This document shows, piece by piece, positions 1 through 64,000 of a stretch of 64,000 nucleotides of DNA. Position 1 is the first letter of the stretch. Each line of letters begins with the position of its first letter. Both the position numbers and the translations under genes were made by a program. The DNA is from Alphaproteobacteria bacterium (GTDB taxonomy: Bacteria > Pseudomonadota > Alphaproteobacteria > Caulobacterales > Maricaulaceae), in the NCBI GenBank assembly GCA_024278855.1, contig JAJRSJ010000009.1, forward strand, positions 1-64,000, written 5' to 3'. The notes beneath the pieces were generated by a model, which did no database searches, was not told where the DNA came from, and worked only from the letters and a program-made list of their open reading frames with translations.

Positions 1-132
1 GTCCCCGTCCAGCCCTGTATTTTTACAGGCGTTCGAATTTATAGTTATGTTTTCGACCTGAAAGTCTAACGGGGAATTATTCCTACGAGAATGGGGTGGG
101 GCGAGAATGGGAAGGGTAAATTCAAGGTCTCC

Positions 133-165
133 GCTCGTCCCGGCGTAGGCCGGGATAGCCGGAGC
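133..165. repeat. REP-like hairpin and direct-repeat motif in the leading non-coding stretch
   Basis: Positions 1-293 hold no convincing gene. There is a hairpin with a perfect 7-bp stem (TCCCGGC at 138-144, GCCGGGA at 149-155, loop GTAG), flanked by GCTC/GAGC. A related direct-repeat motif (GAGGCGAGGAG...ACCGGGAA) follows at 179-210 and recurs at 2339-2364, so the two copies bracket the RHS/immunity pair. This looks like repetitive extragenic sequence rather than coding DNA. Confidence 0.4.
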
Positions 166-293
166 GTGGCCCACTCAAGAGGCGAGGAGGAGCAAAGCGA
201 CGACCGGGAAACAGAAATGGGGTTTCAGCCCAAGACTACTTCCTCATGCCCGCTGTCGCGGTCATTCAGGGCGCGCTTTATCTTGCGAAACTA

Positions 294-743
294 CTATTCT
301 TTCTCATTTTTCGCCTTCTCATATTCATTTCTCTTAGCCGCCTCCAACCAAATATCAATTACAGTCACATCTAATAAAAAAATCATTTGATACATACACC
401 GAGGACTAAATTTAATCAAAATTTCACAAGCCCTTTTATCCGTTGCTAATATAAAATTGGGCTTATCCATAATATGTATTGTAAAAGAGTCGTCTGCAAC
501 ACGGGTTTTTTGCGGCTGTAACGAACCTTCCAAAATACTATTGCTAATATTGCTCAAAAAAATTTGCATAGAATGCATAACGTGGGAAAAAGAGGTCGGA
601 AGCAAAACTGAAAGCTTTAATTTATTTTCACTTTCTTCTCCAACTAATACCGTAGAATATATTGTAACATGTGTGAAGTTTCCAGACTTTTGAAATGCCA
701 AGCTAGCCCGACCATCCGAAGAATTTAAAAATACCTTTTCCAT
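294..743 (-). CDS. Putative immunity protein for the adjacent RHS toxin
   Basis: This 149-residue protein is not recognised as a known family. It begins 10 bases downstream of the RHS stop, on the same strand, which is the usual place for the cognate immunity gene of an RHS polymorphic toxin. It has no signal peptide or clear membrane segment, so it would act in the cytoplasm. It is visibly richer in A and T than the neighbouring housekeeping genes, which fits horizontally acquired toxin/immunity cassettes. The N-terminal half is mixed beta-like sequence and the C-terminus is charged (KRNEYEKAKNEKE). The immunity role is inferred from position only. Confidence 0.5.
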   Translation of the reverse strand: MEKVFLNSSDGRASLAFQKSGNFTHVTIYSTVLVGEESENKLKLSVLLPTSFSHVMHSMQIFLSNISNSILEGSLQPQKTRVADDSFTIHIMDKPNFILATDKRACEILIKFSPRCMYQMIFLLDVTVIDIWLEAAKRNEYEKAKNEKE

Positions 744-752
744 TTTTTACCT

Positions 753-2237
753 TTAACGAGGCGCAGGATTATTACCCTTAGGTTTAATACTGTGCTCTTC
801 ATGTCGATTAACATTTCTCTCACCTTCATGCCCTCTTTTTGGCTTGGCTTTTAACTCAGATTTAATATTTCTACCAGGGCCTTGATCGGGTATAGGTGAA
901 TCTGGATCGTTGTTACCTGTACCTAATTCACGGCGTGTTTCCGATTGTCTTTTTGAAACTTCTCCTGGGCTGTAAGGATCACCGTCTAAAGCTGGACTCC
1001 CAGGTTTTGCGCCATCATCTTGGGCATCTTGGTTTTCGCCACTGCTCTCCCCTGAATCTTCGCCCGATGAATCATTTACCATTGGAGCTGTTAATGTTTC
1101 CGTTGCGGAGATTATTTCTGCGGCTCGTTTCGCCGCACTAGCCGCTTTTGCTACTTTTCTCAATGCTTGACCAGTTTTGTAGGCACGGTAACCCCATATT
1201 GCAACAGGAATAGCAAGTGGTACCATCCCCGTCGGATCAATCATATTCAGCGGATCATTGTTGACGTAGGTATAGCGGTTGAACATATACGGCGCACCGG
1301 GACTAAACCCTACCGGATCGATACTCAAAAACCTCCCAATAAGCGGATCATAGTACCTCGCTTGCATATAGTTCAAACCCGTGGCGCTGTCTTTTATGTG
1401 GCCTGTGTATCCTGCCAAATCCGCGTTGCTCAGCGGGTTGGTCATGGTTTCGCCAAACGGCATGTATTGCGCCCTGAGCGTTAGCGAGGAAGTACCCTTG
1501 GGGTGTTCGCGCCAGGCTACCGTGCCGTTGGTGCTTGTTCCGGTTTGGGCGCTACCTAGATGGTCCATGTGCAAATAGGTTGGGGTGTCTGTGCCGTTTG
1601 CGGTTTTTATGCGCACGAATTTCCCGATGTAATCTGTAAGTTTATTATCCGTGGGGTCGGTGATATCACCTTGATTGTCGATATGCACCAAAGTCCCGGA
1701 TTGATCATAAACATTGTAAATCGTCTTGCCGTCCACAACGGCTTTCACCCGACGTTTGTTGCCGTCATATCTATAGGTGCCAGACGCCGTGCCGGAGATG
1801 TACAGGGGTTGGTTGGTACGACTATAGGTGAAGAACAATCCGCCCAACTGCGTGACATTGCACCCCAGGAGTACTTCCTCGCTAACGCTCAGGGCGCCCC
1901 GGTTATCATAGGTCAGGGTTCTATTCGGCCCGCCGCTGTCCCTATGACTGACCAAACGGTTTTCACTATCATAGCTCATCACAAGCGCCCGTGACCCCTC
2001 GGCTCTGCCCCCGCGAAGTCGCCGCGCTGCGTAGCGAGTACTCTTGGGGTGCCGACAGGCGGGCGGAAACAAGGCGGGCGCACGGCGAGCAAGCAAAGTG
2101 CATCGAGCGGCTGTCGGGTTATCGGTGTGCGCCGTGACCAAATGCAAATGGCAGTTATCGTTGGCGGCTTGGTAAAATTCAGGGGTGTTTGTCTGGCCGG
2201 GTTCGGCAGGCGTTATATATGCAAGTGCGGTGGACAT
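753..2237 (-). CDS. RHS repeat-associated core protein, 5'-truncated, with C-terminal toxin tip
   Basis: Residues from about 85 to 340 are RHS/YD-repeat sequence (YDSENRLVSHRD, TYDNRG, YRYDGNKRRVKAV). They end in the RHS-associated core (NYMQARYYDPLIGRFLSIDP) and the usual closing motif MIDPTGM. The roughly 155 residues after that are the variable tip, expected to be the toxin: an Ala/Lys helix, a Ser/Asp/Glu-rich linker and a basic tail ending NRHEEHSIKPKGN. I do not recognise the tip family. Full RHS proteins usually exceed 1,000 residues, so the N-terminal shell and secretion region are missing. The first 80 or so residues are low-complexity sequence unlike RHS, so the true start is uncertain. 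Three copies of a small repeat lie inside the reading frame. Confidence 0.7.
   Translation of the reverse strand: MSTALAYITPAEPGQTNTPEFYQAANDNCHLHLVTAHTDNPTAARCTLLARRAPALFPPACRHPKSTRYAARRLRGGRAEGSRALVMSYDSENRLVSHRDSGGPNRTLTYDNRGALSVSEEVLLGCNVTQLGGLFFTYSRTNQPLYISGTASGTYRYDGNKRRVKAVVDGKTIYNVYDQSGTLVHIDNQGDITDPTDNKLTDYIGKFVRIKTANGTDTPTYLHMDHLGSAQTGTSTNGTVAWREHPKGTSSLTLRAQYMPFGETMTNPLSNADLAGYTGHIKDSATGLNYMQARYYDPLIGRFLSIDPVGFSPGAPYMFNRYTYVNNDPLNMIDPTGMVPLAIPVAIWGYRAYKTGQALRKVAKAASAAKRAAEIISATETLTAPMVNDSSGEDSGESSGENQDAQDDGAKPGSPALDGDPYSPGEVSKRQSETRRELGTGNNDPDSPIPDQGPGRNIKSELKAKPKRGHEGERNVNRHEEHSIKPKGNNPAPR
1469..1505 (+). repeat. 37-bp small repeat, copy A (others at 1861-1897 inverted and 2021-2051 partial)
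   Basis: The segment beginning GCGCCCTGAGCGTTAGCGAG recurs in inverted orientation at 1861-1897 with 35 of 37 matches. A diverged partial copy in the forward orientation lies at about 2021-2051, sharing the TAGCGAG and CTTGGGGTG blocks. All lie inside the RHS reading frame. The two orientations are read in frame as HPKGTSSLTLRAQ and GALSVSEEVLLGC, so the repeat contributes peptide sequence in both directions without breaking the frame. Confidence 0.65.
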
Positions 2238-2404
2238 GGGTTTAAGCTAAAGGAAATCGGCATTGCCCGCAAGCACCCAACGGTGGATTATGACCAAAGG
2301 GGATGGCCCCGTGCGTTGAAGCGGCCAATTCGCGGCAAGAGGCGAGGAGCGGAGCGACCGGGAAGTGTAGAGCCGCGAACAAAGCTACCCGAAGTGCTTG
2401 GAGA

Positions 2405-2757
2405 TTTACCCGTGTGGCGACGCAAACCGAAGGCTAAGGTGATAGTCCATTCAGACCAAGGAAGCCAATTTACAAGCGCGGAGAGGCAGTCTTTCTTAGC
2501 AGCGCACAATCTGGAAGCCAGTATGAGCCGGAGAGGAAACTGCTATGATAATGCTGTGGCGGAAAGCTTCTTCCACCTGCTCAGTGCGAAGCCTCCTTCT
2601 TAGGGAAACAGAGCGGATCAGGCGCAAAACTTACAAAACACGGACATTAGCACGACAAGACGTGTTCGATTATATCGAAATGTTCTATAATTCGCGGCGA
2701 AAACATGGTAAGTGCGGGATGTTGTCACCTGCTCAGTTCGAGATGGCAACAAAATGA
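2405..2757 (+). pseudogene. IS3-family transposase (OrfB) remnant, C-terminal part, frameshifted
   Basis: The forward strand encodes the C-terminal part of an IS3-type integrase-core transposase. It shows VIVHSDQGSQFTS (second catalytic Asp) and NCYDNAVAESFFHLL (catalytic Glu) in one frame, then ERIRRKTYKTR...QDVFDYIEMFYNSRRKH in another frame. Extra bases around 2583-2613 break the frame between HLL and ERIRR. The N-terminal half and OrfA are absent. A probable right end of this element, GTGTCTACAAATCT followed by AGGGGC, is itself split by the transposon at 2781-5184. The gene cannot make an active transposase. Confidence 0.75.
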
Positions 2758-2953
2758 AGGTACAAGGTGTCTACAAATCTGGTAGTGTCTCACTTTGAAA
2801 TCTGACTGCGATTTAATGTCACGGGGTATTCTAATCCACGGCTTCCGTGCCTATGTTATAAGTAGTTCTTTGCCAATAAGGATTGCAAATAACATAGAGT
2901 TTACTTGCTAACGGCAAATGAATTGGTTAACAACTGACCAAAGGAAGGACGCC

Positions 2954-3168
2954 ATGCCAAAAGGCCCAAGTGGAGAAAAACGCCCCGCAGACGTAATCGG
3001 TGCCGCCGTAATGGTTGCTCAAATTGCTGTTGGTGATGTTGAAGACGTGAAATCGTCTGGACGCCGTGCGTCAGGTATCGCGGGTGCAAAAGCTCGTGCG
3101 GCAAGCCTTTCTGCCAAAAGCGTTCTGATATAGCTCGTAAAGCAGCGGAGCAAAGATGGAAGCGTTAA
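2954..3168 (+). pseudogene. Small transposon cargo protein, probably frameshifted near its end
   Basis: The start at 2954 follows a good ribosome-binding site (AAGGAAGG at 2941-2948). The protein reads MPKGPSGEKRPADVIGAAVM and continues with an Ala/Arg-rich stretch. In the zero frame it stops at 3133 after SLSAKSVLI. Shifting by -1 after the Lys codon at 3116-3118 restores KRSDIARKAAEQRWKR and a stop at 3166-3168, overlapping the start of the protease gene. This C-terminus resembles the basic tails of many small alphaproteobacterial proteins of unknown function. The simplest reading is loss of one A from a run of five. Sequencing error or programmed slippage are alternatives. Confidence 0.55.
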
Positions 3169-4055
3169 GTGTAGATGAGCTTTCTAACCATGTCCTGAAG
3201 CAGATGAACGCAGAGGTAGGTGAACAACTTAAGGGCGATTGTGTGTTTATCAATTGCGATATGTTTCCGCCTCTTGACGATGAATGTCGTGTGGTAATTG
3301 AGGGTTTGACAGCAGGTAAAGTTGGCAAGCATCTCATTGTTATATTGCACACATCTGGCGGTTACATGGAGACTGTCGAGCGCCTTGTTTCTGTGATGCG
3401 TGCTAATTATAAAAAAGTCTCGTTTGTTATACCAAATTATGCTTATTCAGCTGGCACGGTATTGGTTATGTCGGGAGATATGATCTACATGGACTATTAC
3501 TCAGTCCTTGGGCCGATTGACCCTCAATATCCAGGAGAGGATGGGGGTTTCCTGCCAGGAATGGGCTATCTATCGAAATTTAAAGAACTGGTTAATACAA
3601 TCAATGGTAGTGATGCTGATAATCCAAATGCTTGTAAAGCTGAGCTAGCATACTTGGTGAAAAATTTCGATCCTGCTCGGCTATTTCATGTTGAGCAAGC
3701 AATTGCACATGGTGTCACTTTGATCAAAGCATGGCTTCCAAAATATAAATTTAAAAATTGGAAGAAAACTGAAACTAATGGAAAAAGCGTTACAAAAACT
3801 ATGCGAGAAGAAAGGGCAGAAAAAATTGCCAAAGTGTTAGGTAATGCAAAAAAATGGCATTCTCATGGTCGTGGAATTTCTATGCGTGAGCTTGCAGGCG
3901 AAGAAATCAAACTAATCGTTGAGGATTTTGGTGCTGATCCAGAACTTAATATGGCTATTCGTAACTACCACGGTTTGGCTGTGGACTATTATCAAACAAA
4001 GTCTCGAGTAAGAGGCTTTATTCACTCAAAGTTGGGACTGAGGAGAGTACTATGA
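3156..4055 (+). CDS. ClpP-fold serine protease of the SDH (serine dehydrogenase proteinase) type, transposon cargo
   Basis: This 299-residue cytoplasmic protein has the crotonase/ClpP-type core. LHTSGGYMETVERLV at about 65-79 contains the conserved HTSGG loop. AYSAGTVLVMSGD carries the probable nucleophile Ser98, and YSVLGPIDPQ at about 115-124 is a hallmark of the SDH_sah family. There is no signal peptide or transmembrane segment, unlike SppA. The C-terminal third (RGISMRELAGEEIKLIVEDFG) is helical. The gene overlaps the next by 4 bp (ATGA), and both lie between the transposon ends, so it moves with the element. Its substrate is unknown. Codon use is AT-rich compared with flanking housekeeping genes. 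Confidence 0.8.
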   Translation: MEALSVDELSNHVLKQMNAEVGEQLKGDCVFINCDMFPPLDDECRVVIEGLTAGKVGKHLIVILHTSGGYMETVERLVSVMRANYKKVSFVIPNYAYSAGTVLVMSGDMIYMDYYSVLGPIDPQYPGEDGGFLPGMGYLSKFKELVNTINGSDADNPNACKAELAYLVKNFDPARLFHVEQAIAHGVTLIKAWLPKYKFKNWKKTETNGKSVTKTMREERAEKIAKVLGNAKKWHSHGRGISMRELAGEEIKLIVEDFGADPELNMAIRNYHGLAVDYYQTKSRVRGFIHSKLGLRRVL

Positions 4056-4243
4056 CGCGCAGAAAGAAGGAAAAAACAACACCTACAAACCCTTATGAAA
4101 AGGTATTTGATGATGCACATAAGCGTTTGTCAGACGCAAAGATAGATTACCTAGACACAATCCCAACACCATCTAACTCAAAAGGATTTGTTGCCCCTTT
4201 TCCCTATGGACGCCCGACAAATCAATCGGCTGGTTGGAATTAA
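4052..4243 (+). CDS. Small hypothetical protein translationally coupled to the transposon protease
   Basis: This 63-residue protein starts within the ATGA overlap with the protease stop codon, implying coupled translation and a possible shared role. It starts MTRRKKEKTT and is basic at the N-terminus. The rest is polar with a Pro/Gly-rich end (GFVAPFPYGRPTNQ) and no membrane segment. I recognise no family. It could be an accessory or substrate-adaptor protein for the protease, but this rests only on gene order. Confidence 0.55.
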   Translation: MTRRKKEKTTPTNPYEKVFDDAHKRLSDAKIDYLDTIPTPSNSKGFVAPFPYGRPTNQSAGWN

Positions 4244-4293
4244 AACTGAAAATAATGCTTGCTATTAGGCAATAAGTTCAGTATAAAATAGGT

Positions 4294-5175
4294 ATGAACA
4301 AGCTACCTATACATAAACGCACAATGATTTTAAACATGATGGTTGAAGGCATGTCCATGCGGGCAATCTCTCGCACCGTTGGCGTCTCAATTAACACTGT
4401 TACCAAGCTATTGATTGAAGCTGGCGAAGCTTGTGCCGAATACCATCATAATGCAGTCCGTAATGTGAAAGCCGATAAAGTCCAGTGTGATGAAATCTGG
4501 TCATTCTGCTATGCCAAAAAGAAAAATGTCGAGAAAGCTAAATCCGCACCAGAGTTTGCAGGTGATATATGGACGTGGACTGCGATTGATGCGGACAGCA
4601 AGCTGATTATCTCTTATCTTGTTGGTGGTCGAGATGGTGATTATGCGTTAGAGTTTATGTGTGACGTTCGAGACCGCCTAGCTAACCGCGTTCAATTGAC
4701 CACAGACGGCCATAAAGCATACCTAGAAGCCGTTGAAGAAGCTTTTGGTGCAGATGTAGACTATGCGCAACTTGTGAAGATATACGGCAAATCAGACGAA
4801 AAGGCGAAAGGTCGTTATAGCCCAGCCAAATGTACGGCTATCAAGAAAAACCGCATCGAGGGCAATCCTGATGAAAACTATATTTCGACTTCTTATGTGG
4901 AGCGCCAAAACCTAACTATGAGAATGTCTATGCGCCGCTTTACACGGCTTACAAATGGATTTTCTAAAAAGATTGATAATCACATTCACATGCTTTCGCT
5001 GTATTTTGTGCATTATAATTTTTGCCGCATTCACAAGACGTTGAAAGTTAGCCCTGCTATGGAAGCGGGCATATCTAATGAGTTGCGCAATACAGAATGG
5101 ATTGTTGGTCTAATGGACGCCCGTGCGCCCAAGCCTACTAAACGCGGGCCTTATAAGAAAAGAAATTCAAAGTGA
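4294..5175 (+). CDS. IS1-like DDE transposase
   Basis: This 293-residue transposase starts with a helix-turn-helix (MSMRAISRTVGVSINTVTKL, about 18-37). The catalytic core follows: QCDEIWSF gives the first Asp, TTDGHKAYLEA the second, and YVERQNLTMRMSMRRFTRLT the Glu with the IS1-type signature around it. The end is basic (KPTKRGPYKKRNSK). It is a single frame, unlike classical IS1 with its InsA/InsB frameshift. It is the only transposase in the element, and its stop codon lies inside the right terminal repeat. The family call rests on recalled IS1-group signatures. Confidence 0.85.
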   Translation: MNKLPIHKRTMILNMMVEGMSMRAISRTVGVSINTVTKLLIEAGEACAEYHHNAVRNVKADKVQCDEIWSFCYAKKKNVEKAKSAPEFAGDIWTWTAIDADSKLIISYLVGGRDGDYALEFMCDVRDRLANRVQLTTDGHKAYLEAVEEAFGADVDYAQLVKIYGKSDEKAKGRYSPAKCTAIKKNRIEGNPDENYISTSYVERQNLTMRMSMRRFTRLTNGFSKKIDNHIHMLSLYFVHYNFCRIHKTLKVSPAMEAGISNELRNTEWIVGLMDARAPKPTKRGPYKKRNSK

Positions 5176-5260
5176 GACACTACCACAAATCTAGGGGCAC
5201 ATCACTGTCACCGATTTAAATATCGCCGAACTGACTTGTGTTTTATACACTGCAAGTGCA

Positions 5261-5860
5261 TTATTGTACACCACTTGTCACAGGAAGCAGGCTACCCCTA
5301 TCATCGTGTTGCGTAAAAAGCTCTGCAAATTCAGAAATTAACCAATCATCAAAACTTGCCCACTCCCATGAGAAGTCGTCGGGGTCTTGACGGTCATATT
5401 CAATTATAGGACCTTCATTAGCCATCGAAATTATCCATGTGTTTGCTCCCTCATTTTTACCAATGACAATTACATCTTCGGGAAACGATTGTAGCCAAGT
5501 AAATTTATTTTGAGTTGTTATGTCCACAGGAAAGCGCCAAGGATGAGCTTCGTATCCTGGAAGGTATGTTCTTTGGAAAACACCAAAAATATTTAAGCCG
5601 CTTGGACTATAAAAACTCGCTCCATTTGACAGCTTTAAGAATTCCATTAATTGTTCTGGAAACACCTTTGTAAGTTTCTCTTCAGCTAATTTTATAGACT
5701 CATCAGTTGCAGGGCTATACAATTCATGCATGTAACCGTAAGGCGCGTCTTTAAATATATGGCCAATGTACTTTGTTCCATATTCATCAGTTTTTTGCCC
5801 CAATGGCGCCCACCTTTCAAGTGGCTTAAGGATGTGCTTTTGAAATATCTCAGAGTTCAT
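5261..5860 (-). CDS. SMI1/KNR4 (SUKH) domain protein, probable orphan immunity protein
   Basis: This 199-residue protein has the SUKH signature. The helix and loop LTKVFPEQLMEFLKLSNGAS at about 78-97 are followed by the glycine-containing strand NIFGVF, and the C-terminus has WEWASFDDWLISEFAELF. SUKH proteins commonly neutralise nuclease-type polymorphic toxins. Here no toxin gene lies directly upstream on the same strand. The nearest is the RHS fragment about 3 kb away, beyond a transposon and an IS remnant. It may therefore be an immunity gene left behind when its toxin was displaced. The domain call is from motif recognition; the immunity role is inference. Confidence 0.7.
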   Translation of the reverse strand: MNSEIFQKHILKPLERWAPLGQKTDEYGTKYIGHIFKDAPYGYMHELYSPATDESIKLAEEKLTKVFPEQLMEFLKLSNGASFYSPSGLNIFGVFQRTYLPGYEAHPWRFPVDITTQNKFTWLQSFPEDVIVIGKNEGANTWIISMANEGPIIEYDRQDPDDFSWEWASFDDWLISEFAELFTQHDDRGSLLPVTSGVQ

Positions 5861-6222
5861 ACACGTTACTTTCTAATTCTTGCAAACACAGATACGCGTT
5901 ATCGTTGGCGGGCGCATTAGGGCGGAACGAATCTATGGTGCGGGCGGTTTACATGGCCTTACGCTAGGGTGATCTGGAGCTTTGGTCAATCGTGACCATA
6001 ATTTCAGAGACTGACCGTAATTTCACCGTCACTACAAATCTTCCGATTTGTTTTCGCAAAAAGATGTATTGGTCATGGGCCAAACAAAGCCTTATGGACA
6101 GGTGCGAATAAACCTTTGCGAAACTTGGTTTCTGTTGCTAGCTTCTGGGTTTAGACTTTGGGCCTAGGTTCAAAATCTACACACAAATACAGTGATTAAA
6201 AAATATATCGGGGTTTGATTAA
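5861..6222. other. Intergenic stretch with a short direct repeat; no gene seen
   Basis: No coding sequence is evident in these 362 bases. TGACCATAATTTCA at 5993-6006 is repeated as TGACCGTAATTTCA at 6012-6025 (13 of 14 bases, 19-base period). Such tandem motifs occur both at insertion-sequence ends (IS21-like) and at operators. Given the mobile DNA to the left, an eroded IS end is the more likely reading. The stretch marks the border between the accessory island and the conserved genes starting with queG. Confidence 0.35.
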
Positions 6223-7287
6223 ATGCACGCGGGCCTGTCACATCAATTCAAACAGCGGTGCCAGTCCTTGGGCTTTACATCCCCCTATGTGGCCAGACTA
6301 AATCAGGGACAGAGCCTAGACCAGTATGGGACAAAAGCAGAAGGCGAGCTGGCAGGATACCTGGAACGCGGCTATCACGGCACAATGACATGGATGTCCG
6401 AGACGGCTTTGCGCAGGTCCCGTCCCAATAATTTGTGGCCACAAGCCGCAAGCGCAATTGTACTGGGCATGAATTACGGGCCAAGCGACGACCCCCTCGC
6501 CGGCTTGTTGCAAAAACACAAAGCCTCCATATCGGTTTATGCAAGGGGCAAGGATTATCACGGCTTGATCAAGGGGCGGCTGAAAGAACTGGCCGGTTTG
6601 CTAGCCCGCGATACGGGCGCCGATGTCAAGGTTTTTGTGGATACCGCGCCCTTGATGGAAAAACCACTGGCGCAACAGGCGGGGCTTGGTTGGCAAGGCA
6701 AACATACGAATTTGGTTAGCCGCGATTTTGGCTCTTGGTTGTTTTTGGGTGTTATTCTGAGCGCGGCAGAGCTAAAACCGAACGCACCGCTTGGGGACAA
6801 TTGCGGCTCTTGTCGGGCCTGTCTTGATATTTGCCCCACAGACGCATTCCCAAAACCCTACCAGATTGACGCACGTAAATGTATTTCCTATCTCACCATC
6901 GAACATAAAGGCCCGGTGGATTTGGCTTTGCGCGAAAAACTTGGTAACCGGATTTACGGTTGCGATGATTGTTTGGCAGCCTGTCCGTGGAATAAATTCG
7001 CCCAAACCGCTAGTGAAGCTAAATTTTGGGCCAGATCAGAACTAAAAGCCCCGGATTTGGCCGCGCTATCCAGATTGTCTGACCCGGAGTTTCGTAATTT
7101 GTTTTCCGGCTCGCCGATCAAACGCATCGGCAGGGATCAATTTTTGCGCAATGTGTTATATGCGATCGGTAATTCAAAAACGCCAAAGCTCATCAGCGCC
7201 GCACAAGCCCATAGAAATGCCGACAACCCGACCGTGCGCGATGCCGCCATTTGGGCGACGCAACGCCTGCATAAATTGAAAAGCTGA
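6223..7287 (+). CDS. queG: Epoxyqueuosine reductase QueG
   Basis: QueG catalyses the last step of queuosine tRNA-modification synthesis, reducing epoxyqueuosine to queuosine with cobalamin and two 4Fe-4S clusters. The 354-residue protein matches the usual length. It shows the catalytic-region motif FVDTAPLMEK at about 146-155 and the two ferredoxin-like clusters CGSCRACLDICP at about 193-204 and CDDCLAACPW at about 247-256. A HEAT-like C-terminal segment follows. It runs towards the convergent TPR gene, whose stop lies 12 bases away. No unusual features. Confidence 0.93.
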   Translation: MHAGLSHQFKQRCQSLGFTSPYVARLNQGQSLDQYGTKAEGELAGYLERGYHGTMTWMSETALRRSRPNNLWPQAASAIVLGMNYGPSDDPLAGLLQKHKASISVYARGKDYHGLIKGRLKELAGLLARDTGADVKVFVDTAPLMEKPLAQQAGLGWQGKHTNLVSRDFGSWLFLGVILSAAELKPNAPLGDNCGSCRACLDICPTDAFPKPYQIDARKCISYLTIEHKGPVDLALREKLGNRIYGCDDCLAACPWNKFAQTASEAKFWARSELKAPDLAALSRLSDPEFRNLFSGSPIKRIGRDQFLRNVLYAIGNSKTPKLISAAQAHRNADNPTVRDAAIWATQRLHKLKS

Positions 7288-7298
7288 AAAGCTGAAAT

Positions 7299-8015
7299 CT
7301 ATTTTTCTTGGGGCAACAAGATGAGTTCATCGCCCGGATTGCCCTTTAGCCGCATGGCTTCATTGATTTTCCCGCGCAGCAAAAATGTGTCAATATTTGT
7401 GCCGTCAGCTGCGATAGAGGCCTCAATGTCGGCTTTGGCTTTTTGCAAATTACCTTGCTGTAAATATGTTTCAGCCCGGATGCGCAAGGCACGCGGATCA
7501 CCGGGGTGAAACGCTAAAGCAGATATGAGATCGGTTTCGCTATAATCCCAACGGCCCAAGGCACCATAAGCCTGGGCGCGGTAAATCCGCAAATCAAGAT
7601 TGCTGCGGGCAATTTTAAGGCCGGCACTGGTGGCAGCAAGGGCGCGGCGCGCATCTGGAACCGCCAACCACATCTCAGCAGCCTCGGCGTAAAACCCGGC
7701 CCGCATGGTCGGCGTGCCGCCGTCTGGAGCTTTAGCGATTTTCTCCAAACGTAGCGCCGCCTCTCCCTCGTGCCCAAGTGCAAATAAAGCCGTCGCCACA
7801 CAATGACGCGCCCGGCGACCCCCGCCTTGGGACTGCCAGATCATCGCATCTTCAAAGGCGGTCTCAGGGTTGTCCGTTATTTTTTCCAGGCAGGATTCAT
7901 GTTGGGCGTCAAAATCCACATCCCGGCTTATCTCTTGAGCAAATGCCTTTTGGGAAAATGCCGGTTGGACAAGCAGTCCCGCCAAAATCAAATTTATTAA
8001 AACAGTATTTTTCAC
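7299..8015 (-). CDS. Exported TPR-repeat protein
   Basis: This 238-residue protein has an N-terminal signal peptide (MKNTVLINLILAGLLVQPAF, likely cleaved near AFA-Q). Helical repeats from about 90 to 230 show the TPR pattern of small and aromatic residues (ALGRWDYSETDLISALAFHP, GDPRALRIRAETYLQQG). It is therefore a periplasmic protein-protein interaction scaffold with unknown partners. Cys40 and Cys72 are the only cysteines noted. It is convergent with queG and followed upstream by the flavoprotein gene on the same strand. Confidence 0.75.
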   Translation of the reverse strand: MKNTVLINLILAGLLVQPAFSQKAFAQEISRDVDFDAQHESCLEKITDNPETAFEDAMIWQSQGGGRRARHCVATALFALGHEGEAALRLEKIAKAPDGGTPTMRAGFYAEAAEMWLAVPDARRALAATSAGLKIARSNLDLRIYRAQAYGALGRWDYSETDLISALAFHPGDPRALRIRAETYLQQGNLQKAKADIEASIAADGTNIDTFLLRGKINEAMRLKGNPGDELILLPQEK

Positions 8016-8109
8016 AACCGCTCTCTATCCGCAAGGCTCGGCAAACGCAACCACACTGCGCGTTAAAATACAGTCATGTTGCAGGTTTTGGCCTAAGGTT
8101 TGCAGACAA

Positions 8110-9288
8110 TTAAGCAAGCTCATTACCGCAAGCAAAGCCGCTCGCCCAGGCCCACTGGAAATTATGCCCGCCCAAATGCCCGGTCACATCCACCACCTCG
8201 CCAATGAAATACAGATCCTGGACTTTTCTAGCCGCCAAGGTTTTAGAGGACAGCTCTTTGGTATCCACACCGCCCAATGTAACTTCTGCGGTGCGAAACC
8301 CCTCGCTGCCTGCCGGTTTAAGCTGCCAATGATTGACCCTTGCGGCCAAAGCTTGCAACAGTTTATCGCTCATATCAGCAAGGCGGGTTTGGGGAAATTC
8401 CTGTGTGAGATAAACCGCCAGATTTTTGGGCATAAAGCGGGACAAAAACACGCCGGGGCTTTGTTTAGGGGTTTGGGTGCGGGCCTGTTTGAGCTGCGCC
8501 AATATATCGACGCCGGGCGCTAGGTTAATATGAAGATTATCCCCGGCCTGCCAATATGTTGATATTTGCAAAATAGCCGGGCCGGACAAACCACGGTGAG
8601 TGAACAATAAAGCGTCCTCGAACATGGTTTTTCCGTGCCTGACTTGCACATCAACACTCGTACCGGACAGCTCTTTGAGGGCCGCCTTGAACCCGTCGGT
8701 AAAACTAAGCGGCACCAAGGCGGGTGTTGGCTCAATGATATCCAAGCCAAATTGTTTGGCAATTTTGTACCCATATCCACTGGCCCCCATTTTTGGAATA
8801 CTCGGCCCACCTGTGGCAATCACCAAAGATCTACACCCCCAAGACGCTTTGTTTGTCGTGACCACAAAACCAGTGTCCGATTTGCGCACATCTAAAACCT
8901 GGGTCTCAAATTTAAATCTGTTTCCAGATTTTTTGCATTCACTGCGCAACATGCCGATGATTTGGTTGGCGCTGTCGTCGCAAAACAATTGTCCCTTTTC
9001 TTTCTCGTGCCATTTGATTTTATATGTATCCACGAGGGCGATAAAGTCTTGCGGGCTAAACCCGGCGAGGGCCGATTTGCAAAAATGCGGGTTGTTAGAG
9101 ATAAAATTGCTGGGCCGACAATGAATGTTGGTGAAATTACATCTACCTCCACCTGAAATCCGGATTTTTTCCCCCGCCGAAACTGCCGTGTCGATCAACA
9201 ATACGGATTTGCCGTGTGCGCCAGCACGGGCACCGCACATCATGCCCGCCGCGCCGGCGCCAATAATTATAACATCAAAATCAGGCAT
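8110..9288 (-). CDS. HI0933/YhiN-family NAD(P)/FAD-dependent oxidoreductase
   Basis: This 392-residue flavoprotein begins with the Rossmann dinucleotide motif IIIGAGAAGMMCGARAG. Near residue 45 it has the family signature SGGGRCNFTN. The C-terminus contains the second FAD-contact motif GEVVDVTGHLGGHNFQWAWA, and length and order match HI0933-like proteins. Substrate and pathway are not established for the family in general, though members include bile-acid reductases such as BaiN. It is likely cytoplasmic. The gene lies head-to-head with the histidine kinase to its right, with about 160 bases between. Confidence 0.88.
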   Translation of the reverse strand: MPDFDVIIIGAGAAGMMCGARAGAHGKSVLLIDTAVSAGEKIRISGGGRCNFTNIHCRPSNFISNNPHFCKSALAGFSPQDFIALVDTYKIKWHEKEKGQLFCDDSANQIIGMLRSECKKSGNRFKFETQVLDVRKSDTGFVVTTNKASWGCRSLVIATGGPSIPKMGASGYGYKIAKQFGLDIIEPTPALVPLSFTDGFKAALKELSGTSVDVQVRHGKTMFEDALLFTHRGLSGPAILQISTYWQAGDNLHINLAPGVDILAQLKQARTQTPKQSPGVFLSRFMPKNLAVYLTQEFPQTRLADMSDKLLQALAARVNHWQLKPAGSEGFRTAEVTLGGVDTKELSSKTLAARKVQDLYFIGEVVDVTGHLGGHNFQWAWASGFACGNELA

Positions 9289-9450
9289 TTTACGATCGGC
9301 TTTCCAGATTGCTTCAAATTTGCTAATCCCCGAACCTAACCCGCCTACGGGCTTTAAAGCAATGTGAAATTCATCATCGCCAAACCGCTAGAGCATCGGA
9401 CTGTGATTTTAGGCTGTAGACAATTTTGCGGGAATGTTTAAGCTTTGAAT

Positions 9451-11892
9451 ATGTCTAATCTGGAAATGATATCATTAATTGCAGCGATTGCCGCCGTGCT
9501 ATTAGCTGTCGTGGTGAGCTATACGGCTTTACGCGGCGGGGCAGGGCGGGGGAAAGCCGTGCAAAAATGGCGCAAACAAGCCGCAGCCCTCGACCAGAAA
9601 CTGGCCCGCATCGAAGCGGTTTTCGCCGCCTATCCCGGACTGGTATTGGTGTGGGAAGGCAAAATCCCAAACCCTGATACCGCCGACCCGGATACCAATT
9701 GGGGTGAACCTAATGTATACGGCTCTACGGCGGCTTTGGCGTCTCTGGTCCGGTTTGCGGAACCGGGCAAGCCGCAAAAATTTGCCCGCAATCTTCTGGA
9801 AGGCTTGGCCGACCACAATACGGTTTCCAGTGACGGGCAGAGCAGCACCTTGCGTAAATTGGTTGGGGCGCTGCGGTCGCGCGGCGTTGCTTTTTCAGCG
9901 TCTATTGCCTTACCGGGTAATAAATTGATTGAAGTGGACGGCAATGTCGCCGGGGCGCAAATTGTGCTTTGGTTGGAAGACGCCTCCATTCGGGCCGGCG
10001 ACGAGAAAGCGGCAATCTCCAAATTTGAAAAAGAAAAACTTACCGCCTTGTCTGACCCCATTGCCTTTGTAGAAATTATGGGAAAAGCCCCCTTTCCCAT
10101 GTGGCGGTTGAGCGGCGGTGGGCGGATTGTCTGGGTCAATACCGTTTATACCCAAGCCGTGGACGCGGCGGATTTGGCCGAGGTTATCGACAAGCAAATC
10201 CATCTGGACGATGCCTGCGCGGCCCAAGCCAAACGGGCGTTGGAAGAAAATGCCAATATCAAAGATGTGCGCCCATTGATATTGAACGGCAAGCGCACCT
10301 CATCATTGATTACCATGTTTCCCGTCTCGGGCGGGGTTGCCGGCATGGCGGTTGACGCCTCGGAAGCCGAAAATTTGCGGGCCGAGCTGGCCCGCCATAT
10401 TCGCGCCCACGACGAGACCTTGAACAATATGGGCGAAGCGGTTGTAATCTTCGGAGCGGACGGTCGGATGGACTTTCACAATCACGCATTTGCAAAAATG
10501 TTTGGCCTTAACGATAGCTGGTTTAAAGAGCGCCGTTCCCACGAAGAATGGCTTGACTTTTTGCGCGAGAAACGCCGCCTGCCCGAACAACCTAATGACG
10601 CGGCATGGAACCATGGGGAGCTTGCCCTCTAGGCAAACTGGCCAGACGAAATGCCGGACGAATTATGGAGCCTGCCAGACGGCCGCGAATTGCGTCTGGT
10701 GCGGATGCGTGATCCCCAAGGCGGGATAAGTTTGTTATTCGGGGACATTACCGACCAGATGATCATGCAAAGCCGGTTTAATACCCAGATCAATGTCCAG
10801 GCCGCGACTTTGGATAAATTGACGGAGGGCGTGGCCGTATTTGGCCCGGACGGTCGCCTTAAAATACACAATGCCGCGTTTGAGACCATGTGGGGTTTGT
10901 TCCCGGACGATCTTGTTGACGAGCCGCGGTTTCGCGATCTGATCCCTTTATTGCTCGGAGCTTATCATGACCGGGGATTTTGGCACGAGATGGGGGCGCG
11001 TACCACCGATCCGTCACCAGAGGCGCGGCGCCATGTCAGCGGCGAGATCAACCGGGTTGATGACAGCATATTGACCTATCTGTCCAAGCCGCTACCGGAC
11101 GGGGCCACCCTCATTGCCTGGGAAGATGTCACCAGGTCGCGCCAAACCGAAGCCGCCTTGCGCGAACGGGCCGAAGCCATGGACGCCGCCAAACAATTAA
11201 AAACCGAATTTGTCGGCCATATTAGCTATCATTTACGTACCCCCCTGACCACTATATCAGGTTACGGCGAATTATTGCAATCCGGCGCGGCAGGCGAGTT
11301 AAATGACAAGCAGGCGGAATATATATTTGCCGTACAAAGCGCCGCCGAAGACGTGACCCGCACGATTGGCGACATGCTTGATTTGTCAGCCGTTGAAGCC
11401 GACACCATTGATCTGGAGCTTGGGGATGTGGACGTTTACGAGACGCTGGAAATTGCACTTGGCTTTGTATCAGGTACGGCGGAAGACACTAAAATCGAGT
11501 TGGTGTTTTCCTGCCCTGAAGATATCGGGGTGATCCGGGCTGATGAAAAACGCATCAGACAAATTGTCAATAACTTGCTGACCAATGGTTTGAAGTTCAC
11601 CAAGCCGGGCGGGCGGGTCGAGCTTGGGGCCACAGCCGAAGACGACAGCATCACCATCTGGGTCAAGGATAACGGGGTCGGCATTCCCTCTGATAAACAA
11701 CCGCAAGTGTTCGAAAGTTTCCGCTCTTCGCGGGGCGGGGCCGGGCTTGGCTTGGCCTTGGTTGACCGTTTCGTTGCCCGTCACGGCGGCTGGGTCGAAT
11801 TGGAAAGCGAAGAAGGCAAAGGCACCCACATAAAATGCCACCTGCCCCGACAAGCCGTGCTAGAGGGCGCGGCTCCAGAGCTGGATTTATAA
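9451..11892 (+). pseudogene. PAS-domain sensor histidine kinase interrupted by an in-frame amber codon
   Basis: The frame from ATG 9451 to TAA 11890-11892 encodes about 813 residues. An N-terminal membrane helix (residues 8-24) is followed by PAS-like domains (GEAVVIFGADGRMDFHN, EGVAVFGPDGRLKIHN). Next come a HisKA box (GHISYHLRTPLTTISGYGE, His near residue 594) and an HATPase domain (NLLTNGLKF, DNGVGIP, GGAGLGLALV). The frame is open throughout except for TAG at 10630-10632 (codon 394). The part before it ends at 10632; a separate start at 10651 could make the C-terminal half, but no strong ribosome-binding site precedes it. It is an in-place nonsense mutation, suppressed codon or sequence error; no frameshift is present. 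Confidence 0.85.
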
Positions 11893-11936
11893 AAGAGTTG
11901 GATTTATAAACCCGCAAAACCTTTATTGCAGAGCCT

Positions 11937-12485
11937 TTATTTAGGGGCGCGCTTGGCCATAATGCGCTGCAAGGTGCGACGGTGCATGTTGAGACGTCTG
12001 GCGGTCTCGGAAACATTTTTATCGCACAACTCATAGACCCGTTGGATATGTTCCCACCGCACCCGGTCAGCGGACATGGGGTTGTCGGGCGGCGACGGGT
12101 TTTCGTCCTTTTGGGCCAAAAGCGCTTTGGTCACATCATCCGCGTCCGCCGGCTTGGCCAGGTAGTCTACCGCTCCGCTTTTTATGGCGGCAACGGCAGT
12201 GGCCAAATTACCGTAACCGGTGAGCATGACCATGCGACAATCCGGGCGTTGTTCGTGGAGCATGGCGACAATATCTAGCCCGCTACCATCATTTAAACGC
12301 ATATCAATAACGGCAAATGCGGGCGGTTCGGATTTCACAACCGCCGTAGCTTGTGCAACGCTGTCGGCCAGGATAACTTCGAACCCCCGTGCCGTCAGCG
12401 CCCGGCCAAGGCGGATACGAAAGGCTTGGTTATCCTCCAAAACCATGAGGGTATTATCTTCGGGAATGTCGTAATCGGTTGTCAC
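11937..12485 (-). CDS. regA: Redox response regulator RegA/ActR/PrrA
   Basis: This 182-residue regulator has a receiver domain (residues 12-125) with phospho-acceptor Asp61 in VIDMRLNDGSGL. A proline-rich linker leads to a Fis-type DNA-binding helix-turn-helix (NVSETARRLNMHRRTLQRIM), the near-invariant C-terminus of RegA/PrrA/ActR. The family switches on photosynthesis, carbon fixation, terminal oxidase or energy genes when electron acceptors are limiting. It lies directly downstream of regB on the same strand, 87 bases away, so the two are probably co-transcribed. Confidence 0.93.
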   Translation of the reverse strand: MTTDYDIPEDNTLMVLEDNQAFRIRLGRALTARGFEVILADSVAQATAVVKSEPPAFAVIDMRLNDGSGLDIVAMLHEQRPDCRMVMLTGYGNLATAVAAIKSGAVDYLAKPADADDVTKALLAQKDENPSPPDNPMSADRVRWEHIQRVYELCDKNVSETARRLNMHRRTLQRIMAKRAPK

Positions 12486-12572
12486 GGGCGAATCCTATGC
12501 ATATGTGCCTGTTCACAGTATGGAATATAGCGGCGCAAATAAAGAGCTTTTTTAGTGCTGTAAAATTTGGGT

Positions 12573-13889
12573 TTAATCGCGCGGCCAGCACATTTGCACG
12601 AGAGTACCGCTTGTGGTTTTGCGGTTGGAAAATTTAATCGAGCCGCCGACCCGCTCCATCAATGTGGTGGCAATAAAAACCCCGAGCCCCATGCCGCCCG
12701 CCCTTTGCGGTTTGTGTTGCTTGTCGGGGCGGTGGGAAATATACGGCTCGCCGATTTTGGCTAGTACCGAAGGCGCAAAGCCCGGCCCGTCGTCCCTGAC
12801 CTCTACGGAAATGGTTTTATCCGTCCATGTACCGGTAACTTCTACTTTGGTTTTGGCAAAGTCGGCGGCATTTTCCACAATATTGGTCAATCCGTAAACA
12901 AATTCGGGCCTGCGGGTCAAAACCGGCATGGCAACACCGGATTTGGGGCCAGATGTTGGGCCGGTAATTTTTGTGACAATCTGTGCCTCAAACCCGACAA
13001 ATGGTTCGGTTATTTCGCGGACCAAATCACTTAAACTCAACTGGTCATGCATAGCGTCGCCCTTATCGCCGCGCTGGGCCAATTCCAACAAAATTTCGCG
13101 GCAATGCTGCGCTTGCGACAATAGCAACAATGCATCCTCTGACAACTCACTGCCCGGCTTGGCATCATTGACGATTTCCTTGGCCACCAGTTGAATGGTG
13201 GAAAGCGGCGTGCCGAGCTTATGAGCCGCCGCCGCCGCCATACCGCCCAGGGCGGACAATTTTTTTTCGTGGGCTAATATCGCATCCGTTGCCGCCAACG
13301 CCTGGGTGAGCCGTCTTGTCTGGGCTGTGGCCCGCCATGTATAGGTGGAGGTAAATAACATACCAACCTGCAAAGCTAGCCAAGAGCCGTATTGGTACAT
13401 TTGCGGCGAGGAAAATTCTTGCCCCACATACCAAGGCAATGGCAGGTGGATAAATAATATCAGGCCAGATAGCAAGCTGACCGCAGCGGCAATACTGGCA
13501 AATACGGCGCGGTTAAGTGTCTTGGCGGCCCCCACCACGGGCGCGAGCAACAGCAGTGCAAATGGGTTTTGCATGCCGCCGGGCAAATACAGCAATGTGG
13601 AGAGCTGAACCACATCAAAAAACAATTGCGCCCCGGCCTCACAGTTGGAAATGCGCCTATTGAGCGGCATTAATTTTATGAAAACTAAATTGGCCAAAGC
13701 GCTTACGGCAATGACGCCCAGGCAGACGGCAATGTGTAAATCCATACCCATAAAGCTAACCACCACCAATGCCAACAATTGACCGGCAATCGCCATCCAC
13801 CGCAAGGATGTTAAGGTGGAGCGGCGCAGTTGCCCGGTATTATAGAAATCACCGCGCAAGCGTGTGTCAAATAAGCTATATGGATCCAT
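12573..13889 (-). CDS. regB: Redox sensor histidine kinase RegB/PrrB/ActS
   Basis: This 438-residue membrane kinase has six hydrophobic segments between about 30 and 185. The quinone-sensing loop GGMQNPF is at 104-110 and the H-box AAAAHKLGTPLST has His223. Cys263 lies in HCREILLELA exactly 40 residues after the His, the spacing of the redox-active Cys265 and His225 of Rhodobacter capsulatus RegB. The HATPase boxes (ENAADFA, DDGPGFAP, GGMGLGVFIA) are complete. It is divergent from senC with 68 bases between, as in other RegB loci. It autophosphorylates and passes phosphate to RegA. Confidence 0.93.
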   Translation of the reverse strand: MDPYSLFDTRLRGDFYNTGQLRRSTLTSLRWMAIAGQLLALVVVSFMGMDLHIAVCLGVIAVSALANLVFIKLMPLNRRISNCEAGAQLFFDVVQLSTLLYLPGGMQNPFALLLLAPVVGAAKTLNRAVFASIAAAVSLLSGLILFIHLPLPWYVGQEFSSPQMYQYGSWLALQVGMLFTSTYTWRATAQTRRLTQALAATDAILAHEKKLSALGGMAAAAAHKLGTPLSTIQLVAKEIVNDAKPGSELSEDALLLLSQAQHCREILLELAQRGDKGDAMHDQLSLSDLVREITEPFVGFEAQIVTKITGPTSGPKSGVAMPVLTRRPEFVYGLTNIVENAADFAKTKVEVTGTWTDKTISVEVRDDGPGFAPSVLAKIGEPYISHRPDKQHKPQRAGGMGLGVFIATTLMERVGGSIKFSNRKTTSGTLVQMCWPRD

Positions 13890-13957
13890 TGCATTTCCTT
13901 AGTGGCTAAGTCATAAATACAGATACAGTCATATGCAAATTAAATGAGGAGCAGACA

Positions 13958-14602
13958 ATGTCACGGATTATTTTTTTGCGAAATGTCGCAGTTATAAGCC
14001 TTGGGCTTGCGGTATTGTCACTCGGCGCATGTTCGGGCGAGCGAAAAACTGACGGTAAAGCCGCCCAAAGCGGGCCAGTAACACAGGTATCTGGCAAAGC
14101 CGATATTGGCGGCGCCTATGAACTGGTTGACCATAGGGGCAAAGCTGTCACAGACAAAGATTTTGTTGGACGGGCCCAATTGATTTTCTTCGGGTTTGCC
14201 TATTGCCCGGATATTTGCCCCACCGCTTTGCAAAAAATGGCGGCGGCATTGGAACTGGCGGGTAGGGAGGTGGCGCCCGCCTATCAGCCAATATTTATCA
14301 CCGTAGACCCAAAACGCGACACGCCAAAAATGTTGGCACAATTTGTCACCGCCAACGGGTTTCCGCCGGGGCTTGTCGGGCTCACGGGTACGCAAGCGCA
14401 AATTGATCAGGTCAAAAAAGTGTTCAAAGTTTACGGCGCCAAAGTCGACGCCCCCTCCAGTGCAGCAGGCTATACATTTGATCACACTAGCCTGATATAT
14501 ATGATGGACAAAAACGGTGAATTTATCGACGTGTTTTCCCACAGAGCCACCCCCGAGGATATCGCCAACAGGTTAGTGCGGTATGAGAAAACCGGGCGTT
14601 AA
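13958..14602 (+). CDS. senC: SCO1/SenC/PrrC copper chaperone lipoprotein
   Basis: This 214-residue thioredoxin-fold protein has a lipoprotein signal ending LSLGACSG. The copper-binding CPDICP motif follows YCPDICPTALQKM, and the distal copper ligand His is in FDHTSLIYM. It would deliver copper to the CuA or CuB centre of cytochrome oxidase on the outer face of the inner membrane. It is divergently transcribed from regB, matching the classic regB-senC-regA arrangement and tying it to redox control of respiration. A purine-rich site (GAGGAG) precedes the start. Confidence 0.92.
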   Translation: MSRIIFLRNVAVISLGLAVLSLGACSGERKTDGKAAQSGPVTQVSGKADIGGAYELVDHRGKAVTDKDFVGRAQLIFFGFAYCPDICPTALQKMAAALELAGREVAPAYQPIFITVDPKRDTPKMLAQFVTANGFPPGLVGLTGTQAQIDQVKKVFKVYGAKVDAPSSAAGYTFDHTSLIYMMDKNGEFIDVFSHRATPEDIANRLVRYEKTGR

Positions 14603-14605
14603 AGC

Positions 14606-15412
14606 TCAATCTCGGTTAGCCATTACATAATTGAGAGCCAGCCGCCCGCCGTCCACATAGATGCATTCCCCGGTAATATAACTGGCGTCTGCACTGGCCA
14701 AAAAGGCGACAACGCTGGCAACTTCGTCCGGGTGGGCGATACGGCCAAGGGGGGTGCGCGAATGGATCATGTCCAGAGCCGCAGGGTTTTCGGCAACCCC
14801 CGCCAACATGTCCGTTTTGATACTGCCAGGGCCGACCCCGTTGACCCGGATCCCGTATGGGGCAAGCTCCAACGCCATGCCCTTGGTCAATTGGTTGATG
14901 CCACCTTTAGAAACTTCATAGGCCAAAATGTCGGCAATGGCCACAACCGCATTGACCGAAGACATATTGACAATGCAAAAGGGGCGGCGCGTCCGGCCTG
15001 AACGGTCATCACTATTGTCTATTTCTTCGACCATATGGCGGGCGACCGCTTGAGCGACCATAAAGGCGCCGCGCAAATTCACCGCCAGAACTTTGTCAAA
15101 ATCGTCCACATCCAGATCCAGCGCACCGCCTTTGATGATGATGCCGGCATTGTTAACCAAGACATCTATGCGGCCAAATTTGCCCAAGGTTTCTGCGATT
15201 AAATTGTGAACGGACAGCTTGTCCGACACATCTGTGGCTACATATAAAACCCGGTCTTCGTCCACGGCCAGTTTTTCAATTGCTGCCTTGCCGGCCTGTT
15301 TGTCTATGTCGGCAATGACCACATTGTCACCATCTTCCAAAAACCGGTCCGCACAAGCATAGCCAATACCCTTGGCCCCGCCGGTAACAATTATAACTCT
15401 ACGATCTGCCAT
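14606..15412 (-). CDS. Short-chain dehydrogenase/reductase (SDR)
   Basis: This 268-residue classical SDR has the cofactor motif VTGGAKGIGYACADRF at the N-terminus, NNAG in the middle, the catalytic Ser in VNMSSVNA and the Tyr/Lys pair in AYEVSKGG. The acidic residue after beta-2 (VVIADID) favours NAD(H) over NADP(H). The end has the common GGRLALNYV pattern. Substrate cannot be told from sequence. The gene is convergent with senC, with stops 4 bases apart. A 3-oxoacyl-reductase or sugar/alcohol dehydrogenase role is equally possible. Confidence 0.88.
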   Translation of the reverse strand: MADRRVIIVTGGAKGIGYACADRFLEDGDNVVIADIDKQAGKAAIEKLAVDEDRVLYVATDVSDKLSVHNLIAETLGKFGRIDVLVNNAGIIIKGGALDLDVDDFDKVLAVNLRGAFMVAQAVARHMVEEIDNSDDRSGRTRRPFCIVNMSSVNAVVAIADILAYEVSKGGINQLTKGMALELAPYGIRVNGVGPGSIKTDMLAGVAENPAALDMIHSRTPLGRIAHPDEVASVVAFLASADASYITGECIYVDGGRLALNYVMANRD

Positions 15413-15650
15413 GTCGTCTCCAATATTGTTGATTGCGCATCACGCGCCTAAACCGAGCCTCCTTTAAGCACCCTTTTTTCGGTTTTGAAACCTTATTTAT
15501 TTAAGCACTTGTTTGGTTCAGGGTTTTTCGTTGGGAGCTTGCGAATAAATTTATATTGAATTTAATTTTTTACTTCCGTGTATTTTGGTATAGGGACTGT
15601 TATAATTTGAAAACGAATAAGCGCCATTAACATGCCTAGGAGGGTTCCCG

Positions 15651-18230
15651 TTGACTAAATTTCCCAATACCAATTTTCGAGCCTTATTATCCGCGTCCAC
15701 AGGACTGGCTTTGTTGAGCATGGCTAGTTTCGCGTGGGGGCAAGATGCGCCCATTGTTCAACCGGGCGCGCCCGGCGAGCAGGCCCGACCACTGAATGCC
15801 CAACAAGCGATCGAAATTGTCAGCACCCGTTATTCGAAAAATGATGCGATGTTTATGCGCGACATGATCCCGCATCATAATCAAGCCGTGCAAATGGCCG
15901 AACTGGTCGCCGGGCGGACAAACCACGCGGAAGTGATTGAACTTGCTGGCCGCATTACGGTCTCGCAAGCTGATGAAATCAGCTTCATGGAAACCTGGCT
16001 TCGCGCACGCAACGAAGCCGTGCCGCAAACTGATGCCCATACCGCTATGCACACCTCCCAGTCTATGGCCGGCATGGCAACGCCCGAGCAAATGGCCGAG
16101 TTGGCAAAGGTGGAGGGCGTAGACTTTGACAAATTATTCCTGACCCTGATGATTACCCACCACGAAGGCGCAGTAACCATGGTCAAGGAATTACTCAAAA
16201 TACGCGGTTCCGCCTATGACCCGGTGTTGTTCGATTTTGTTAATGACGTCACCAAAGACCAAAAGAACGAAATCAACCGCATGCACGAATTGTTGATCAA
16301 TCTGTCGACCGACCCAAGAGCGGGCCTGGCGGCAGGGTTTGACGATGCTGGACAAGCGATCCTCAATCTTGAACTGGTCGCTTCATTGCCTAAACCTGCC
16401 GGTTTTTTTGATCCAAAAAACCCGGCTGGATTGCCGCCAATTAAGCTGCCAAAGAAAACCGGTAAAGGTGACAAGGATGAAGATGGGGACAAAACCGCTG
16501 ACGGGGATGTAGGGGGCGACACTGAAAAGCCCGAAGAGGAAAGCGCTAAAGCTGAAGGCGAGGCCACTACAGATAAAAGTACAGATAAAAATGAGGGCAA
16601 ACAAGACCCGGACGCAAAAAAGAAAAAGAAGAAAAAAACCAATTGGGCGAAGCGCGCCCCGTTATTAAGTTTCTCCAACACCGATATGGCGTTCTTTGGC
16701 AATAAAATGGTCGTGGGCAATTATCATGGTTTTAATGCCTATGAATTGCAAGAAGACGGCGTGCCAAAACTGTTAAGCTCGGTGGTTTGCCCCGGCGGAC
16801 AAGGCGATGTTTCGATTGTCGGCGATCTATTGATTATGTCGGTTGAACAAACACGCGGACGGATTGATTGCGGCCTGCAAGGCGTTGACGAAGATATTAG
16901 CGAGGAGCGTTTTCGTGGACTTCGGATTTTTGACATTAGCGACCTGACCCAACCTCTACAAGTGGGACAGGTGCAAACTTGCCGTGGCTCGCACACCCAT
17001 TCTATCGTTTCCGGCCCCGGCAAAGATGGTAAAATTATTGTCTATAATTCCGGCACTTCGCGGGTTCGCAAGGAAGAAGAACTCGCTGGCTGTATCGGTA
17101 ATATTGCCGGCGATGAACGAACCGCATTGTTTCGTATTGATGTTATCGAGATCCCGGTTGACGACCCTTCCAAAGCCCGCATTATTGACAGCCCGGCGGT
17201 CTTTGCTGATGAAGAAACTGGCCAAATGGCGGGCTTATGGCGCGGCGGAGACCACGGCGATGAAACCCAAGATACCAGACAGACCAATCAATGCCACGAC
17301 ATAACGGTGTTTCCCGAGGCAAATATTGCCGCCGGGGCTTGTTCTGGAAACGGCATTATTTTTGATATTTCCGACCCCAGAAAACCAACACGTATTGATG
17401 CGGTGGTGGATAAAGGCTTTGCCTATTGGCACTCGGCAACGTTTAACAATGACGGCACCAAGGTTGTTTTCACCGACGAATGGGGCGGCGGCGGTCGGCC
17501 ACGCTGCCGCACATACGACCCCAAAGAATGGGGCGCAAATGCTATTTATGCCATTGCCGACGGTAAACTGACCTTCAAAAGCTACTATAAATTACCTGCG
17601 CCGCAGACTGATACAGAAAATTGCGTTGCCCATAATGGCTCTGTGATCCCCGTGCCCGGCCGCGATATTGTTGCGCAAGCCTGGTACCAAGGCGGCTTAT
17701 CGGTGATGGATTTTACCGATTCCACCAATCCGGTAGAGATCGCTTATTTCGACCGTGGCCCCGTCCATGAAGAACGAATGGTAACCGGCGGCTATTGGTC
17801 AACATATTGGTATAATGGCAAAATTTATGGCACGGAAATTGTCCGTGGTCTCGACGTATTTTCCTTGTCGCCAAGCGAGTTTCTAAGCGAAAATGAAATT
17901 GCCGCCGCCAACATTGCAGATCAACGTGACAGGTTCAATCCGCAACAACAATTTGCCATCACCTGGCCGCACGAGCCGGTAATTGCACGGGCCTATATGG
18001 ACCAACTGCAACGGGCCGGCGCATTATCTGATGGCCTGATCTCCCGGTTGAATGCGGCCTTGGATAAATCAGATGCACGCCTGCGCGCAGGCAAAAGCGA
18101 TGCGGCATTGGCCAGGCAGTTGAAAAAACTAGCTTCAAAACTGGCTAAGAATAAAAAAGACGCCGCCAATAATGACCGGCGAGCTGCGCTGAGTACAACC
18201 CTGAAAGGCATAGCCAAAAGACTTGGCTAA
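15651..18230 (+). CDS. Exported DUF305 and LVIVD beta-propeller protein
   Basis: The start is TTG at 15651, chosen because AGGAGGG lies 8 bases upstream and the signal peptide follows at once (cleavage likely near AWG-Q). Residues about 45-215 form a DUF305 domain with its paired His motifs (MIPHHNQAVQMAEL and MITHHEGAVTMVKEL), a four-helix fold often linked to metal binding. A Lys/Asp/Glu linker with a run of lysines (about 270-325) leads to a large LVIVD-type propeller (LRIFDISDLTQPLQVG, GGLSVMDFTDSTNPVEIA). A charged helical tail follows. The 859-residue protein is periplasmic or surface-located with unknown role. Confidence 0.82.
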   Translation: MTKFPNTNFRALLSASTGLALLSMASFAWGQDAPIVQPGAPGEQARPLNAQQAIEIVSTRYSKNDAMFMRDMIPHHNQAVQMAELVAGRTNHAEVIELAGRITVSQADEISFMETWLRARNEAVPQTDAHTAMHTSQSMAGMATPEQMAELAKVEGVDFDKLFLTLMITHHEGAVTMVKELLKIRGSAYDPVLFDFVNDVTKDQKNEINRMHELLINLSTDPRAGLAAGFDDAGQAILNLELVASLPKPAGFFDPKNPAGLPPIKLPKKTGKGDKDEDGDKTADGDVGGDTEKPEEESAKAEGEATTDKSTDKNEGKQDPDAKKKKKKKTNWAKRAPLLSFSNTDMAFFGNKMVVGNYHGFNAYELQEDGVPKLLSSVVCPGGQGDVSIVGDLLIMSVEQTRGRIDCGLQGVDEDISEERFRGLRIFDISDLTQPLQVGQVQTCRGSHTHSIVSGPGKDGKIIVYNSGTSRVRKEEELAGCIGNIAGDERTALFRIDVIEIPVDDPSKARIIDSPAVFADEETGQMAGLWRGGDHGDETQDTRQTNQCHDITVFPEANIAAGACSGNGIIFDISDPRKPTRIDAVVDKGFAYWHSATFNNDGTKVVFTDEWGGGGRPRCRTYDPKEWGANAIYAIADGKLTFKSYYKLPAPQTDTENCVAHNGSVIPVPGRDIVAQAWYQGGLSVMDFTDSTNPVEIAYFDRGPVHEERMVTGGYWSTYWYNGKIYGTEIVRGLDVFSLSPSEFLSENEIAAANIADQRDRFNPQQQFAITWPHEPVIARAYMDQLQRAGALSDGLISRLNAALDKSDARLRAGKSDAALARQLKKLASKLAKNKKDAANNDRRAALSTTLKGIAKRLG

Positions 18231-18296
18231 ATCCAAAGGCGGTTTTATGCGCCGCAGGGCCACGGCGAAAAGGCTCTAGCCACAAACCCGCCGTGG

Positions 18297-18875
18297 TTAT
18301 GATGTGCGTGCGCGGCGTTTTATCTCGGTCGGGGGGCGGCGATAGGTCTCGCGAAACACAGCGTTAAAGCGGCGCAGGGATTTGAAGCCTGATTTGTAAG
18401 CGATCTCGGTCATGGGGAGGTCGGTTTCGTCGAGCAGGCGTTTAGCCCGTTGCACCCGGGCGGTTTTTGCGGCTTGGCCCGGTGTGGTGCCCAGATGTTT
18501 TTGGAACAGACGGCTCAACTGCCGCGCCCCAATACCGAGCCTGCTTGCAAAGCTTTCCGTATCCACATCGTCCAGCGCCCCATCGTTGATCAGGCGCAAG
18601 GCCCGCTCAACCGTGGTCTTTGTCCCGTTCCACGCAGGCGAAAACGGCGCGGTCTCCGGACGACAGCGCAAGCAAGGGCGGTAGCCCGCCTGCTCGCAAG
18701 CGGCGGCGCTTGGATAAAAGGTCACATTTTTGGCCTTGGGCGCCGGCGCCGGACACACAGGCCGACAATATATCCGTGTAGTTTTAACAGCCGTAAAAAA
18801 CACCCCGTCATAAGCGGCGTCCTTGCACAAGCGAGCCGCGTTGCAGGTTTCGAAATCGGGTAGGGTGTTTTTCAT
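18297..18875 (-). CDS. adaA: AdaA-type methyl-phosphotriester sensor and AraC-family regulator
   Basis: This 192-residue protein is the N-terminal half of Ada. The zinc/methyl-acceptor domain has Cys37, Cys41, Cys68 and Cys71 (CRPVC and CLRC), almost the same positions as E. coli Ada 38/42/69/72. An AraC-type DNA-binding domain follows (ARQLSRLFQKHLGTTPGQ, EIAYKSGFKSLRRFNAVFRE). It lacks the O6-methylguanine transferase and glycosylase domains. Methylation of its acceptor Cys by DNA phosphotriesters should turn it into an activator. The separate ogt gene at 21447 could supply the missing activity, as with AdaA/AdaB of Bacillus. Confidence 0.88.
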   Translation of the reverse strand: MKNTLPDFETCNAARLCKDAAYDGVFFTAVKTTRIYCRPVCPAPAPKAKNVTFYPSAAACEQAGYRPCLRCRPETAPFSPAWNGTKTTVERALRLINDGALDDVDTESFASRLGIGARQLSRLFQKHLGTTPGQAAKTARVQRAKRLLDETDLPMTEIAYKSGFKSLRRFNAVFRETYRRPPTEIKRRARTS

Positions 18876-19034
18876 GGGCTAGCTATACAAGTTTAGGCAC
18901 TGGACGGCAAATACATCCGAGCATAGATGTCCGTATGTGGCGAATTACCATAGCGCTAAGGGCTGCTTGATCTTCCTTAGCAGACATTAGAATATAGAGT
19001 TGATATTATCGCGACAGCTCATAGTAGCTAATAA

Positions 19035-20117
19035 CTATTTTCCAGATTTTCTTCTGTTGTCTTCTTCGCATAACATTTGGCAATTTTCAGCGTTTGTTTT
19101 TCCACCTTCGTGCCATGGTGTTATGTGGTCAGCCTCCATCGCGTCAATATCGAATTTCTCGCTACACACCGTGCAAATACCTTTCTGCCGTTCATAGGCC
19201 TCCTGCCTTAGGTTTTTGCTGAAAGCTCGGATATTTAAGTGCTTTTCCTTTCAGTCAAGAACGTAGGCATAGATACCTTTCTTTTTCGTGACATCCTCAT
19301 CCTCCATGAGCCTTGAAATCTCAATTTCAAGCTTTTTGTGGTCGTATTCCTGATCCTTATACAAGTTGTAGAGAGTGCCCCAGTCAATGCCCTTCATCAC
19401 ACTTCGGTATGTCGGGAAAGTGGTCTGAACCCAGGCAATCAAAGACTGGAAGTACCGCCACAAACTATTGGCATTGGGCTTGTGCTGATGCTTCGCCATA
19501 TAGCCTTCAATGTCGCCATTGCTAATCCACTTGATTGTCGTTTCCAAATAGTCTTGGCGTATGGCGCTACCAGCTAGGTAATCACCCCCTAGCCCGTAGG
19601 CAGGACAGCCATTTTTACTGAAATGGCGTTTTGCATCCGTTACCCAAGAACCAGAGTACACTGCGTTTCTCAATTCTTGGTCGGTCAGTTTCTCGCCTGC
19701 AATATTGATAATTTTGAACCACTCCAACTTCTCACTGTCCGTGCCGCTGCACAAATAGACCATTAGCTTGTAGTTCAGAATTTGTTCTTGTTCATCGTTC
19801 TGCAAGTTGTGAAAATACATGTTATTGAAAGCAAAATCACCTTCGACAAACTGGCAGATGGATATGGTGCGTTGCTGCCCGTCAATGATCTCAAAATCGC
19901 CATCCTCACGCACAGCCCAGTACATGACGTTCAGCGGAAAATCTTTGGTGATGGTATCAATAACGGCATCACGCTGTTTGTCCTTGTAGATGAACTCCCG
20001 TTGATAGGGAGGGCGAATATCCAATTTGCCACCATAGCCGATTACGCCCGCTTCATCATTATCTTCATAGCCGTCCGTTAGCTCGCGTACGGTAATTTCC
20101 TTGAATTCTATTTTCAT
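19035..20117 (-). pseudogene. DUF262-HNH endonuclease, interrupted by an in-frame TGA
   Basis: The frame 20117 to 19035 encodes 288 residues of DUF262 (GmrS-like) sequence, with YQREFIYKDKQRDAVIDTI and the nucleotide-contact motif EIIDGQQRTISI. A TGA at 19251-19253 follows. Then 71 residues continue in the same frame with a complete zinc-type HNH domain (CTVCSEKFDIDAMEADHITP, WHEGGKTNAENCQMLC) ending in TAG. The two parts form the usual DUF262-HNH protein of about 360 residues, so the stop is a nonsense change or sequence error. The start overlaps the methylase stop by 4 bp. DUF262 proteins are often NTP-dependent nucleases of modification-linked defence systems. Confidence 0.8.
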
Positions 20118-21208
20118 TTTTGGGTTCCTTTTCGCCTGATAAGAACGCGTGCATACAATTGAATATAGCAGTCATTTTCGACGATGTAATAGGTCTTGTT
20201 CTGCGGTGGGAAGTCTAATTTCAGCGTGGCACCATCATTAAGTTTTGTCACATTGCTTCTCCGGCCATCTGCACTGACTTGTATTTGTGGTGGATAGGTC
20301 TTTGTCGCCGTACCGAACCAAGTTTTAGTAATACCTACAATCTCAAATTGGTCAGGATTGTGCTTGGTTAGAAAAGTGATAGGCACACCCATAACCCCCT
20401 CGTAGTTTATCGGGATATCCTTTGTTTTGCTGACTTCAATAGTAGCGTCATAGTTATCGTAGGTCGGATATTCTTCGGGGTCGTATTTTTTGTACAGAAT
20501 GAGGTCTTCGTGACGTTTGGTGATGTCGAGATTGGTGAACCAATTAACGCCCGATACCCTCACCATGCCTTCTTTGTGGTCGCCTGCAGTTGCATTGTCT
20601 TCGTAGTGGGTAATAAAATGAGCTGCTGCACCTTTAAATCCGTAGCCTAGCCAGATTTTATTCTCCTTAATGTATTTAAAAATATTCTTGTAAGTAATTG
20701 CGTTTTGGTGCCCGATAATCAGGAACTTCTTGTCATATTCAAAAAGCTGGTTCACATATTCGCGAAAGAGTGAAAAGGGAGGGTTAGTCACCACGATGTC
20801 GGCTTGCTTCAGAAGTTCGATGCTTTCTTCACTTCGGAAATCGCCGTCACCCTTCAGATACTTAATGCCGATTTCATCTGTGTCTGGCACGTTGTTACCG
20901 TTCTTGTCACCGCTATATTCCAGATAGATGGCACGTTCAGAGTCGTTTCTACTGAATAGGTCCATATTCTGGTTTTTATAGCAAGTGGCGATAAGTTTTT
21001 TGAGACCCAACTTTTCAAAGTTGAAAGAGAAATAGTGGAAGAAATTACTCACTCTCGGGTCGTCGCAATTGCAGTAAATCACTTTGCCTTTAAAGTGCTT
21101 TTTATAGTGCTTTAACTCCCGTTCAATGTCAGAAAGCTGGGTGTAAAATTCATCTTTCTTTGAGCTTTTTGCTTTGTGAAGATTTCGGTTTTTTGTTTTC
21201 GTCGTCAT
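20114..21208 (-). CDS. EcoRI-family adenine-specific DNA methyltransferase
   Basis: This 364-residue protein has the N6-adenine methyltransferase motif IV NPPF (IVVTNPPFSLFREYVNQL, about 137-154). The region after FYTQLSDIERELKHY resembles the EcoRI methylase family, with CNCDDPRVSNFFHYF near residue 50. It would methylate adenine in a specific duplex site using S-adenosylmethionine. It is the first gene of a two-gene cassette with the DUF262-HNH nuclease, overlapping by 4 bp (ATGA). The genes sit between adaA and ogt and have AT-rich, lysine-rich coding, suggesting horizontal transfer. Recognition sequence unknown. Confidence 0.85.
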   Translation of the reverse strand: MTTKTKNRNLHKAKSSKKDEFYTQLSDIERELKHYKKHFKGKVIYCNCDDPRVSNFFHYFSFNFEKLGLKKLIATCYKNQNMDLFSRNDSERAIYLEYSGDKNGNNVPDTDEIGIKYLKGDGDFRSEESIELLKQADIVVTNPPFSLFREYVNQLFEYDKKFLIIGHQNAITYKNIFKYIKENKIWLGYGFKGAAAHFITHYEDNATAGDHKEGMVRVSGVNWFTNLDITKRHEDLILYKKYDPEEYPTYDNYDATIEVSKTKDIPINYEGVMGVPITFLTKHNPDQFEIVGITKTWFGTATKTYPPQIQVSADGRRSNVTKLNDGATLKLDFPPQNKTYYIVENDCYIQLYARVLIRRKGTQK

Positions 21209-21446
21209 TCAAATTCCAAATTTCGTTGCGGCGTTGTTTCGTTTATTGCATGAGCCACCATTAAAAAGCTAGCGCTTCTTACTTATTTCAAGTTTCCCTC
21301 TGTAAACTAGCAAATTCCCAATGCCCGCTTTTGCCCCCAAAGCAGACCCTATTATTTTATCCAAAAAACAACAATGTCCGTTTCCGGCGAGCATTGCTTT
21401 AGGGGGCTTGTATTGATAGGTTTGTTTTTGAACCGAGGAAATCCCC

Positions 21447-21968
21447 ATGCGTGATTTGAAGAAAGCGTCCAAAAGCATAACCCATTATGATTATCTGGAT
21501 ACGCCTATCGGGCCGTTACTTTTGGCCGGGTGCAAAGACTATTTGCGGTTTGTTGGCTTTGCCGAAGGCTTTCAAGCCCGGCGGCCACTTGAAATATGGA
21601 AACAAGACGGCGGCATGTTTACCCAAGCCCGGCAGGAATTTGCCGAGTATTTTGCAGGGACCCGCACTAAATTTACCGTAGCCATCAAACTCAGCGGTTC
21701 GGATTTCCAACGCTCTGTCTGGCAAGCACTGATCGACGTGCCTTACGGGGAGACTTGTTCATACGGCGATATCGCCCACGCCATCAACAACCCCAAATCA
21801 AGCCGGGCCGTTGGTGGGGCCAATAACGCCAACCCCATTCCGGTGATCGTGCCGTGTCACCGCATTATCGGCGCGGATAAATCTATGACAGGGTTTGGCG
21901 GCGGTATTCCGACCAAGGAATTTTTACTTGACTTGGAAGGCCGGGTGGCTGGCACGCGATTGATTTGA
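21447..21968 (+). CDS. ogt: Methylated-DNA-protein cysteine methyltransferase (Ogt/AdaB type)
   Basis: This 173-residue suicide repair protein removes O6-alkyl groups from guanine. The active-site motif IPVIVPCHRIIG carries acceptor Cys137, and the helix-turn-helix (YGETCSYGDIAHAINNPKSS) and GGANNANP turn are in place. It stands apart from the AdaA-type sensor at 18297, which lacks this domain, and the two may form a split adaptive response. The stop lies 7 bases from the convergent lipoprotein gene. No defect seen. Confidence 0.92.
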   Translation: MRDLKKASKSITHYDYLDTPIGPLLLAGCKDYLRFVGFAEGFQARRPLEIWKQDGGMFTQARQEFAEYFAGTRTKFTVAIKLSGSDFQRSVWQALIDVPYGETCSYGDIAHAINNPKSSRAVGGANNANPIPVIVPCHRIIGADKSMTGFGGGIPTKEFLLDLEGRVAGTRLI

Positions 21969-21974
21969 GAAAAA

Positions 21975-22481
21975 CTATTCTTGGTTTTCGTAAAAGTGCG
22001 GGCAGATGATAGAAGTGCCGCCGATAACATATTTTTGCTTGAACGCTTCCATATAGGCTTGGGCTATATTATCGATTTTGCTGTGGCTCGCGGGTGTGCC
22101 GGTATGCAATATAATAAGCACCTTGCTTTTTTCATGCTCGGTTGTCCCTGCATTATTCCAAAACCCGTTGGCATCAACAACACTAAACCCGTCCGGAAAA
22201 TTGGGCACAACGGTTTTGCTTATAAACCTGTACCAGTCAGCTTCAGAGACTTCACCTCCAGTACTGATGCTCCGCCCTAAATAAAGACTGGTTTCATGCC
22301 ACAACTTGTTTTCGCACACAGGTGTTTTGGAATTTTGAGAATAAACATCATTTGTCGTGCAAGCCGCCAACCCTAAAACAAGCACTACAAGAAGCGCGAA
22401 AACAAGCCCGCCGGCAAAACGGTTTAGATGTTGTTTACATGTCATAGGCAAATATAGCACAATAAAATGATTGCTACACAA
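21975..22481 (-). CDS. DUF3574 lipoprotein
   Basis: This protein of about 156 residues has a hydrophobic signal with lipobox LGLAAC. The start is more likely the Met at 22445 (MTCKQHLNRF) than 22481, which adds an odd hydrophobic extension. The mature part carries the DUF3574 pattern (LWHETSLYLGRSISTGGEVS, DWYRFISKTVVPNFPDGFSV, VLIILH). It is probably anchored in an envelope membrane; its function is unknown. It is convergent with ogt. A shared hairpin terminator lies just upstream, between it and hppA. Confidence 0.7.
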   Translation of the reverse strand: MCSNHFIVLYLPMTCKQHLNRFAGGLVFALLVVLVLGLAACTTNDVYSQNSKTPVCENKLWHETSLYLGRSISTGGEVSEADWYRFISKTVVPNFPDGFSVVDANGFWNNAGTTEHEKSKVLIILHTGTPASHSKIDNIAQAYMEAFKQKYVIGGTSIICPHFYENQE

Positions 22482-22483
22482 TA

Positions 22484-22515
22484 AAAAACCCGGAGCCGTG
22501 AAGCACCGGGTTTTT
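22484..22515 (-). terminator. Rho-independent terminator downstream of hppA
   Basis: A perfect 10-bp stem (AAAAACCCGG at 22484-22493, CCGGGTTTTT at 22506-22515) with a 12-base loop sits 20 bases after the hppA stop. The arms supply a T-run in both directions. It should end hppA transcription on the minus strand. Confidence 0.8.
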
Positions 22516-22535
22516 GTTTGGTTTAAACTTACAGC

Positions 22536-24599
22536 TTAAAACATGCCGCTTGTCGTCAACAGCGGTGCAATTACCAAGCTGACAATCGCCATGACGTTAA
22601 TCAGGATATTCATGGCCGGGCCGGATGTGTCCTTGAAGGGATCGCCAACCGTATCGCCAACCACTACGGCCATATGGGTGTCCGTACCCTTGCCGCCGTA
22701 ATTGCCTTTTTCCACATATTTTTTGGCATTGTCCCAAGCCCCGCCCGCATTGGCCATAAACAAAGCCATCAGCACACAGGTCAGCAAAGCACCGGCCAGA
22801 AATCCGCCGAGGGCTTCCGCGCCAAGCACAAACCCGACCAACGGCGGAACACCAACAGCGATTGCGCCCGGAAGCAACATTTTCTTGAGCGCCGCTGTCG
22901 TGGCAATATCAACGCATTTGGCCGTATCAGGTTCAGCCTTGCCTTCTAAAAGACCAGGTATTTCCTTAAACTGTCGCCGGATTTCATTGATCATTTCAAA
23001 GGCCGCATCGCCGACCGCAGTCATGGTGATGGCCGCGACCAGGAACGGAACCGTGCCGCCGATAAACAGACCAACCAAGACTTTCGGATTGGAAAGCTCC
23101 ATGGAGAACTCGCTGTGATGGTCGCTAACCACTGCGCCAAAAGCAACAATGATCGCCAAGGCGGCGAGTGCGGCCGCACCAATGGCAAAGCCCTTGCCAA
23201 TGGCTGCCGTTGTATTGCCAAGCTCGTCAAGACCGTCGGTGATTTCGCGCACCTCTTTGCCCATGCCCGCCATTTCTGCAATACCGCCGGCATTATCAGC
23301 CACAGGGCCGTAAGCATCAATGGCCATGGTAATGCCGACCGTGGCCAACATGCCAACTGCGGCAATGCCAACACCGTAAATACCGACCAAAGAGGTAGAG
23401 ACGAAAACAATCGTCGCCAACACCAAGAGCGGAATAACCACCGATTGCATACCAACACTCAGCCCGGTGATCATAACCGTCGCCGGGCCTGTCTTGCCGG
23501 ATTTGGCGATTTTGCGCACCGGAGAGCCGCCGGTATAATATTCGGTGATGAGGCCAATGGCGACACCGCCGGCCGCACCACTGGCAACAGCCAGCCAAAC
23601 TGTAAGCGGTGTGTCAATATCGTCCAGAATATCGACATTAATACCTATTTTTTGAATGAGAACATAAGCCGCCGCCAAAAACAAAACCGGCGCACCCAAA
23701 GTTCCAATCCGAAGTGCCGTCGCCGGGGCTGCGCCCGCGAACATTTTAATCACACCGATCATCAAAATAGACGCCAGCAAACCAATGGTCGCCAGAGCGA
23801 GCGGCAAAAACATCAAGGCGGTACTGCCCATAATCGCGGCAATGGCGATAGAGGCAATCATGGCCCCGCAATAGCTTTCAAAAATATCCGAGCCCATGCC
23901 GGCAACATCGCCGACATTATCACCAACATTATCAGCAATCACGCCTGGATTACGCGGGTCGTCTTCGGGGATACCCGCTTCAAGTTTACCAACTAGGTCA
24001 GCGCCAACATCGGCAGACTTGGTGAAAATACCGCCGCCAATGCGCGAAAACAAAGCCACACAAGACGCGCCAATACCAAAACCTTCCAAAGCATGGACAT
24101 TGTCTTTAAGGGTCGCGCCCTCCACACTGGCGATTTGGAAAAACACAAACAATCCGCCCAGACCTATCAGGCCGAGTGCCGCAACGCAAAGCCCCATGAT
24201 GGAGCCGCCGAAAAACGCCACCGTCAAGGCTTTGGCCGAACCGTGATCTTTCGCCGCCGTGGCCGTGCGCACATTAGCTTTAGTGGCCGCATACATACCG
24301 AGCCAACCCGCGATAGACGAGGATACCGCCCCGACGATGACGGCGATACCGGTTTCCTTGCCCAGAGCCAACCAGACAATAATGGTCAATACCACCAAAA
24401 ACATGGTCAGCATTTTGTATTCGCGTTTCATAAACACCATAGCGCCCAGATGTATCTGGTCGCCGATTTTTTTGACCTTGTCATCACCCTCAGGATATCT
24501 TTTGACAATAAAATACAAGGCAAGCGCAATTAAAAGACCAAAGATGCCAATGATTGGCGGCAGTTTTGCAAGTTCAGCAATGTTCATAGTTTCTGGCAT
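22536..24599 (-). CDS. hppA: Membrane ion-translocating pyrophosphatase HppA
   Basis: This 687-residue membrane enzyme couples PPi hydrolysis to H+ (or Na+) pumping. It has about 16 hydrophobic segments and the catalytic signatures [20 protein letters not shown] and [19 protein letters not shown]. The residue separating K+-independent from K+-dependent enzymes is Ala in [10 protein letters not shown], where K+-independent types have Lys. A K+-stimulated enzyme is therefore predicted, unusual for an alphaproteobacterium. Whether Na+ or H+ is pumped cannot be read with certainty. The soluble pyrophosphatase gene lies immediately upstream. Confidence 0.93.
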
Positions 24600-24724
24600 G
24601 GTTTCCCCCTTAAGGATTTTAAAAAGCCCAAAATTTAGTTATGGACGTTTTAGTGGGAAATTTGGCCTTGTCTAGAGGTTTTTGGTCTAGGCTTTTTTTG
24701 GGTTTTTGGGAGGGATACACTTTC

Positions 24725-24765
24725 TTTCTTTCCTTCCCCCATGAAAAATGGAGGAAGGAAAGAAA
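24725..24765 (-). repeat. Long imperfect hairpin between ppa and hppA
   Basis: TTTCTTTCCTTCCCCCAT at 24725-24742 pairs with the complementary arm at 24748-24765 with one mismatch and a 5-base loop. It lies about 20 bases after the ppa stop and 125 bases before hppA. A typical T-run is missing, so this may be a processing or stability element, or a weak terminator for ppa. Confidence 0.5.
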
Positions 24766-24785
24766 CCAATCAAACGCAAATTGTT

Positions 24786-25310
24786 TTAACTATACGCTTT
24801 AATCGCAGCCTCTATCATTTCGCCTGCTTTGTCCTTGTCGGCCCAGCCTTTGATTTTCACCCATTTGTCGGCTTCCAGGTCTTTGTAATGGGCGAAAAAA
24901 TGTGGGATGCGTTGTTGCAGAACTTCGGGTAAATCCGTGTAGGATTTAATCTGGTCGTAAAATGGCGTCAGTTTTGAATGGGGGACGGCGACGATTTTTT
25001 CGTCCATTCCAGCTTCGTCTTCCATCAATAATACGCCCACAGGTCTGGCCCGCACCACACAGCCAGGCATCAAGGCCCGCTGTCCCACCACCAACACATC
25101 ACACGGATCACCGTCGTCGCTCAAAGTATGGGGAATAAACCCGTAATTACACGGATAGCGCATGGCGGTATAAAGAAACCTGTCCACAAACATTGCCCCG
25201 GAGGCTTTGTCCATCTCGTATTTGATCGGCTCGCCGCCGAGCGGCACTTCAATAATAACATTGATATCAAAAGGCGGGTTTTCCCCAACCGAAATTTTAG
25301 ACATATCCAT
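24786..25310 (-). CDS. ppa: Soluble inorganic pyrophosphatase
   Basis: This 174-residue family I pyrophosphatase hydrolyses cytosolic PPi. The substrate-binding residues lie in [15 protein letters not shown] near residue 30. The metal-binding signature is [11 protein letters not shown] (about 66-76), and a late active-site segment reads [20 protein letters not shown]-like ([16 protein letters not shown]). Length is typical for bacterial enzymes. It is followed on the same strand by the membrane pyrophosphatase, so this locus holds both the dissipating and the energy-conserving enzyme for PPi. Confidence 0.95.
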
Positions 25311-25402
25311 AAGTGACCTCGCGTGTACAGAACTGGCGTTTCAATAAAGCAGGGATGTGGTGCGTCAAGGGAGAAAACTGATGATTGCACATCCCTCTAG
25401 CC

Positions 25403-25607
25403 TATACCCCCTCACCTTGTTCCTCTCCCCATTTTTGTTTTTGGGGGAAGAGGAGACGGTGTCTTGGCCATCTTGCTTGCCCATTGTTTAGATGTTGCCT
25501 ATATTTTTGCAGGTGTTGCAGTACACATTGATAGCTTTATATAAATCACAAAACAATTGAACGTGGTCTCCTCTCCTTTGGGGAGAGGAACAAGGTGAGG
25601 GGATATA
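25403..25607. repeat. 205-bp inverted-repeat element in the ppa-def gap
   Basis: A 29-base arm at 25403-25431 (CCTCACCTTGTTCCTCTCCC core) is complementary to 25579-25607 with 28 of 29 matches. A shorter nested pair (GAGGAGAC / GTCTCCTC) lies inside. No coding sequence is present. It has the shape of a MITE or a large extragenic palindrome. The whole gap 25311-26075 holds no gene; besides this element, only the candidate RNA at 25741-25975 stands out. Confidence 0.7.
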
Positions 25608-25740
25608 TTGTAAAGGGGCTATCCATGATTTAGCCAATGCGAGCTGTTTGTAAATCGTTGAAATACATAGGTGTTATACGTTGCCTAAAAAACCAAACCC
25701 ACGGCCTTCCTTACGGCCCTATATTACCAATGTTCTTCCG

Positions 25741-25975
25741 CTAGGGACAGGCAAGCGTACGTTGGCTGGCTGGGCGGGGGACGGCGTTTCGTCGGTGTGG
25801 ATGCTCCTGTAACGAGGAGTGGTCGGCTGGCTCCGGGAGAGGTCCTTGGTTCTCGACTAACCTACGGGCCCCCTATGTGAAAAGACGCCGCCGTGTGGCT
25901 AGCTCCTCACGAAACTAAACTAAGCGCTCTAATCTGGTATTCCAGTGTCGGGCAAAACCACACGGACGTCCCATT
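25741..25975 (+). ncRNA. Candidate structured RNA upstream of def
   Basis: This non-coding stretch is GC-rich compared with the DNA around it and has several stems: GACG-CGTC at 25780-25793, CTCC-GGAG near 25805-25819, CCGTGTGG pairing with CCACACGG (about 25891 and 25958), and GGGAC near 25744 pairing with GTCCC near 25968. The outer pairings enclose the inner ones, as in a folded RNA about 230 bases long. It is not a tRNA, I see no tmRNA tag frame, and RNase P or SRP motifs are absent. A 6S-like RNA is possible but not shown. Strand is a guess. Confidence 0.3.
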
Positions 25976-26075
25976 ATGATGTCACCAAAAATAAACTACC
26001 GAGCCGCACGGGTGCGGCAAATCTCGTGTTGGGTGTATCACGCCCACTCTTGACGAACGCAAACTAGAGACTTAC

Positions 26076-26651
26076 ATGAAAGCCATGACAATTAGACCCA
26101 TATTGACCGTACCAAATCCTGTGTTGAAACAAATATCCAAACCCGTCAGCAAGGTTACGGACGAAACCCGTGCGCTCATGGACGATATGCTGGACACCAT
26201 GTACGATGCACCGGGCATCGGCTTGGCCGCCATTCAAATCGGAGTGCCGCTGAATATAATTGTCATGGATTTGGCCAAAGATAAAGATGATGCCGGGGAC
26301 GAGGACGAGGCAGACGGCGAGACGAAAAACGCGCCACAACCCAACCCTAAATTTTTCATCAACCCGGAAATCCTGGAAGCCGCAGCCGAGCTGAAGCCTT
26401 ACGAAGAGGGATGTTTATCTGTCCCGGAAGTGTCGGGCGTAGTCGAGCGAGCGGAGCGGGTGAAAATCCGCTATCTGGATTATCACGGCAAACAAGTGAC
26501 CGAGTGGGCCGAGGGTTTATACGCTATTTGTATTCAGCACGAAATGGATCACCTCAAGGGCATATTGTTCATTGATTACCTCTCCAGGCTGAAACGAAAC
26601 CGGGCCGTCAAAAAAGTGCAAAAATTCGAAAAAGCGAAAGCAGACGCCTAA
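26076..26651 (+). CDS. def: Peptide deformylase
   Basis: This 191-residue metallohydrolase removes the N-formyl group from nascent proteins. All three motifs are present: [19 protein letters not shown] with its metal-ligand Cys, and QHEMDHLKG with the two His ligands and catalytic Glu. An acidic insertion ([14 protein letters not shown]) between motifs 1 and 2 is longer than usual. Translation may begin at ATG 26076 or 26085. It overlaps fmt by one base (TAATG), forming the common def-fmt operon. Confidence 0.95.
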
Positions 26652-27580
26652 TGACCTTGCGGGTCGTTTTTATGGGGACGCCGGAATTCGCCGTGCCGTC
26701 ATTATCGGAAATACTTGCGGCGGGCCATGATGTGGTGCGGGTCTATACCCAGCCACCGCGGCCGGCCGGGCGCGGCAAAAAATTGCGCAAAAGCCCCGTA
26801 CATCAATTCGCCGATATTATGGGTATACTGGTCGAAACACCGCCAAGCTTTCGCAAGCCCCGTGTTATTGACGCCTTGCAAGATGTCGGCGCTGATGTGG
26901 CCTGCGTCGTGGCCTACGGGCAAATTCTGCCCAAACGGGCTTTGGCGGCGCCTAAATACGGTTGTCTAAATTTGCACGCCTCCAAATTGCCGCGCTGGCG
27001 CGGGGCCGCGCCCGTCCAAAGGGCGATTATGGCCGGCGACACCGAAACCGCCGCCCAAATCATGCAAATGGATGTAGGGCTGGATACCGGGCCGATTTTG
27101 CTCTCGGAAACCGTGGCCATCACCGCCGACGACACGGCGGGTACATTACATGACCGCATGGCGCAGATTGGGGCCGGGTTATGGCCACAAGCTCTGGCGG
27201 CATTACAGCGCGGCGCACTCAGGCCCAGCGAACAAGTCGGCGAACCGACCTATGCGGCCAAAATAGATAAAACCGAAGCCCGTATTGACTGGAACATAAG
27301 TGCGCAAAATTTGGATTACCACATTCGCGGCCTGTCGCCATTTCCGGGTGCCTGGTGTGAACTGCCCGGCAGAAAAACGGCTGAGCGGGTCAAAATCCAT
27401 TTGGCACAAGTTGAAGACGCAGCGGGTGCGCCCGGCACTGTGCTTGATGATAAATTGCTCATCGCCACGGGCGGCAAGGCTTTGCGTTTATTGCGGGTTC
27501 AGGCGGGCGGAAAATCGGTCATGGACGCGGCTGATTATTTGCGCGGCCGGCCCGTGAACGTCGGTACAAAATTGACATGA
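26651..27580 (+). CDS. fmt: Methionyl-tRNA formyltransferase
   Basis: This 309-residue enzyme formylates initiator Met-tRNA using 10-formyl-THF. It shows FMGTPEFAVPSL at the N-terminus and the catalytic NLHASKLPRWRGAAPVQRAI (about 106-125) with Asn and His. The Asp of LDTGPILL follows, and a C-terminal tRNA-binding barrel completes it. It overlaps def by 1 bp and truA by 4 bp, so the three are translationally coupled. Confidence 0.95.
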   Translation: MTLRVVFMGTPEFAVPSLSEILAAGHDVVRVYTQPPRPAGRGKKLRKSPVHQFADIMGILVETPPSFRKPRVIDALQDVGADVACVVAYGQILPKRALAAPKYGCLNLHASKLPRWRGAAPVQRAIMAGDTETAAQIMQMDVGLDTGPILLSETVAITADDTAGTLHDRMAQIGAGLWPQALAALQRGALRPSEQVGEPTYAAKIDKTEARIDWNISAQNLDYHIRGLSPFPGAWCELPGRKTAERVKIHLAQVEDAAGAPGTVLDDKLLIATGGKALRLLRVQAGGKSVMDAADYLRGRPVNVGTKLT

Positions 27581-28341
27581 CCCGCTATAAATTGACCATA
27601 GAATATGACGGCGGGTCTTATTTTGGTTGGCAACGGCAAAAGGCCCATGCCAGTGTGCAGCAAGCCATTGAAGAGGCCTGTTTTGCCCTCGACGGTTCAA
27701 AGCCCGACAATGTCAGGCCAAAACTGTTCGCAGCCGGACGCACCGACGCAGGCGTACATGCTTTGGGCCAGGTCGCCCATGTGGATTTGGTCAAAAACCT
27801 GCGGGCCGATGAAGTTCGCGACGGGCTTAATTTTCATCTCGGGGCGCACCCGATTACGGTCTTGGACGCCGAAATGGTCAATAGTGAATTTCACGCCCGC
27901 TTTGATGCGCGCTCGCGGACTTATTTGTACAGGCTGATTGACCGCCGCCCAAAATTAGCTCTGGACAAAGGCCGGGTCTGGCGGCTGCCGGTTAAGTTGG
28001 ATGCGGATCTCATGCACCACGCGGCCGGAGGTTTACTGGGCTTGCATGATTTTACCACATTTCGCCATAAATTATGCCAAGCCAAATCCCCCGTCAAAAA
28101 ACTCGACGAATTGACAGTCACGCGAGTCGGCCAAGAAATTCATATCCACGCCAAAGCCCGTTCATTCCTGCATCGGCAAATTCGCTCGATCACCGGCACA
28201 TTGGCCGAGGTTGGCATGGGCAAATTAAACGCGCAAAATGTAGCCGATATGCTAAAGGCCCGCGACCGGACGGCGTGCAGCCCCGTGGCACCGCCAGACG
28301 GTTTGTATCTCGTAGCCGTTGGTTACGGGGACACGGACTAG
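27577..28341 (+). CDS. truA: tRNA pseudouridine(38-40) synthase TruA
   Basis: This 254-residue enzyme makes pseudouridine in the anticodon stem-loop. The catalytic Asp sits in AAGRTDAGVHALGQVAHVD (about 49-67), with the second conserved block SRTYLYRLI (about 112-120) and FLHRQIRSITGTL near the C-terminus. It is the last gene of the def-fmt-truA operon. Its stop overlaps the convergent DUF5666 gene by 4 bp. Confidence 0.94.
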   Translation: MTRYKLTIEYDGGSYFGWQRQKAHASVQQAIEEACFALDGSKPDNVRPKLFAAGRTDAGVHALGQVAHVDLVKNLRADEVRDGLNFHLGAHPITVLDAEMVNSEFHARFDARSRTYLYRLIDRRPKLALDKGRVWRLPVKLDADLMHHAAGGLLGLHDFTTFRHKLCQAKSPVKKLDELTVTRVGQEIHIHAKARSFLHRQIRSITGTLAEVGMGKLNAQNVADMLKARDRTACSPVAPPDGLYLVAVGYGDTD

Positions 28342-29819
28342 CGGGGCCGGTCTGGACGTTCTGGGCGCTCCGGTCTCTCGGGGCGTTCGGGGCGCATTGG
28401 ACGCTCGGGACGGTCTGGACGCTGCATGCGTTCTGGGCGAGCGGGCCTGTCGACCCTTTGAGGCGGCTGCATGCGCTGTGGCCGCTCGGTGTGGGTCGGG
28501 GCATCTGGCATTGTTTCGCGGTCGGAAGCGGGGCGTTCGTCCTGTGGTGTGTCGCCCATATTTTGCATGTTGTCTTGCATATTTTCCGGGTTGGTTTCAG
28601 CTGTTTCAGCTTCCGGGTTTCGTTCGGTTTGCGCCTCTTCATCCTCCGACCTTGGCTCAGCCTGAATGTCGTTTTGGATTTCTTCTTGAGTTTCTTCTGG
28701 GATTTCTTCTGGGATTTCTGGCTCTCTTGGCGGCGAAACGGTTTGAGGTTCATCGGCAATATTATCTGGAACTGTCATATCTTGGGCGCGCTCAACAGGT
28801 TTTATGTCTTGCACACCTTGTCTCACATTTTCACGCGCCTTTTGTCTTTCGGTTGGTCGTTCAGGTCTGGAGATTTCAGGTCTTGAAATTTCAGGTTTGT
28901 TGCGCCGCGCAGGGTTAGGCGGCGTGTCCGGCTTGGGAACGATCAAACGTTTTTGCGGCGCTTCAAAGCCGGGTGCATTTATGGGGACAGGTTTGGGAGT
29001 TGGCCCTGTTTCGGGGCTCTCCAAATCCGGCGCAATAATTTGGGACGACTGGCGCAAATTGATAATAGTGAGCTTGCCCGCCTGTGCCTTTGCGGTGACA
29101 GTGGTCAGGATCTGGGGCGCAAAATCATTTGGTATTTCGTCGACCCTATAACCGTAAAGACTATACCCGTCCTCATTGGCACGCATATATCCGCTTAGGG
29201 ACAAGCTCTCAACCACCGCGCCAAAGGGAGGTTCGCTACCCGCCACCACAGCAGGCATGGCCGCGTCGATTTTGTCTATTCGGCTCGCAACAACCACATT
29301 ATCACTTCGGCGAAACCCGCTGACGACAAATCTGTCACCTAATTTAGGAGCGATATTCATTTTTGGCAGCAAAACTGTCTGGTCTAAAATTGTGATCGAA
29401 CTTTCGTTTACACTTTGCACTTGCCTAATAATTTCGTAGCGCACCGCAAGGGAATTGGCCATGTAAAGACCCTGGTCATTTGGGGCCGCAACCACTTGAA
29501 CCACATGCCCAAGCTTTAACCCGGATACTGGGCCAGGCTGACCGCCAAAGCTTACGGGAATATCGTCATCATAAAAAATCTCTGTGCCGTTCACCCAAAT
29601 ACTGCCAAAACTATCTATCTGGCCAATAAACCCGGTGCCAACACCCGTGCCGCCAATGCCGATACCCGTTCCGCCGACCCCGCCATTGCTATCTCCGCCG
29701 CCAATACCCGTACCGCCAATCCCGCCAGGACGTGCCAACAACACCGCTAGCAGCACCAATATAGCCAACCCCGCCGCAACGAAAGCACGCTTCATATCTA
29801 TAGAAACCGCTTTAATCAT
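28338..29819 (-). CDS. Exported DUF5666-type protein with Gly-rich head and Arg/Pro-rich tail
   Basis: The likely start is the Met at 29795 (MKRAFVAAGLAILVLLAVLL), an export signal or membrane anchor. A glycine-rich stretch (GGTGIGIGGTGVGTG) precedes repeated beta-domains of DUF5666 type (FIGQIDSFGSIWVNGTEIFY, FGAVVESLSLSGYM). From about residue 265 the protein is disordered: Pro-rich, then Glu/Asp-rich, ending in repeated RPERP/RPDRP units. A surface or periplasmic location is likely; function unknown. The upstream DUF6502 gene overlaps it by 8 bp, so they form a pair. Confidence 0.65.
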   Translation of the reverse strand: MIKAVSIDMKRAFVAAGLAILVLLAVLLARPGGIGGTGIGGGDSNGGVGGTGIGIGGTGVGTGFIGQIDSFGSIWVNGTEIFYDDDIPVSFGGQPGPVSGLKLGHVVQVVAAPNDQGLYMANSLAVRYEIIRQVQSVNESSITILDQTVLLPKMNIAPKLGDRFVVSGFRRSDNVVVASRIDKIDAAMPAVVAGSEPPFGAVVESLSLSGYMRANEDGYSLYGYRVDEIPNDFAPQILTTVTAKAQAGKLTIINLRQSSQIIAPDLESPETGPTPKPVPINAPGFEAPQKRLIVPKPDTPPNPARRNKPEISRPEISRPERPTERQKARENVRQGVQDIKPVERAQDMTVPDNIADEPQTVSPPREPEIPEEIPEETQEEIQNDIQAEPRSEDEEAQTERNPEAETAETNPENMQDNMQNMGDTPQDERPASDRETMPDAPTHTERPQRMQPPQRVDRPARPERMQRPDRPERPMRPERPERPERPERPDRPR

Positions 29820-30681
29820 TACCGGACCCCTGCCCTATTTCTTCTTCTGGGTCCAGGTCCGTGTCTTCGTCTGCTTCTGTGTAAAAATACGCGCCAAAGG
29901 TTATGCGCTGACCGGCATCAACGCGGCCTTTATCGCGGGCTTCCAGTTCTTGCGCTTTGGCATTTACCGTGAGCAATATTTCCATTGCCAAACCTTTGGA
30001 TAGTTTTTCCAGTTCGGCCACAGACGCCGGGCTTAAACCTGAATAATGCACGGAGCGATCCAAAAATACAGGTTTGTTGCCGCTAATATTGTGGGTGCTG
30101 GCGGCAATATGATCATGCAAATGCAGCCCGTAATACCAGGCCAATGCCTCAAAATCAGCGGCAGGCACAAATGCATTTGTATCGAGATGGATACAGTTTT
30201 CGCCGTCAATCCGCACAGCATTTGCCCGCAACAGCTCGTCCAAAATAGCGCGGGGATGGGTGTCTTTAGATATGCTGCGGGCCAGATGATCAAACCCGAA
30301 ATCGCCTGTGCGCGGCAATGGCTTGGGCTTGCCGTGGGCATCTGCATAAGGTTCACCGGCTTGCCAGCGCGCAATGATTTGTGCGCCGACCGAACTGTCT
30401 GCCAACTTTAAGGGTGCGGGTGTGGTCTCCAAGCGAAACCGTCTTATGTCTTTGCGGTGAACTCTGGTCAGCAAGCTGATGCGGCTATCTGTTGGTGGTT
30501 TATCTGGTGCCGTTTTGAAATCTTCATTGGCAATATCCACATACACCCGCTTGATCATATCCGCCGCCAAAGGCCAAGTCAGACCAAAGCGTATGAACCC
30601 GCGCACCAAAGGACGTAATGCCCGGCGCACAGCTAGGGTCATAACCTTGGGCGGTGTGGTGGTGTGGTTAGTGTTTTTCAT
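29812..30681 (-). CDS. DUF6502-family protein
   Basis: This 289-residue cytoplasmic protein starts with a helical DNA-binding-like region (ALRPLVRGFIRFGLTWPLAADMIKRVYVDIA, split by prediction) and ISLLTRVHRKDIRRFR. It is followed by GFDHLARSISKDTHPRAILDEL and ends in an acidic tail. This pattern matches DUF6502. The basic HTH-like N-terminus suggests a regulator. It overlaps the downstream DUF5666 gene by 8 bp, consistent with one operon in which it may control that envelope protein. No enzyme motif seen. Confidence 0.6.
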   Translation of the reverse strand: MKNTNHTTTPPKVMTLAVRRALRPLVRGFIRFGLTWPLAADMIKRVYVDIANEDFKTAPDKPPTDSRISLLTRVHRKDIRRFRLETTPAPLKLADSSVGAQIIARWQAGEPYADAHGKPKPLPRTGDFGFDHLARSISKDTHPRAILDELLRANAVRIDGENCIHLDTNAFVPAADFEALAWYYGLHLHDHIAASTHNISGNKPVFLDRSVHYSGLSPASVAELEKLSKGLAMEILLTVNAKAQELEARDKGRVDAGQRITFGAYFYTEADEDTDLDPEEEIGQGSGND

Positions 30682-30762
30682 GGCCGCTTAACTTACAGGT
30701 TTTTCCTGTGGGAAACAATCCCACTTATGTTTTTTACCCCCAAATAATTCATGCATAGAAAA

Positions 30763-30794
30763 CCGCCCCTGGCGAGGGGCTATCGCAGGGGCGG
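30763..30794 (-). terminator. Rho-independent terminator for the barrel-protein transcript
   Basis: Nine-base arms CCGCCCCTG (30763-30771) and CAGGGGCGG (30786-30794) form a GC-rich hairpin. On the minus strand it is followed by TTTTC. It lies about 125 bases downstream of the gene at 30918. The rest of 30682-30917 shows nothing else. Confidence 0.7.
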
Positions 30795-30917
30795 CCAAAT
30801 GACCGGCGTAACTGGTGCGGCGCAAAATTTGTTAATGCGCCGCTCGGTGACAGGAAGCTGGGGAGGGTTCCTGTCTAATCCCCGGTCATATTACTCAATA
30901 TCATATAGCCAATATTA

Positions 30918-31757
30918 CTATTGGCGCAGACTGATTTGTATACCAACACCCGTGTCTGGACTGCCACTGGAAAACCCGACAACGCCGTAGGTTTGCACGC
31001 GTATTTTCTTGGACAGTTTCCAACTGACAAATCCGGTCAGTTCGGACGGATTTTGCGCTCTAAGGGACGCACTTTGGCGGTAATCATAAATAAGGCCCAA
31101 GCTTGCACGCTCCGAAACATCAACGCTAGCCCCGACGGAACCTAACCAACCATTGCGCAATACAAGCGTGTCGGAACTGCCCATAAATCTATAGCCCGCT
31201 GTGGCGAATAGATTAGCGCCGCCAACAATTTTCGTGATATCGACCTGGGTGGTGAAATCGGTCAGGCCAGTGCCGAGGTTTTTTTGCTCAGAGGCCGTGG
31301 GCAGTTTCACCTTGCCAGTAAAATCAACAAACAAAGTATTATCTTGCATAAATTTAGTATAGGTCAAGCTGGCCGTGACATCGCCAACACCGGCTTGTGT
31401 GGTGATTACATTTGCGGCGCGGCTCCGGTTGATCGGGCCGACATCGCCGCCGCCGACCACGGTGCCAGGGCCCTTTATGCTAATGTAAGGCACGGTGAGC
31501 TTGGCTTCAAAATCTCCAAATAGAGCTTTGGCGGAAAACGGGATATAAAATATACTGGTGGTCTGGGTGTCAGCATATTTTCCGCTCGTGTAATCTGCAC
31601 CGGTACTCCAACGGATTTCCGTCCCTAAGCTTGTTTTCTCTTGTGTTTTTTGTAGTGCTTTTGGTTCATTTTCTTCTTCAGCATATGCTAGGTTTTGCAT
31701 TGAAAATACGAGATTTAAACTCATAGTAATCAGCACTGCTAATACGGGTTTTTTCAT
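30918..31757 (-). CDS. Putative outer-membrane beta-barrel protein (phenol MetA-deg/transporter-like)
   Basis: This 279-residue protein has a signal peptide (MKKPVLAVLITMSLNLVFSM, cleaved near AYA-E). The remainder is alternating amphipathic strands with many aromatic/Gly turns (FYIPFSAKALFGDFEAKLTV, LFATAGYRFMGSSDTLV). It ends with a strand that would insert as the last barrel strand (VGIQISLRQ). The pattern fits the outer-membrane transporter-like group of MetA-pathway proteins. Substrate unknown. It is followed at a distance by a hairpin terminator and shares strand with the Arg-rich secreted protein upstream. Confidence 0.6.
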   Translation of the reverse strand: MKKPVLAVLITMSLNLVFSMQNLAYAEEENEPKALQKTQEKTSLGTEIRWSTGADYTSGKYADTQTTSIFYIPFSAKALFGDFEAKLTVPYISIKGPGTVVGGGDVGPINRSRAANVITTQAGVGDVTASLTYTKFMQDNTLFVDFTGKVKLPTASEQKNLGTGLTDFTTQVDITKIVGGANLFATAGYRFMGSSDTLVLRNGWLGSVGASVDVSERASLGLIYDYRQSASLRAQNPSELTGFVSWKLSKKIRVQTYGVVGFSSGSPDTGVGIQISLRQ

Positions 31758-31834
31758 TTTTCCCTCCCCTTTGTTGTTGTGGTTGATGGCGGTAAATTAC
31801 CGCTACCTTGTTAACATGACCTTCCTACCTCGCC

Positions 31835-32494
31835 CTAGCCGCCTCGACCTGGGCGCGTCGGCCTTACGGGCCTGGTTGGTCGATCTGGGCGACGTACACG
31901 ATCAACCCTGTCTGGTCGCTGCGGACGTTGTACACGTTGTACGCGCTCAATTCTGGCCGGGCGCACTTGGTTAATTCTGCTTCTTGTGGCCCCGCGATCT
32001 CTTGTACGATCCCCCCTCCTTGTACTATCTTTTGTACGATCTCTTGTACGATCTCTAAAGCGATCCGTTGCCCGGTCCGAAAGTTTGCCCGTCGCTTGTT
32101 CAATTCCTGCCGCACCAACAAGCAGTCTACCACCACCAGAATTAACATTCATACTGGCATTGATCCAGCGTTTAATCTGTTGACGGTTCAAACCTAACCC
32201 GTGCAAGGCATTGACAATGCGTTGATAATTTTCCCGGGTGACAGTGATGCTGCCTGGACTTGGAATATGATCTACATCCGGGCCAGAATGGGCTTTCAAG
32301 CTAGCATTGACCCAGCGTTTAATCTCGGCGCGGTTCAACCCGGCCTCTTGCAACACATTGACAATTCGCTGGTAATTATCACGGGTGACTTCAACCTCTC
32401 CAGGGCGCGGAATATTATCGGCGCTAGCGGTTACGGCCATACTTATTGTGCCTATTGTTGCTATAGCCAGCAGGCTTATCACGGATTTTTTCAT
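31835..32494 (-). CDS. Secreted repeat protein with Arg-rich tail
   Basis: This 219-residue protein has a signal peptide ending near TASA-D. Two tandem copies of a roughly 45-residue unit follow, each with VTRxNYQRIVN and GLNRxxIKRWxNAS (about 36-69 and 82-115). The C-terminal half is a basic, low-complexity tail of RDRT/RPxRP units. I recognise no family. The two units look like small helical domains. The tail resembles that of the protein at 28338-29819, and both are exported, so a shared partner such as nucleic acid or acidic polysaccharide is conceivable. Confidence 0.6.
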   Translation of the reverse strand: MKKSVISLLAIATIGTISMAVTASADNIPRPGEVEVTRDNYQRIVNVLQEAGLNRAEIKRWVNASLKAHSGPDVDHIPSPGSITVTRENYQRIVNALHGLGLNRQQIKRWINASMNVNSGGGRLLVGAAGIEQATGKLSDRATDRFRDRTRDRTKDSTRRGDRTRDRGATRSRINQVRPARIERVQRVQRPQRPDRVDRVRRPDRPTRPVRPTRPGRGG

Positions 32495-32682
32495 TTTGTC
32501 CTCCTTAAGTAAAGTTACCCCACATGGGTGGTTTCTACAGGACTTATATACGTGGGAATTATTCCCATGTCAAGAGCGGTTTATAAACCCTCCAAACGGC
32601 CTTAACAAATTCTTTTTTGTCCGACCCTGTAAACCCGACAATTCCGTTTGACGACCGCCGCTTATTGCGCCAGTGTATTTCC

Positions 32683-33666
32683 ATGAATACTCAAATTCCA
32701 TATTTGCTTTGCGGCGCTTTCGCCCTGTCAATGTTGACAAATTGCGCAAGCGTGCAAACCCGAATTCCGGATCCCACGAGCGCTCATCTTGCCGCAGAAA
32801 CGCTAAGACAAGAAAACGAGGCGTTCGGGGAATTGCTAGTAATGCGCAAACGGCTTGACCAAGTCAGCATGCGCATTCTGCAAGCCAACTCAGATTTATG
32901 CGAGACAACCAACACCGATTTTGGCCTTGTCACCCACAGCTTAAACTCTTACCCAAAACATCTGCGCGATAGCGCTGCGCGTCTATTAGGGGCAGAGGAA
33001 ACATCAAGTGTTCTAATTGTGCGCACAGGCGGGCCAGCAGATATTGCAGGCATTAAAACCGGTGATAAAATAATCAACCAAGTGGGCAATCCGGTTTCAG
33101 CCCTTGATGACAGCCTGCGCACCGCCACCAATTTGCGCATTCGCCGCTCAGGCCAAGACATGGACTTTGCCATAAAACCAAAGCTAGCTTGCGCCTACCC
33201 CGCTTTCCTCAAAATGTCAGGCACGGTAAATGCCTACGCCAATGGCAGCTCGATCACCCTGACTAGCGCAATGATGGATTTTGCAGAAACCGACGAAGAA
33301 TTGGCACTGATCATTAGCCATGAACTGGCCCACAACACAATGAAACATGTGCGCAAAGCAATGTGGAATACGTTGATCTCCGGTTTTGCCACCCGGACGA
33401 CACGCCAATTCGAATCCGAAGCGGATTATGTAGGCCTGTATTATATGGCGCGAACCGGGTATACTTTAGACGGGGTTGAGAACTTCTGGCGCAGGCTCGG
33501 TATTAAGCAGCCCAAAAGTATAGTGCAGGCAAAAACCCATCCGGTGACCCCCAAACGTCTCTTGTCCCTTCGCATGGCCAGACTTGAGATAGAGGCAAAA
33601 CGTGAGGCCGGGCAAGACCTGCTGCCTAACTTCAAACGGGACAAACGTGCAAGCGGTAGCAAGTAG
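32683..33666 (+). CDS. M48-family metalloprotease lipoprotein with PDZ domain
   Basis: The start is placed at ATG 32683 because the lipoprotein signal (lipobox LTNC) begins there; an upstream in-frame start adds 22 odd residues. The roughly 327-residue protein has a PDZ-like segment (VRTGGPADIAGIKTGDKIIN) and the zinc-binding ISHELAHNTMKH. A distal Glu follows in QFESEADYVGLYYMA. It should be an envelope protease for protein quality control, like BepA or Oma1 types. It is followed by a second M48 gene overlapping its end. Confidence 0.8.
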   Translation: MNTQIPYLLCGAFALSMLTNCASVQTRIPDPTSAHLAAETLRQENEAFGELLVMRKRLDQVSMRILQANSDLCETTNTDFGLVTHSLNSYPKHLRDSAARLLGAEETSSVLIVRTGGPADIAGIKTGDKIINQVGNPVSALDDSLRTATNLRIRRSGQDMDFAIKPKLACAYPAFLKMSGTVNAYANGSSITLTSAMMDFAETDEELALIISHELAHNTMKHVRKAMWNTLISGFATRTTRQFESEADYVGLYYMARTGYTLDGVENFWRRLGIKQPKSIVQAKTHPVTPKRLLSLRMARLEIEAKREAGQDLLPNFKRDKRASGSK

Positions 33667-34261
33667 ATTAACCGTCTTATTTACGGCTATGATTTTGACC
33701 AGTTGTGCCAACCAAACCGGTCTAGACACTCATATACTCATGATGCAACGGTTGGACAATATTACCGCGTCTCTCATTTCCCGGACCCCAAACCCCCGGA
33801 CCCCAAACCAAAGTAAAGACCTGAGTAAAGATATAGATATTGCAAATATACCCATTTTGCTAAAACAAGACCGTAAGCCCAATGCGTCAACCGACGGGCG
33901 AGCCGTATATATCACGTCTGGCCTTATGAACCGCGTCAACGACCTAGCGCTGGCTTTGATCATTGCCCATGAATTGGGACATATTTCCCTGAACCATTAT
34001 TGCTCACAAAACCCGACAATACAGTTGGAGCAAGAGGCTGACCGTTACGCCGTGTTCTTGCTGGCCAGGGCAGGCCTTGACTATGAGGGTGCAGTAAAAT
34101 TATCCGCCGCAACCCAAGCCCCGCACACATCTAATGGGTCTTATTCAACCTCTGAGGCAAACCGTAAAGCAAACCTTGAGGCAAAGCGCGCAGAAAATTT
34201 CCGCGCTGTCATAGTTGAAATCGAGGCTTTAAAAACTAGTGGCACCCCGCTCAAACTTTAG
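33647..34261 (+). CDS. Second M48-type metalloprotease lipoprotein
   Basis: The likely start is GTG 33647, overlapping the previous gene by 20 bp. It gives a short signal with lipobox ILTSC. The roughly 204-residue protein has zinc motif IIAHELGHISLNH and a downstream Glu ligand in LEQEADRYAVFLLA. It lacks a PDZ domain. It looks like a reduced paralogue of its neighbour and may work with it. A short coding duplication (RTPNPRTPNQ) appears near the N-terminus. The start is uncertain; an earlier one at 33602 would remove the signal peptide. Confidence 0.7.
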   Translation: MQAVASRLTVLFTAMILTSCANQTGLDTHILMMQRLDNITASLISRTPNPRTPNQSKDLSKDIDIANIPILLKQDRKPNASTDGRAVYITSGLMNRVNDLALALIIAHELGHISLNHYCSQNPTIQLEQEADRYAVFLLARAGLDYEGAVKLSAATQAPHTSNGSYSTSEANRKANLEAKRAENFRAVIVEIEALKTSGTPLKL

Positions 34262-34280
34262 ACCTGCGCCTTAATTTTCA

Positions 34281-34318
34281 AGGGTAGCTTCAAGGGTAAA
34301 GGGTAGCTTCAAGGGTAA
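34281..34318. repeat. Perfect 19-bp tandem duplication at the PCuAC stop codon
   Basis: AGGGTAGCTTCAAGGGTAA occurs twice in tandem (34281-34299 and 34300-34318). The duplication covers the stop codon and the last residues of the copper chaperone gene and is a likely recent slippage event. Confidence 0.85.
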
Positions 34319-34808
34319 GTGTGTATGTTTTTTCTTCCGCTTGCGCCGCATCTGGCGTTGGCGGGCGGGCAAAGGTGAAGGTCAGAGGAACAAGACGCAT
34401 ATCCTTACCAGTTTTATCATTAGCAGTTTTGCCTTTGGGAATTTTTGCACCGAACAACATCACATGCAGGCCGCCGCGTTCAAATTTGGTGGTGGTTAGA
34501 GCCTGAATTTTAACCGTCTCAACCCGCCGCATTTTCATAATATCGTTTTCTTGCAAGACCGTATGTAATTCGACATGTGAACTAACCGGCGTGGATATGG
34601 ACAACAGCTCGTTGGCCCCGCCCGCATTGACAATATGAAAATATAACACCCCCACCGTCTGGCCCGGCATAGGCGCGCGCACCACGGCGTTTTCAATACG
34701 AATGTTAGAATGGCGAATATTTTTATCGCCAGACAAAATATAAAGTGTTGCAGCCAACAACAACACCAAAAACACCAAGACCGGATAAATCAAAACCTTG
34801 CGGATCAT
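34290..34808 (-). CDS. PCu(A)C-type periplasmic copper chaperone
   Basis: This 172-residue protein has an N-terminal membrane anchor (VLIYPVLVFLVLLLAATLYI) and a cupredoxin-like domain. The copper-binding set is H-x10-M-x21-HxM: HTVLQENDIMKMRRVE followed by GGLHVMLFG. PCuAC proteins pass Cu(I) to cytochrome oxidase, often together with Sco proteins such as SenC at 13958. It lies 1 base downstream of trpS on the same strand. The C-terminus is altered by a 19-bp tandem repeat. Confidence 0.85.
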   Translation of the reverse strand: MIRKVLIYPVLVFLVLLLAATLYILSGDKNIRHSNIRIENAVVRAPMPGQTVGVLYFHIVNAGGANELLSISTPVSSHVELHTVLQENDIMKMRRVETVKIQALTTTKFERGGLHVMLFGAKIPKGKTANDKTGKDMRLVPLTFTFARPPTPDAAQAEEKTYTLTLEATLYP

Positions 34809-34809
34809 A

Positions 34810-35850
34810 TTACGCGCCCCAAAAGCCCATCACTTTGCGAACATCCGCCATGATGGGGGCTGAAATTTCGTGTGCTTTTTGCGCACCGTCTGCCAAAACT
34901 TTATCAACCTCGCCCGGATTGTCGAGATAATCGTTTAGCCGTGTGCTAATAGGTCGCAGCTTATCCACCGCCAAATCCGCCAAGGCGGGTTTGAACACAC
35001 CAAAACCCTGACCCGCAAATTGCGCAAGTACTTGCTGATCTTTCAAGCCTGAAAGGGCTGCATAAATCCCGACCAGGTTTTTGACCTCTGGACGATCAGC
35101 AAGCTCGTCCATATTATCAGGCACCATGCCTGCGTCGGTGCGGGCTTTCCGGAATTTTTTGGCAATCATATCTGCAGTGTCGGTCAGGTTGATCCGTGAA
35201 TTATCAGACGGGTCGGATTTGGACATTTTCTTGGTGCCATCACGTAATGACATAATGCGGGCACCAGGGCCTTTGATGAGCGGTTCCGGCAATGGAAAAA
35301 ATCCGGGGACACCGAAATCATTGTTAAATTTTTGCGCAATATCCCGCGACAATTCCAAATGTTGTTTCTGGTCTTCTCCGACCGGAACATGGGTAGCTTT
35401 AAATGCCAAAATATCTGCCGCTTGCAAAACCGGATAGGCATATAGCCCGACCGAAACCCGTTCGCTATTTTTGCCCGCCTTGTCTTTAAACTGGGTCATG
35501 CGCGACAACCAGCCAACTCTGGCAATGCAGTTGAAAAACCAAGCTAGCTCCGTATGGGCGGCCACTTGCGATTGCGGGTAGATAATGGCTTTGGCCGGGT
35601 CCACCCCGGCCGCCAGATAGGCGGCAGCGATTTCGCGGGTTTGGCTAGCCAGTAATTTAGGGTCTTGAAATACGGTGACGGCATGCAAATCAACAATGCA
35701 AAACAAACATTCATGGGTGTTTTGCAGGTCAACAAATTTTGTCAAAGCCCCCAGATAATTGCCCAAATGCAAAGCACCCGTAGGCTGCATGCCTGAAAAC
35801 ACCCTTTGCGGGCCTTGGTAGTTTTCTTGGTAGTTTTCTTGCGCGTCCAT
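34810..35850 (-). CDS. trpS: Tryptophanyl-tRNA synthetase
   Basis: This 346-residue class I synthetase charges tRNA-Trp. It has the HIGH-type motif [10 protein letters not shown] (in [18 protein letters not shown]) and the KMSKS loop [12 protein letters not shown] near residue 210, with the family's usual length. It follows murJ by 2 bases, so it is part of the same transcript. The N-terminus has a short Gln/Glu/Asn leader ([15 protein letters not shown]). Confidence 0.95.
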
Positions 35851-35852
35851 AA

Positions 35853-37433
35853 TTATTTTCCAATTGCAGTGCGAATATCATTTAACCCGTAAGCCCGTAA
35901 ACCTAAAGCGGCGAGGGCATAAAGCACAAACCCGATACCCGAGACAAGCGCTAGAAGAAAGTAATTTTTCAAAAATCCGTGACCAAGCATGGGCGTGAAA
36001 TACTGGGCCAACCACCAAACGGCGACCCCCATCAATGCGCTGGCCACTGCAATGCGCGGCAAACGCTTGAGAAGCCGGGTGTCGGGGACGAAATTACCAT
36101 TTCGCAACAAAGTCCGGGTTAAGAAATACACATTCACCCAACCGGCAAATGACGTGGCAATGGCCAGTCCCCAAAACCCTAAATTAACAAATAAAATATA
36201 ACCCAAGACCAAATTGACAATGGCAGATATGCCCGCATACATCATCGGGGTTTTGGTGTTTTCCCGGGCAAAAAATGCCGGGGTTAGCACTTTGATCAAC
36301 ACGAACGCCGGCAAACCAAAGGCAAACATGCGCAGGGCCATGCCTGTGGCTTGGGTGTCGGACGCCGCAAAAGCATTGCGCTCAAATAAGCCGCCCACTA
36401 AAAACTCCGGCATGACCGCCAAGGCCGCCGCCGCCGGCAATGTCAAAAAAGCGGCGATTTCCATGGCCCGATTGAGCGAAGCTTTAGCCCCCTGCTCATC
36501 GCCAGCGCGCAACCGCCTGGACAAAGCCGGTAGCAGCGCAATGCCCATGGCTATGCCGATCATGCCAAGGGGTAACTGATACAAGCGGTCAGCGTAATTC
36601 AACCAAGAAGGTGCACCTTCTTGCAGGGTTGAAATATTATGGCTCACCATAATATTGATATGGGTAATGCCTGCAGCCAACATACCAGGTATCCCCAATG
36701 TTAGTAACCGCTTGGTTCCCGGGGTCATGCGCGGACGCTTGAGCTTAATATTGACGCCAGATTTTTTGCAGGCCCAGACGACTAAGGATAATTGAAACAA
36801 TCCCGAGACCGTCATACCCGCCGCCAAATACAAGGACAATATTTGTTGGCTCCAATTGTATTTCATCATTAACGCAAAAATACCGATCAGAACAGCATTG
36901 AGCAAGACCGGCGCAAAGGCGGCGGCAACAAAATGGTGACGGGTGTTGAGAATACCTGAAAACATGGCGGTCAACGAAATTAACAACAAATACGGCATGG
37001 TTATTTGCGCACCGACAACGGCCAGATCATAGGTGGAAAGATTATGGGGAAATGCCGCGCCAACGTCTAAAGCTTCCCGCCCAAGGCCTGCACCAAACAA
37101 GTTGAGCGTCCACGGCATGGTAAATTCGAAAACAATAACAATGGCTGCAACAATGACAAATAATCCGGCAAGGGTTTCCGAGGCAAATTTATCCGCCGCC
37201 GCCTCGCCTTCTTCCTCTATACGTCTAGCATAAAGCGGCACAAAGGCTGAGTTAAACGCCCCTTCGGCAAAAATCCGGCGAAATGTGTTGGGGATTTTAT
37301 AGGCGGTGACCAAAGCGTCATTTATCGGCCCGGCGCCAAGGTAATGTGCCGTCAAAGTATCGCGCACCAAACCGAGTATTCGGCTGAACAAGGTCAGGGT
37401 TCCGATAATTGCTGTAGATTTAATCAGCCTCAT
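35853..37433 (-). CDS. murJ: Lipid II flippase MurJ
   Basis: This 526-residue, 14-helix MOP-superfamily protein moves lipid II across the inner membrane for peptidoglycan synthesis. The N-terminus [23 protein letters not shown] and the following [18 protein letters not shown] carry conserved charged residues. The block [19 protein letters not shown] is also characteristic. It lies between glnD and trpS, an arrangement common in Alphaproteobacteria. Confidence 0.95.
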
Positions 37434-37459
37434 GGTGCGCCTTTTTTTGCGTTCACTGA

Positions 37460-40063
37460 TTATTTGCGTTCAGGTTTGGTCAATACGGCTAGCAAGTCCG
37501 CTTTCAAGCTCGCCTCGTCCGGCGGATTGTCCGGGCTATAATTAACATAAAACACATCAATCGCCTTTGGCCCAACCACTTCAATATGGGCGGAGCGCAC
37601 GGACAAACCACGGCGGGCCAAAACCAAGGCCAAAGCATGAAGCAATCCCGGGCGGTCACGACCTTCAATCTCCAAAATGCTTTCACCTGGCTGATGGTGC
37701 AATAAAGCAATGCGCGGGTGAACAGGGATGGCCTGGGCCCGGCTCGATGGCAAAATGGGTGCGGGCGTAAATTTTCTCACCTCACCTGTTGCCGCCGCCA
37801 AGGTCTTGATCTCCAATTCGCGCAACCGGGTTTCGTGTTTGCGGCCAAAGGCCAAGCCTTGGGCGTTTTGCCAATAGAACCGGTTAAACACCCGTCCGCC
37901 GCCGGATGTGTGCAGGCGCGCCCCTATAATTGATGCGCCGCTTTCTGATATGGCACCCGCCAAGTCCGCAAACAAATGGGCTCGGTCGCGGGTCAAAATC
38001 CAAAGCTCGGTAATGTCTTTTGGCCGGTTAAGTTTGGCCTTTACATAGTGGTTTTTACGCCGGGATTTTTCAGGTATACGCGACAAGGCGGACACATGAT
38101 CTTCTGAAGTTTCTTGGGGGCTAGGTTCAATACCCATAAGCCTTGTACGCGCACTATAATAGAGTTGGCGCAATAATTCGCCCTTCCAATCGTTCCAAAT
38201 GCCCGGCCCGACGGCGCGAATATCAACAACGGTCAAAGCGGTCAGCATTTGCAAGCGCTTTAATGACCCGACCGTGCGGGCAAAACCCTCCACGGTCGCA
38301 CGGTCGGAAATATCGCGCCTTTGCGCCGTTTCGCTCATGAGCAAATGGTTGCGCACCAACCAAGCAATGGTTTCAACATCTGCATCCGGCAATCCGAGCC
38401 GTAGCCCGGCCTGGGTCGCCAGCCGCGCACCGTCTACACATTGGTCATTTTCCGCCTTACCAACATCATGAAACAAACAGGCCAGATAAACCAATAAACG
38501 GGTACGGCGGTTCCAGTCCTTGATAAAACCGCTAGTTAAAGGATGTTCCCGCGCCAAATTCCCCGCTTCAATATCATGGAGGTAATGCACCAGAGCAAGC
38601 GTATGCTCGTCCACAGTATAGGCGTGGTGCATATTAAACTGGGTGCGCCCGACAATGGCACCAAATTCCGGCAAATACGCCCCTAAAATCCCGGCTTCAT
38701 TCATGGTGCGCAAAATGGCGGCGGGCGCTTTGCTGTCCAGAAGGGTTTTATAAAAAACTTTTGCCGTAGCAGGCGAACACCTAAACGCATCATCAATTCG
38801 GTAATAGTTGGTAAACAGGGCTTGAAACGCATTTGGGTGAATATCCAGATTTCTGGCCCCCGCAATGCGAAACAAATGCAGCATTAAAATTGGTCTTTGT
38901 TTGATCCGTCCTGGTGCGGCAAAATTTAGGCGCCCATGCTCAAGCACAAACCCTGGCTCTTTCAGCCCGCGCCTTGTTGTCGGCAATAGCCGGTCTAGCC
39001 CTTGCGGCAATAAAAGCTGACTGTCCGCTTCAAGCTTTGCACACGCCATGCGGGTCAGAGCGCCGACCTCTCTCGTGGTGTTAAAATAGGCGTGCATGAA
39101 GGTTTCAACTCTGTCCTCGGGTGTTGTTTGGGCATACCCCATTTTATATCCCATGCGGGCTGCCAGTTCCGCCTGTTTATCAAAACTTAAAACTTCCGTA
39201 GCCCGGCCGCCCAATATATGTAAATGAATGCGCGTCGCCCACAGAAATTCCGCAGCACCGCTAAACCGTTTGGCGGCCTTTTTGTTGAGAAGCCCAAGCT
39301 GCATATAAGCGGAAACACTATGGGGATTGACCGGAGCGCCCATTTCTGGCTTTTTGCGCTTACCGCCGTAAATAAACCTAGAAATCCAATAAAGCTCGTG
39401 CAGATCGCGCAAACCGCCTTTGCCTTCTTTAACATTGGGCTCAATCACATAACGTGAATTGCCCTCCCGGTCATGGCGCAGATCGCGGGCCGCCAATTTA
39501 GCGGCAATGTATTTTCGCTTGCGGGGCCGGCTGCGTTCTTTGGATAGCAAAGTAACCAGCTTGGTCGCCGGTGCCTCAGCGCCTGCTAAAAGCCGTAAAT
39601 CAAGCATGGCGGTCAATACGGTTTCGTCCTTACGGCCAAGCTCTATACATTGTGCAGGTGTGCGCGTCGCATGTCCAACCTTGAGCCCCAAATCCCACAG
39701 CATGTACAACACATATTCCCTCACTTCGGCACAGCTTTGTTGGTCTATGTTGGAGGCGGTGAGAAACAATAAATCCAGATCAGAGAACGGTGCCATTTCC
39801 CCGCGCCCGTAACCGCCGACTGCGCACAAGCACATATCTTCTTGGTTTAAAGAGAAAAGATTTTGAGCGGCGTGGTCAAACAATGAGGTCACAATTTCGT
39901 CGTGGGCCTTAGCCGTGGCGGCAGCCGTTTTTAGCGCACTTATTTCACCTTTGGCAAATTTAGTGTAGAGAGCATCGGTGGTCTTTTTTAGCCTTCGCTT
40001 TAACAAGGTAAGCGTTTTTGGTTTATCATCACCCAATTTTTCAAGCCTAGAAAGCATCGACAT
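37460..40063 (-). CDS. glnD: Bifunctional PII uridylyltransferase/UMP-removing enzyme GlnD
   Basis: GlnD senses glutamine and adds or removes UMP on PII proteins to control nitrogen metabolism. The start is set at ATG 40063, one base after the mutS stop; earlier starts would run into mutS. The 867-residue protein has the nucleotidyltransferase signature GGYGRGEMAPFSDLD (Asp95, Asp97) and the HD hydrolase motif CLFHDVGKAENDQ. Two C-terminal ACT domains follow (ITELWILTRDRAHLFADLAG, LEIEGRDRPGLLHALALVLA). All parts look intact. Confidence 0.95.
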   Translation of the reverse strand: MSMLSRLEKLGDDKPKTLTLLKRRLKKTTDALYTKFAKGEISALKTAAATAKAHDEIVTSLFDHAAQNLFSLNQEDMCLCAVGGYGRGEMAPFSDLDLLFLTASNIDQQSCAEVREYVLYMLWDLGLKVGHATRTPAQCIELGRKDETVLTAMLDLRLLAGAEAPATKLVTLLSKERSRPRKRKYIAAKLAARDLRHDREGNSRYVIEPNVKEGKGGLRDLHELYWISRFIYGGKRKKPEMGAPVNPHSVSAYMQLGLLNKKAAKRFSGAAEFLWATRIHLHILGGRATEVLSFDKQAELAARMGYKMGYAQTTPEDRVETFMHAYFNTTREVGALTRMACAKLEADSQLLLPQGLDRLLPTTRRGLKEPGFVLEHGRLNFAAPGRIKQRPILMLHLFRIAGARNLDIHPNAFQALFTNYYRIDDAFRCSPATAKVFYKTLLDSKAPAAILRTMNEAGILGAYLPEFGAIVGRTQFNMHHAYTVDEHTLALVHYLHDIEAGNLAREHPLTSGFIKDWNRRTRLLVYLACLFHDVGKAENDQCVDGARLATQAGLRLGLPDADVETIAWLVRNHLLMSETAQRRDISDRATVEGFARTVGSLKRLQMLTALTVVDIRAVGPGIWNDWKGELLRQLYYSARTRLMGIEPSPQETSEDHVSALSRIPEKSRRKNHYVKAKLNRPKDITELWILTRDRAHLFADLAGAISESGASIIGARLHTSGGGRVFNRFYWQNAQGLAFGRKHETRLRELEIKTLAAATGEVRKFTPAPILPSSRAQAIPVHPRIALLHHQPGESILEIEGRDRPGLLHALALVLARRGLSVRSAHIEVVGPKAIDVFYVNYSPDNPPDEASLKADLLAVLTKPERK

Positions 40064-40064
40064 C

Positions 40065-42782
40065 TCACAAATCCTTTGCGATGGCTTTAAGTTCGTAAAG
40101 CAAATCCAATGCGGCGCGCGGGGACAAATCGTCCACATCCATATTTGCAACCGCTTTGTCTATAGGGGACGGTGCGGCTTTCACGGCAGGTTTGGGGGCG
40201 CTGAATAATGGCAGGCCGCCCAAAGCATCCGCGTCGTCTGCATCGGCTTCCAACTTGGCTAACACATCTTTGGCCCGCTCCACGGCCGCAGCCGGCAAGC
40301 CGGCAAGCTTGGCCACCTGTACCCCGTAGGACTTATCGGCAGCCCCCTCCGCCACATCATGCAGAAACACCAGTTCAATTTCATTTTGTCCCTCTATGGG
40401 CCATTCCTTGGCCCGCAAACAAGCATTGCCTGCCAAAGGAAGCCTGTCCATAAGGCCCGTTAACTCATGATAATGTGTCGCAAATAAGGCCCGGCATTTA
40501 TTGACCTCGTATAGATGCTCAGCGGACGCCCAGGCGATTGAAAGCCCGTCAAAAGTAGCGGTGCCGCGCCCGATCTCGTCCAGTATGACGAATGTACGTT
40601 CTCCGGCCTGATTAAGAATGGCGGCGGTCTCGATCATTTCTAACATAAATGTCGAGCGCCCCCGCGATAAATCGTCCGAGGCCCCGACCCGCGAAAACAA
40701 TGCGTCCGCCGCCCCGATAACCGCCTTGGTCGCAGGCACGAAACTGCCAGCTTGCGCCAACACAAACATCAATGCGTTTTGGCGCAGATAGGTCGATTTA
40801 CCGGCCATATTGGGGCCAGTGATCAAGGTTAAACGCCGCGCTTGTTCGCCGGACGCATCAAGATGACAATCATTGGCGGTGAACCCTTGAGCGCCGTCCC
40901 CTTTTAACGCAGCCTCGACAACCGGATGGCGCCCGCCTTCAATACGAAACTCCAAACTGTCATTAACAAGCGGCCGCCCCGCCTTCACCTCTACGGCCCA
41001 CTGAGCCAACGCGCTCATGACATCAATATTGGCTAACGCACTTGCCCCGGCGCGAATACATTCGGCCTGCTCGTGTATGCGCTTAACAAACCCGTCAAAC
41101 ATCTCTAGCTCTAGTGCCAATGCCTTGTCGCCCGCTTGGGCGATCCTAGCGTCCAAATCCACCAACTCGCCTGTGGTAAACCGGACGCCGCTGACCAAGG
41201 TTTGGCGGTGAATGAAATCGTCCTTGTGCGGGCCTCCGAGCAGAGTATCGCCGTGCTTCGGTGTCACCTCAATGAAATATCCCAACACATTATTGTGTTT
41301 GATTTTTAGGGCGGTTACGCCGGTTTTCTGGGCATAATCCGCTTGCAGTCCGGCAATGATGCGGCGCGAATCGTCTCGAAGCTTCAAGAGTTTGTCCAGT
41401 TCTGGTCGCCAACCAGAATTTACAAAATTTCCGTCGCGTGCCGCCATTGGCGCACTTTCTTTTATGGCCTGACCAATATCGCGCACAAGTGCCGCCAATT
41501 TTGGTTTGCTAGCCAGACTAAACGCCCTTAAAGCTTCGTCCAAATTTTGGGGTAATTGCACATCAGGAAATTTGGCAAAATGGGCATTGATGGCCTCGCC
41601 CTGTAACAAGCCTGTAGCAACAGCCAAAAGGTCGCGCGGCCCTCCGCGCCCAAGCACAAGCCGCGAAGCGCAGCGGGCCGGATCGCCCGCCTGTTTTAAA
41701 TACCCCCGAACCGTATCTCTATGTGTCTTGTCGGCAACGAAAAATGCTACGCCGTCTAGCCGTGCATTTATGGCATCCGGCTCTACCAGTGGCCGCGATA
41801 ACCGCGCCGCCAATGCCCGCGCACCGGGGCCGCTGACGGTTCTGTCAATCACCGATAAGAGCGAGCCTTTTCTTGTACCTGATTGGGTGCGCTCAATTTC
41901 GAGACTGGCACGGGTGGCCGGATCTATGGCCAACAGCCCGGAGGTGCGGCGGCGTTTCGGCGGGCTAAGTTCGCTCTGTTCGCCTGCTTGGGTCAATTCA
42001 AGATAATCCAACAACACGCCCGCCGCCATCAACTCCGGTTTTGAATAATCGCCGAACCCGTCCAACGCGTCAACATTGTAACGCTCTTGCAATCGCCGCT
42101 CCCCGGCGCGGGCATCAAATTTGGCATTGGCCAAAGGTGTCAAGGCGGCGCGGCTTACCTCTAAAACGGATTTATATTCAGGCGACTGATATAAGGTCTC
42201 ACTGAGGACAATTTCGCGCGGTGCCAAAGCTGATAACTCCGCCTCCAGTCGTCCAGCATCAATTTCGCAAACCTCAAAACTGCCCACGGATACATCTGCC
42301 CAAGCCAAAGCCGTCGCCCCGGCGTGGGTTTGTGCTATGGCCAAAATATAATTTGAGCTGCGGGCGTCCAACAATGTGTCTTCGGTCAAAGTACCCGGTG
42401 TGACCACGCGAACAATTTCGCGCCGCACCACAGATTTATGGCCGCGTTTTTTGGCCTCCTTCGGGTCTTCCATCTGTTCGCAAACCGCGACCCTGAAGCC
42501 TTTTTTTATCAGGCGCTGTAAATAGGTTTCCGACGCATGGGCAGGGACGCCGCACATGGGAATGTCGACTCCTTCATATTTACCGCGCTTGGTTAAGGCA
42601 ATATCCAGGGCGCTAGCGGCTTTGACCGCATCTTCAAAAAACATCTCGTAAAAATCACCCATGCGGTAAAACAATATGACATTGTCACCAGCTTGGCGCT
42701 TAATCTCCAAAAACTGTGCCATCATCGGTGTCGACTTGGCGTGGCTCGGATTTTGCCTTAAGGTATTTATGGGCTTGTTCAT
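40065..42782 (-). CDS. mutS: DNA mismatch repair protein MutS
   Basis: MutS recognises mismatches and starts repair. Start chosen at ATG 42782 (MNKPINTLRQ); upstream in-frame sequence is unlike MutS and overlaps the divergent AmpG gene. The 905-residue protein has the mismatch-contact region GDFYEMFFEDA near the N-terminus, the clamp and lever domains, Walker A GPNMAGKSTYLRQ and Walker B FVILDEIGRGTATFDG. It is immediately followed by glnD. Confidence 0.95.
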   Translation of the reverse strand: MNKPINTLRQNPSHAKSTPMMAQFLEIKRQAGDNVILFYRMGDFYEMFFEDAVKAASALDIALTKRGKYEGVDIPMCGVPAHASETYLQRLIKKGFRVAVCEQMEDPKEAKKRGHKSVVRREIVRVVTPGTLTEDTLLDARSSNYILAIAQTHAGATALAWADVSVGSFEVCEIDAGRLEAELSALAPREIVLSETLYQSPEYKSVLEVSRAALTPLANAKFDARAGERRLQERYNVDALDGFGDYSKPELMAAGVLLDYLELTQAGEQSELSPPKRRRTSGLLAIDPATRASLEIERTQSGTRKGSLLSVIDRTVSGPGARALAARLSRPLVEPDAINARLDGVAFFVADKTHRDTVRGYLKQAGDPARCASRLVLGRGGPRDLLAVATGLLQGEAINAHFAKFPDVQLPQNLDEALRAFSLASKPKLAALVRDIGQAIKESAPMAARDGNFVNSGWRPELDKLLKLRDDSRRIIAGLQADYAQKTGVTALKIKHNNVLGYFIEVTPKHGDTLLGGPHKDDFIHRQTLVSGVRFTTGELVDLDARIAQAGDKALALELEMFDGFVKRIHEQAECIRAGASALANIDVMSALAQWAVEVKAGRPLVNDSLEFRIEGGRHPVVEAALKGDGAQGFTANDCHLDASGEQARRLTLITGPNMAGKSTYLRQNALMFVLAQAGSFVPATKAVIGAADALFSRVGASDDLSRGRSTFMLEMIETAAILNQAGERTFVILDEIGRGTATFDGLSIAWASAEHLYEVNKCRALFATHYHELTGLMDRLPLAGNACLRAKEWPIEGQNEIELVFLHDVAEGAADKSYGVQVAKLAGLPAAAVERAKDVLAKLEADADDADALGGLPLFSAPKPAVKAAPSPIDKAVANMDVDDLSPRAALDLLYELKAIAKDL

Positions 42783-42875
42783 ACCACATGATTGCAAGGC
42801 GGCAAGAAAAGCGCAAGAAAAATGCGTTGCTCTTTTTAGTTTCCGCCGCATAATGCGCTTAAAAACAGGTGTAAA

Positions 42876-44537
42876 ATGTTGGAAATTAAAAAAGAAAAAG
42901 TTACCACCCGCGCTGCACTGGGCATGGTTTTCAAAGACCGTCAAGTATTGGCAATGCTTTTACTTGGGTTGGCCTCAGGGCTTCCCTACGTGGCAGTTGG
43001 CGGCACATTAAGCGCTTGGATGTCAACGGAAGGCGTCAAAACTTCAACCATTGGCCTGCTATCGTGGGCCGCTCTGGCCTATGTATTTAAGTTTATGTGG
43101 GCGGCTGCCTTACAAAAACGTCAAACGCCATTTCGCCTTAATATCGGGCCAAGACGGTTTTGGATGTTCGTTTTTATTGTTCCAATAATTATCGGGTTGT
43201 TTGTTTTAGCGTCCTCTAATCCGCCAAACAACCTTGCAACAATTGGGCTTGTTAGCGTATTCATTGCCGTGTTTTCTGCTAGCTTTGATATTGTACTGGC
43301 GGCGTGGCGAATAGAGAGTGCCCGCAGTGACGCCCATCTGGATATTTTATCAACTGTCGAGCAATTAGGCTACCGAACCGCCAGCCTCCTTGGCGGGTTT
43401 GTGGCTTTGATTTTAGCTGATAATTTTGGCTGGAAGAACACATTTTACGGCGGCGCCGCTTTAATGGCGTTTTGTTCCATTGGCATTATGCTAGCGCGCC
43501 CAGTGGCGGAACAAAATGAAGAGGCCGGCAAGGGGTCTCCAGTAAAGTTTGGAGTGAATTTATCTGCCCGTTTGCGAAACACTGCTACGCTCATTGTGCT
43601 ATCTGGATGGATGGCGAGCTTATTTATGTTAGCCAGATTTATGTATGGTGCTTTGACAACACCGCAAGACTATAGTGCCAAAGTATTTATGCGTACACAA
43701 AGTCCGTGGGTTGTTTTATTAACCGTCATTTTGCTCGGTTGCGTGGCGGCTTACCTGGTCTGGCTCGATCGCCAAGAAGAAGGGCAAATTGCAAGCACAA
43801 CAATTCCATCACGAGACGGCATGCTTGGTATTCTTTATGGGGCAATACTGGAACCAATGATGGAACTTGTTTCTCGTCACGGGTGGTCTATTATTCTTAT
43901 TATTAGCCTAGTAATGACCTATCGGTTTACTGATTTGATTTGGGGTAGTTTTGCCTACCCGTTTTACCTCGGTCAAAACTTTGGTGCGTTGGAGCATACA
44001 TTAACCGAGGTCGGCCTTGCCTCTAAATTTATTGGTGTCCTTGCAACAATGTTCGGTATAATTCTCGGAGGATTGGCTATGCTGAAATTTGGAAGAATGC
44101 CAGTATTTTTTGTAGGAGCTGTGCTTGCTGCCATCACTAATCTACTATTTGCTGACTTGGCAAATGGAGCCGTGTTTATGGACAGGGCTTTGCAATTCAC
44201 TCGACTTGACGATCTTGTTCTTGGAGCAGGGCTTGATATTCGTATGGCGAGGTTGATTGTGGCAATTGCTCTTGAAAACATTGCGATAGGGATAGCAAGC
44301 GCCGCGTCCATTGCATATTTATCGTCAGTAGTGAACAAAGAGTACGCCGCAGTACAATACGCACTACTTGTCTCTCTAACGTTCTTGTTTGGAATTTTGG
44401 GGCGCCCGCTTGTCGGCGATATTATTGAAGAAAAAGGTTTTGCCTATGCTTTCATTCTATGTGCATTACTTGGCGGAGTAGCGGTAGTTCTAAGCGCGTT
44501 AGAATGGTTCAGACAAAGCCGTCAAAAAACGCCTTAA
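42876..44537 (+). CDS. ampG: AmpG-like MFS transporter
   Basis: This 553-residue MFS protein has 12-14 hydrophobic segments and matches AmpG permeases in its N-terminal block (LLLGLASGLPYVAVGGTLSA, WMSTEGVKTSTIGLLSW) and the motif SASFDIVLAAWRIE. AmpG imports anhydro-muropeptides from cell-wall turnover. It is divergent from mutS and its last 4 bases overlap the stop of the convergent PAS-REC gene. A different substrate cannot be excluded, since the family is broader than characterised AmpG. Confidence 0.82.
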   Translation: MLEIKKEKVTTRAALGMVFKDRQVLAMLLLGLASGLPYVAVGGTLSAWMSTEGVKTSTIGLLSWAALAYVFKFMWAAALQKRQTPFRLNIGPRRFWMFVFIVPIIIGLFVLASSNPPNNLATIGLVSVFIAVFSASFDIVLAAWRIESARSDAHLDILSTVEQLGYRTASLLGGFVALILADNFGWKNTFYGGAALMAFCSIGIMLARPVAEQNEEAGKGSPVKFGVNLSARLRNTATLIVLSGWMASLFMLARFMYGALTTPQDYSAKVFMRTQSPWVVLLTVILLGCVAAYLVWLDRQEEGQIASTTIPSRDGMLGILYGAILEPMMELVSRHGWSIILIISLVMTYRFTDLIWGSFAYPFYLGQNFGALEHTLTEVGLASKFIGVLATMFGIILGGLAMLKFGRMPVFFVGAVLAAITNLLFADLANGAVFMDRALQFTRLDDLVLGAGLDIRMARLIVAIALENIAIGIASAASIAYLSSVVNKEYAAVQYALLVSLTFLFGILGRPLVGDIIEEKGFAYAFILCALLGGVAVVLSALEWFRQSRQKTP

Positions 44538-45814
44538 CTCGCCAACCTGTCTTCACCCTCGTCTTTTTTCGTCCAGGTTTCGACCATTTCTGATAATTCT
44601 TCGGCGCTAACCGGCTTGGTCATGAAGTCGTTCATACCGGAATCAAAACAAGCATTGCGATCATCGTCAAAAGCGTTTGCAGTCAGGGCGATGATCGGCA
44701 TTTTAGCACCAAAAGCCCGAATTTTGCGGGTTGATTCTAGCCCGTCCATATTGGGCATGCGCATGTCCATGAAAATAAGATCATAGGTTTTTTGGCCAAC
44801 AGCTTGTACGGCCAACGCACCGTCTTCAACCGTATCAACTTCGGCCCCGTCTGCCTCCAGCAATGTGCGGGTCAAAAGCGCATTGATCGCATTGTCTTCG
44901 GCCAACAAGATGCGCAAACCTTCGGCGGCCTTGGTCGGAACATCTTCTCCCGCCTCCTCTGTTTCGGACGCCGTTTTTACGGTTGTGGGGGTTTCCACAT
45001 CTTCGGAGGTTACTGCACCAACTGCTTTGGCAATAACTTCGTCGCGCCAGTTGGAGCCCAACATGACGGTGCTGTCTTTGATAGGCAAAGCCCGGCGTTC
45101 GATCATACGCCGCTCTTCTTGCGGAGCCGGAGCTTCTGGCTCGGCAGGATTGGTTTCAGCTTCAAGATTAGTTGGCGGTACTTGTGTTAGCGGTACTGGC
45201 GTTGGCGGTACTGGCAGGGCGCCTGCTTCGAGATTTTGCTGTGGCACCTGATGTGGAGGGTGAGCTATATTCGGGCCTGGAGTTTGCTCGCCGCTCGTGT
45301 GTTGAACCGGCTGATTAGTATCGTAATTGTCCTCATGGGCAAATTGGTCGGCGCGCATGGAGCGGGTATCTTCGATCGCGGTCGCTAAACTGGGAGCGGT
45401 CTGTTGTGGGGTTGGCGGTATATGCGCTTGAGGTGCGGCTTGGGGAGCGACTTGAGGGGGCGTAATTGGAGGAGCTGGCTCTATCACCTGCGGCGCTTGT
45501 TGCATTTGCGGGGTCATGAACACTGTTACATTGCGGGCAATTGCCAAGGCATTGCCGTCCGCCATCGCGCTTTCGACCCAATCATAAATGTTTTGCGTGG
45601 CACCTTCGCCAATTCTGGTCTCGAATCTTTGGGCGCCGGACATCACGGGTGCTGGCCAGCCAACTAATGGTTTGGCGTACCAGTCTTGGGCCTGACCACC
45701 ATATAAATGTAAAAAAGCCGCATTAACAAACAAAACATGCCCAGCGCGATCCCGCTTAAGCAATGGGTCAGGCCAAAGCCATAAACTCGATGCTAAAACT
45801 TCGTCAACAGACAT
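44534..45814 (-). CDS. PAS-like and receiver-domain protein without a kinase core
   Basis: Start is likely the Met at 45814 (MSVDEVLASS). The protein has a PAS-like head (WPDPLLKRDRAGHVLFVNAA, about 13-32), then about 160 residues of Pro/Gln/Ala-rich linker. A short segment (ERRALPIKDSTVMLGSNWRD) leads to a C-terminal receiver domain with acceptor Asp in LIFMDMRMPNMDG and the Lys of MTKPVS. No HisKA or HATPase domain is present, unlike hybrid kinases with this layout. It could be a response regulator tuned by PAS sensing, or a degenerate hybrid kinase. Partner unknown. Confidence 0.7.
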   Translation of the reverse strand: MSVDEVLASSLWLWPDPLLKRDRAGHVLFVNAAFLHLYGGQAQDWYAKPLVGWPAPVMSGAQRFETRIGEGATQNIYDWVESAMADGNALAIARNVTVFMTPQMQQAPQVIEPAPPITPPQVAPQAAPQAHIPPTPQQTAPSLATAIEDTRSMRADQFAHEDNYDTNQPVQHTSGEQTPGPNIAHPPHQVPQQNLEAGALPVPPTPVPLTQVPPTNLEAETNPAEPEAPAPQEERRMIERRALPIKDSTVMLGSNWRDEVIAKAVGAVTSEDVETPTTVKTASETEEAGEDVPTKAAEGLRILLAEDNAINALLTRTLLEADGAEVDTVEDGALAVQAVGQKTYDLIFMDMRMPNMDGLESTRKIRAFGAKMPIIALTANAFDDDRNACFDSGMNDFMTKPVSAEELSEMVETWTKKDEGEDRLAS

Positions 45815-46026
45815 GCTCAATTCCTTCAAGGCCCAAGTGGAGACAGTATTGCGGCCAAATTACCCGCTCCTTTCTAAAAATAGTCTTACCAAAGCGTGTT
45901 ATTTCGAACATTTGTACGAAATTAGGCTCTCATTATACTCTCTACGGGTGTATATCGGTCAAAAATGGCAATTTGTCGCGGGTTTGCTTCAACCTCAAAG
46001 CCCAAACAGATGAAAACCAAAACAGA

Positions 46027-47361
46027 TTATGACAGCTCACGCCTGATATTTGGCCATGCGGGCAACATTGTCAGCGCCCGGGCCAAATAATACACCAAAA
46101 ACGCTGCCCAAACCCCGGCGCCGCCAAATCTTGGCTCCAACGCGAAATGGGCCGCCAGATATATCAACACGGCAGCAATCCCGGCATTGCGCATGGCGGC
46201 GGTTCTGGTGATGCCGATAAATATCCCGTCCAATTGCCAGGCGGCAAACCCAACGATTGGGGTCAATGCACAATAGGGCAAATATAGCCGCGCCGTAGCC
46301 CGAACCGCTATATCCGTCGTCAATATATCAATGATAAATGGGCCAATGCTATAGATTGCCAGGCCGCATAACAGGGCGAATATAAAGGAAAATTCCGTCG
46401 TCAGGCGCACGGCCCGCTCAAACCGTCTTTTGTCCCGCGCCCCATAAGCAGACCCCACACGAGCTTCGGCCACATTGGCAAAGCTATCTAGCACCAATGC
46501 AACCAATGTGATAAATTGCATAAGCACCGTGTGTGCGGCCAGAAATGTCGTGCCTTGGGCGGTAGCGGCGCGGGCAAAAAACGTAAATCCCAAGGTGAGC
46601 GCCGCAGTGCGAATAAAAATATTGCTATTGGCTGTGGCCAGTGTTTTCAAAGCTTCCAGGTCGAGCAAAACCGTTAAACGCTTTGCCAGTTGATCAAAAC
46701 CGCCGCGCGTTTTTATTTCCGCCGCTGCCAACACCAGTCCAGCCAGCAAACCACACCATTCTGCAATCGCCGACGCAAACCCGGCACCGGACAAGCCCCA
46801 CCCAAATTTAGCCACAAATAATACGGACAATGGCGCGTTGATCAGATTGAGGACAATTTGCATTTGCAAAGCCCGCCCCGGTCTGGCCAGTCCGATAAAC
46901 CAGCCCATCAAGGCGATTGACGACAAGGTGGCCGGCAAACCCCACAACCTAGCATGAAGATAATCCCGCGCCCCGTCTGCTACGGCCACTTCGGCCGGGA
47001 AAAACAGCATGATGCCGTGAACCAAATACCCCTGCAACAACAGTATCACCATGCCAATGGCAAAGCCCATGGGGACAGCTCTGAACAAATGTGCTTGTAC
47101 GGAATGTTGGTCGCCCGCTCCATCCGCCTGAGCCGACAAGCCGGCCGTACTCATGCGCAAAAACCCGAAACCCCAATAGAAAATCCCGAACACCACAGCC
47201 CCGAGCCCAATGCCGGCCAGAGCTTCCCTGCCGAGTGCGGAGCCTGCCTCTTGTACAAAATTTCCCACCACCCATGTATCCACGAAGCCGACAATCGGTG
47301 CGCCTGCATTGGCCAACATGATCGGCAATGCGCCTAATAAAACCGCTTTACGGGTTAGCAT
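46027..47361 (-). CDS. MATE-family efflux transporter (DinF-like)
   Basis: This 444-residue, 12-helix membrane protein starts with AVLLGALPIMLANAGAPIVGFVDTWVVG, typical of DinF-type MATE exporters. It has the second-half repeat FTFFARAATAQGTTFLAAHTV. It would export cationic compounds or metabolites using an ion gradient. It lies between the PAS-REC gene (197-base gap) and two thioesterase genes on the same strand. Substrate unknown. Confidence 0.88.
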   Translation of the reverse strand: MLTRKAVLLGALPIMLANAGAPIVGFVDTWVVGNFVQEAGSALGREALAGIGLGAVVFGIFYWGFGFLRMSTAGLSAQADGAGDQHSVQAHLFRAVPMGFAIGMVILLLQGYLVHGIMLFFPAEVAVADGARDYLHARLWGLPATLSSIALMGWFIGLARPGRALQMQIVLNLINAPLSVLFVAKFGWGLSGAGFASAIAEWCGLLAGLVLAAAEIKTRGGFDQLAKRLTVLLDLEALKTLATANSNIFIRTAALTLGFTFFARAATAQGTTFLAAHTVLMQFITLVALVLDSFANVAEARVGSAYGARDKRRFERAVRLTTEFSFIFALLCGLAIYSIGPFIIDILTTDIAVRATARLYLPYCALTPIVGFAAWQLDGIFIGITRTAAMRNAGIAAVLIYLAAHFALEPRFGGAGVWAAFLVYYLARALTMLPAWPNIRRELS

Positions 47362-47386
47362 TTAAGGGCAGGTGAAACTGACATGG

Positions 47387-47890
47387 TTATTTCCCATCTT
47401 TGCCTATTTCTGAATTGCCTGTTTCAGTTTTTTGGGAGTTCTCCGGGTCAGGTTTGGCAATGAGAAAATGTCCGTGCAAGATTGTAATTGGCTCGGCGTA
47501 ACTGTCTTGCCAGGCCCGTACCCGGACATTGGCGACCCTTGCGCCTTGTTTGGCTATTTTGGCGCGGGCAAATGTATCTTTGGGTTTGCCGCGCCGCAAA
47601 TAATCAATATTGATGCCGATTGGTTTTGGCAGGGGCTTTGGCAGTGACGTAGAATTGGGCATCAACCATAATTGCACGATTGCCGCCGTTTCCAAAAACG
47701 CACCAACCGCGCCGCCGTGCAAAGCCTGGAGCATGGGATTGCCGATGATTTGCGGGCTATAGGGCAGGATTAAAGTCAGTTCATCGCCCATGACCAAAGG
47801 CCGAATGGCCAGTTCTTTGGCGTAGGGAATATGGGCCAAAGCTTCGGCGATTCTGGCTTCGGTTACTTGTGGCCGGGTTTGTGTTGTCAT
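47387..47890 (-). CDS. PaaI-type hotdog thioesterase, second of a pair
   Basis: This 167-residue hotdog-fold protein has the PaaI pattern: GNPMLQALHGGAVGAFLETAA, with HGG near the catalytic turn, then NIDYLRRGKPKDTFARAKI. It likely hydrolyses an acyl-CoA. It starts inside the stop of the previous hotdog gene (ATGA overlap), so the two are coupled and may form a heteromeric enzyme. The C-terminus has a polar extension (PENSQKTETGNSEIGKDGK). Confidence 0.8.
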   Translation of the reverse strand: MTTQTRPQVTEARIAEALAHIPYAKELAIRPLVMGDELTLILPYSPQIIGNPMLQALHGGAVGAFLETAAIVQLWLMPNSTSLPKPLPKPIGINIDYLRRGKPKDTFARAKIAKQGARVANVRVRAWQDSYAEPITILHGHFLIAKPDPENSQKTETGNSEIGKDGK

Positions 47891-48426
47891 GATCCGCCCT
47901 CCACGGCACCGCTCGGCAAGTCCTTGACAGCCCTGGTGCGGGCCAATGTTTGCGCCATGGCATCTTTGTTATTTTTGCCCCCCCGCGACGTGGTCATAAA
48001 ACTGGCTTGTGACGTGGCCACCGGATCATCAACATCGCCGTCATGGGCAATGGCCCTGACAAAAGCGATATGGCGGGTGGTTTTATAGGCATGGGCTTCG
48101 GCAATAATGGTTTTGCCCGGCTTGCCGGCCCGCATATAGTCGATGCGTAAATCAAGAGTGGCGACGGGCAATGTGTCTTTAAAAGATGCCACCGCCGCCA
48201 AGCCGCTAGCCTGATCCAAAAGGGCGGTCAAGACGCCGCCGTGCAAAACCTTGGTGTCGGTATTTCCGACCAGTCTTTCGGCGTAGGGCAGGCTCAATGT
48301 GGCCCGGCTCAGATCTATGGCGACAAATTGTATGCCCAGAAATTTGGCATGGGGTGTGCCTTCCACAAACATTGGGGCTAAATCCCAAAGTCGTTTTAAC
48401 CGCACCGCCTTATCTTGTTCGTCCAT
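47887..48426 (-). CDS. PaaI-type hotdog thioesterase, first of a pair
   Basis: This 179-residue protein has the same fold and motifs as its neighbour: NTDKVLHGGVLTALLDQASG-type sequence (TKVLHGGVLTALLDQ) and DLRIDYMRAGKPGKTIIAEA. It overlaps the second copy by 4 bp. The pair probably arose by duplication. The acyl-CoA substrate is unknown; fatty-acid or phenylacetate-type thioesters are typical for the family. Confidence 0.82.
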   Translation of the reverse strand: MDEQDKAVRLKRLWDLAPMFVEGTPHAKFLGIQFVAIDLSRATLSLPYAERLVGNTDTKVLHGGVLTALLDQASGLAAVASFKDTLPVATLDLRIDYMRAGKPGKTIIAEAHAYKTTRHIAFVRAIAHDGDVDDPVATSQASFMTTSRGGKNNKDAMAQTLARTRAVKDLPSGAVEGGS

Positions 48427-48556
48427 GATTTCGTCCTCGTTTTGGCCACCATAATGAGGCCAATTTAATTTACTACAAGATAAACTTTAGCCCGCCTGCT
48501 AATATCCGGCTAAATTTCGGCTAAAGTATTGTTACGGTTCCCCAACACGTTTTTCT

Positions 48557-48582
48557 ATACTTGGTGTAGACCCCCCAAGTAT
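48557..48582. promoter_or_regulatory. Short palindrome upstream of the twin-TM gene
   Basis: ATACTTGG (48557-48564) and CCAAGTAT (48575-48582) form a perfect 8-bp inverted repeat about 35 bases before the gene start. It could be an operator or a leader hairpin; no known regulator site is recognised. Confidence 0.35.
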
Positions 48583-48616
48583 AAACCCTTATATACGTCC
48601 ACAAAAGGACTGGATT

Positions 48617-48820
48617 ATGATTATCAATATATTGATTGCGTTGGCGTTATTGACCGTGTTTATGACACTGATTTTAGGGGCGCTTAATATGCGCAACACC
48701 GACAAGGCGTCGCGGCGGCGCTCCAACAAATTAATGCGCCTCAGGGTGGGCGCTCAGTTTGTGGCCGTGGTGTTGTTGTTTGCCATGATTTATCTAAAGT
48801 CCAAATCACGCGGCGGTTAG
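48617..48820 (+). CDS. Twin transmembrane (HIG1-like) protein
   Basis: This 67-residue protein has two membrane helices (INILIALALLTVFMTLILGA and VGAQFVAVVLLFAMIYL) joined by a basic loop (NTDKASRRRSNKLMRLR). The loop pattern matches the HIG1/twin-TM proteins found before the adenosyltransferase gene in many Alphaproteobacteria; HIG1 proteins assist respiratory complexes. Its TAG stop is directly followed by the GTG start of the next gene, suggesting coupled translation. Confidence 0.8.
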   Translation: MIINILIALALLTVFMTLILGALNMRNTDKASRRRSNKLMRLRVGAQFVAVVLLFAMIYLKSKSRGG

Positions 48821-49384
48821 GTGGTAAAGCTCAACAAAATCTATACCCGCACAGGTGATGACGGCTCTACCGGATTATCGGACGGAACCCGCACCAATAA
48901 GGATTGCTTTCGGGTCAAGGCTTACGGCGAGGTCGACGAGGCTAATTCGGCCATAGGCGTAGCGCGGCTGTATGTGGATAATATTGAACTGGATCGCAGT
49001 TTGGCGCGCATTCAAAATGATTTGTTTGATCTGGGCGCAGATTTGTCTACGCCGATTATGGACGGTAGCAGCAAGGCTTTGCGCGTGGTGCAGGGCCAAA
49101 TCGACAGGCTGGAGCAAGAACTCGACTTGCTCAACGCCAACCTCGCCCCCCTAAAAACATTCGTCCTGCCCGGCGGTAGCGAGCCCGCCGCCTATCTGCA
49201 TCTGGCCCGCGCCATAACCAGACGATCTGAGCGCGAAATTGTCGCAATGATGGGCGAAGAGGAGATAAATCCCCTAGCCCTAAAATACACAAACCGCCTG
49301 TCCGACTACCTGTTCGTCGCCGCAAGATGGTGTAATGCACAAGGCAAGACGGATGTAAAGTGGGTGCCGGGAAAAGAAAGATAG
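48821..49384 (+). CDS. Cob(I)yrinic acid a,c-diamide adenosyltransferase (PduO/ATR type)
   Basis: This 187-residue enzyme adds the 5'-deoxyadenosyl group of ATP to cob(I)alamin to make adenosylcobalamin. The ATP-binding N-terminus YTRTGDDGSTGLSDGTRTNK and the conserved YGEVDEANSAIG and RAITRRSEREIV-type motif identify the family. Start is GTG immediately after the previous stop. In related genomes etfB and etfA usually follow directly (recalled synteny). Here about 2.8 kb of repeats and a BlaI/BlaR1-like pair intervene. Confidence 0.9.
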   Translation: MVKLNKIYTRTGDDGSTGLSDGTRTNKDCFRVKAYGEVDEANSAIGVARLYVDNIELDRSLARIQNDLFDLGADLSTPIMDGSSKALRVVQGQIDRLEQELDLLNANLAPLKTFVLPGGSEPAAYLHLARAITRRSEREIVAMMGEEEINPLALKYTNRLSDYLFVAARWCNAQGKTDVKWVPGKER

Positions 49385-49399
49385 GCCGGGGAGCGTTAG

Positions 49400-49566
49400 C
49401 TAGGGAGCCTCTGAATAACTCGGGTTGAATTTTCCCTGAGATGAAAATTTCAGATTTTTGTTTGGAAATTGAGAGAATAGCCAGGCTATTGTCGATATTT
49501 TCACGCAAAAAGCTGGATTTTTCAGCCAGGGAAAAACAGCTCATGAGTTATTCAGAGGCTCCCTAG
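49400..49566. mobile_element. MITE-like element with perfect 22-bp inverted repeats
   Basis: Arms at 49400-49421 and 49545-49566 are perfectly complementary; the core reads GGAGCCTCTGAATAACTC. The outer four bases on both sides are CTAG, which fits an IS5-type 4-bp target duplication, giving a 159-bp element at 49404-49562. It contains no coding capacity. Such non-autonomous elements are moved in trans by a full-length transposase, none of which is seen in this window. Confidence 0.75.
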
Positions 49567-49585
49567 GTGTTTAACATTTAGAGGG

Positions 49586-49911
49586 TGTACTTACACAATC
49601 TCCTTCCCTCATTTTTCATCACCGCTGTCCGGCTTAGATTTCATGGTGTGGTTTATGTATTTGGTTCGAGTTTTGATGTTTTGCACGAAACCCAACCCCT
49701 CCCGCTCCCCCCTGTGCATACAGGGGTCTATCGCAGGGTTCTCGGTTCAAACACAAGGCCCTGCTATAGATACCTGCATGCGCAGGCATGAGCGAGTTTT
49801 TAGGTGTGAGTTTAAGTGTTTAATTCTCAAAGATTTTGCACAAAGACCAAGTGTAAACCTAAACCGGGTATCAGTGATTTTTTATGGGAGGGAGGAGATT
49901 GTGTGAGTACA
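49586..49911. repeat. 326-bp inverted-repeat element enclosing a REP pair
   Basis: An arm at 49586-49610 is complementary to 49888-49911 with one gap and one mismatch (core AGATTGTGT). Inside lies a compound REP-type repeat at 49701-49796. No gene is present. Together with the MITE it fills the gap between the adenosyltransferase and the BlaR1-like gene; 49912-49997 holds nothing else. Confidence 0.6.
49701..49796 (+). repeat. REP/BIME-like repeat, copy 1 (copy 2 inverted at 53878-53972)
   Basis: Two imperfect palindromes, one around CCCCTGTGCATACAGGGG and one around CCTGCATGCGCAGG, bound about 40 bases of spacer. Copy 2 near etfA has the same palindromes and flanks in the opposite orientation but a different spacer. 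This is the layout of bacterial interspersed mosaic elements. Confidence 0.7.
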
Positions 49912-49997
49912 AACAAACACCAAAACGGGTGCGCAGATTTCTATGAACACCCGTTTGGTTTGGCATTGGGTCAAAATGCCTCTTTGTTTTTTGTCGC

Positions 49998-51581
49998 CTA
50001 TTCTTCAGCTTCCAAAGCCTCTTGAGCTTCGGCGAGCGCCTTGCGGGCCTTGTCCAATTTGCGGCGGGTTTTTGCGCTTAGCTCTTTTTCGCGGGTAATA
50101 CTCTTCTCTGCTTGTTCGAGCAGGCGCTTTGCCGCACCGACCATCATAGAGGCTTGTGCGCCGCCGCCGCTAAGGCCGCCAGTCATATGCAAAATATCGG
50201 TGTCCCTATTAACGATATTACCATCTGCGTCTTTTGCCAAACGCACGACAACAATTGTTGATTGGGCAGCATCACCATCCTCCATGTGTATTAGATCACT
50301 GTTCATTAAAAATCTCGTGTTTTCCCCGCTAGCTTTGTCGCCGAGAGCCATAAATAAACGCACTTGGTCACGTCCACTCATCCCCTCCGTTATTTTAATT
50401 TCCGAAGCATCAAACACTGTTTTATTGCCGTGCTCATCAATGCTGTAGGCGGTGGTCACGCCGTCTTCTACGGTGATTTCTATATGTTTAGCGGTCTCTA
50501 CGCCGTCTACGTTTTCAACCCATTTCATAACTTTTTTGGTTTTAGTTTTAGTTTTGTCGGTTTCTATTGCCGGAGGTTGCGGTGTCTCTGGCCCGGCAGC
50601 AATTGTCACCGGGGCGGTCAGGGTGAACGCCGTAACAAGCAATGCGCCTGCGCCGATGCGTGACAGGATTGTCGAATTGGTTTTGGATGTTTTTAAAGTC
50701 ATTAGTCTCTCCTTCAAGGGATGGTAAATGGTCAGGCAAAGCGGGCTTGTTTGCTGTGCCTGAGCCTTTAGGTTGGTGGTTAGTTTTGCGCTATGGATTA
50801 AGGTGGCCGCATAATTTCGTTTTGTACGCATGCCCCCGCCTATCACATTCAGCACATAGGCATCGCAGGCGGCTTCTTGGTCAATCCGGAATTTTGCCGC
50901 CGCCACATGCACGAGCGGGTTGGGCCAGTTGAGGGCGCGAAACACCAACGCCCCGAACGCCGTCCATAAATCCCGGCGCTTGATATGGGCCAGTTCATGC
51001 ATAAGCGCGAAATGTTGTTGGCGGTCATTGAAATCTTCTTCAAAATTTTGCGGCAAAACAATAACGGGTCTGAACATGCCCGTAACAAGCGGCCCGGTAT
51101 TGGTCGCCGCAAGCCTTATGTCCGGCATTGATATATTGAGCGTCCGGCAAATTTCAGCGGCCTGAACTTGTACGGATTTCGGTGCCGCAACACTGGTCTC
51201 GCCTATAAATTTAAGAAATTTTCGTTGGCGGATTATCTGGGCCGCGAGCCATATTATGGCCACAGCTATCCAGACAACAAGCACCGGGGTTTGCCAGTTA
51301 ATTTGTGCGGCGGCAGGACTGTAAACGACGGCTTCAAACTGTATTGGCACAACGGCATCATTGGGCAACTTAGGCGCAGACGCCAGCCAGCTCGGCAGAT
51401 TTACCGTGAGCGGCATTTCGGGAAGTGCGAGCCGAATTAGCGGCAATACCCACAGCCAATAGGCGGCCCGCGCCCCAAATTTTCTGGTAAATGGTCGCCG
51501 CACAACTAGTACTAGCAAGATAAGCAAGCTGACGGAAATGCCTGTATGTATGGCCCAGTTTAAGATGGTCTCAACGCTCAT
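49998..51581 (-). CDS. BlaR1/MecR1-like M56 membrane metalloprotease
   Basis: This 527-residue protein has four N-terminal membrane helices and a cytoplasmic zinc protease domain with FALMHELAHIKRRDLW and the downstream Glu in RIDQEAACDAYVL. One more membrane segment (GAGALLVTAFTLTAPVTIAAG) follows. Instead of a beta-lactam-binding domain it ends with about 180 residues of mixed beta sequence and a Lys/Glu/Ala coiled coil (AKTRRKLDKARKALAEAQEA). It should cleave or inactivate the partner repressor on sensing an envelope signal; the signal is unknown. It overlaps the repressor gene by 11 bp. Confidence 0.85.
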   Translation of the reverse strand: MSVETILNWAIHTGISVSLLILLVLVVRRPFTRKFGARAAYWLWVLPLIRLALPEMPLTVNLPSWLASAPKLPNDAVVPIQFEAVVYSPAAAQINWQTPVLVVWIAVAIIWLAAQIIRQRKFLKFIGETSVAAPKSVQVQAAEICRTLNISMPDIRLAATNTGPLVTGMFRPVIVLPQNFEEDFNDRQQHFALMHELAHIKRRDLWTAFGALVFRALNWPNPLVHVAAAKFRIDQEAACDAYVLNVIGGGMRTKRNYAATLIHSAKLTTNLKAQAQQTSPLCLTIYHPLKERLMTLKTSKTNSTILSRIGAGALLVTAFTLTAPVTIAAGPETPQPPAIETDKTKTKTKKVMKWVENVDGVETAKHIEITVEDGVTTAYSIDEHGNKTVFDASEIKITEGMSGRDQVRLFMALGDKASGENTRFLMNSDLIHMEDGDAAQSTIVVVRLAKDADGNIVNRDTDILHMTGGLSGGGAQASMMVGAAKRLLEQAEKSITREKELSAKTRRKLDKARKALAEAQEALEAEE

Positions 51582-51963
51582 TATTAAGCCCCTCTCTCTT
51601 CAGGTCAGACAACAGTTTTTCCAAATCGGCTATGTCTTCGTCGGAAAGCCCGCGCCCCTCGGCCAAATGGGCCACCAAGGGCGTAGCGCGCCCGCCAAAC
51701 AAACGGTCGGATAATGTCCGCGCCGCCTTGCGGGCATAAATCTCGCGGCTGATCAGAGGCGCATATAAAAACCGCCGACCGTCCTTTGTTGTAGAGAGCG
51801 CATTTTTATCTACCAGTCGCGACAACAGGGTTTTGACGGTTTTGATATTCCACCTCTTTTGCGCCGCAAGTTTCCTAGCAATGTCACTGGCGGGCTGCGG
51901 GCTTTGCATCCACAACACTTCCATAACACTTAATTCGGCTTGTGAGATTTTTTTCATAGCCAT
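51571..51963 (-). CDS. BlaI/MecI/CopY-family repressor
   Basis: This 130-residue winged-helix repressor has the family N-terminus ISQAELSVMEVLWMQSPQPA and the recognition helix NIKTVKTLLSRLVDKNALST. The proteolysis-prone dimerisation helices follow. It is encoded first in a two-gene unit with the M56 protease and should repress its own promoter. Two near-identical 16-bp repeats containing TACA/TGTA half-sites lie 12 bases upstream of its start. Confidence 0.88.
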   Translation of the reverse strand: MAMKKISQAELSVMEVLWMQSPQPASDIARKLAAQKRWNIKTVKTLLSRLVDKNALSTTKDGRRFLYAPLISREIYARKAARTLSDRLFGGRATPLVAHLAEGRGLSDEDIADLEKLLSDLKREGLNNER

Positions 51964-51974
51964 ACCGCCCTTTG

Positions 51975-52013
51975 ATTACAAGTGTAGTCATATTGTGATT
52001 ACGAGTGTAGTCA
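51975..52013. promoter_or_regulatory. Paired BlaI/MecI-type operator sites
   Basis: ATTACAAGTGTAGTCA (51975-51990) and ATTACGAGTGTAGTCA (51998-52013) differ by one base and start 23 bases apart, about two DNA turns. Each contains the TACA-N2-TGTA dyad used by BlaI/MecI repressors (TACAAGTGTA; TACGAGTGTA). They lie between the divergent repressor gene and etfB, so etfB could also be affected. Confidence 0.75.
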
Positions 52014-52163
52014 ACAACAAAATCAGGAAAATTTCATTACAAACTGGAAAGGGGAATATTGCCACACCAATAATTTAGGCGTCAATTTCTAACACTGCTT
52101 GCGTACCCGCCCAAAATATTCCATATGAACAAAATTGAATAACCTAAGTGCGGAGAGCCCTTT

Positions 52164-52910
52164 ATGAAAGTCCTTGTTCCTGTCAAGCGCGTGCTTGATT
52201 TTAATGTTAAAGTGCGGGTCAAATCCGACCAGTCCGGTGTTGATCTGGCCAATGTCAAAATGTCCATGAACCCGTTTGACGAAATTTCCGTCGAAGAGGC
52301 CGTGCGCATGCAAGAGGCCGGTACAGCAACAGAAACCATCGCCGTTTCCATCGGGCCAGAAAAGTGCGCCGAAACCATCCGCACATCTTTGGCTATGGGT
52401 ATTGACCGGGGTATTCATGTCAAAACCGACGCTGAAGTCGAGCCTCTGGCCGTAGCAAAAATCCTGAAAGCCATTGTCGAGGAAGAAAAACCCGAACTTG
52501 TTTTGCTGGGTAAGCAAGCCATTGATGATGACAGCAACCAGACCGGACAAATGTTGGCCGCGCTTCTCGGTTGGCCGCAAGCTACATTTGCCAATTCTAT
52601 CACCAAGGACGGGGATAGCTTGACGGTTGGCCGCGAAGTTGACGGCGGTATCCAGACAATTAAAGTCTCCCTGCCCGCCGTGGTTACGGTTGATTTGCGC
52701 TTGAACGAGCCGCGTTATGCGTCCCTGCCCAATATCATGAAAGCCAAACGCAAACCCATCGACGCCAAGACGCCGGACGATTACGGCGTTGATATTTCGC
52801 CGCGCCTGACCACGCTGAAAGTCGCCGAGCCTGCGGGCCGCACGGCAGGGGTCAAGGTTGCGGACGCCGCCGAACTTGTCTCCAAGCTTAAAGAAGAAGG
52901 AGTGATCTAA
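52164..52910 (+). CDS. etfB: Electron transfer flavoprotein beta subunit
   Basis: This 248-residue AMP-binding subunit carries electrons from acyl-CoA and other dehydrogenases to the quinone pool with EtfA. It begins [19 protein letters not shown] and has [13 protein letters not shown] and the ETF-beta signature [23 protein letters not shown]. Its stop overlaps the etfA start by one base. It appears intact. Confidence 0.95.
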
Positions 52911-53851
52911 TGGCCATTTTAGTTATTGCCGAACACGACAACGAAAACCTCAAGGACGCCACCCACAAAACCGTTACGGCGGCTACGGCTATGGGTGGTG
53001 ACATAGATATTTTGGTCGCAGGCAAAGGCGTCAAGGACGTCGCTGCCCAGGCCGCCAAAATCGCCGGCGTGCGCAAAGTGCTGGCCTGTGATCATGTCTC
53101 GCTCAAACGCCAACTTGCCGAAGCCATGCAAGAGGTCGTCGTGCCTTTAATGGACGGCTATGACGCCGTGTTGGCACCTGACACCACGACAGGTAAAAAC
53201 TTTATGCCAAGGATAGCTGCCGCGCTAGACGTCATGCAAATTTCTTCAATCTCCGGTGTGGAATCTGCTGATACGTTCGTGCGACCAATCTATGCGGGCA
53301 ATGCTATGGCGACGGTTAAATCATCTGATACCAAAAAAGTTATAACAGTACGCCCGACCGCTTTTGCGCCTGCGGCTGAAGGTGGTTCTGCATCCGTCGA
53401 AACCATCGCAGACCCGGCCACACCAACAACATCGGAATTTGTCTCAGAAGAACTTTCAAAATCTGATCGCCCCGAGCTAACCGCCGCCAAGATCGTCATT
53501 TCGGGTGGGCGCGGCATGGGGTCAGGTGAAAACTTCGCCATCATCGAAAAGGTCGCAGACCAACTCGGTGCCGCCGTCGGTGCATCACGCGCCGCCGTCG
53601 ATGCGGGCTATGTGCCCAATGACTACTAGGTCGGCCAAACAGGTAAAGTCGTGGCACCAGAGCTATATATCGCCGTAGGTATCAGCGGCGCCATCCAGCA
53701 TCTAGCCGGTATGAAAGACAGCAAAGTCATAGTCGCCATCAACAAAGACGAAGACGCGCCGATATTCCAAATCGCAGATTATGGTTGGGTCGCAGATTTG
53801 TTTAATGCGGTTCCGGAGCTTGAAGCGGAGTTGGCCAAGGCGGGGTATTAG
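52910..53851 (+). pseudogene. etfA: Electron transfer flavoprotein alpha subunit, interrupted by an in-frame TAG
   Basis: The frame from 52910 encodes normal EtfA through LVIS-type FAD-domain start (KIVISGGRGMGSGENFAIIE) to GASRAAVDAGYVPNDY. It then meets TAG at 53627-53629 (codon 240) and continues in the same frame with [20 protein letters not shown] to a terminal TAG at 53849-53851. The residue at the internal TAG is normally Gln (PND-aromatic-QVGQTG), so one C-to-T change of CAG explains it. The truncated product would lose most of the FAD-binding domain. Alternatives are nonsense suppression or an error in the sequence. Confidence 0.92.
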
Positions 53852-53877
53852 TGAGAAGCCAGAAACCACCCTCTCTT

Positions 53878-53972
53878 CTCGCTCATGCCTGCGCATGCAG
53901 GTATCCATCGCCGGATTTACGGATATTCCCGAAGGTTCAGAACTGGGCCCCTGTATGCACAGGGGTGAGCGG
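53878..53972 (-). repeat. REP/BIME-like repeat, copy 2
   Basis: This is the inverted counterpart of 49701-49796. The ends (CTCGCTCATGCCTGCGCATG and CCCCTGTATGCACAGGGG) match while the middle differs. It sits 27 bases after the etfA stop. Confidence 0.7.
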
Positions 53973-54031
53973 GATGTGGGGAATGATTTTGAACCTAAAT
54001 TATAGTAAAAGTGTTCGGCTCAACCGCGGCC

Positions 54032-54457
54032 TCACATTTTTCCATCAGCCCGTAGAATCCCCTGGAAACTCAGCTTCCGTTTGGGGCTAACACCCGCGAG
54101 CACCAAAAGCCCGGCTAATATGCCCAAGTTTTTGATGTGGTTTTGTAATTCGTGAGCGGCTTCCACTCCGGTGAAATTCCAAAAATCATGCATGGTCACA
54201 TTGATGAGCAATATATACAGCACAAATCCCAAAGATGTCAGGTGCACATAGCGGCCGCTTGCCAAGAACACCGCGCCAATGGTTTGGGAAATCCCGGCCA
54301 TATACAACAGCGGCAAAGCATAGGGGAGACCGTGGTGCTGCATCATTTCCAACTGGCTCGCAGGGGCCAATAATTTGGCAAGGCCGGGCACGAAAAAATA
54401 TAGTGCCAACAATAACCGGCCAATGGTGATGTAGGCTTTTGATGATGCGCTCGCCAT
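54032..54457 (-). CDS. DoxX-family membrane protein
   Basis: This 141-residue, four-helix membrane protein has the DoxX pattern (LLLALYFFVPGLAKLLAPAS, LPYALPLLYMAGISQTIGAV). DoxX proteins are loosely linked to respiratory or redox functions but their role is unclear. It lies downstream of the prolyl oligopeptidase gene on the same strand, 20 bases from its stop. It is convergent with etfA. Confidence 0.8.
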   Translation of the reverse strand: MASASSKAYITIGRLLLALYFFVPGLAKLLAPASQLEMMQHHGLPYALPLLYMAGISQTIGAVFLASGRYVHLTSLGFVLYILLINVTMHDFWNFTGVEAAHELQNHIKNLGILAGLLVLAGVSPKRKLSFQGILRADGKM

Positions 54458-54477
54458 ATCAGACTACCCTCCTCAGA

Positions 54478-56739
54478 CTACTCTCCCGACAATTTCCCCG
54501 CGAAATATGAATAGATCAAGGCTTGGCTATGAGCGGTTTCCTCTAGGTTAGCCGCACCTGCATGGCCGCCGTCTATGTTTTCATAATAAACGAACGGAAT
54601 GTCCATATCTTCTAGCCTCTGGGCAAATTTGCGGGCGTGGGCTGGATGTACCCGGTCGTCTTTAGTGGAGGTATAGATATAACTTTCGGGGTATTTCACA
54701 TCGCTGCGGATATTGTGATAGGGCGACAGAGCCCGGATATAAGCCCCGTCCGCATTGTCATCGTCCGGATCGCCGTATTCCCCGACCCATGATGCGCCCG
54801 CCAACAATTTATCGAAGCGGCGCATATCGAGCAGCGGTACGCCAATAGCAATGGCACCAAATAAATCAGGGCGTTGGGTGAACATCACACCCATCAAAAG
54901 CCCGCCGTTGGAGCGACCGTGAACGCCCAAATGTTCAGGGCTAGTGATTTTTTTGGCAATCAAGTCTTCGGCCACCGCGATAAAATCATCATAAATAATT
55001 TGGCGTTTGTCTTTAAGACCCGCCTGGTGCCAGTCCGGGCCAAATTCGCCGCCGCCCCTGATATTGGCGACCACATAAACCCCGCCGCGCGCTAACCAGG
55101 CCCGCCCGGTTGTGGCGGAGTATGACGGATTAAGCGAAATTTGAAACCCACCATAACCGTACAGCAAAGTCGGGTTTGTGCCGTCCAATTTCATGTTTTT
55201 ATCCCGCACCACATAATAGGGGATTTTGGTGCCGTCTGTGGAGGTCGCAAAAAATTGTTCCGCCGCCATAGACGAGCTGTCAAACCAACTTGGCAAGGAT
55301 TTGGCCTTAACGCTTTGCATGGTTTTGGTGTCGATCGTCCACAAAGTATCCGGGGTCAAAAAACTTTCCGTATTGACGAAAGCGATATCTTCTTTGGAAT
55401 TGGTGCCGCCGATTGTGACATTGCCGTTTTCGGGGAAGTCCAATTTGGTTTTCGTCCACGCCCCGTCCTTGAAATCAAACGCAAAGGCCGAGCCGGATAC
55501 ATTTTCGTATAAGGACAGCAAGAGCGTGTTTTTGGTGGCGCCGAACCCGCCTATGGATTGACGCGCATTTGGCGATATCACTTCATTGACCGCATCAATA
55601 GTTCCGGTTTTCATAAAATCCGCAATGGAGAAAGATACCAATGTACCGGATTTAAAGATTTTTCCGTTTTTCTGCGGCCAGTCTTCTTGCAAAGTCACCA
55701 ACTGTTGGCCTTTAAACTGGCTGCCCAAATTGGATTTAAGCGGTATTGGCAGCTTAACTGGTGTCCAAGCATTATCGCCGCCTCTAGGTATCCAGAAATA
55801 TTCCGTCGTATAAAATGTTACGGCGCGAACAATCATAATTTCGTCTTTACCGTCCGCGTGTTCAAATGTACCGGGCCAAACACCCACATCGGTTTTCTCG
55901 CCGCGCATCAATTCGCGGGCGGCGGTCAAGGGTGTGCCGCGTGTCCATAATTTTGCCACGAACGGATAACCACTATCGGTCATGGTGGAATTGCCGTTTT
56001 TATCGGCACCAAAATCAACCCCGACCAACAAATTGTCCCCATCGACCCAAGCCGCCCCGCCTTTGCTTTCAGGCAAGAAAAATCCGCCGTCCACAAATGC
56101 TTGCTCGGCCACATTAAATTCCCGCCGCTCTATGGCGTCCTTGCCGCCGTCCGACAGCGATACCATACATAGATTAAAGGCGGGTGCTAAACAGCTTGTG
56201 CCTTTATAAACCCAGTTTTTGTCCTCCGTCTTGGCCAAAGCATCAATATCAAGAATGGTTTCCCAAACCGGGGCATCTGTGCGGTAGCTGTCCAAACTGG
56301 TACGCCGCCAAATGCCTTTAACGTGTTTGTCGTCCTGCCAAAAATTATAGGCCTTGCCGGCCCGGTAACTGACATAGGGAATTTTTTCTGGCGAATTATA
56401 AACTTCCAGCAGCTCTTTTTTCATGGCCCGATAAATATCACCCTGCATCAAGGAGGCGGAGCGTTCATTCCAGCCCTTGACCTTTGCCAAAGCCTTTTCG
56501 CCCAACACCTCTTCCAGATATAAATGATCTTCGTCGGTTTGCCCCGCCGCAGTGTACGTCATTGGGTTATCCTTGTTGATCTGGTATAAGGTGGGCGTGG
56601 TTTGCATCTGCGCCCCCGTTGTTTCAGCGCCCATTGTTTCAGCCCCCGATGTTTCAGGTATTGTATCACCTGATGTGTTTTTGGGCTGGCAAGCCGTAAG
56701 CGCCGCCGCACACAATCCTAAAAGCAAAAATTTCTTCAT
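54478..56739 (-). CDS. S9 prolyl oligopeptidase-family lipoprotein
   Basis: This 753-residue enzyme has a lipoprotein signal (LLLGLCAAALTACQ), a seven-bladed propeller and a C-terminal hydrolase domain. The catalytic Ser is in VHGRSNGGLLMGV. The Asp lies in STKDDRVHPAHARKF and the His in DGGHAGAANLEE. It would cleave short proline-containing peptides in the envelope. Thr/Glu repeats near the N-terminus (ETSGAETMGAETTGAQ) look like a flexible tether. Confidence 0.9.
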   Translation of the reverse strand: MKKFLLLGLCAAALTACQPKNTSGDTIPETSGAETMGAETTGAQMQTTPTLYQINKDNPMTYTAAGQTDEDHLYLEEVLGEKALAKVKGWNERSASLMQGDIYRAMKKELLEVYNSPEKIPYVSYRAGKAYNFWQDDKHVKGIWRRTSLDSYRTDAPVWETILDIDALAKTEDKNWVYKGTSCLAPAFNLCMVSLSDGGKDAIERREFNVAEQAFVDGGFFLPESKGGAAWVDGDNLLVGVDFGADKNGNSTMTDSGYPFVAKLWTRGTPLTAARELMRGEKTDVGVWPGTFEHADGKDEIMIVRAVTFYTTEYFWIPRGGDNAWTPVKLPIPLKSNLGSQFKGQQLVTLQEDWPQKNGKIFKSGTLVSFSIADFMKTGTIDAVNEVISPNARQSIGGFGATKNTLLLSLYENVSGSAFAFDFKDGAWTKTKLDFPENGNVTIGGTNSKEDIAFVNTESFLTPDTLWTIDTKTMQSVKAKSLPSWFDSSSMAAEQFFATSTDGTKIPYYVVRDKNMKLDGTNPTLLYGYGGFQISLNPSYSATTGRAWLARGGVYVVANIRGGGEFGPDWHQAGLKDKRQIIYDDFIAVAEDLIAKKITSPEHLGVHGRSNGGLLMGVMFTQRPDLFGAIAIGVPLLDMRRFDKLLAGASWVGEYGDPDDDNADGAYIRALSPYHNIRSDVKYPESYIYTSTKDDRVHPAHARKFAQRLEDMDIPFVYYENIDGGHAGAANLEETAHSQALIYSYFAGKLSGE

Positions 56740-56943
56740 CTCTATCCCCTACTGGTGTTGACCACATCAAAGCCGAAAATGACAATGAGAGCAAGAGCGG
56801 ATTGGTACACATATACATATCAAGGTATGCTGAAACCCCGGTAAAGCGAGGCTAAATCTTAACGGTTTCTTTACCATAAAACCTGACTATCCGTAGTGGA
56901 ATCTCACATTTAGTGATGAATTTCGTGATTTTGGGAGGTTTTT

Positions 56944-57750
56944 ATGATCCGCCGTATTTTGATTTCAACCACTGTTTTGTCGGTTATGTCGTCAGCAGCA
57001 TTTGCGCAAACAATTACCACCGTGGTAAATGAAGCCGTGCCTAACAAGCACCAACCAATTATTGCTAATTCACCCCAAGACTTGGCCCTACAAGAAGAAA
57101 TTCGTAAAATTAGGGCGTTTAATGCAAAAATAAACGTACAGCCCGGCACCTCAGACACATATTCTGTTCCCGCCCCAAACAAGGCTTCTAGCCCTTATGA
57201 AGGCCGCAAAATCGAGTTGTACGAAACGCCGACACGTATTACCTATGCTACCGCCAGTGGCCGCCGGGTTGCGGTTGTGCCGACAACCATCACCGTGCGC
57301 AAGCCTGCCGTCGGGTATACACGCATTCACCGGGTTATTGCCGGAGATACCCTGTATAACCTTGCCACACGCAATTGTATCTCAGTCGCACAAGTCAAAA
57401 CCCATAACGCCCTAAGCACGAGTGATATCAAGCTTGGTCAAGTGTTGACCTTGCCGGCTAGCCAGTGCGGCGCGAAAACGCTTACTGCTAAAAGCCAAAC
57501 CCTATCCACTACCCGCTCAGAAACCATAACTGAGAGCGGTATAGTTCGCAGGGTCATGCCGATCCAAACCGGCATTCAAGTACGGCCCGGAGATATATAT
57601 GCGGTGCTGCCTAAAGATACCCTGTACAGTATTGGCAAACGCTATTGCGTCAAAGCCGATGCTCTGGCTCAATTTAACGGGCTGAACAGCAAAACTGCCA
57701 TTCAACCTGGGCAACGTTTGCGCTTACCGGGTAATGCTTGTATAGAATAA
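56944..57750 (+). CDS. Exported protein with two LysM domains
   Basis: This 268-residue protein has a signal peptide (cleaved near AFA-Q) and two LysM-type modules, at about 138-178 (HRVIAGDTLYNLATRNCISV) and about 218-262 (VLPKDTLYSIGKRYCVKADA). Each contains a conserved Cys pair, suggesting disulfides. LysM binds peptidoglycan, so it is probably a periplasmic wall-binding protein. The Cys pattern resembles LysM proteins rather than amidases; no catalytic domain is seen. Confidence 0.82.
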   Translation: MIRRILISTTVLSVMSSAAFAQTITTVVNEAVPNKHQPIIANSPQDLALQEEIRKIRAFNAKINVQPGTSDTYSVPAPNKASSPYEGRKIELYETPTRITYATASGRRVAVVPTTITVRKPAVGYTRIHRVIAGDTLYNLATRNCISVAQVKTHNALSTSDIKLGQVLTLPASQCGAKTLTAKSQTLSTTRSETITESGIVRRVMPIQTGIQVRPGDIYAVLPKDTLYSIGKRYCVKADALAQFNGLNSKTAIQPGQRLRLPGNACIE

Positions 57751-57869
57751 TTGAGGCTTGCATAAAATAATCTGGACATTTTGAGCACAGCACGTTGCAA
57801 AATGTGTAACCATGCTTATATAGTCCTGCAATAACGGCTCTTTATAGGCCATGATTTCGGGACACACAT

Positions 57870-58205
57870 ATGTTAAATATTCTCATGCAAGCAAATCCAG
57901 GCGGTTCAGGTGTGGGCCTTATGGGACAATTACTGCCATTTATTCTTATTGGTTTTGTTTTTTACTTTCTGCTGATCCGTCCGCAAAACAAGCGCATGAA
58001 AGAACATAAGGCCATGCTAGCGGCGGTAAGCCGTGGTGATACCGTGGTCACAAGCGGCGGGCTTATTGGCAAAGTTACAAAAGTGACCGATGATGAGCTG
58101 ACCATTGACGCGGGCAGCGGTGTAAAGCTGAAGGTTATGAAGCACATGCTGAACGATGTGCGTAACAGCACTGTCCCCGCTAACGATACTGGTAAAAAGA
58201 AATAA
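57870..58205 (+). CDS. yajC: Preprotein translocase accessory subunit YajC
   Basis: This 111-residue protein has one membrane helix (LPFILIGFVFYFLLIRPQNK) and the family block KRMKEHKAMLAAVSRGDTVVTSGGL. It forms a subcomplex with SecD/SecF that promotes export. It starts a cluster of yajC, a SecD-like mini-gene, secD and secF. Confidence 0.94.
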   Translation: MLNILMQANPGGSGVGLMGQLLPFILIGFVFYFLLIRPQNKRMKEHKAMLAAVSRGDTVVTSGGLIGKVTKVTDDELTIDAGSGVKLKVMKHMLNDVRNSTVPANDTGKKK

Positions 58206-58231
58206 TCTTCCCACTAGATTAGGATACAAAC

Positions 58232-58858
58232 ATGAAGCCTCTCTATTGGAAATTTCTTCTGATATTAGGGGCCGTGATTGTCGGTGCCAGCTTGGCGTTG
58301 CCCAAGGCTTTGCGCAAAAACATCGAGCTTGAGGGCGCGAAATCTTCCCATAAATCATTGGTCGCCGAAAACTACCAGAGCGAGACATTTGGAGATACGT
58401 CTAGCATTTCATTTGGTTTCCATAAGGTTTTACGCTCGGATTTTTTAGTAGTTCAACTCTGTGCCGAAGAAGGGCAGTGCCCACTCGGCACAATGGCTAA
58501 CCCGCACAAGGACGGCAGTGGTTATTTACTGCTTAAAAGCAAGGCCGTACTTGATAACTCGGATATCAAAAGTGCGTACGCTGATTTTCAACATCAGACC
58601 AACATTCCCGTTGTAAATTTTGCTTTAGCTGACCTTGGTGCGCAAAAATTCTGCGCGTTTACCACGAAGAATATAGGTAACCCTTTTGCCGTTGTGCTGG
58701 GTGGGGAAATCCTGACAGCGCCCAATATTCATGGTGCCATATGTGGTGGCACAGGGTTTATTGACGGTAATTTCACTATGATAGAGGCTGAGAGTTTAGC
58801 CAAGGCCCTCAATTCAGGTATGCGGCCTATTTCCTCGCGCGTTGTGCCCAAAGGGTAG
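58232..58858 (+). CDS. SecD-derived mini-protein (one TM helix plus periplasmic head domain)
   Basis: The 208-residue protein starts like SecD (KFLLILGAVIVGASLALPKA versus KITLILGAIMLGLLFALPNV). After a short linker it jumps to the SecD head region. CAEEGQCPLGTMANPHKDGS, LGAQKFCAFTTKNIGNPFAV and GGEILTAPNIHGAICGGTGF match the SecD just downstream almost segment by segment. It lacks most of the P1 base and all of the later membrane helices. It therefore looks like a tandem copy of secD with an internal deletion and a lost C-terminus. Whether it acts in the translocase is unknown; the reading frame and Cys residues are kept. Confidence 0.85.
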   Translation: MKPLYWKFLLILGAVIVGASLALPKALRKNIELEGAKSSHKSLVAENYQSETFGDTSSISFGFHKVLRSDFLVVQLCAEEGQCPLGTMANPHKDGSGYLLLKSKAVLDNSDIKSAYADFQHQTNIPVVNFALADLGAQKFCAFTTKNIGNPFAVVLGGEILTAPNIHGAICGGTGFIDGNFTMIEAESLAKALNSGMRPISSRVVPKG

Positions 58859-58978
58859 TTACTGTCGGCCATACGGGCAAACCTCCAAAAAATAGGTTTG
58901 CACCTGCGCCCAAACCCATTATGAGTACGCCCAATTGTGCGGCGCGTATTTGTCAAACTCACACATAGATAAAAGGAA

Positions 58979-60595
58979 ATGCAAATGCTGCATTTTTCAC
59001 GTTGGAAAATAACTCTTATTTTAGGGGCCATCATGCTGGGCTTGCTTTTTGCATTGCCCAATGTATTGCCCAAGAATGTCAGGGACAGCCTGCCGGGCTT
59101 TCTCCCCAATCAAACCCTTAACCTTGGCCTTGATTTGCAAGGCGGGGCGCATTTATTGCTCGAGGTCGACCTTAAAGACGGTCTTGAAACAACCCTGCGC
59201 TCTGAGCTAGCCGGACTTAGGGCCGCCCTGCGCGAGGAACGCATAAGCGCCACCATGCGCAACCGGGACGAAGCCATATTTGTCACCTTTAAAAATGCCG
59301 CCGACGCTGAAACAGGCGCACCCATATTGCGCAATCAATCCGTGGCGGTGGATAGCAGCGTCATAGGCGGCGGCGGTAAAACCCTGATCATCCAAAAGCA
59401 GAATGACCTGCACTATAAGGTCACAGTGTCTAACGAGTTTATTGAATATATCAGCAACCGCACTATCGCCCAGTCTATACAGGTGTTGCGCAAGCGTATT
59501 GATCCCACCGGCACAACCGAAATGACCTTGGCCAAAGAAGGCTCGGAGCGGATTTTATTGCAAGTACCCGGCGCTAAAGATGTGGACGAAATTAAAGACC
59601 GCATCCGTCAAACTGCCAAGCTTGGGTTTCATGAAGTGGTGCGTACCGACCCGGTTGTGTTAGATTTATGTGTCAACGAAAACCGGTGCCCCCTCGCCAG
59701 TGCGGCCTATCCGCAAAAAAACGGCGGCGGCTATTTGATGGTCAAGACCCGCGAAATTGTTACGGGTGCTGATTTAAAAAGTGCTAGCGAAGGCCTGCAC
59801 CCCCAAAACAATTACCCCATTGTCAACTTTAGGTATAATGCACGCGGCGCAAAAAAGTTTTGTGATTTCACCGCAACCCATGTGGGTGAGCCTTTCGCCG
59901 TTGTACTGGACGGAGAGATTATCACTGCGCCCAATATCAACACGGCCATTTGCGGCGGCAGCGGCTTTATCGAGGGCAGCTTTACCATGGAAAGCGCGCG
60001 CGAATTGTCATTACTCCTCAACGCCGGCGCATTGCCGGCCAAACTGAACATCGCCGAGGAACGCACGGTCGGGCCGGAGCTTGGGGCTGATTCCATTGCA
60101 GCGGGTAAGATTGCCTCAATGATCGGGCTTGGTGGTGTGTTCATATTCATGTGGATTGTATACGGCTTGCGCTTTGGCACATTTGCAAATATCGCATTGG
60201 CAACTAATATTGTGCTGATCGCCGGGGCTTTGTCCTTGATGGGCGCGACCTTAACCTTGCCGGGTATTGCCGGGATTATCCTAACCATAGGTATGGCGGT
60301 GGATGCCAATGTGTTGATCTTTGAGCGCATCCGCGAAGAAACCCGAAACGGACGCGGGCCAATCAATGCCATTGATACGGGGTATAGATTATCCTTGGCT
60401 CCAATTCTCGATGCCAATATCACCACTTTGATTGCCGCCTTGACCTTGTATTTCGTTGGCTCCGGGCCTATTCGCGGCTTTGCCGTGACCTTGTCCATCG
60501 GCATTGTCATGTCCGTATTTACCGCCATTGTTGTCGCAAGGCTGATGACCTCCACATGGTTACGCCGTGCGCGTCCCAAAACTCTCCCCATATAG
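58979..60595 (+). CDS. secD: Preprotein translocase subunit SecD
   Basis: This 538-residue RND-type membrane protein uses the proton gradient to pull exported chains out of SecYEG. It has an N-terminal helix, the GLDLQGGAHLLLEVDL motif and a periplasmic P1 domain with NPFAV-like (GEPFAVVLDGEIITAPNINT) head. Five further helices carry MWIVYGLRFGTFANIALATN and GMAVDANVLIFERIREE. It lies 120 bases after the mini-gene and 7 bases before secF. Intact. Confidence 0.95.
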   Translation: MQMLHFSRWKITLILGAIMLGLLFALPNVLPKNVRDSLPGFLPNQTLNLGLDLQGGAHLLLEVDLKDGLETTLRSELAGLRAALREERISATMRNRDEAIFVTFKNAADAETGAPILRNQSVAVDSSVIGGGGKTLIIQKQNDLHYKVTVSNEFIEYISNRTIAQSIQVLRKRIDPTGTTEMTLAKEGSERILLQVPGAKDVDEIKDRIRQTAKLGFHEVVRTDPVVLDLCVNENRCPLASAAYPQKNGGGYLMVKTREIVTGADLKSASEGLHPQNNYPIVNFRYNARGAKKFCDFTATHVGEPFAVVLDGEIITAPNINTAICGGSGFIEGSFTMESARELSLLLNAGALPAKLNIAEERTVGPELGADSIAAGKIASMIGLGGVFIFMWIVYGLRFGTFANIALATNIVLIAGALSLMGATLTLPGIAGIILTIGMAVDANVLIFERIREETRNGRGPINAIDTGYRLSLAPILDANITTLIAALTLYFVGSGPIRGFAVTLSIGIVMSVFTAIVVARLMTSTWLRRARPKTLPI

Positions 60596-60602
60596 GTGCA
60601 TT

Positions 60603-61577
60603 ATGTTTGATATAGCTCTTGTTCGTTTTCTACCGTCCGATACCCGCATTAAATTTATTTCCTTACGCTGGGCGGCTATGGTGTTGTCTATTCTCGGCAT
60701 ACTTGCATCGATTTATATATTCTCCACAAAAAACCTCAATTACGGTCTTGATTTTAAAGGCGGTACGGTGTGGGAATTTCATCTTGACCAAGACCCGACC
60801 CATGAAGATATGGATGCGTTTCGCCAGCTCGGCCCCGATCTGGGCCTTGGTGAATTGGCCATCCAGACCATCGCCCAAACTGGTGATAAAGCCCAGGCAA
60901 TCCGTCTGTCCGTACCCAAACAAGATGCGTTGGAAGGGGATGACAATGACGACAAAGCCCAGCAAGTGGCATTGGAATCCGTCCGGGCGGCCGTCATTAA
61001 ATTATACCCCGAAGTAGCCAAACGAGAGAATACCATAAGTGTTCAGGTTCTTGGCACCAAGGTTTCCGGCGAACTTAAACGCAAAGGTGCCATGGCGGTC
61101 ATATTGGCTTTGATGATGGTGCTTCTCTATATTTGGGTTCGGTTTGAGTGGCAATTCGGCTTGGGCGCGGTGATTGCACTGGCCCATGATGTAATTTTGA
61201 CCATCGGGGTATTTTCCCTGACGGCGCTGGAGTTTAACCTATCCATTGTGGCGGCGATTTTGACCATTGTTGGCTATTCGCTCAACGATACGGTGATCGT
61301 CTATGACCGTATTCGCGAAAATCTGCGCAAATACAAAAAGAAACCGCTTGAGGATGTGCTGAATTTGTCCATCAATGATACTTTGTCGCGCACAATTATG
61401 ACCTCGTTCACCACATTGCTGGCTTTGACGGCTCTGTATATTTGGGGCGGGCCAGGTTTGAACGGCTTTGCCTTTGCCATGATCTGGGGCGTGTTTGTCG
61501 GAACCTATTCCTCCGTATTCGTCGCCTCCCCAGTCTTGTTACTGCTCGGTGTAAACAAGGGTAGGTTACAGAAGTAA
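60603..61577 (+). CDS. secF: Preprotein translocase subunit SecF
   Basis: Start at ATG 60603 (MFDIALVRFLPSDTRIKF); an earlier in-frame start lies inside secD. The 324-residue protein has the N-terminal helix and NYGLDFKGGTVWEFHL, a periplasmic domain, and the channel-part motifs LSIVAAILTIVGYSLNDTVI and VYDRIRENLRKYKK. It pairs with SecD. Confidence 0.95.
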   Translation: MFDIALVRFLPSDTRIKFISLRWAAMVLSILGILASIYIFSTKNLNYGLDFKGGTVWEFHLDQDPTHEDMDAFRQLGPDLGLGELAIQTIAQTGDKAQAIRLSVPKQDALEGDDNDDKAQQVALESVRAAVIKLYPEVAKRENTISVQVLGTKVSGELKRKGAMAVILALMMVLLYIWVRFEWQFGLGAVIALAHDVILTIGVFSLTALEFNLSIVAAILTIVGYSLNDTVIVYDRIRENLRKYKKKPLEDVLNLSINDTLSRTIMTSFTTLLALTALYIWGGPGLNGFAFAMIWGVFVGTYSSVFVASPVLLLLGVNKGRLQK

Positions 61578-61583
61578 TCTATT

Positions 61584-61874
61584 CTATAATTTTCTTATAC
61601 CATGGTTTGAAATTTTAAGTATGGCGCGGGCCGTAATGCGCGGTGCGCTCACTGGCCCTATGACGGCACTGGGTGTCGAGTTTGGGTTATCGCCTGCAAA
61701 ATAATATTTACCGCTCTCAACCCGCTCAAGCCGTTTGATAATCCGGCCCAAATCCGTGTGCTCCACAACATAAATAAACCCCGCTCGCAAGGAGCGGGGT
61801 TTTATCGTAAGAACATAATCTGCGCAGTTTAAAGTCGGGGACATGCTGTCACCGGTTATTTTGACCAGACGCAC
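61584..61874 (-). CDS. sodX: Nickel superoxide dismutase maturation protease SodX
   Basis: This 96-residue S24/S26-type protease starts at GTG 61874. It has the Ser motif ITGDSMSPTL (Ser10) and the general-base Lys in RIIKRLERV (Lys47). It ends with FAGDNPNSTPS, as in LexA/signal-peptidase folds. It lies 4 bases downstream of sodN and should remove the sodN propeptide so that His19 becomes the N-terminal nickel ligand. A perfect 11-bp hairpin lies inside its coding sequence (61776-61802). Confidence 0.88.
   Translation of the reverse strand: MRLVKITGDSMSPTLNCADYVLTIKPRSLRAGFIYVVEHTDLGRIIKRLERVESGKYYFAGDNPNSTPSAVIGPVSAPRITARAILKISNHGIRKL
61776..61802 (+). terminator. Perfect hairpin inside sodX, possible terminator for secF
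   Basis: AAACCCCGCTC (61776-61786) and GAGCGGGGTTT (61792-61802) form an 11-bp stem with a 5-base loop, followed by T on the plus strand. It lies 199 bases after the secF stop, so it could end the convergent yajC-secDF transcript. On the sodX transcript the same hairpin lies inside the reading frame. Confidence 0.5.
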
Positions 61875-61878
61875 TTCG

Positions 61879-62361
61879 TTATAGGTCTGGCGTCACCACT
61901 TCCAATGCGGGCGCGTAGGGGGCGGTGACCCGCTTGGTTTTTACGCCTTTAATCTTCCAGAACATTTCGGCAAAATCATTGACCAATTCTACCAAAGCTA
62001 GACCGTCTTCGCGGTGCAAATCTTGTTTGCAAGCACTGGCTTTCATCATGATATTATGGGTCAGCTCATTTGCTTGTTCTTTTAAGATGTCGCCTTTGAT
62101 AAAATCACCCCAAATGATGCGGATTTCGTGCTTGACCGCTTCGGCCTGCTTTTCTTTTTCGGCCGTATTGCGGGCGATTTTCATAGCGGTATGAACGCTC
62201 ATATCTTTGGTATCAATGTCTAGCAAAATATCCATTTGGCGCACAACGGATAGCGCGTGATATAATGCCGGGCCAGTATCGTAAATCCCGCACGGAATAT
62301 CACAATGAGCCGAAGCGGTTGGTATTTTGGCGTCCAGCTTGGCGCGAATTGTAGTGTACAT
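61879..62361 (-). CDS. sodN: Nickel superoxide dismutase
   Basis: This 160-residue protein has an 18-residue propeptide then the nickel hook HCDIPCGIYD (His19, Cys20, Cys24). After cleavage His19, Cys20 and Cys24 bind nickel in the cytoplasmic hexamer that dismutates superoxide. The remaining helices (ALYHALSVVRQMDILLDI, FAEMFWKIKG) match the four-helix bundle. sodX follows 4 bases downstream. Nickel SOD is typical of marine bacteria and removes the need for iron or manganese. Confidence 0.94.
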   Translation of the reverse strand: MYTTIRAKLDAKIPTASAHCDIPCGIYDTGPALYHALSVVRQMDILLDIDTKDMSVHTAMKIARNTAEKEKQAEAVKHEIRIIWGDFIKGDILKEQANELTHNIMMKASACKQDLHREDGLALVELVNDFAEMFWKIKGVKTKRVTAPYAPALEVVTPDL

Positions 62362-62424
62362 AATGGTCTCCTATGAATGTTTAGAACGGTTATAGACCAA
62401 GCTTTGCCAGATTGCCAACAGGTT

Positions 62425-63042
62425 TCATGGCTTATTTACCCGCCTTAAGGTCAGATTGATCCGCCCGCCCTTGGGCACGAGGGTGCTCCTCCCGTAGAAA
62501 ATTTTATCAACACCGTGATAGCATTTGCGTGCCGCCCCTGCCAACACCACCACATCGCCGCTTGAGAGCTTAAGCGCGTGAGTGTTACCGCCGCGCTTTG
62601 GCCCGCCGAGCCGGTACCGGGCCGGATCGCCGAGCGAGATCGAGACTATGGGCGCGTTTAAATCATGTTCGTCTCTGTCCACATGCATGCCCATTTTATT
62701 ACCCTCCCTATACCAGTTGATTAAACAGGCTTCGGGCGGAACCGGGTAATTGGTCAGTTCGTCCCAAATATCCAATAATATTTGCGGCATAGGCGGCCAC
62801 GGCTTTTGGGTTTTTGGGTGCAGGGGCTCATAACGGTAGCCCTTAATATCCGCCACCCAACCAAGTGAGCCGAAATTACTGCCAACCACCGATATAGCCT
62901 GCCCGGTGCGCGGCATCCGGCCTTGGAAGAACGGTGCATCGCCGCGCACCGCTTCGCTCACATGGGCCAACAGGGCTTTTTGTGCGGGCCTGTCCAAATA
63001 TTCCGGCAAATAGGCGAATCCATCTGGTAATTTAACTGTCAT
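62425..63042 (-). CDS. alkB: Alpha-ketoglutarate-dependent dioxygenase AlkB
   Basis: This 205-residue Fe(II)/2-oxoglutarate enzyme removes 1-methyladenine and 3-methylcytosine lesions. The iron ligands are in GMHVDRDEHD (His, Asp) and CYHGVDKIF (His). The 2-oxoglutarate-binding Arg is in GRINLTLRRV, and SISLGDPARYRLGG is also characteristic. With adaA and ogt, the window holds three alkylation-repair genes at separate sites. Intact. Confidence 0.93.
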   Translation of the reverse strand: MTVKLPDGFAYLPEYLDRPAQKALLAHVSEAVRGDAPFFQGRMPRTGQAISVVGSNFGSLGWVADIKGYRYEPLHPKTQKPWPPMPQILLDIWDELTNYPVPPEACLINWYREGNKMGMHVDRDEHDLNAPIVSISLGDPARYRLGGPKRGGNTHALKLSSGDVVVLAGAARKCYHGVDKIFYGRSTLVPKGGRINLTLRRVNKP

Positions 63043-63115
63043 GACTAAAGGTTACTCAAAATAACGGTTTGGCGCAAAAAAATTGCGACTATTTCAGCAA
63101 AACCCGGCTCTAACC

Positions 63116-63143
63116 CTTGCAGGGGCGAAATTACCTCCCATAT
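63116..63143 (+). promoter_or_regulatory. Sigma-32 (RpoH)-type promoter of dnaK
   Basis: CCCTTGCA (CTTG core at 63116-63119) is followed 15 bases after CTTGCA by CCCATAT (63137-63143), matching the heat-shock consensus CTTGAA / CCCCAT-T. It lies about 85 bases before the dnaK start. Confidence 0.65.
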
Positions 63144-63229
63144 GGGCATTGAAGGAGAAATCCGTATCATGAAATTTGCGGCCCAGTCACAATAAACAAC
63201 ACTGAGCGTCGCCCCTAAAGGAGAAAATT

Positions 63230-64000
63230 ATGGCTAAAGTCATTGGTATTGATCTGGGAACCACCAATTCCTGTGTCGCAGTTATGGACGGCGACAAACC
63301 CCGCGTTATTGAGAACGCCGAAGGGCAGCGCACAACACCTTCCGTTGTCGCATTTACAGACGGCGGCGAACGCTTAGTTGGTCAACCCGCCAGACGTCAG
63401 GCTGTCACCAACCCCGAGCATACATATTTCGCCGTCAAGCGGCTCATCGGTCGTCCGTTCACGGACCCACTGGTTAAGAAGGACGCTAAATTGGTGCCTT
63501 ATGATATTGTCAAAGGTAAAACCGGCGATGCATTTATCAAAGGCCGCGACAAAAACTTTTCCCCTGCGGAAATCTCTGCGGTTATTTTGCAAAAAATGAA
63601 AGAAACGGCAGAGGCTTTTCTGGACGAGAAAGTCACCCAAGCCGTGATCACCGTACCCGCCTACTTTAACGACGCCCAGCGCCAAGCCACCAAAGACGCC
63701 GGTAAAATCGCTGGCCTCGAAGTATTGCGCATCATCAACGAACCAACTGCTGCGGCGCTAGCTTACGGTATGGACAAGGAAGACGGTAAAACCATCGCGG
63801 TTTACGATTTGGGCGGTGGTACATTTGATGTGTCTATTCTTGAAATCGGCGACGGTGTGTTTGAAGTTAAAGCCACCAACGGCGATACATTCCTCGGCGG
63901 TGAAGACTTCGACATGCGTATTGTCGAGTATTTCTCAGATGAGTTCAAAAAAGAAAACGGCATTGATTTAAAATCAGACAAATTGGCCCTGCAACGTCTT
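63230..64000 (+). CDS. dnaK: Molecular chaperone DnaK, N-terminal part (runs off the window)
   Basis: The first 257 residues are present. The start at 63230 follows AAAGGAG. The ATPase domain shows [16 protein letters not shown], the loop [19 protein letters not shown] (as [19 protein letters not shown]) and [13 protein letters not shown]. It is preceded by a heat-shock-type promoter. The substrate-binding domain lies beyond the window edge. Confidence 0.97.

What the first reader, a model, noticed from the sequence alone, without database searches (positions are those of the whole stretch)
2781..5184. Complete transposon carrying a ClpP-fold SDH protease and two small genes
Perfect 19-bp terminal repeats, an 8-bp duplication ACAAATCT and an IS1-like transposase enclose three cargo genes: a basic small protein, a serine protease with HTSGG/YSAGT/GPIDPQ motifs and a coupled 63-residue protein. 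Passenger proteases in a small IS are unusual. The protease could act on host or phage proteins, or on the transposase itself.
Basis: partly seen in the sequence, partly recalled or inferred. Interest (0 to 1): 0.8.

Follow-up and report, generated by a model that had tools for sequence, protein, structure and literature searches.

The report
Jumping gene carrying a protease module
A small bacterial jumping gene carries a protein-cutting enzyme with a tiny partner protein, and it belongs to a family of jumping genes that share one frame and swap cargo, part of which resembles toxin-antitoxin and anti-virus genes.

Summary
Window 2781-5184 is a complete IS1-like transposon with perfect 19-bp ends and an 8-bp target duplication; uninterrupted copies of the target IS show the empty site.

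The first small gene (A) is not cargo: 56 of 57 delimited elements with this transposase have an A-like sequence. Ends + A + transposase form a chassis. Cargo is exchanged: of 43 elements without the protease, 18 carry RmrA-, PD-lambda-2/HigA-, SocA/Panacea- or Fic/PemK-like genes; most of the rest is unidentified.

The window's real cargo is a ClpP-fold SDH-type protease plus a coupled 63-residue protein (C). The pair recurs across many phyla inside and outside transposons. In lambda-like prophages it lies directly behind the CI/LexA-type repressor, where lambda keeps rexAB.

I read the pair as a toxin-antitoxin-like or abortive-infection protease module. Mobility, chassis and cargo exchange are shown; proteolysis, control by C and phage defence are inferred. 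Ten open-access literature searches listed no description. Against: this cargo is rare (4 of 47 elements reached by transposase searches), and neighbouring genes gave no clear defence enrichment.

The parts
2773..2780 (.). left target-site duplication ACAAATCT
   Evidence: empty site
2781..2799 (+). left inverted repeat, 19 of 19 with the right end
2954..3133 (+). chassis gene A (small basic protein), reading frame interrupted here: the C-terminal half that relatives show lies in another frame and reaches about 3168
   Evidence: HMM hits in two frames, E 1.3e-17 and 2.9e-5; intact relative L041:7672-7911
3156..4055 (+). cargo gene 1: ClpP-fold SDH-type serine protease, 299 aa, Ser98 invariant
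4052..4243 (+). cargo gene 2 (C): 63-aa partner, start overlaps the protease stop by 4 bp
4294..5175 (+). IS1-like single-ORF DDE transposase, 293 aa, N-terminal HTH
5166..5184 (-). right inverted repeat, overlaps the transposase stop
5185..5192 (.). right target-site duplication ACAAATCT
2581..2780 (+). right part of the target IS (IS3-like by its encoded motif, recalled), interrupted by the transposon; the match to other copies resumes at 5193 and ends about 5204

Best explanation
The unit is a cargo transposon of an IS1-like family. Its chassis is two ~20-bp ends, a small accessory protein A and a single-ORF DDE transposase; it inserts with 8-bp duplications. Between A and the transposase, and sometimes behind the transposase, the family carries exchangeable modules, of which a good part (18 of 43 elements without the protease) is toxin-antitoxin or abortive-infection-like. 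In the window the module is a two-gene operon: a ClpP-fold SDH-type serine protease and a coupled ~63-aa protein C. Most likely mechanism: the protease, presumably cytosolic, is held in check by C, a short protein predicted (with low confidence) as a helix plus a loose tail with a conserved P(Y/F)(S/G)-like motif. A trigger, probably phage infection, releases it, and it cleaves host or phage proteins so that the infection fails. Shown: ends, target duplication, empty site, chassis, cargo exchange, conservation of the protease + C pair, invariant Ser and Asp and nearly invariant His, the post-repressor position in prophages. Inferred: proteolytic activity, C as inhibitor, the trigger and the defence phenotype.
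For: Transposon family: of 86 transposase places (tblastn E <= 1e-8 in the fetched loci), 57 elements could be delimited. 42 of 57 have an exact 8-bp duplication and 51 of 57 ends match at 18 or more of 20 (the choice of end pairs favoured duplications). An A-like sequence is in 56 of 57 (28 of them seeded the model), 51 on the transposase strand; L191 is A + transposase alone, 1365 bp. Cargo exchange: on a tree of 53 transposases the 10 cargo labels need 29 changes and the protease at least 5 by well-supported branches; L041 (protease) and L144 (SocA) are sisters at 100/98. Published context: PD-lambda-2 is a TA-like Abi system (PMC9519451, passages). Protease + C: S98 121/121, D122 121/121, H237 120/121; ClpP fold, pLDDT 96, VIA-align Z 14.0 to 7eko. 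A small ORF directly follows the protease in 86 of 95 loci against 664 of 4379 random positions; split-half HMMs at E<0.1 gave 35 hits in 47 loci, 33 of them at the C position. Prophage position: the nearest upstream ORF (70 aa or more) carries Peptidase_S24, the LexA/CI-type domain, in 10 of 24 non-redundant viral loci. In all four E. coli regions read the pair follows a LexA-family repressor, in one with a small ORF between. Accessory genes on the cI transcript, such as rexAB and hex, exclude other phages in several cases (PMC3564112, passages).
Against: PADLOC gave no hit for the protease or C. This cargo is rare: of 45 elements that came in by transposase searches only, L139 and L184 carry a protease, both divergent; with the window's and G129's, which those searches also hit, 4 of 47. 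Most other cargo is unidentified. Transposase and protease distances correlate only weakly (r 0.47, 380 of 5000 permutations as high, n 9). The cargo labels are also clustered on the tree (29 changes, shuffled mean 35). The fold of C is poorly predicted (pLDDT 72, pTM 0.29). 14 of 24 viral loci show no S24 repressor directly upstream. The window's A is frameshifted, so this copy may no longer move. No activity data exist.
Confidence: 0.55

Rival explanations
1. Addiction rather than defence: protease = toxin, C = antitoxin, and the pair mainly stabilises the transposon or its replicon against loss, as TA pairs may do in Tn3-family transposons.
For: Enzyme-then-small-partner operon, genes overlapping in the window; other members carry HigA-, SocA- and PemK-like TA genes; TA pairs are part of Tn3-family transposition modules (PMC7157771, passages); relatives of the protease occur on 33 of 72,556 plasmid records, 6 of them covering at least 80% of it.
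Against: A position behind the repressor in prophages fits superinfection exclusion better than addiction, though it does not exclude addiction.
Confidence: 0.2
2. C is an activator, adaptor or substrate-delivery factor and the pair is a regulatory or stress protease with no toxin logic, for example shaping lysogeny or a modifier pathway (Rhizobium plasmids place it behind multiubiquitin and ThiF genes).
For: Three Rhizobium plasmid loci have it behind multiubiquitin-domain and ThiF genes, two of them with an annotated DUF6527 gene between; hex of phage 434 lowers spontaneous induction by blocking repressor autocleavage (PMC3564112, passages).
Against: Does not by itself explain carriage on a transposon family with several TA- or Abi-like cargos.
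Confidence: 0.2
3. The protease regulates transposition by cutting the transposase or A.
For: Co-location within one element only.
Against: The protease + C pair is found without this transposase in the flanks of prophage, plasmid and chromosomal copies, and the same chassis occurs with unrelated cargo.
Confidence: 0.03

Closest known systems
IS1 family insertion sequences (single-ORF members)
   Same: IS1-like transposase by Pfam and by annotation of relatives; ends of about 20 bp that begin GGT (IS1 ends recalled); 8-bp duplications.
   Different: An extra small chassis gene A and exchangeable passenger modules; the window's NCBIfam IS1 score is 67 against a cut-off of 100; no InsA/InsB frameshift (IS1 details recalled).
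Tn3-family transposons with toxin-antitoxin pairs (PMC7157771, passages)
   Same: Transposon family with varied TA pairs acquired several times.
   Different: Different transposase class and size; there the TA pairs abut the res site and resolvase gene; here modules sit in a 1.4-5.6 kb IS-like element.
lambda rexAB, 434 hex and similar lysogeny-expressed accessory genes (PMC3564112, passages)
   Same: Placed directly behind the CI-type repressor in lambdoid prophages.
   Different: Here a ClpP-fold protease and a ~56-aa partner; no phenotype known.
SDH family Clp fold serine proteinase (NCBIfam NF047768, Pfam PF01972)
   Same: Clp fold; the core around Ser98 matches both models; RefSeq gives this name to the E. 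coli prophage copies.
   Different: The window's score (60.6) is far below the equivalog cut-off of 250; extra C-terminal region with nearly invariant His237; coupled to C.
PD-lambda-2 and RmrTA
   Same: Models of their components match cargo of sister elements; PD-lambda-2 is TA-like and contains an HTH-peptidase fusion.
   Different: Different protease class and different partner from the window's pair.

Membership tests
IS1 family | DDE transposase of IS1 type | tested here: met
   Pfam PF03400 24.6 bits, cut-off 24.1; relatives 29.5 and 30.1, but L073 only 19.6. NCBIfam NF033558 67.3 of 100 not reached, so a marginal member.
IS1 family | terminal repeats of about 20 bp and 8-9 bp target duplication | tested here: met
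IS1 family | two-frame InsA/InsB programmed frameshift (recalled; not required for single-ORF subgroups) | tested here: not met
   single open frame of 293 aa
SDH/ClpP-fold serine protease | ClpP fold | tested here: met
   model pLDDT 96; VIA-align Z 14.0, rmsd 4.3, 184 aligned to 7eko; profile match to ClpP and the 1510-N protease in PDB
SDH/ClpP-fold serine protease | conserved nucleophile serine | tested here: met
   S98 in 121 of 121 non-redundant sequences
SDH/ClpP-fold serine protease | known catalytic base: Lys (1510-N type) or His/Asp (ClpP type) (types recalled) | tested here: inconclusive
   K141 in 63 of 121 only; H237 120 of 121 and D122 121 of 121, geometry not measured
NCBIfam NF047768 SDH family Clp fold serine proteinase | score at or above the curated cut-off | tested here: not met
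   60.6 of 250 bits
type II toxin-antitoxin system | two-gene operon, toxin plus small antitoxin | tested here: inconclusive
   the two-gene layout is met: overlap of 4 bp in the window; small ORF in 86 of 95 loci; which partner is toxic is unknown
type II toxin-antitoxin system | toxicity of one partner neutralised by the other | not testable with these tools
   needs expression experiments
known anti-phage defence system | match to a described system in PADLOC | tested here: not met
   PADLOC none for protease or C

The most novel reading that the evidence does not exclude
ClpP-fold SDH protease + C is an undescribed, phylum-spanning class of protease-based toxin-antitoxin or abortive-infection system. 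It is carried both behind prophage repressors and by an IS1-like cargo-transposon family whose conserved accessory protein A and fixed ends make it a general vehicle for swapping defence modules.
Probability: 0.4. Interest if true: 0.87.

Novelty: new variant of a known kind. Interest (0 to 1): 0.74.

Why it matters
It gives a concrete, small and testable vehicle for the movement of toxin-antitoxin and defence-like modules between unrelated bacteria, with a fixed chassis that can be used as a bait to find new cargo systems. It also points to a widespread protease + small-protein pair, placed where lambda keeps its exclusion genes, that the defence catalogue used here (PADLOC) does not contain.

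Tried and rejected
Protease acting on the transposase: rejected from its distribution (see rivals). A as cargo or as the antitoxin of the protease: rejected, because A accompanies unrelated cargo. Ser-Lys dyad as in 1510-N protease (K141; dyad recalled): not supported, K141 in 63 of 121. A close relative of the protease in viral contigs with a single-sequence query: none; the alignment query worked. Defence-island enrichment around non-transposon copies: no clear signal (the tool counts families, not proteins, and cut the near list at 25 of 55). Co-divergence of transposase and protease: weak. Fold of C: low confidence, no meaningful PDB match. Cluster c10 as a proteasome/HslV-like protease: only a recalled resemblance; Pfam and PDB gave nothing for L292. 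A in Pfam: nothing above cut-off. Programmed frameshifting in the window's A: considered; nothing in the frames speaks for it, and most relatives have A in one frame. Foldseek and VIA-align lists were filled by ClpP; absence of other folds says nothing. Cytosolic location is assumed; no membrane predictor was run. The listings of ten paper searches showed no description of this family or of this protease pair; most subscription journals and all bioRxiv preprints are absent from that library.

Selections made: of 80 viral protease loci the 20 most distant (L257-L276) were left out of the upstream-gene listing; L250 was left out of the upstream-gene scan because its upstream gene is A itself. 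47 of 94 candidate small ORFs were hand-picked for the C alignment. 45 cargo proteins were hand-picked for PADLOC and NCBIfam from the list, so the profile counts are not a census. Cargo labels rest on similarity clusters; only one or a few members of each cluster were profile-tested. 69 of 93 listed protease sequences went into the folding alignment. For the near/far test only non-redundant, non-transposon genome loci of at least 9 kb were used (31 loci). The 57 elements were not made non-redundant.

Full report
Observation. The window holds a 2404-bp element at 2781-5184 with perfect 19-bp terminal repeats and an 8-bp duplication ACAAATCT. With up to three mismatches the end occurs only twice in the own genome, at these two places. 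A 400-bp query joined from the two flanks matches relatives and one paralogue in the own genome without a break across the insertion point: G117:C108 over 28-212 at 90%, G000:C30 over 72-212 at 95% (C30 begins with this match, so that copy is cut by the contig end). Matches among the copies end at about position 212, so the element sits 12 bp inside the right end of a repeated IS. This is an empty-site proof of insertion.

Genes. From left to right: a small basic protein A (2954-3133), the protease (3156-4055, 299 aa), a 63-aa protein C whose start overlaps the protease stop (4052-4243), and a single-ORF transposase (4294-5175). The transposase just passes Pfam's IS1 cut-off and falls short of NCBIfam's IS1 model; relatives are annotated as IS1 family. 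The window's A is interrupted: the model of A matches two different frames in succession, while L041 has it intact. GC of the element is 42.8% against 50.4% in the window.

A second copy and a decayed copy. In a different genus of the same family, L041 (G129) has the same order A-protease-C-transposase between ends with 1 and 2 mismatches to the window's end; protease identity is 80%.

The family. Of 86 transposase places with tblastn E <= 1e-8, 57 could be delimited by paired ends; 29 could not, some of them lying at contig ends. 42 of 57 have an exact 8-bp duplication, 6 more match 7 of 8, and 51 of 57 pairs of ends agree at 18 or more of 20 positions (the selection score favoured duplications, so the duplication count is somewhat biased). 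Ends are GGTAGTG(TC or GG)TCAGTTTGAA with small changes. Sizes run from 1365 to 5556 bp, median 3006.

A is chassis, not cargo. An HMM of A built from 28 elements finds A at E < 1e-3 in 56 of 57 elements; the miss is L148. In 51 the best hit is on the transposase strand, in the part before the transposase; in L297, L298, L188, L307 and L109 it is on the other strand, in the last three less strongly. The smallest element, L191, consists of A and the transposase only. In L290, L307 and L186 an A-like stretch is part of a larger ORF; Pfam was run on L290 alone and found P63C.

Cargo and exchange. Clusters of cargo include the SDH-type protease (14 elements), two kinds of HTH-protein with an M78 metallopeptidase domain (8 and 6; one member of each tested), SocA/Panacea (5; one tested), and others. 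By the labels, 8 RmrA-type, 6 HigA/M78-type and 3 SocA-type elements, plus Fic/PemK in L148, make 18 of the 43 elements without the protease; the rest is mostly unidentified. Further profiles: nSTAND-like ATPase, P63C, Bro-N, GNAT. In PADLOC, 45 chosen cargo proteins match RmrA (3), PD-Lambda-2_B (2), RmrT (1), SoFic (1) and candidate systems (25 of 48 families shown); NCBIfam gives HigA (3), MqsA-type (3), SocA (2) and spr1629 (2) antitoxins. On a tree of 53 transposases the ten cargo labels need 29 changes (least possible 9); the protease needs 8, at least 5 forced by well-supported branches. L041 (protease) and L144 (SocA) are sisters with support 100/98. There is also some clustering (no shuffle of 200 was as low as 29). 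Sampling matters: 12 of the 57 elements came in through the window or protease queries. Of the other 45 only L139 and L184 carry a protease, and both are divergent (about 24-25% identity); with the window's and G129's elements, which the transposase search also hits, it is 4 of 47. The window's protease is therefore one cargo among many, not the hallmark of the family.

Spread of protease elements with delimited ends. By record titles these lie in Alphaproteobacteria and other Pseudomonadota (window's kin, L041, L046, L048, L050, L054, L139), Nitrospirae (L072), Phycisphaerae (L073), Capsulimonadaceae (L087), Solirubrobacterales (L093) and Bryobacterales (L109, deviant ends and transposase); L184 and L250 are viral contigs. 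Many are MAGs, so wrong binning is possible for single cases. In L054 the protease itself appears broken.

The protease. AlphaFold2 gives pLDDT 96, pTM 0.92 and a ClpP fold (best Z 14.0, rmsd 4.3, 184 residues; Foldseek E 4.7e-5). Across 121 non-redundant sequences S98 and D122 are invariant and H237 is in 120; K141, the place of a possible Ser-Lys dyad, is in 63. It aligns with ClpP around the nucleophile. The catalytic base is unsettled, and no distances could be measured.

The partner C. Directly behind the protease, within -20 to +30 bp of its stop, a 50-95 aa ORF begins in 86 of 95 usable loci; at random positions of the same loci this happens in 664 of 4379 (15%). C is poorly conserved overall, with a nearly invariant proline in a P(Y/F)(S/G)-like stretch. 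HMMs trained on one half of 47 chosen C sequences recover the other half: at E < 0.1, 35 hits, 33 at the C position; at E < 0.001, 22 of 22. Its model is weak (pLDDT 72). Protease + C is thus a two-gene module that exists with and without the transposon: of 92 loci fetched by protease or around it, 20 have a transposase match at E <= 0.01 in the held sequence (some contigs are short, and L042 and L045 are one locus).

Context outside the transposon. In E. coli, 19 of 5426 genomes have the pair (17 with at least 80% of the query). In the plasmid-borne region and three further regions that I read, it follows a LexA-family repressor on the same strand; in one of these a small ORF lies between. 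In 24 non-redundant viral loci the nearest upstream ORF carries Peptidase_S24 in 10 and HTH_3 in 8. This is the position of rexAB and hex, genes on the repressor transcript; RexAB and Hex exclude certain phages, and Hex also lowers spontaneous induction (PMC3564112, passages read). On three Rhizobium plasmids it lies behind multiubiquitin-domain and ThiF genes, in two of them with an annotated DUF6527 gene between. A near/far comparison of neighbours in 31 non-transposon loci gave defence families on both sides (near: DRT, DpdF, PsyrT, methyltransferase, PDC-S13 among 73 proteins; far: methyltransferase, mad3, CARF among 70), which I do not count as evidence.

Mechanism. The most economical reading is a module whose enzyme is dangerous and whose small partner controls it, used against phages or for addiction. 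Weight comes from three lines: its carriers (prophage repressor regions, plasmids, transposons), its companions in sister elements (TA-like Abi systems such as PD-lambda-2: PMC9519451, passages; Panacea antitoxins: PMC10440598, passages), and its architecture. I put defence or Abi at about 0.55, pure addiction at 0.2, a non-toxic regulatory role at 0.2, and action on the transposase at 0.03. None of the biochemistry is shown.

Novelty. TA pairs in transposons are known from Tn3-family elements (PMC7157771, passages), and passenger genes in IS are known in general (recalled). New here, as far as the listings of my ten searches reach, are an IS1-like family with a conserved second chassis gene and interchangeable cargo that includes TA/defence-like modules, and the protease + C module. 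Hence new variant of a known kind.

Noticed in passing
window 753-2237 (-) and 5261-5860 (-): An RHS-repeat-like ORF on the left and an SMI1/KNR4-like (immunity-type) ORF on the right, identified from recalled motifs only, flank the IS and the transposon: possibly a toxin-immunity locus split by insertions.
   Followed up: no
L033, L034, L036 (Rhizobium plasmids): Protease behind multiubiquitin-domain and ThiF E1-like genes (DUF6527 annotated in L033 and L034); the protease of L034 and L036 appears split.
   Followed up: partly
L037 (E. coli plasmid pSM107_MCR): A lambda-like prophage immunity and replication region, with the protease + C pair behind its repressor, sits on an IncI2 plasmid.
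   Followed up: no
L292:3580-4842, L183:3519-4778, L181: Another cargo family (c10, unknown, about 420 aa, ALAADSAVT motif) with a coupled 65-67 aa ORF behind it in L183 and L292: same architecture as protease + C.
   Followed up: partly
L290:3850-4932, L307:3887-5026, L186:3925-4884: ORFs whose N-terminal part contains an A-like motif; in L290 it precedes a P63C domain.
   Followed up: partly
L287 and L303: Elements with a HigB/RelE-like small gene (recalled motif), an HTH-peptidase gene and a third gene in one row: possibly a whole PD-lambda-2-like system as cargo. The PD-Lambda-2_B model matched two of the 45 scanned proteins, which the tool does not name; the peptidases of L141 and L303 were in that set.
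   Followed up: partly
G436 contig C1 (L279, L287, L310): One single-contig genome holds four places of this transposase, two of them partial, with different cargo.
   Followed up: no
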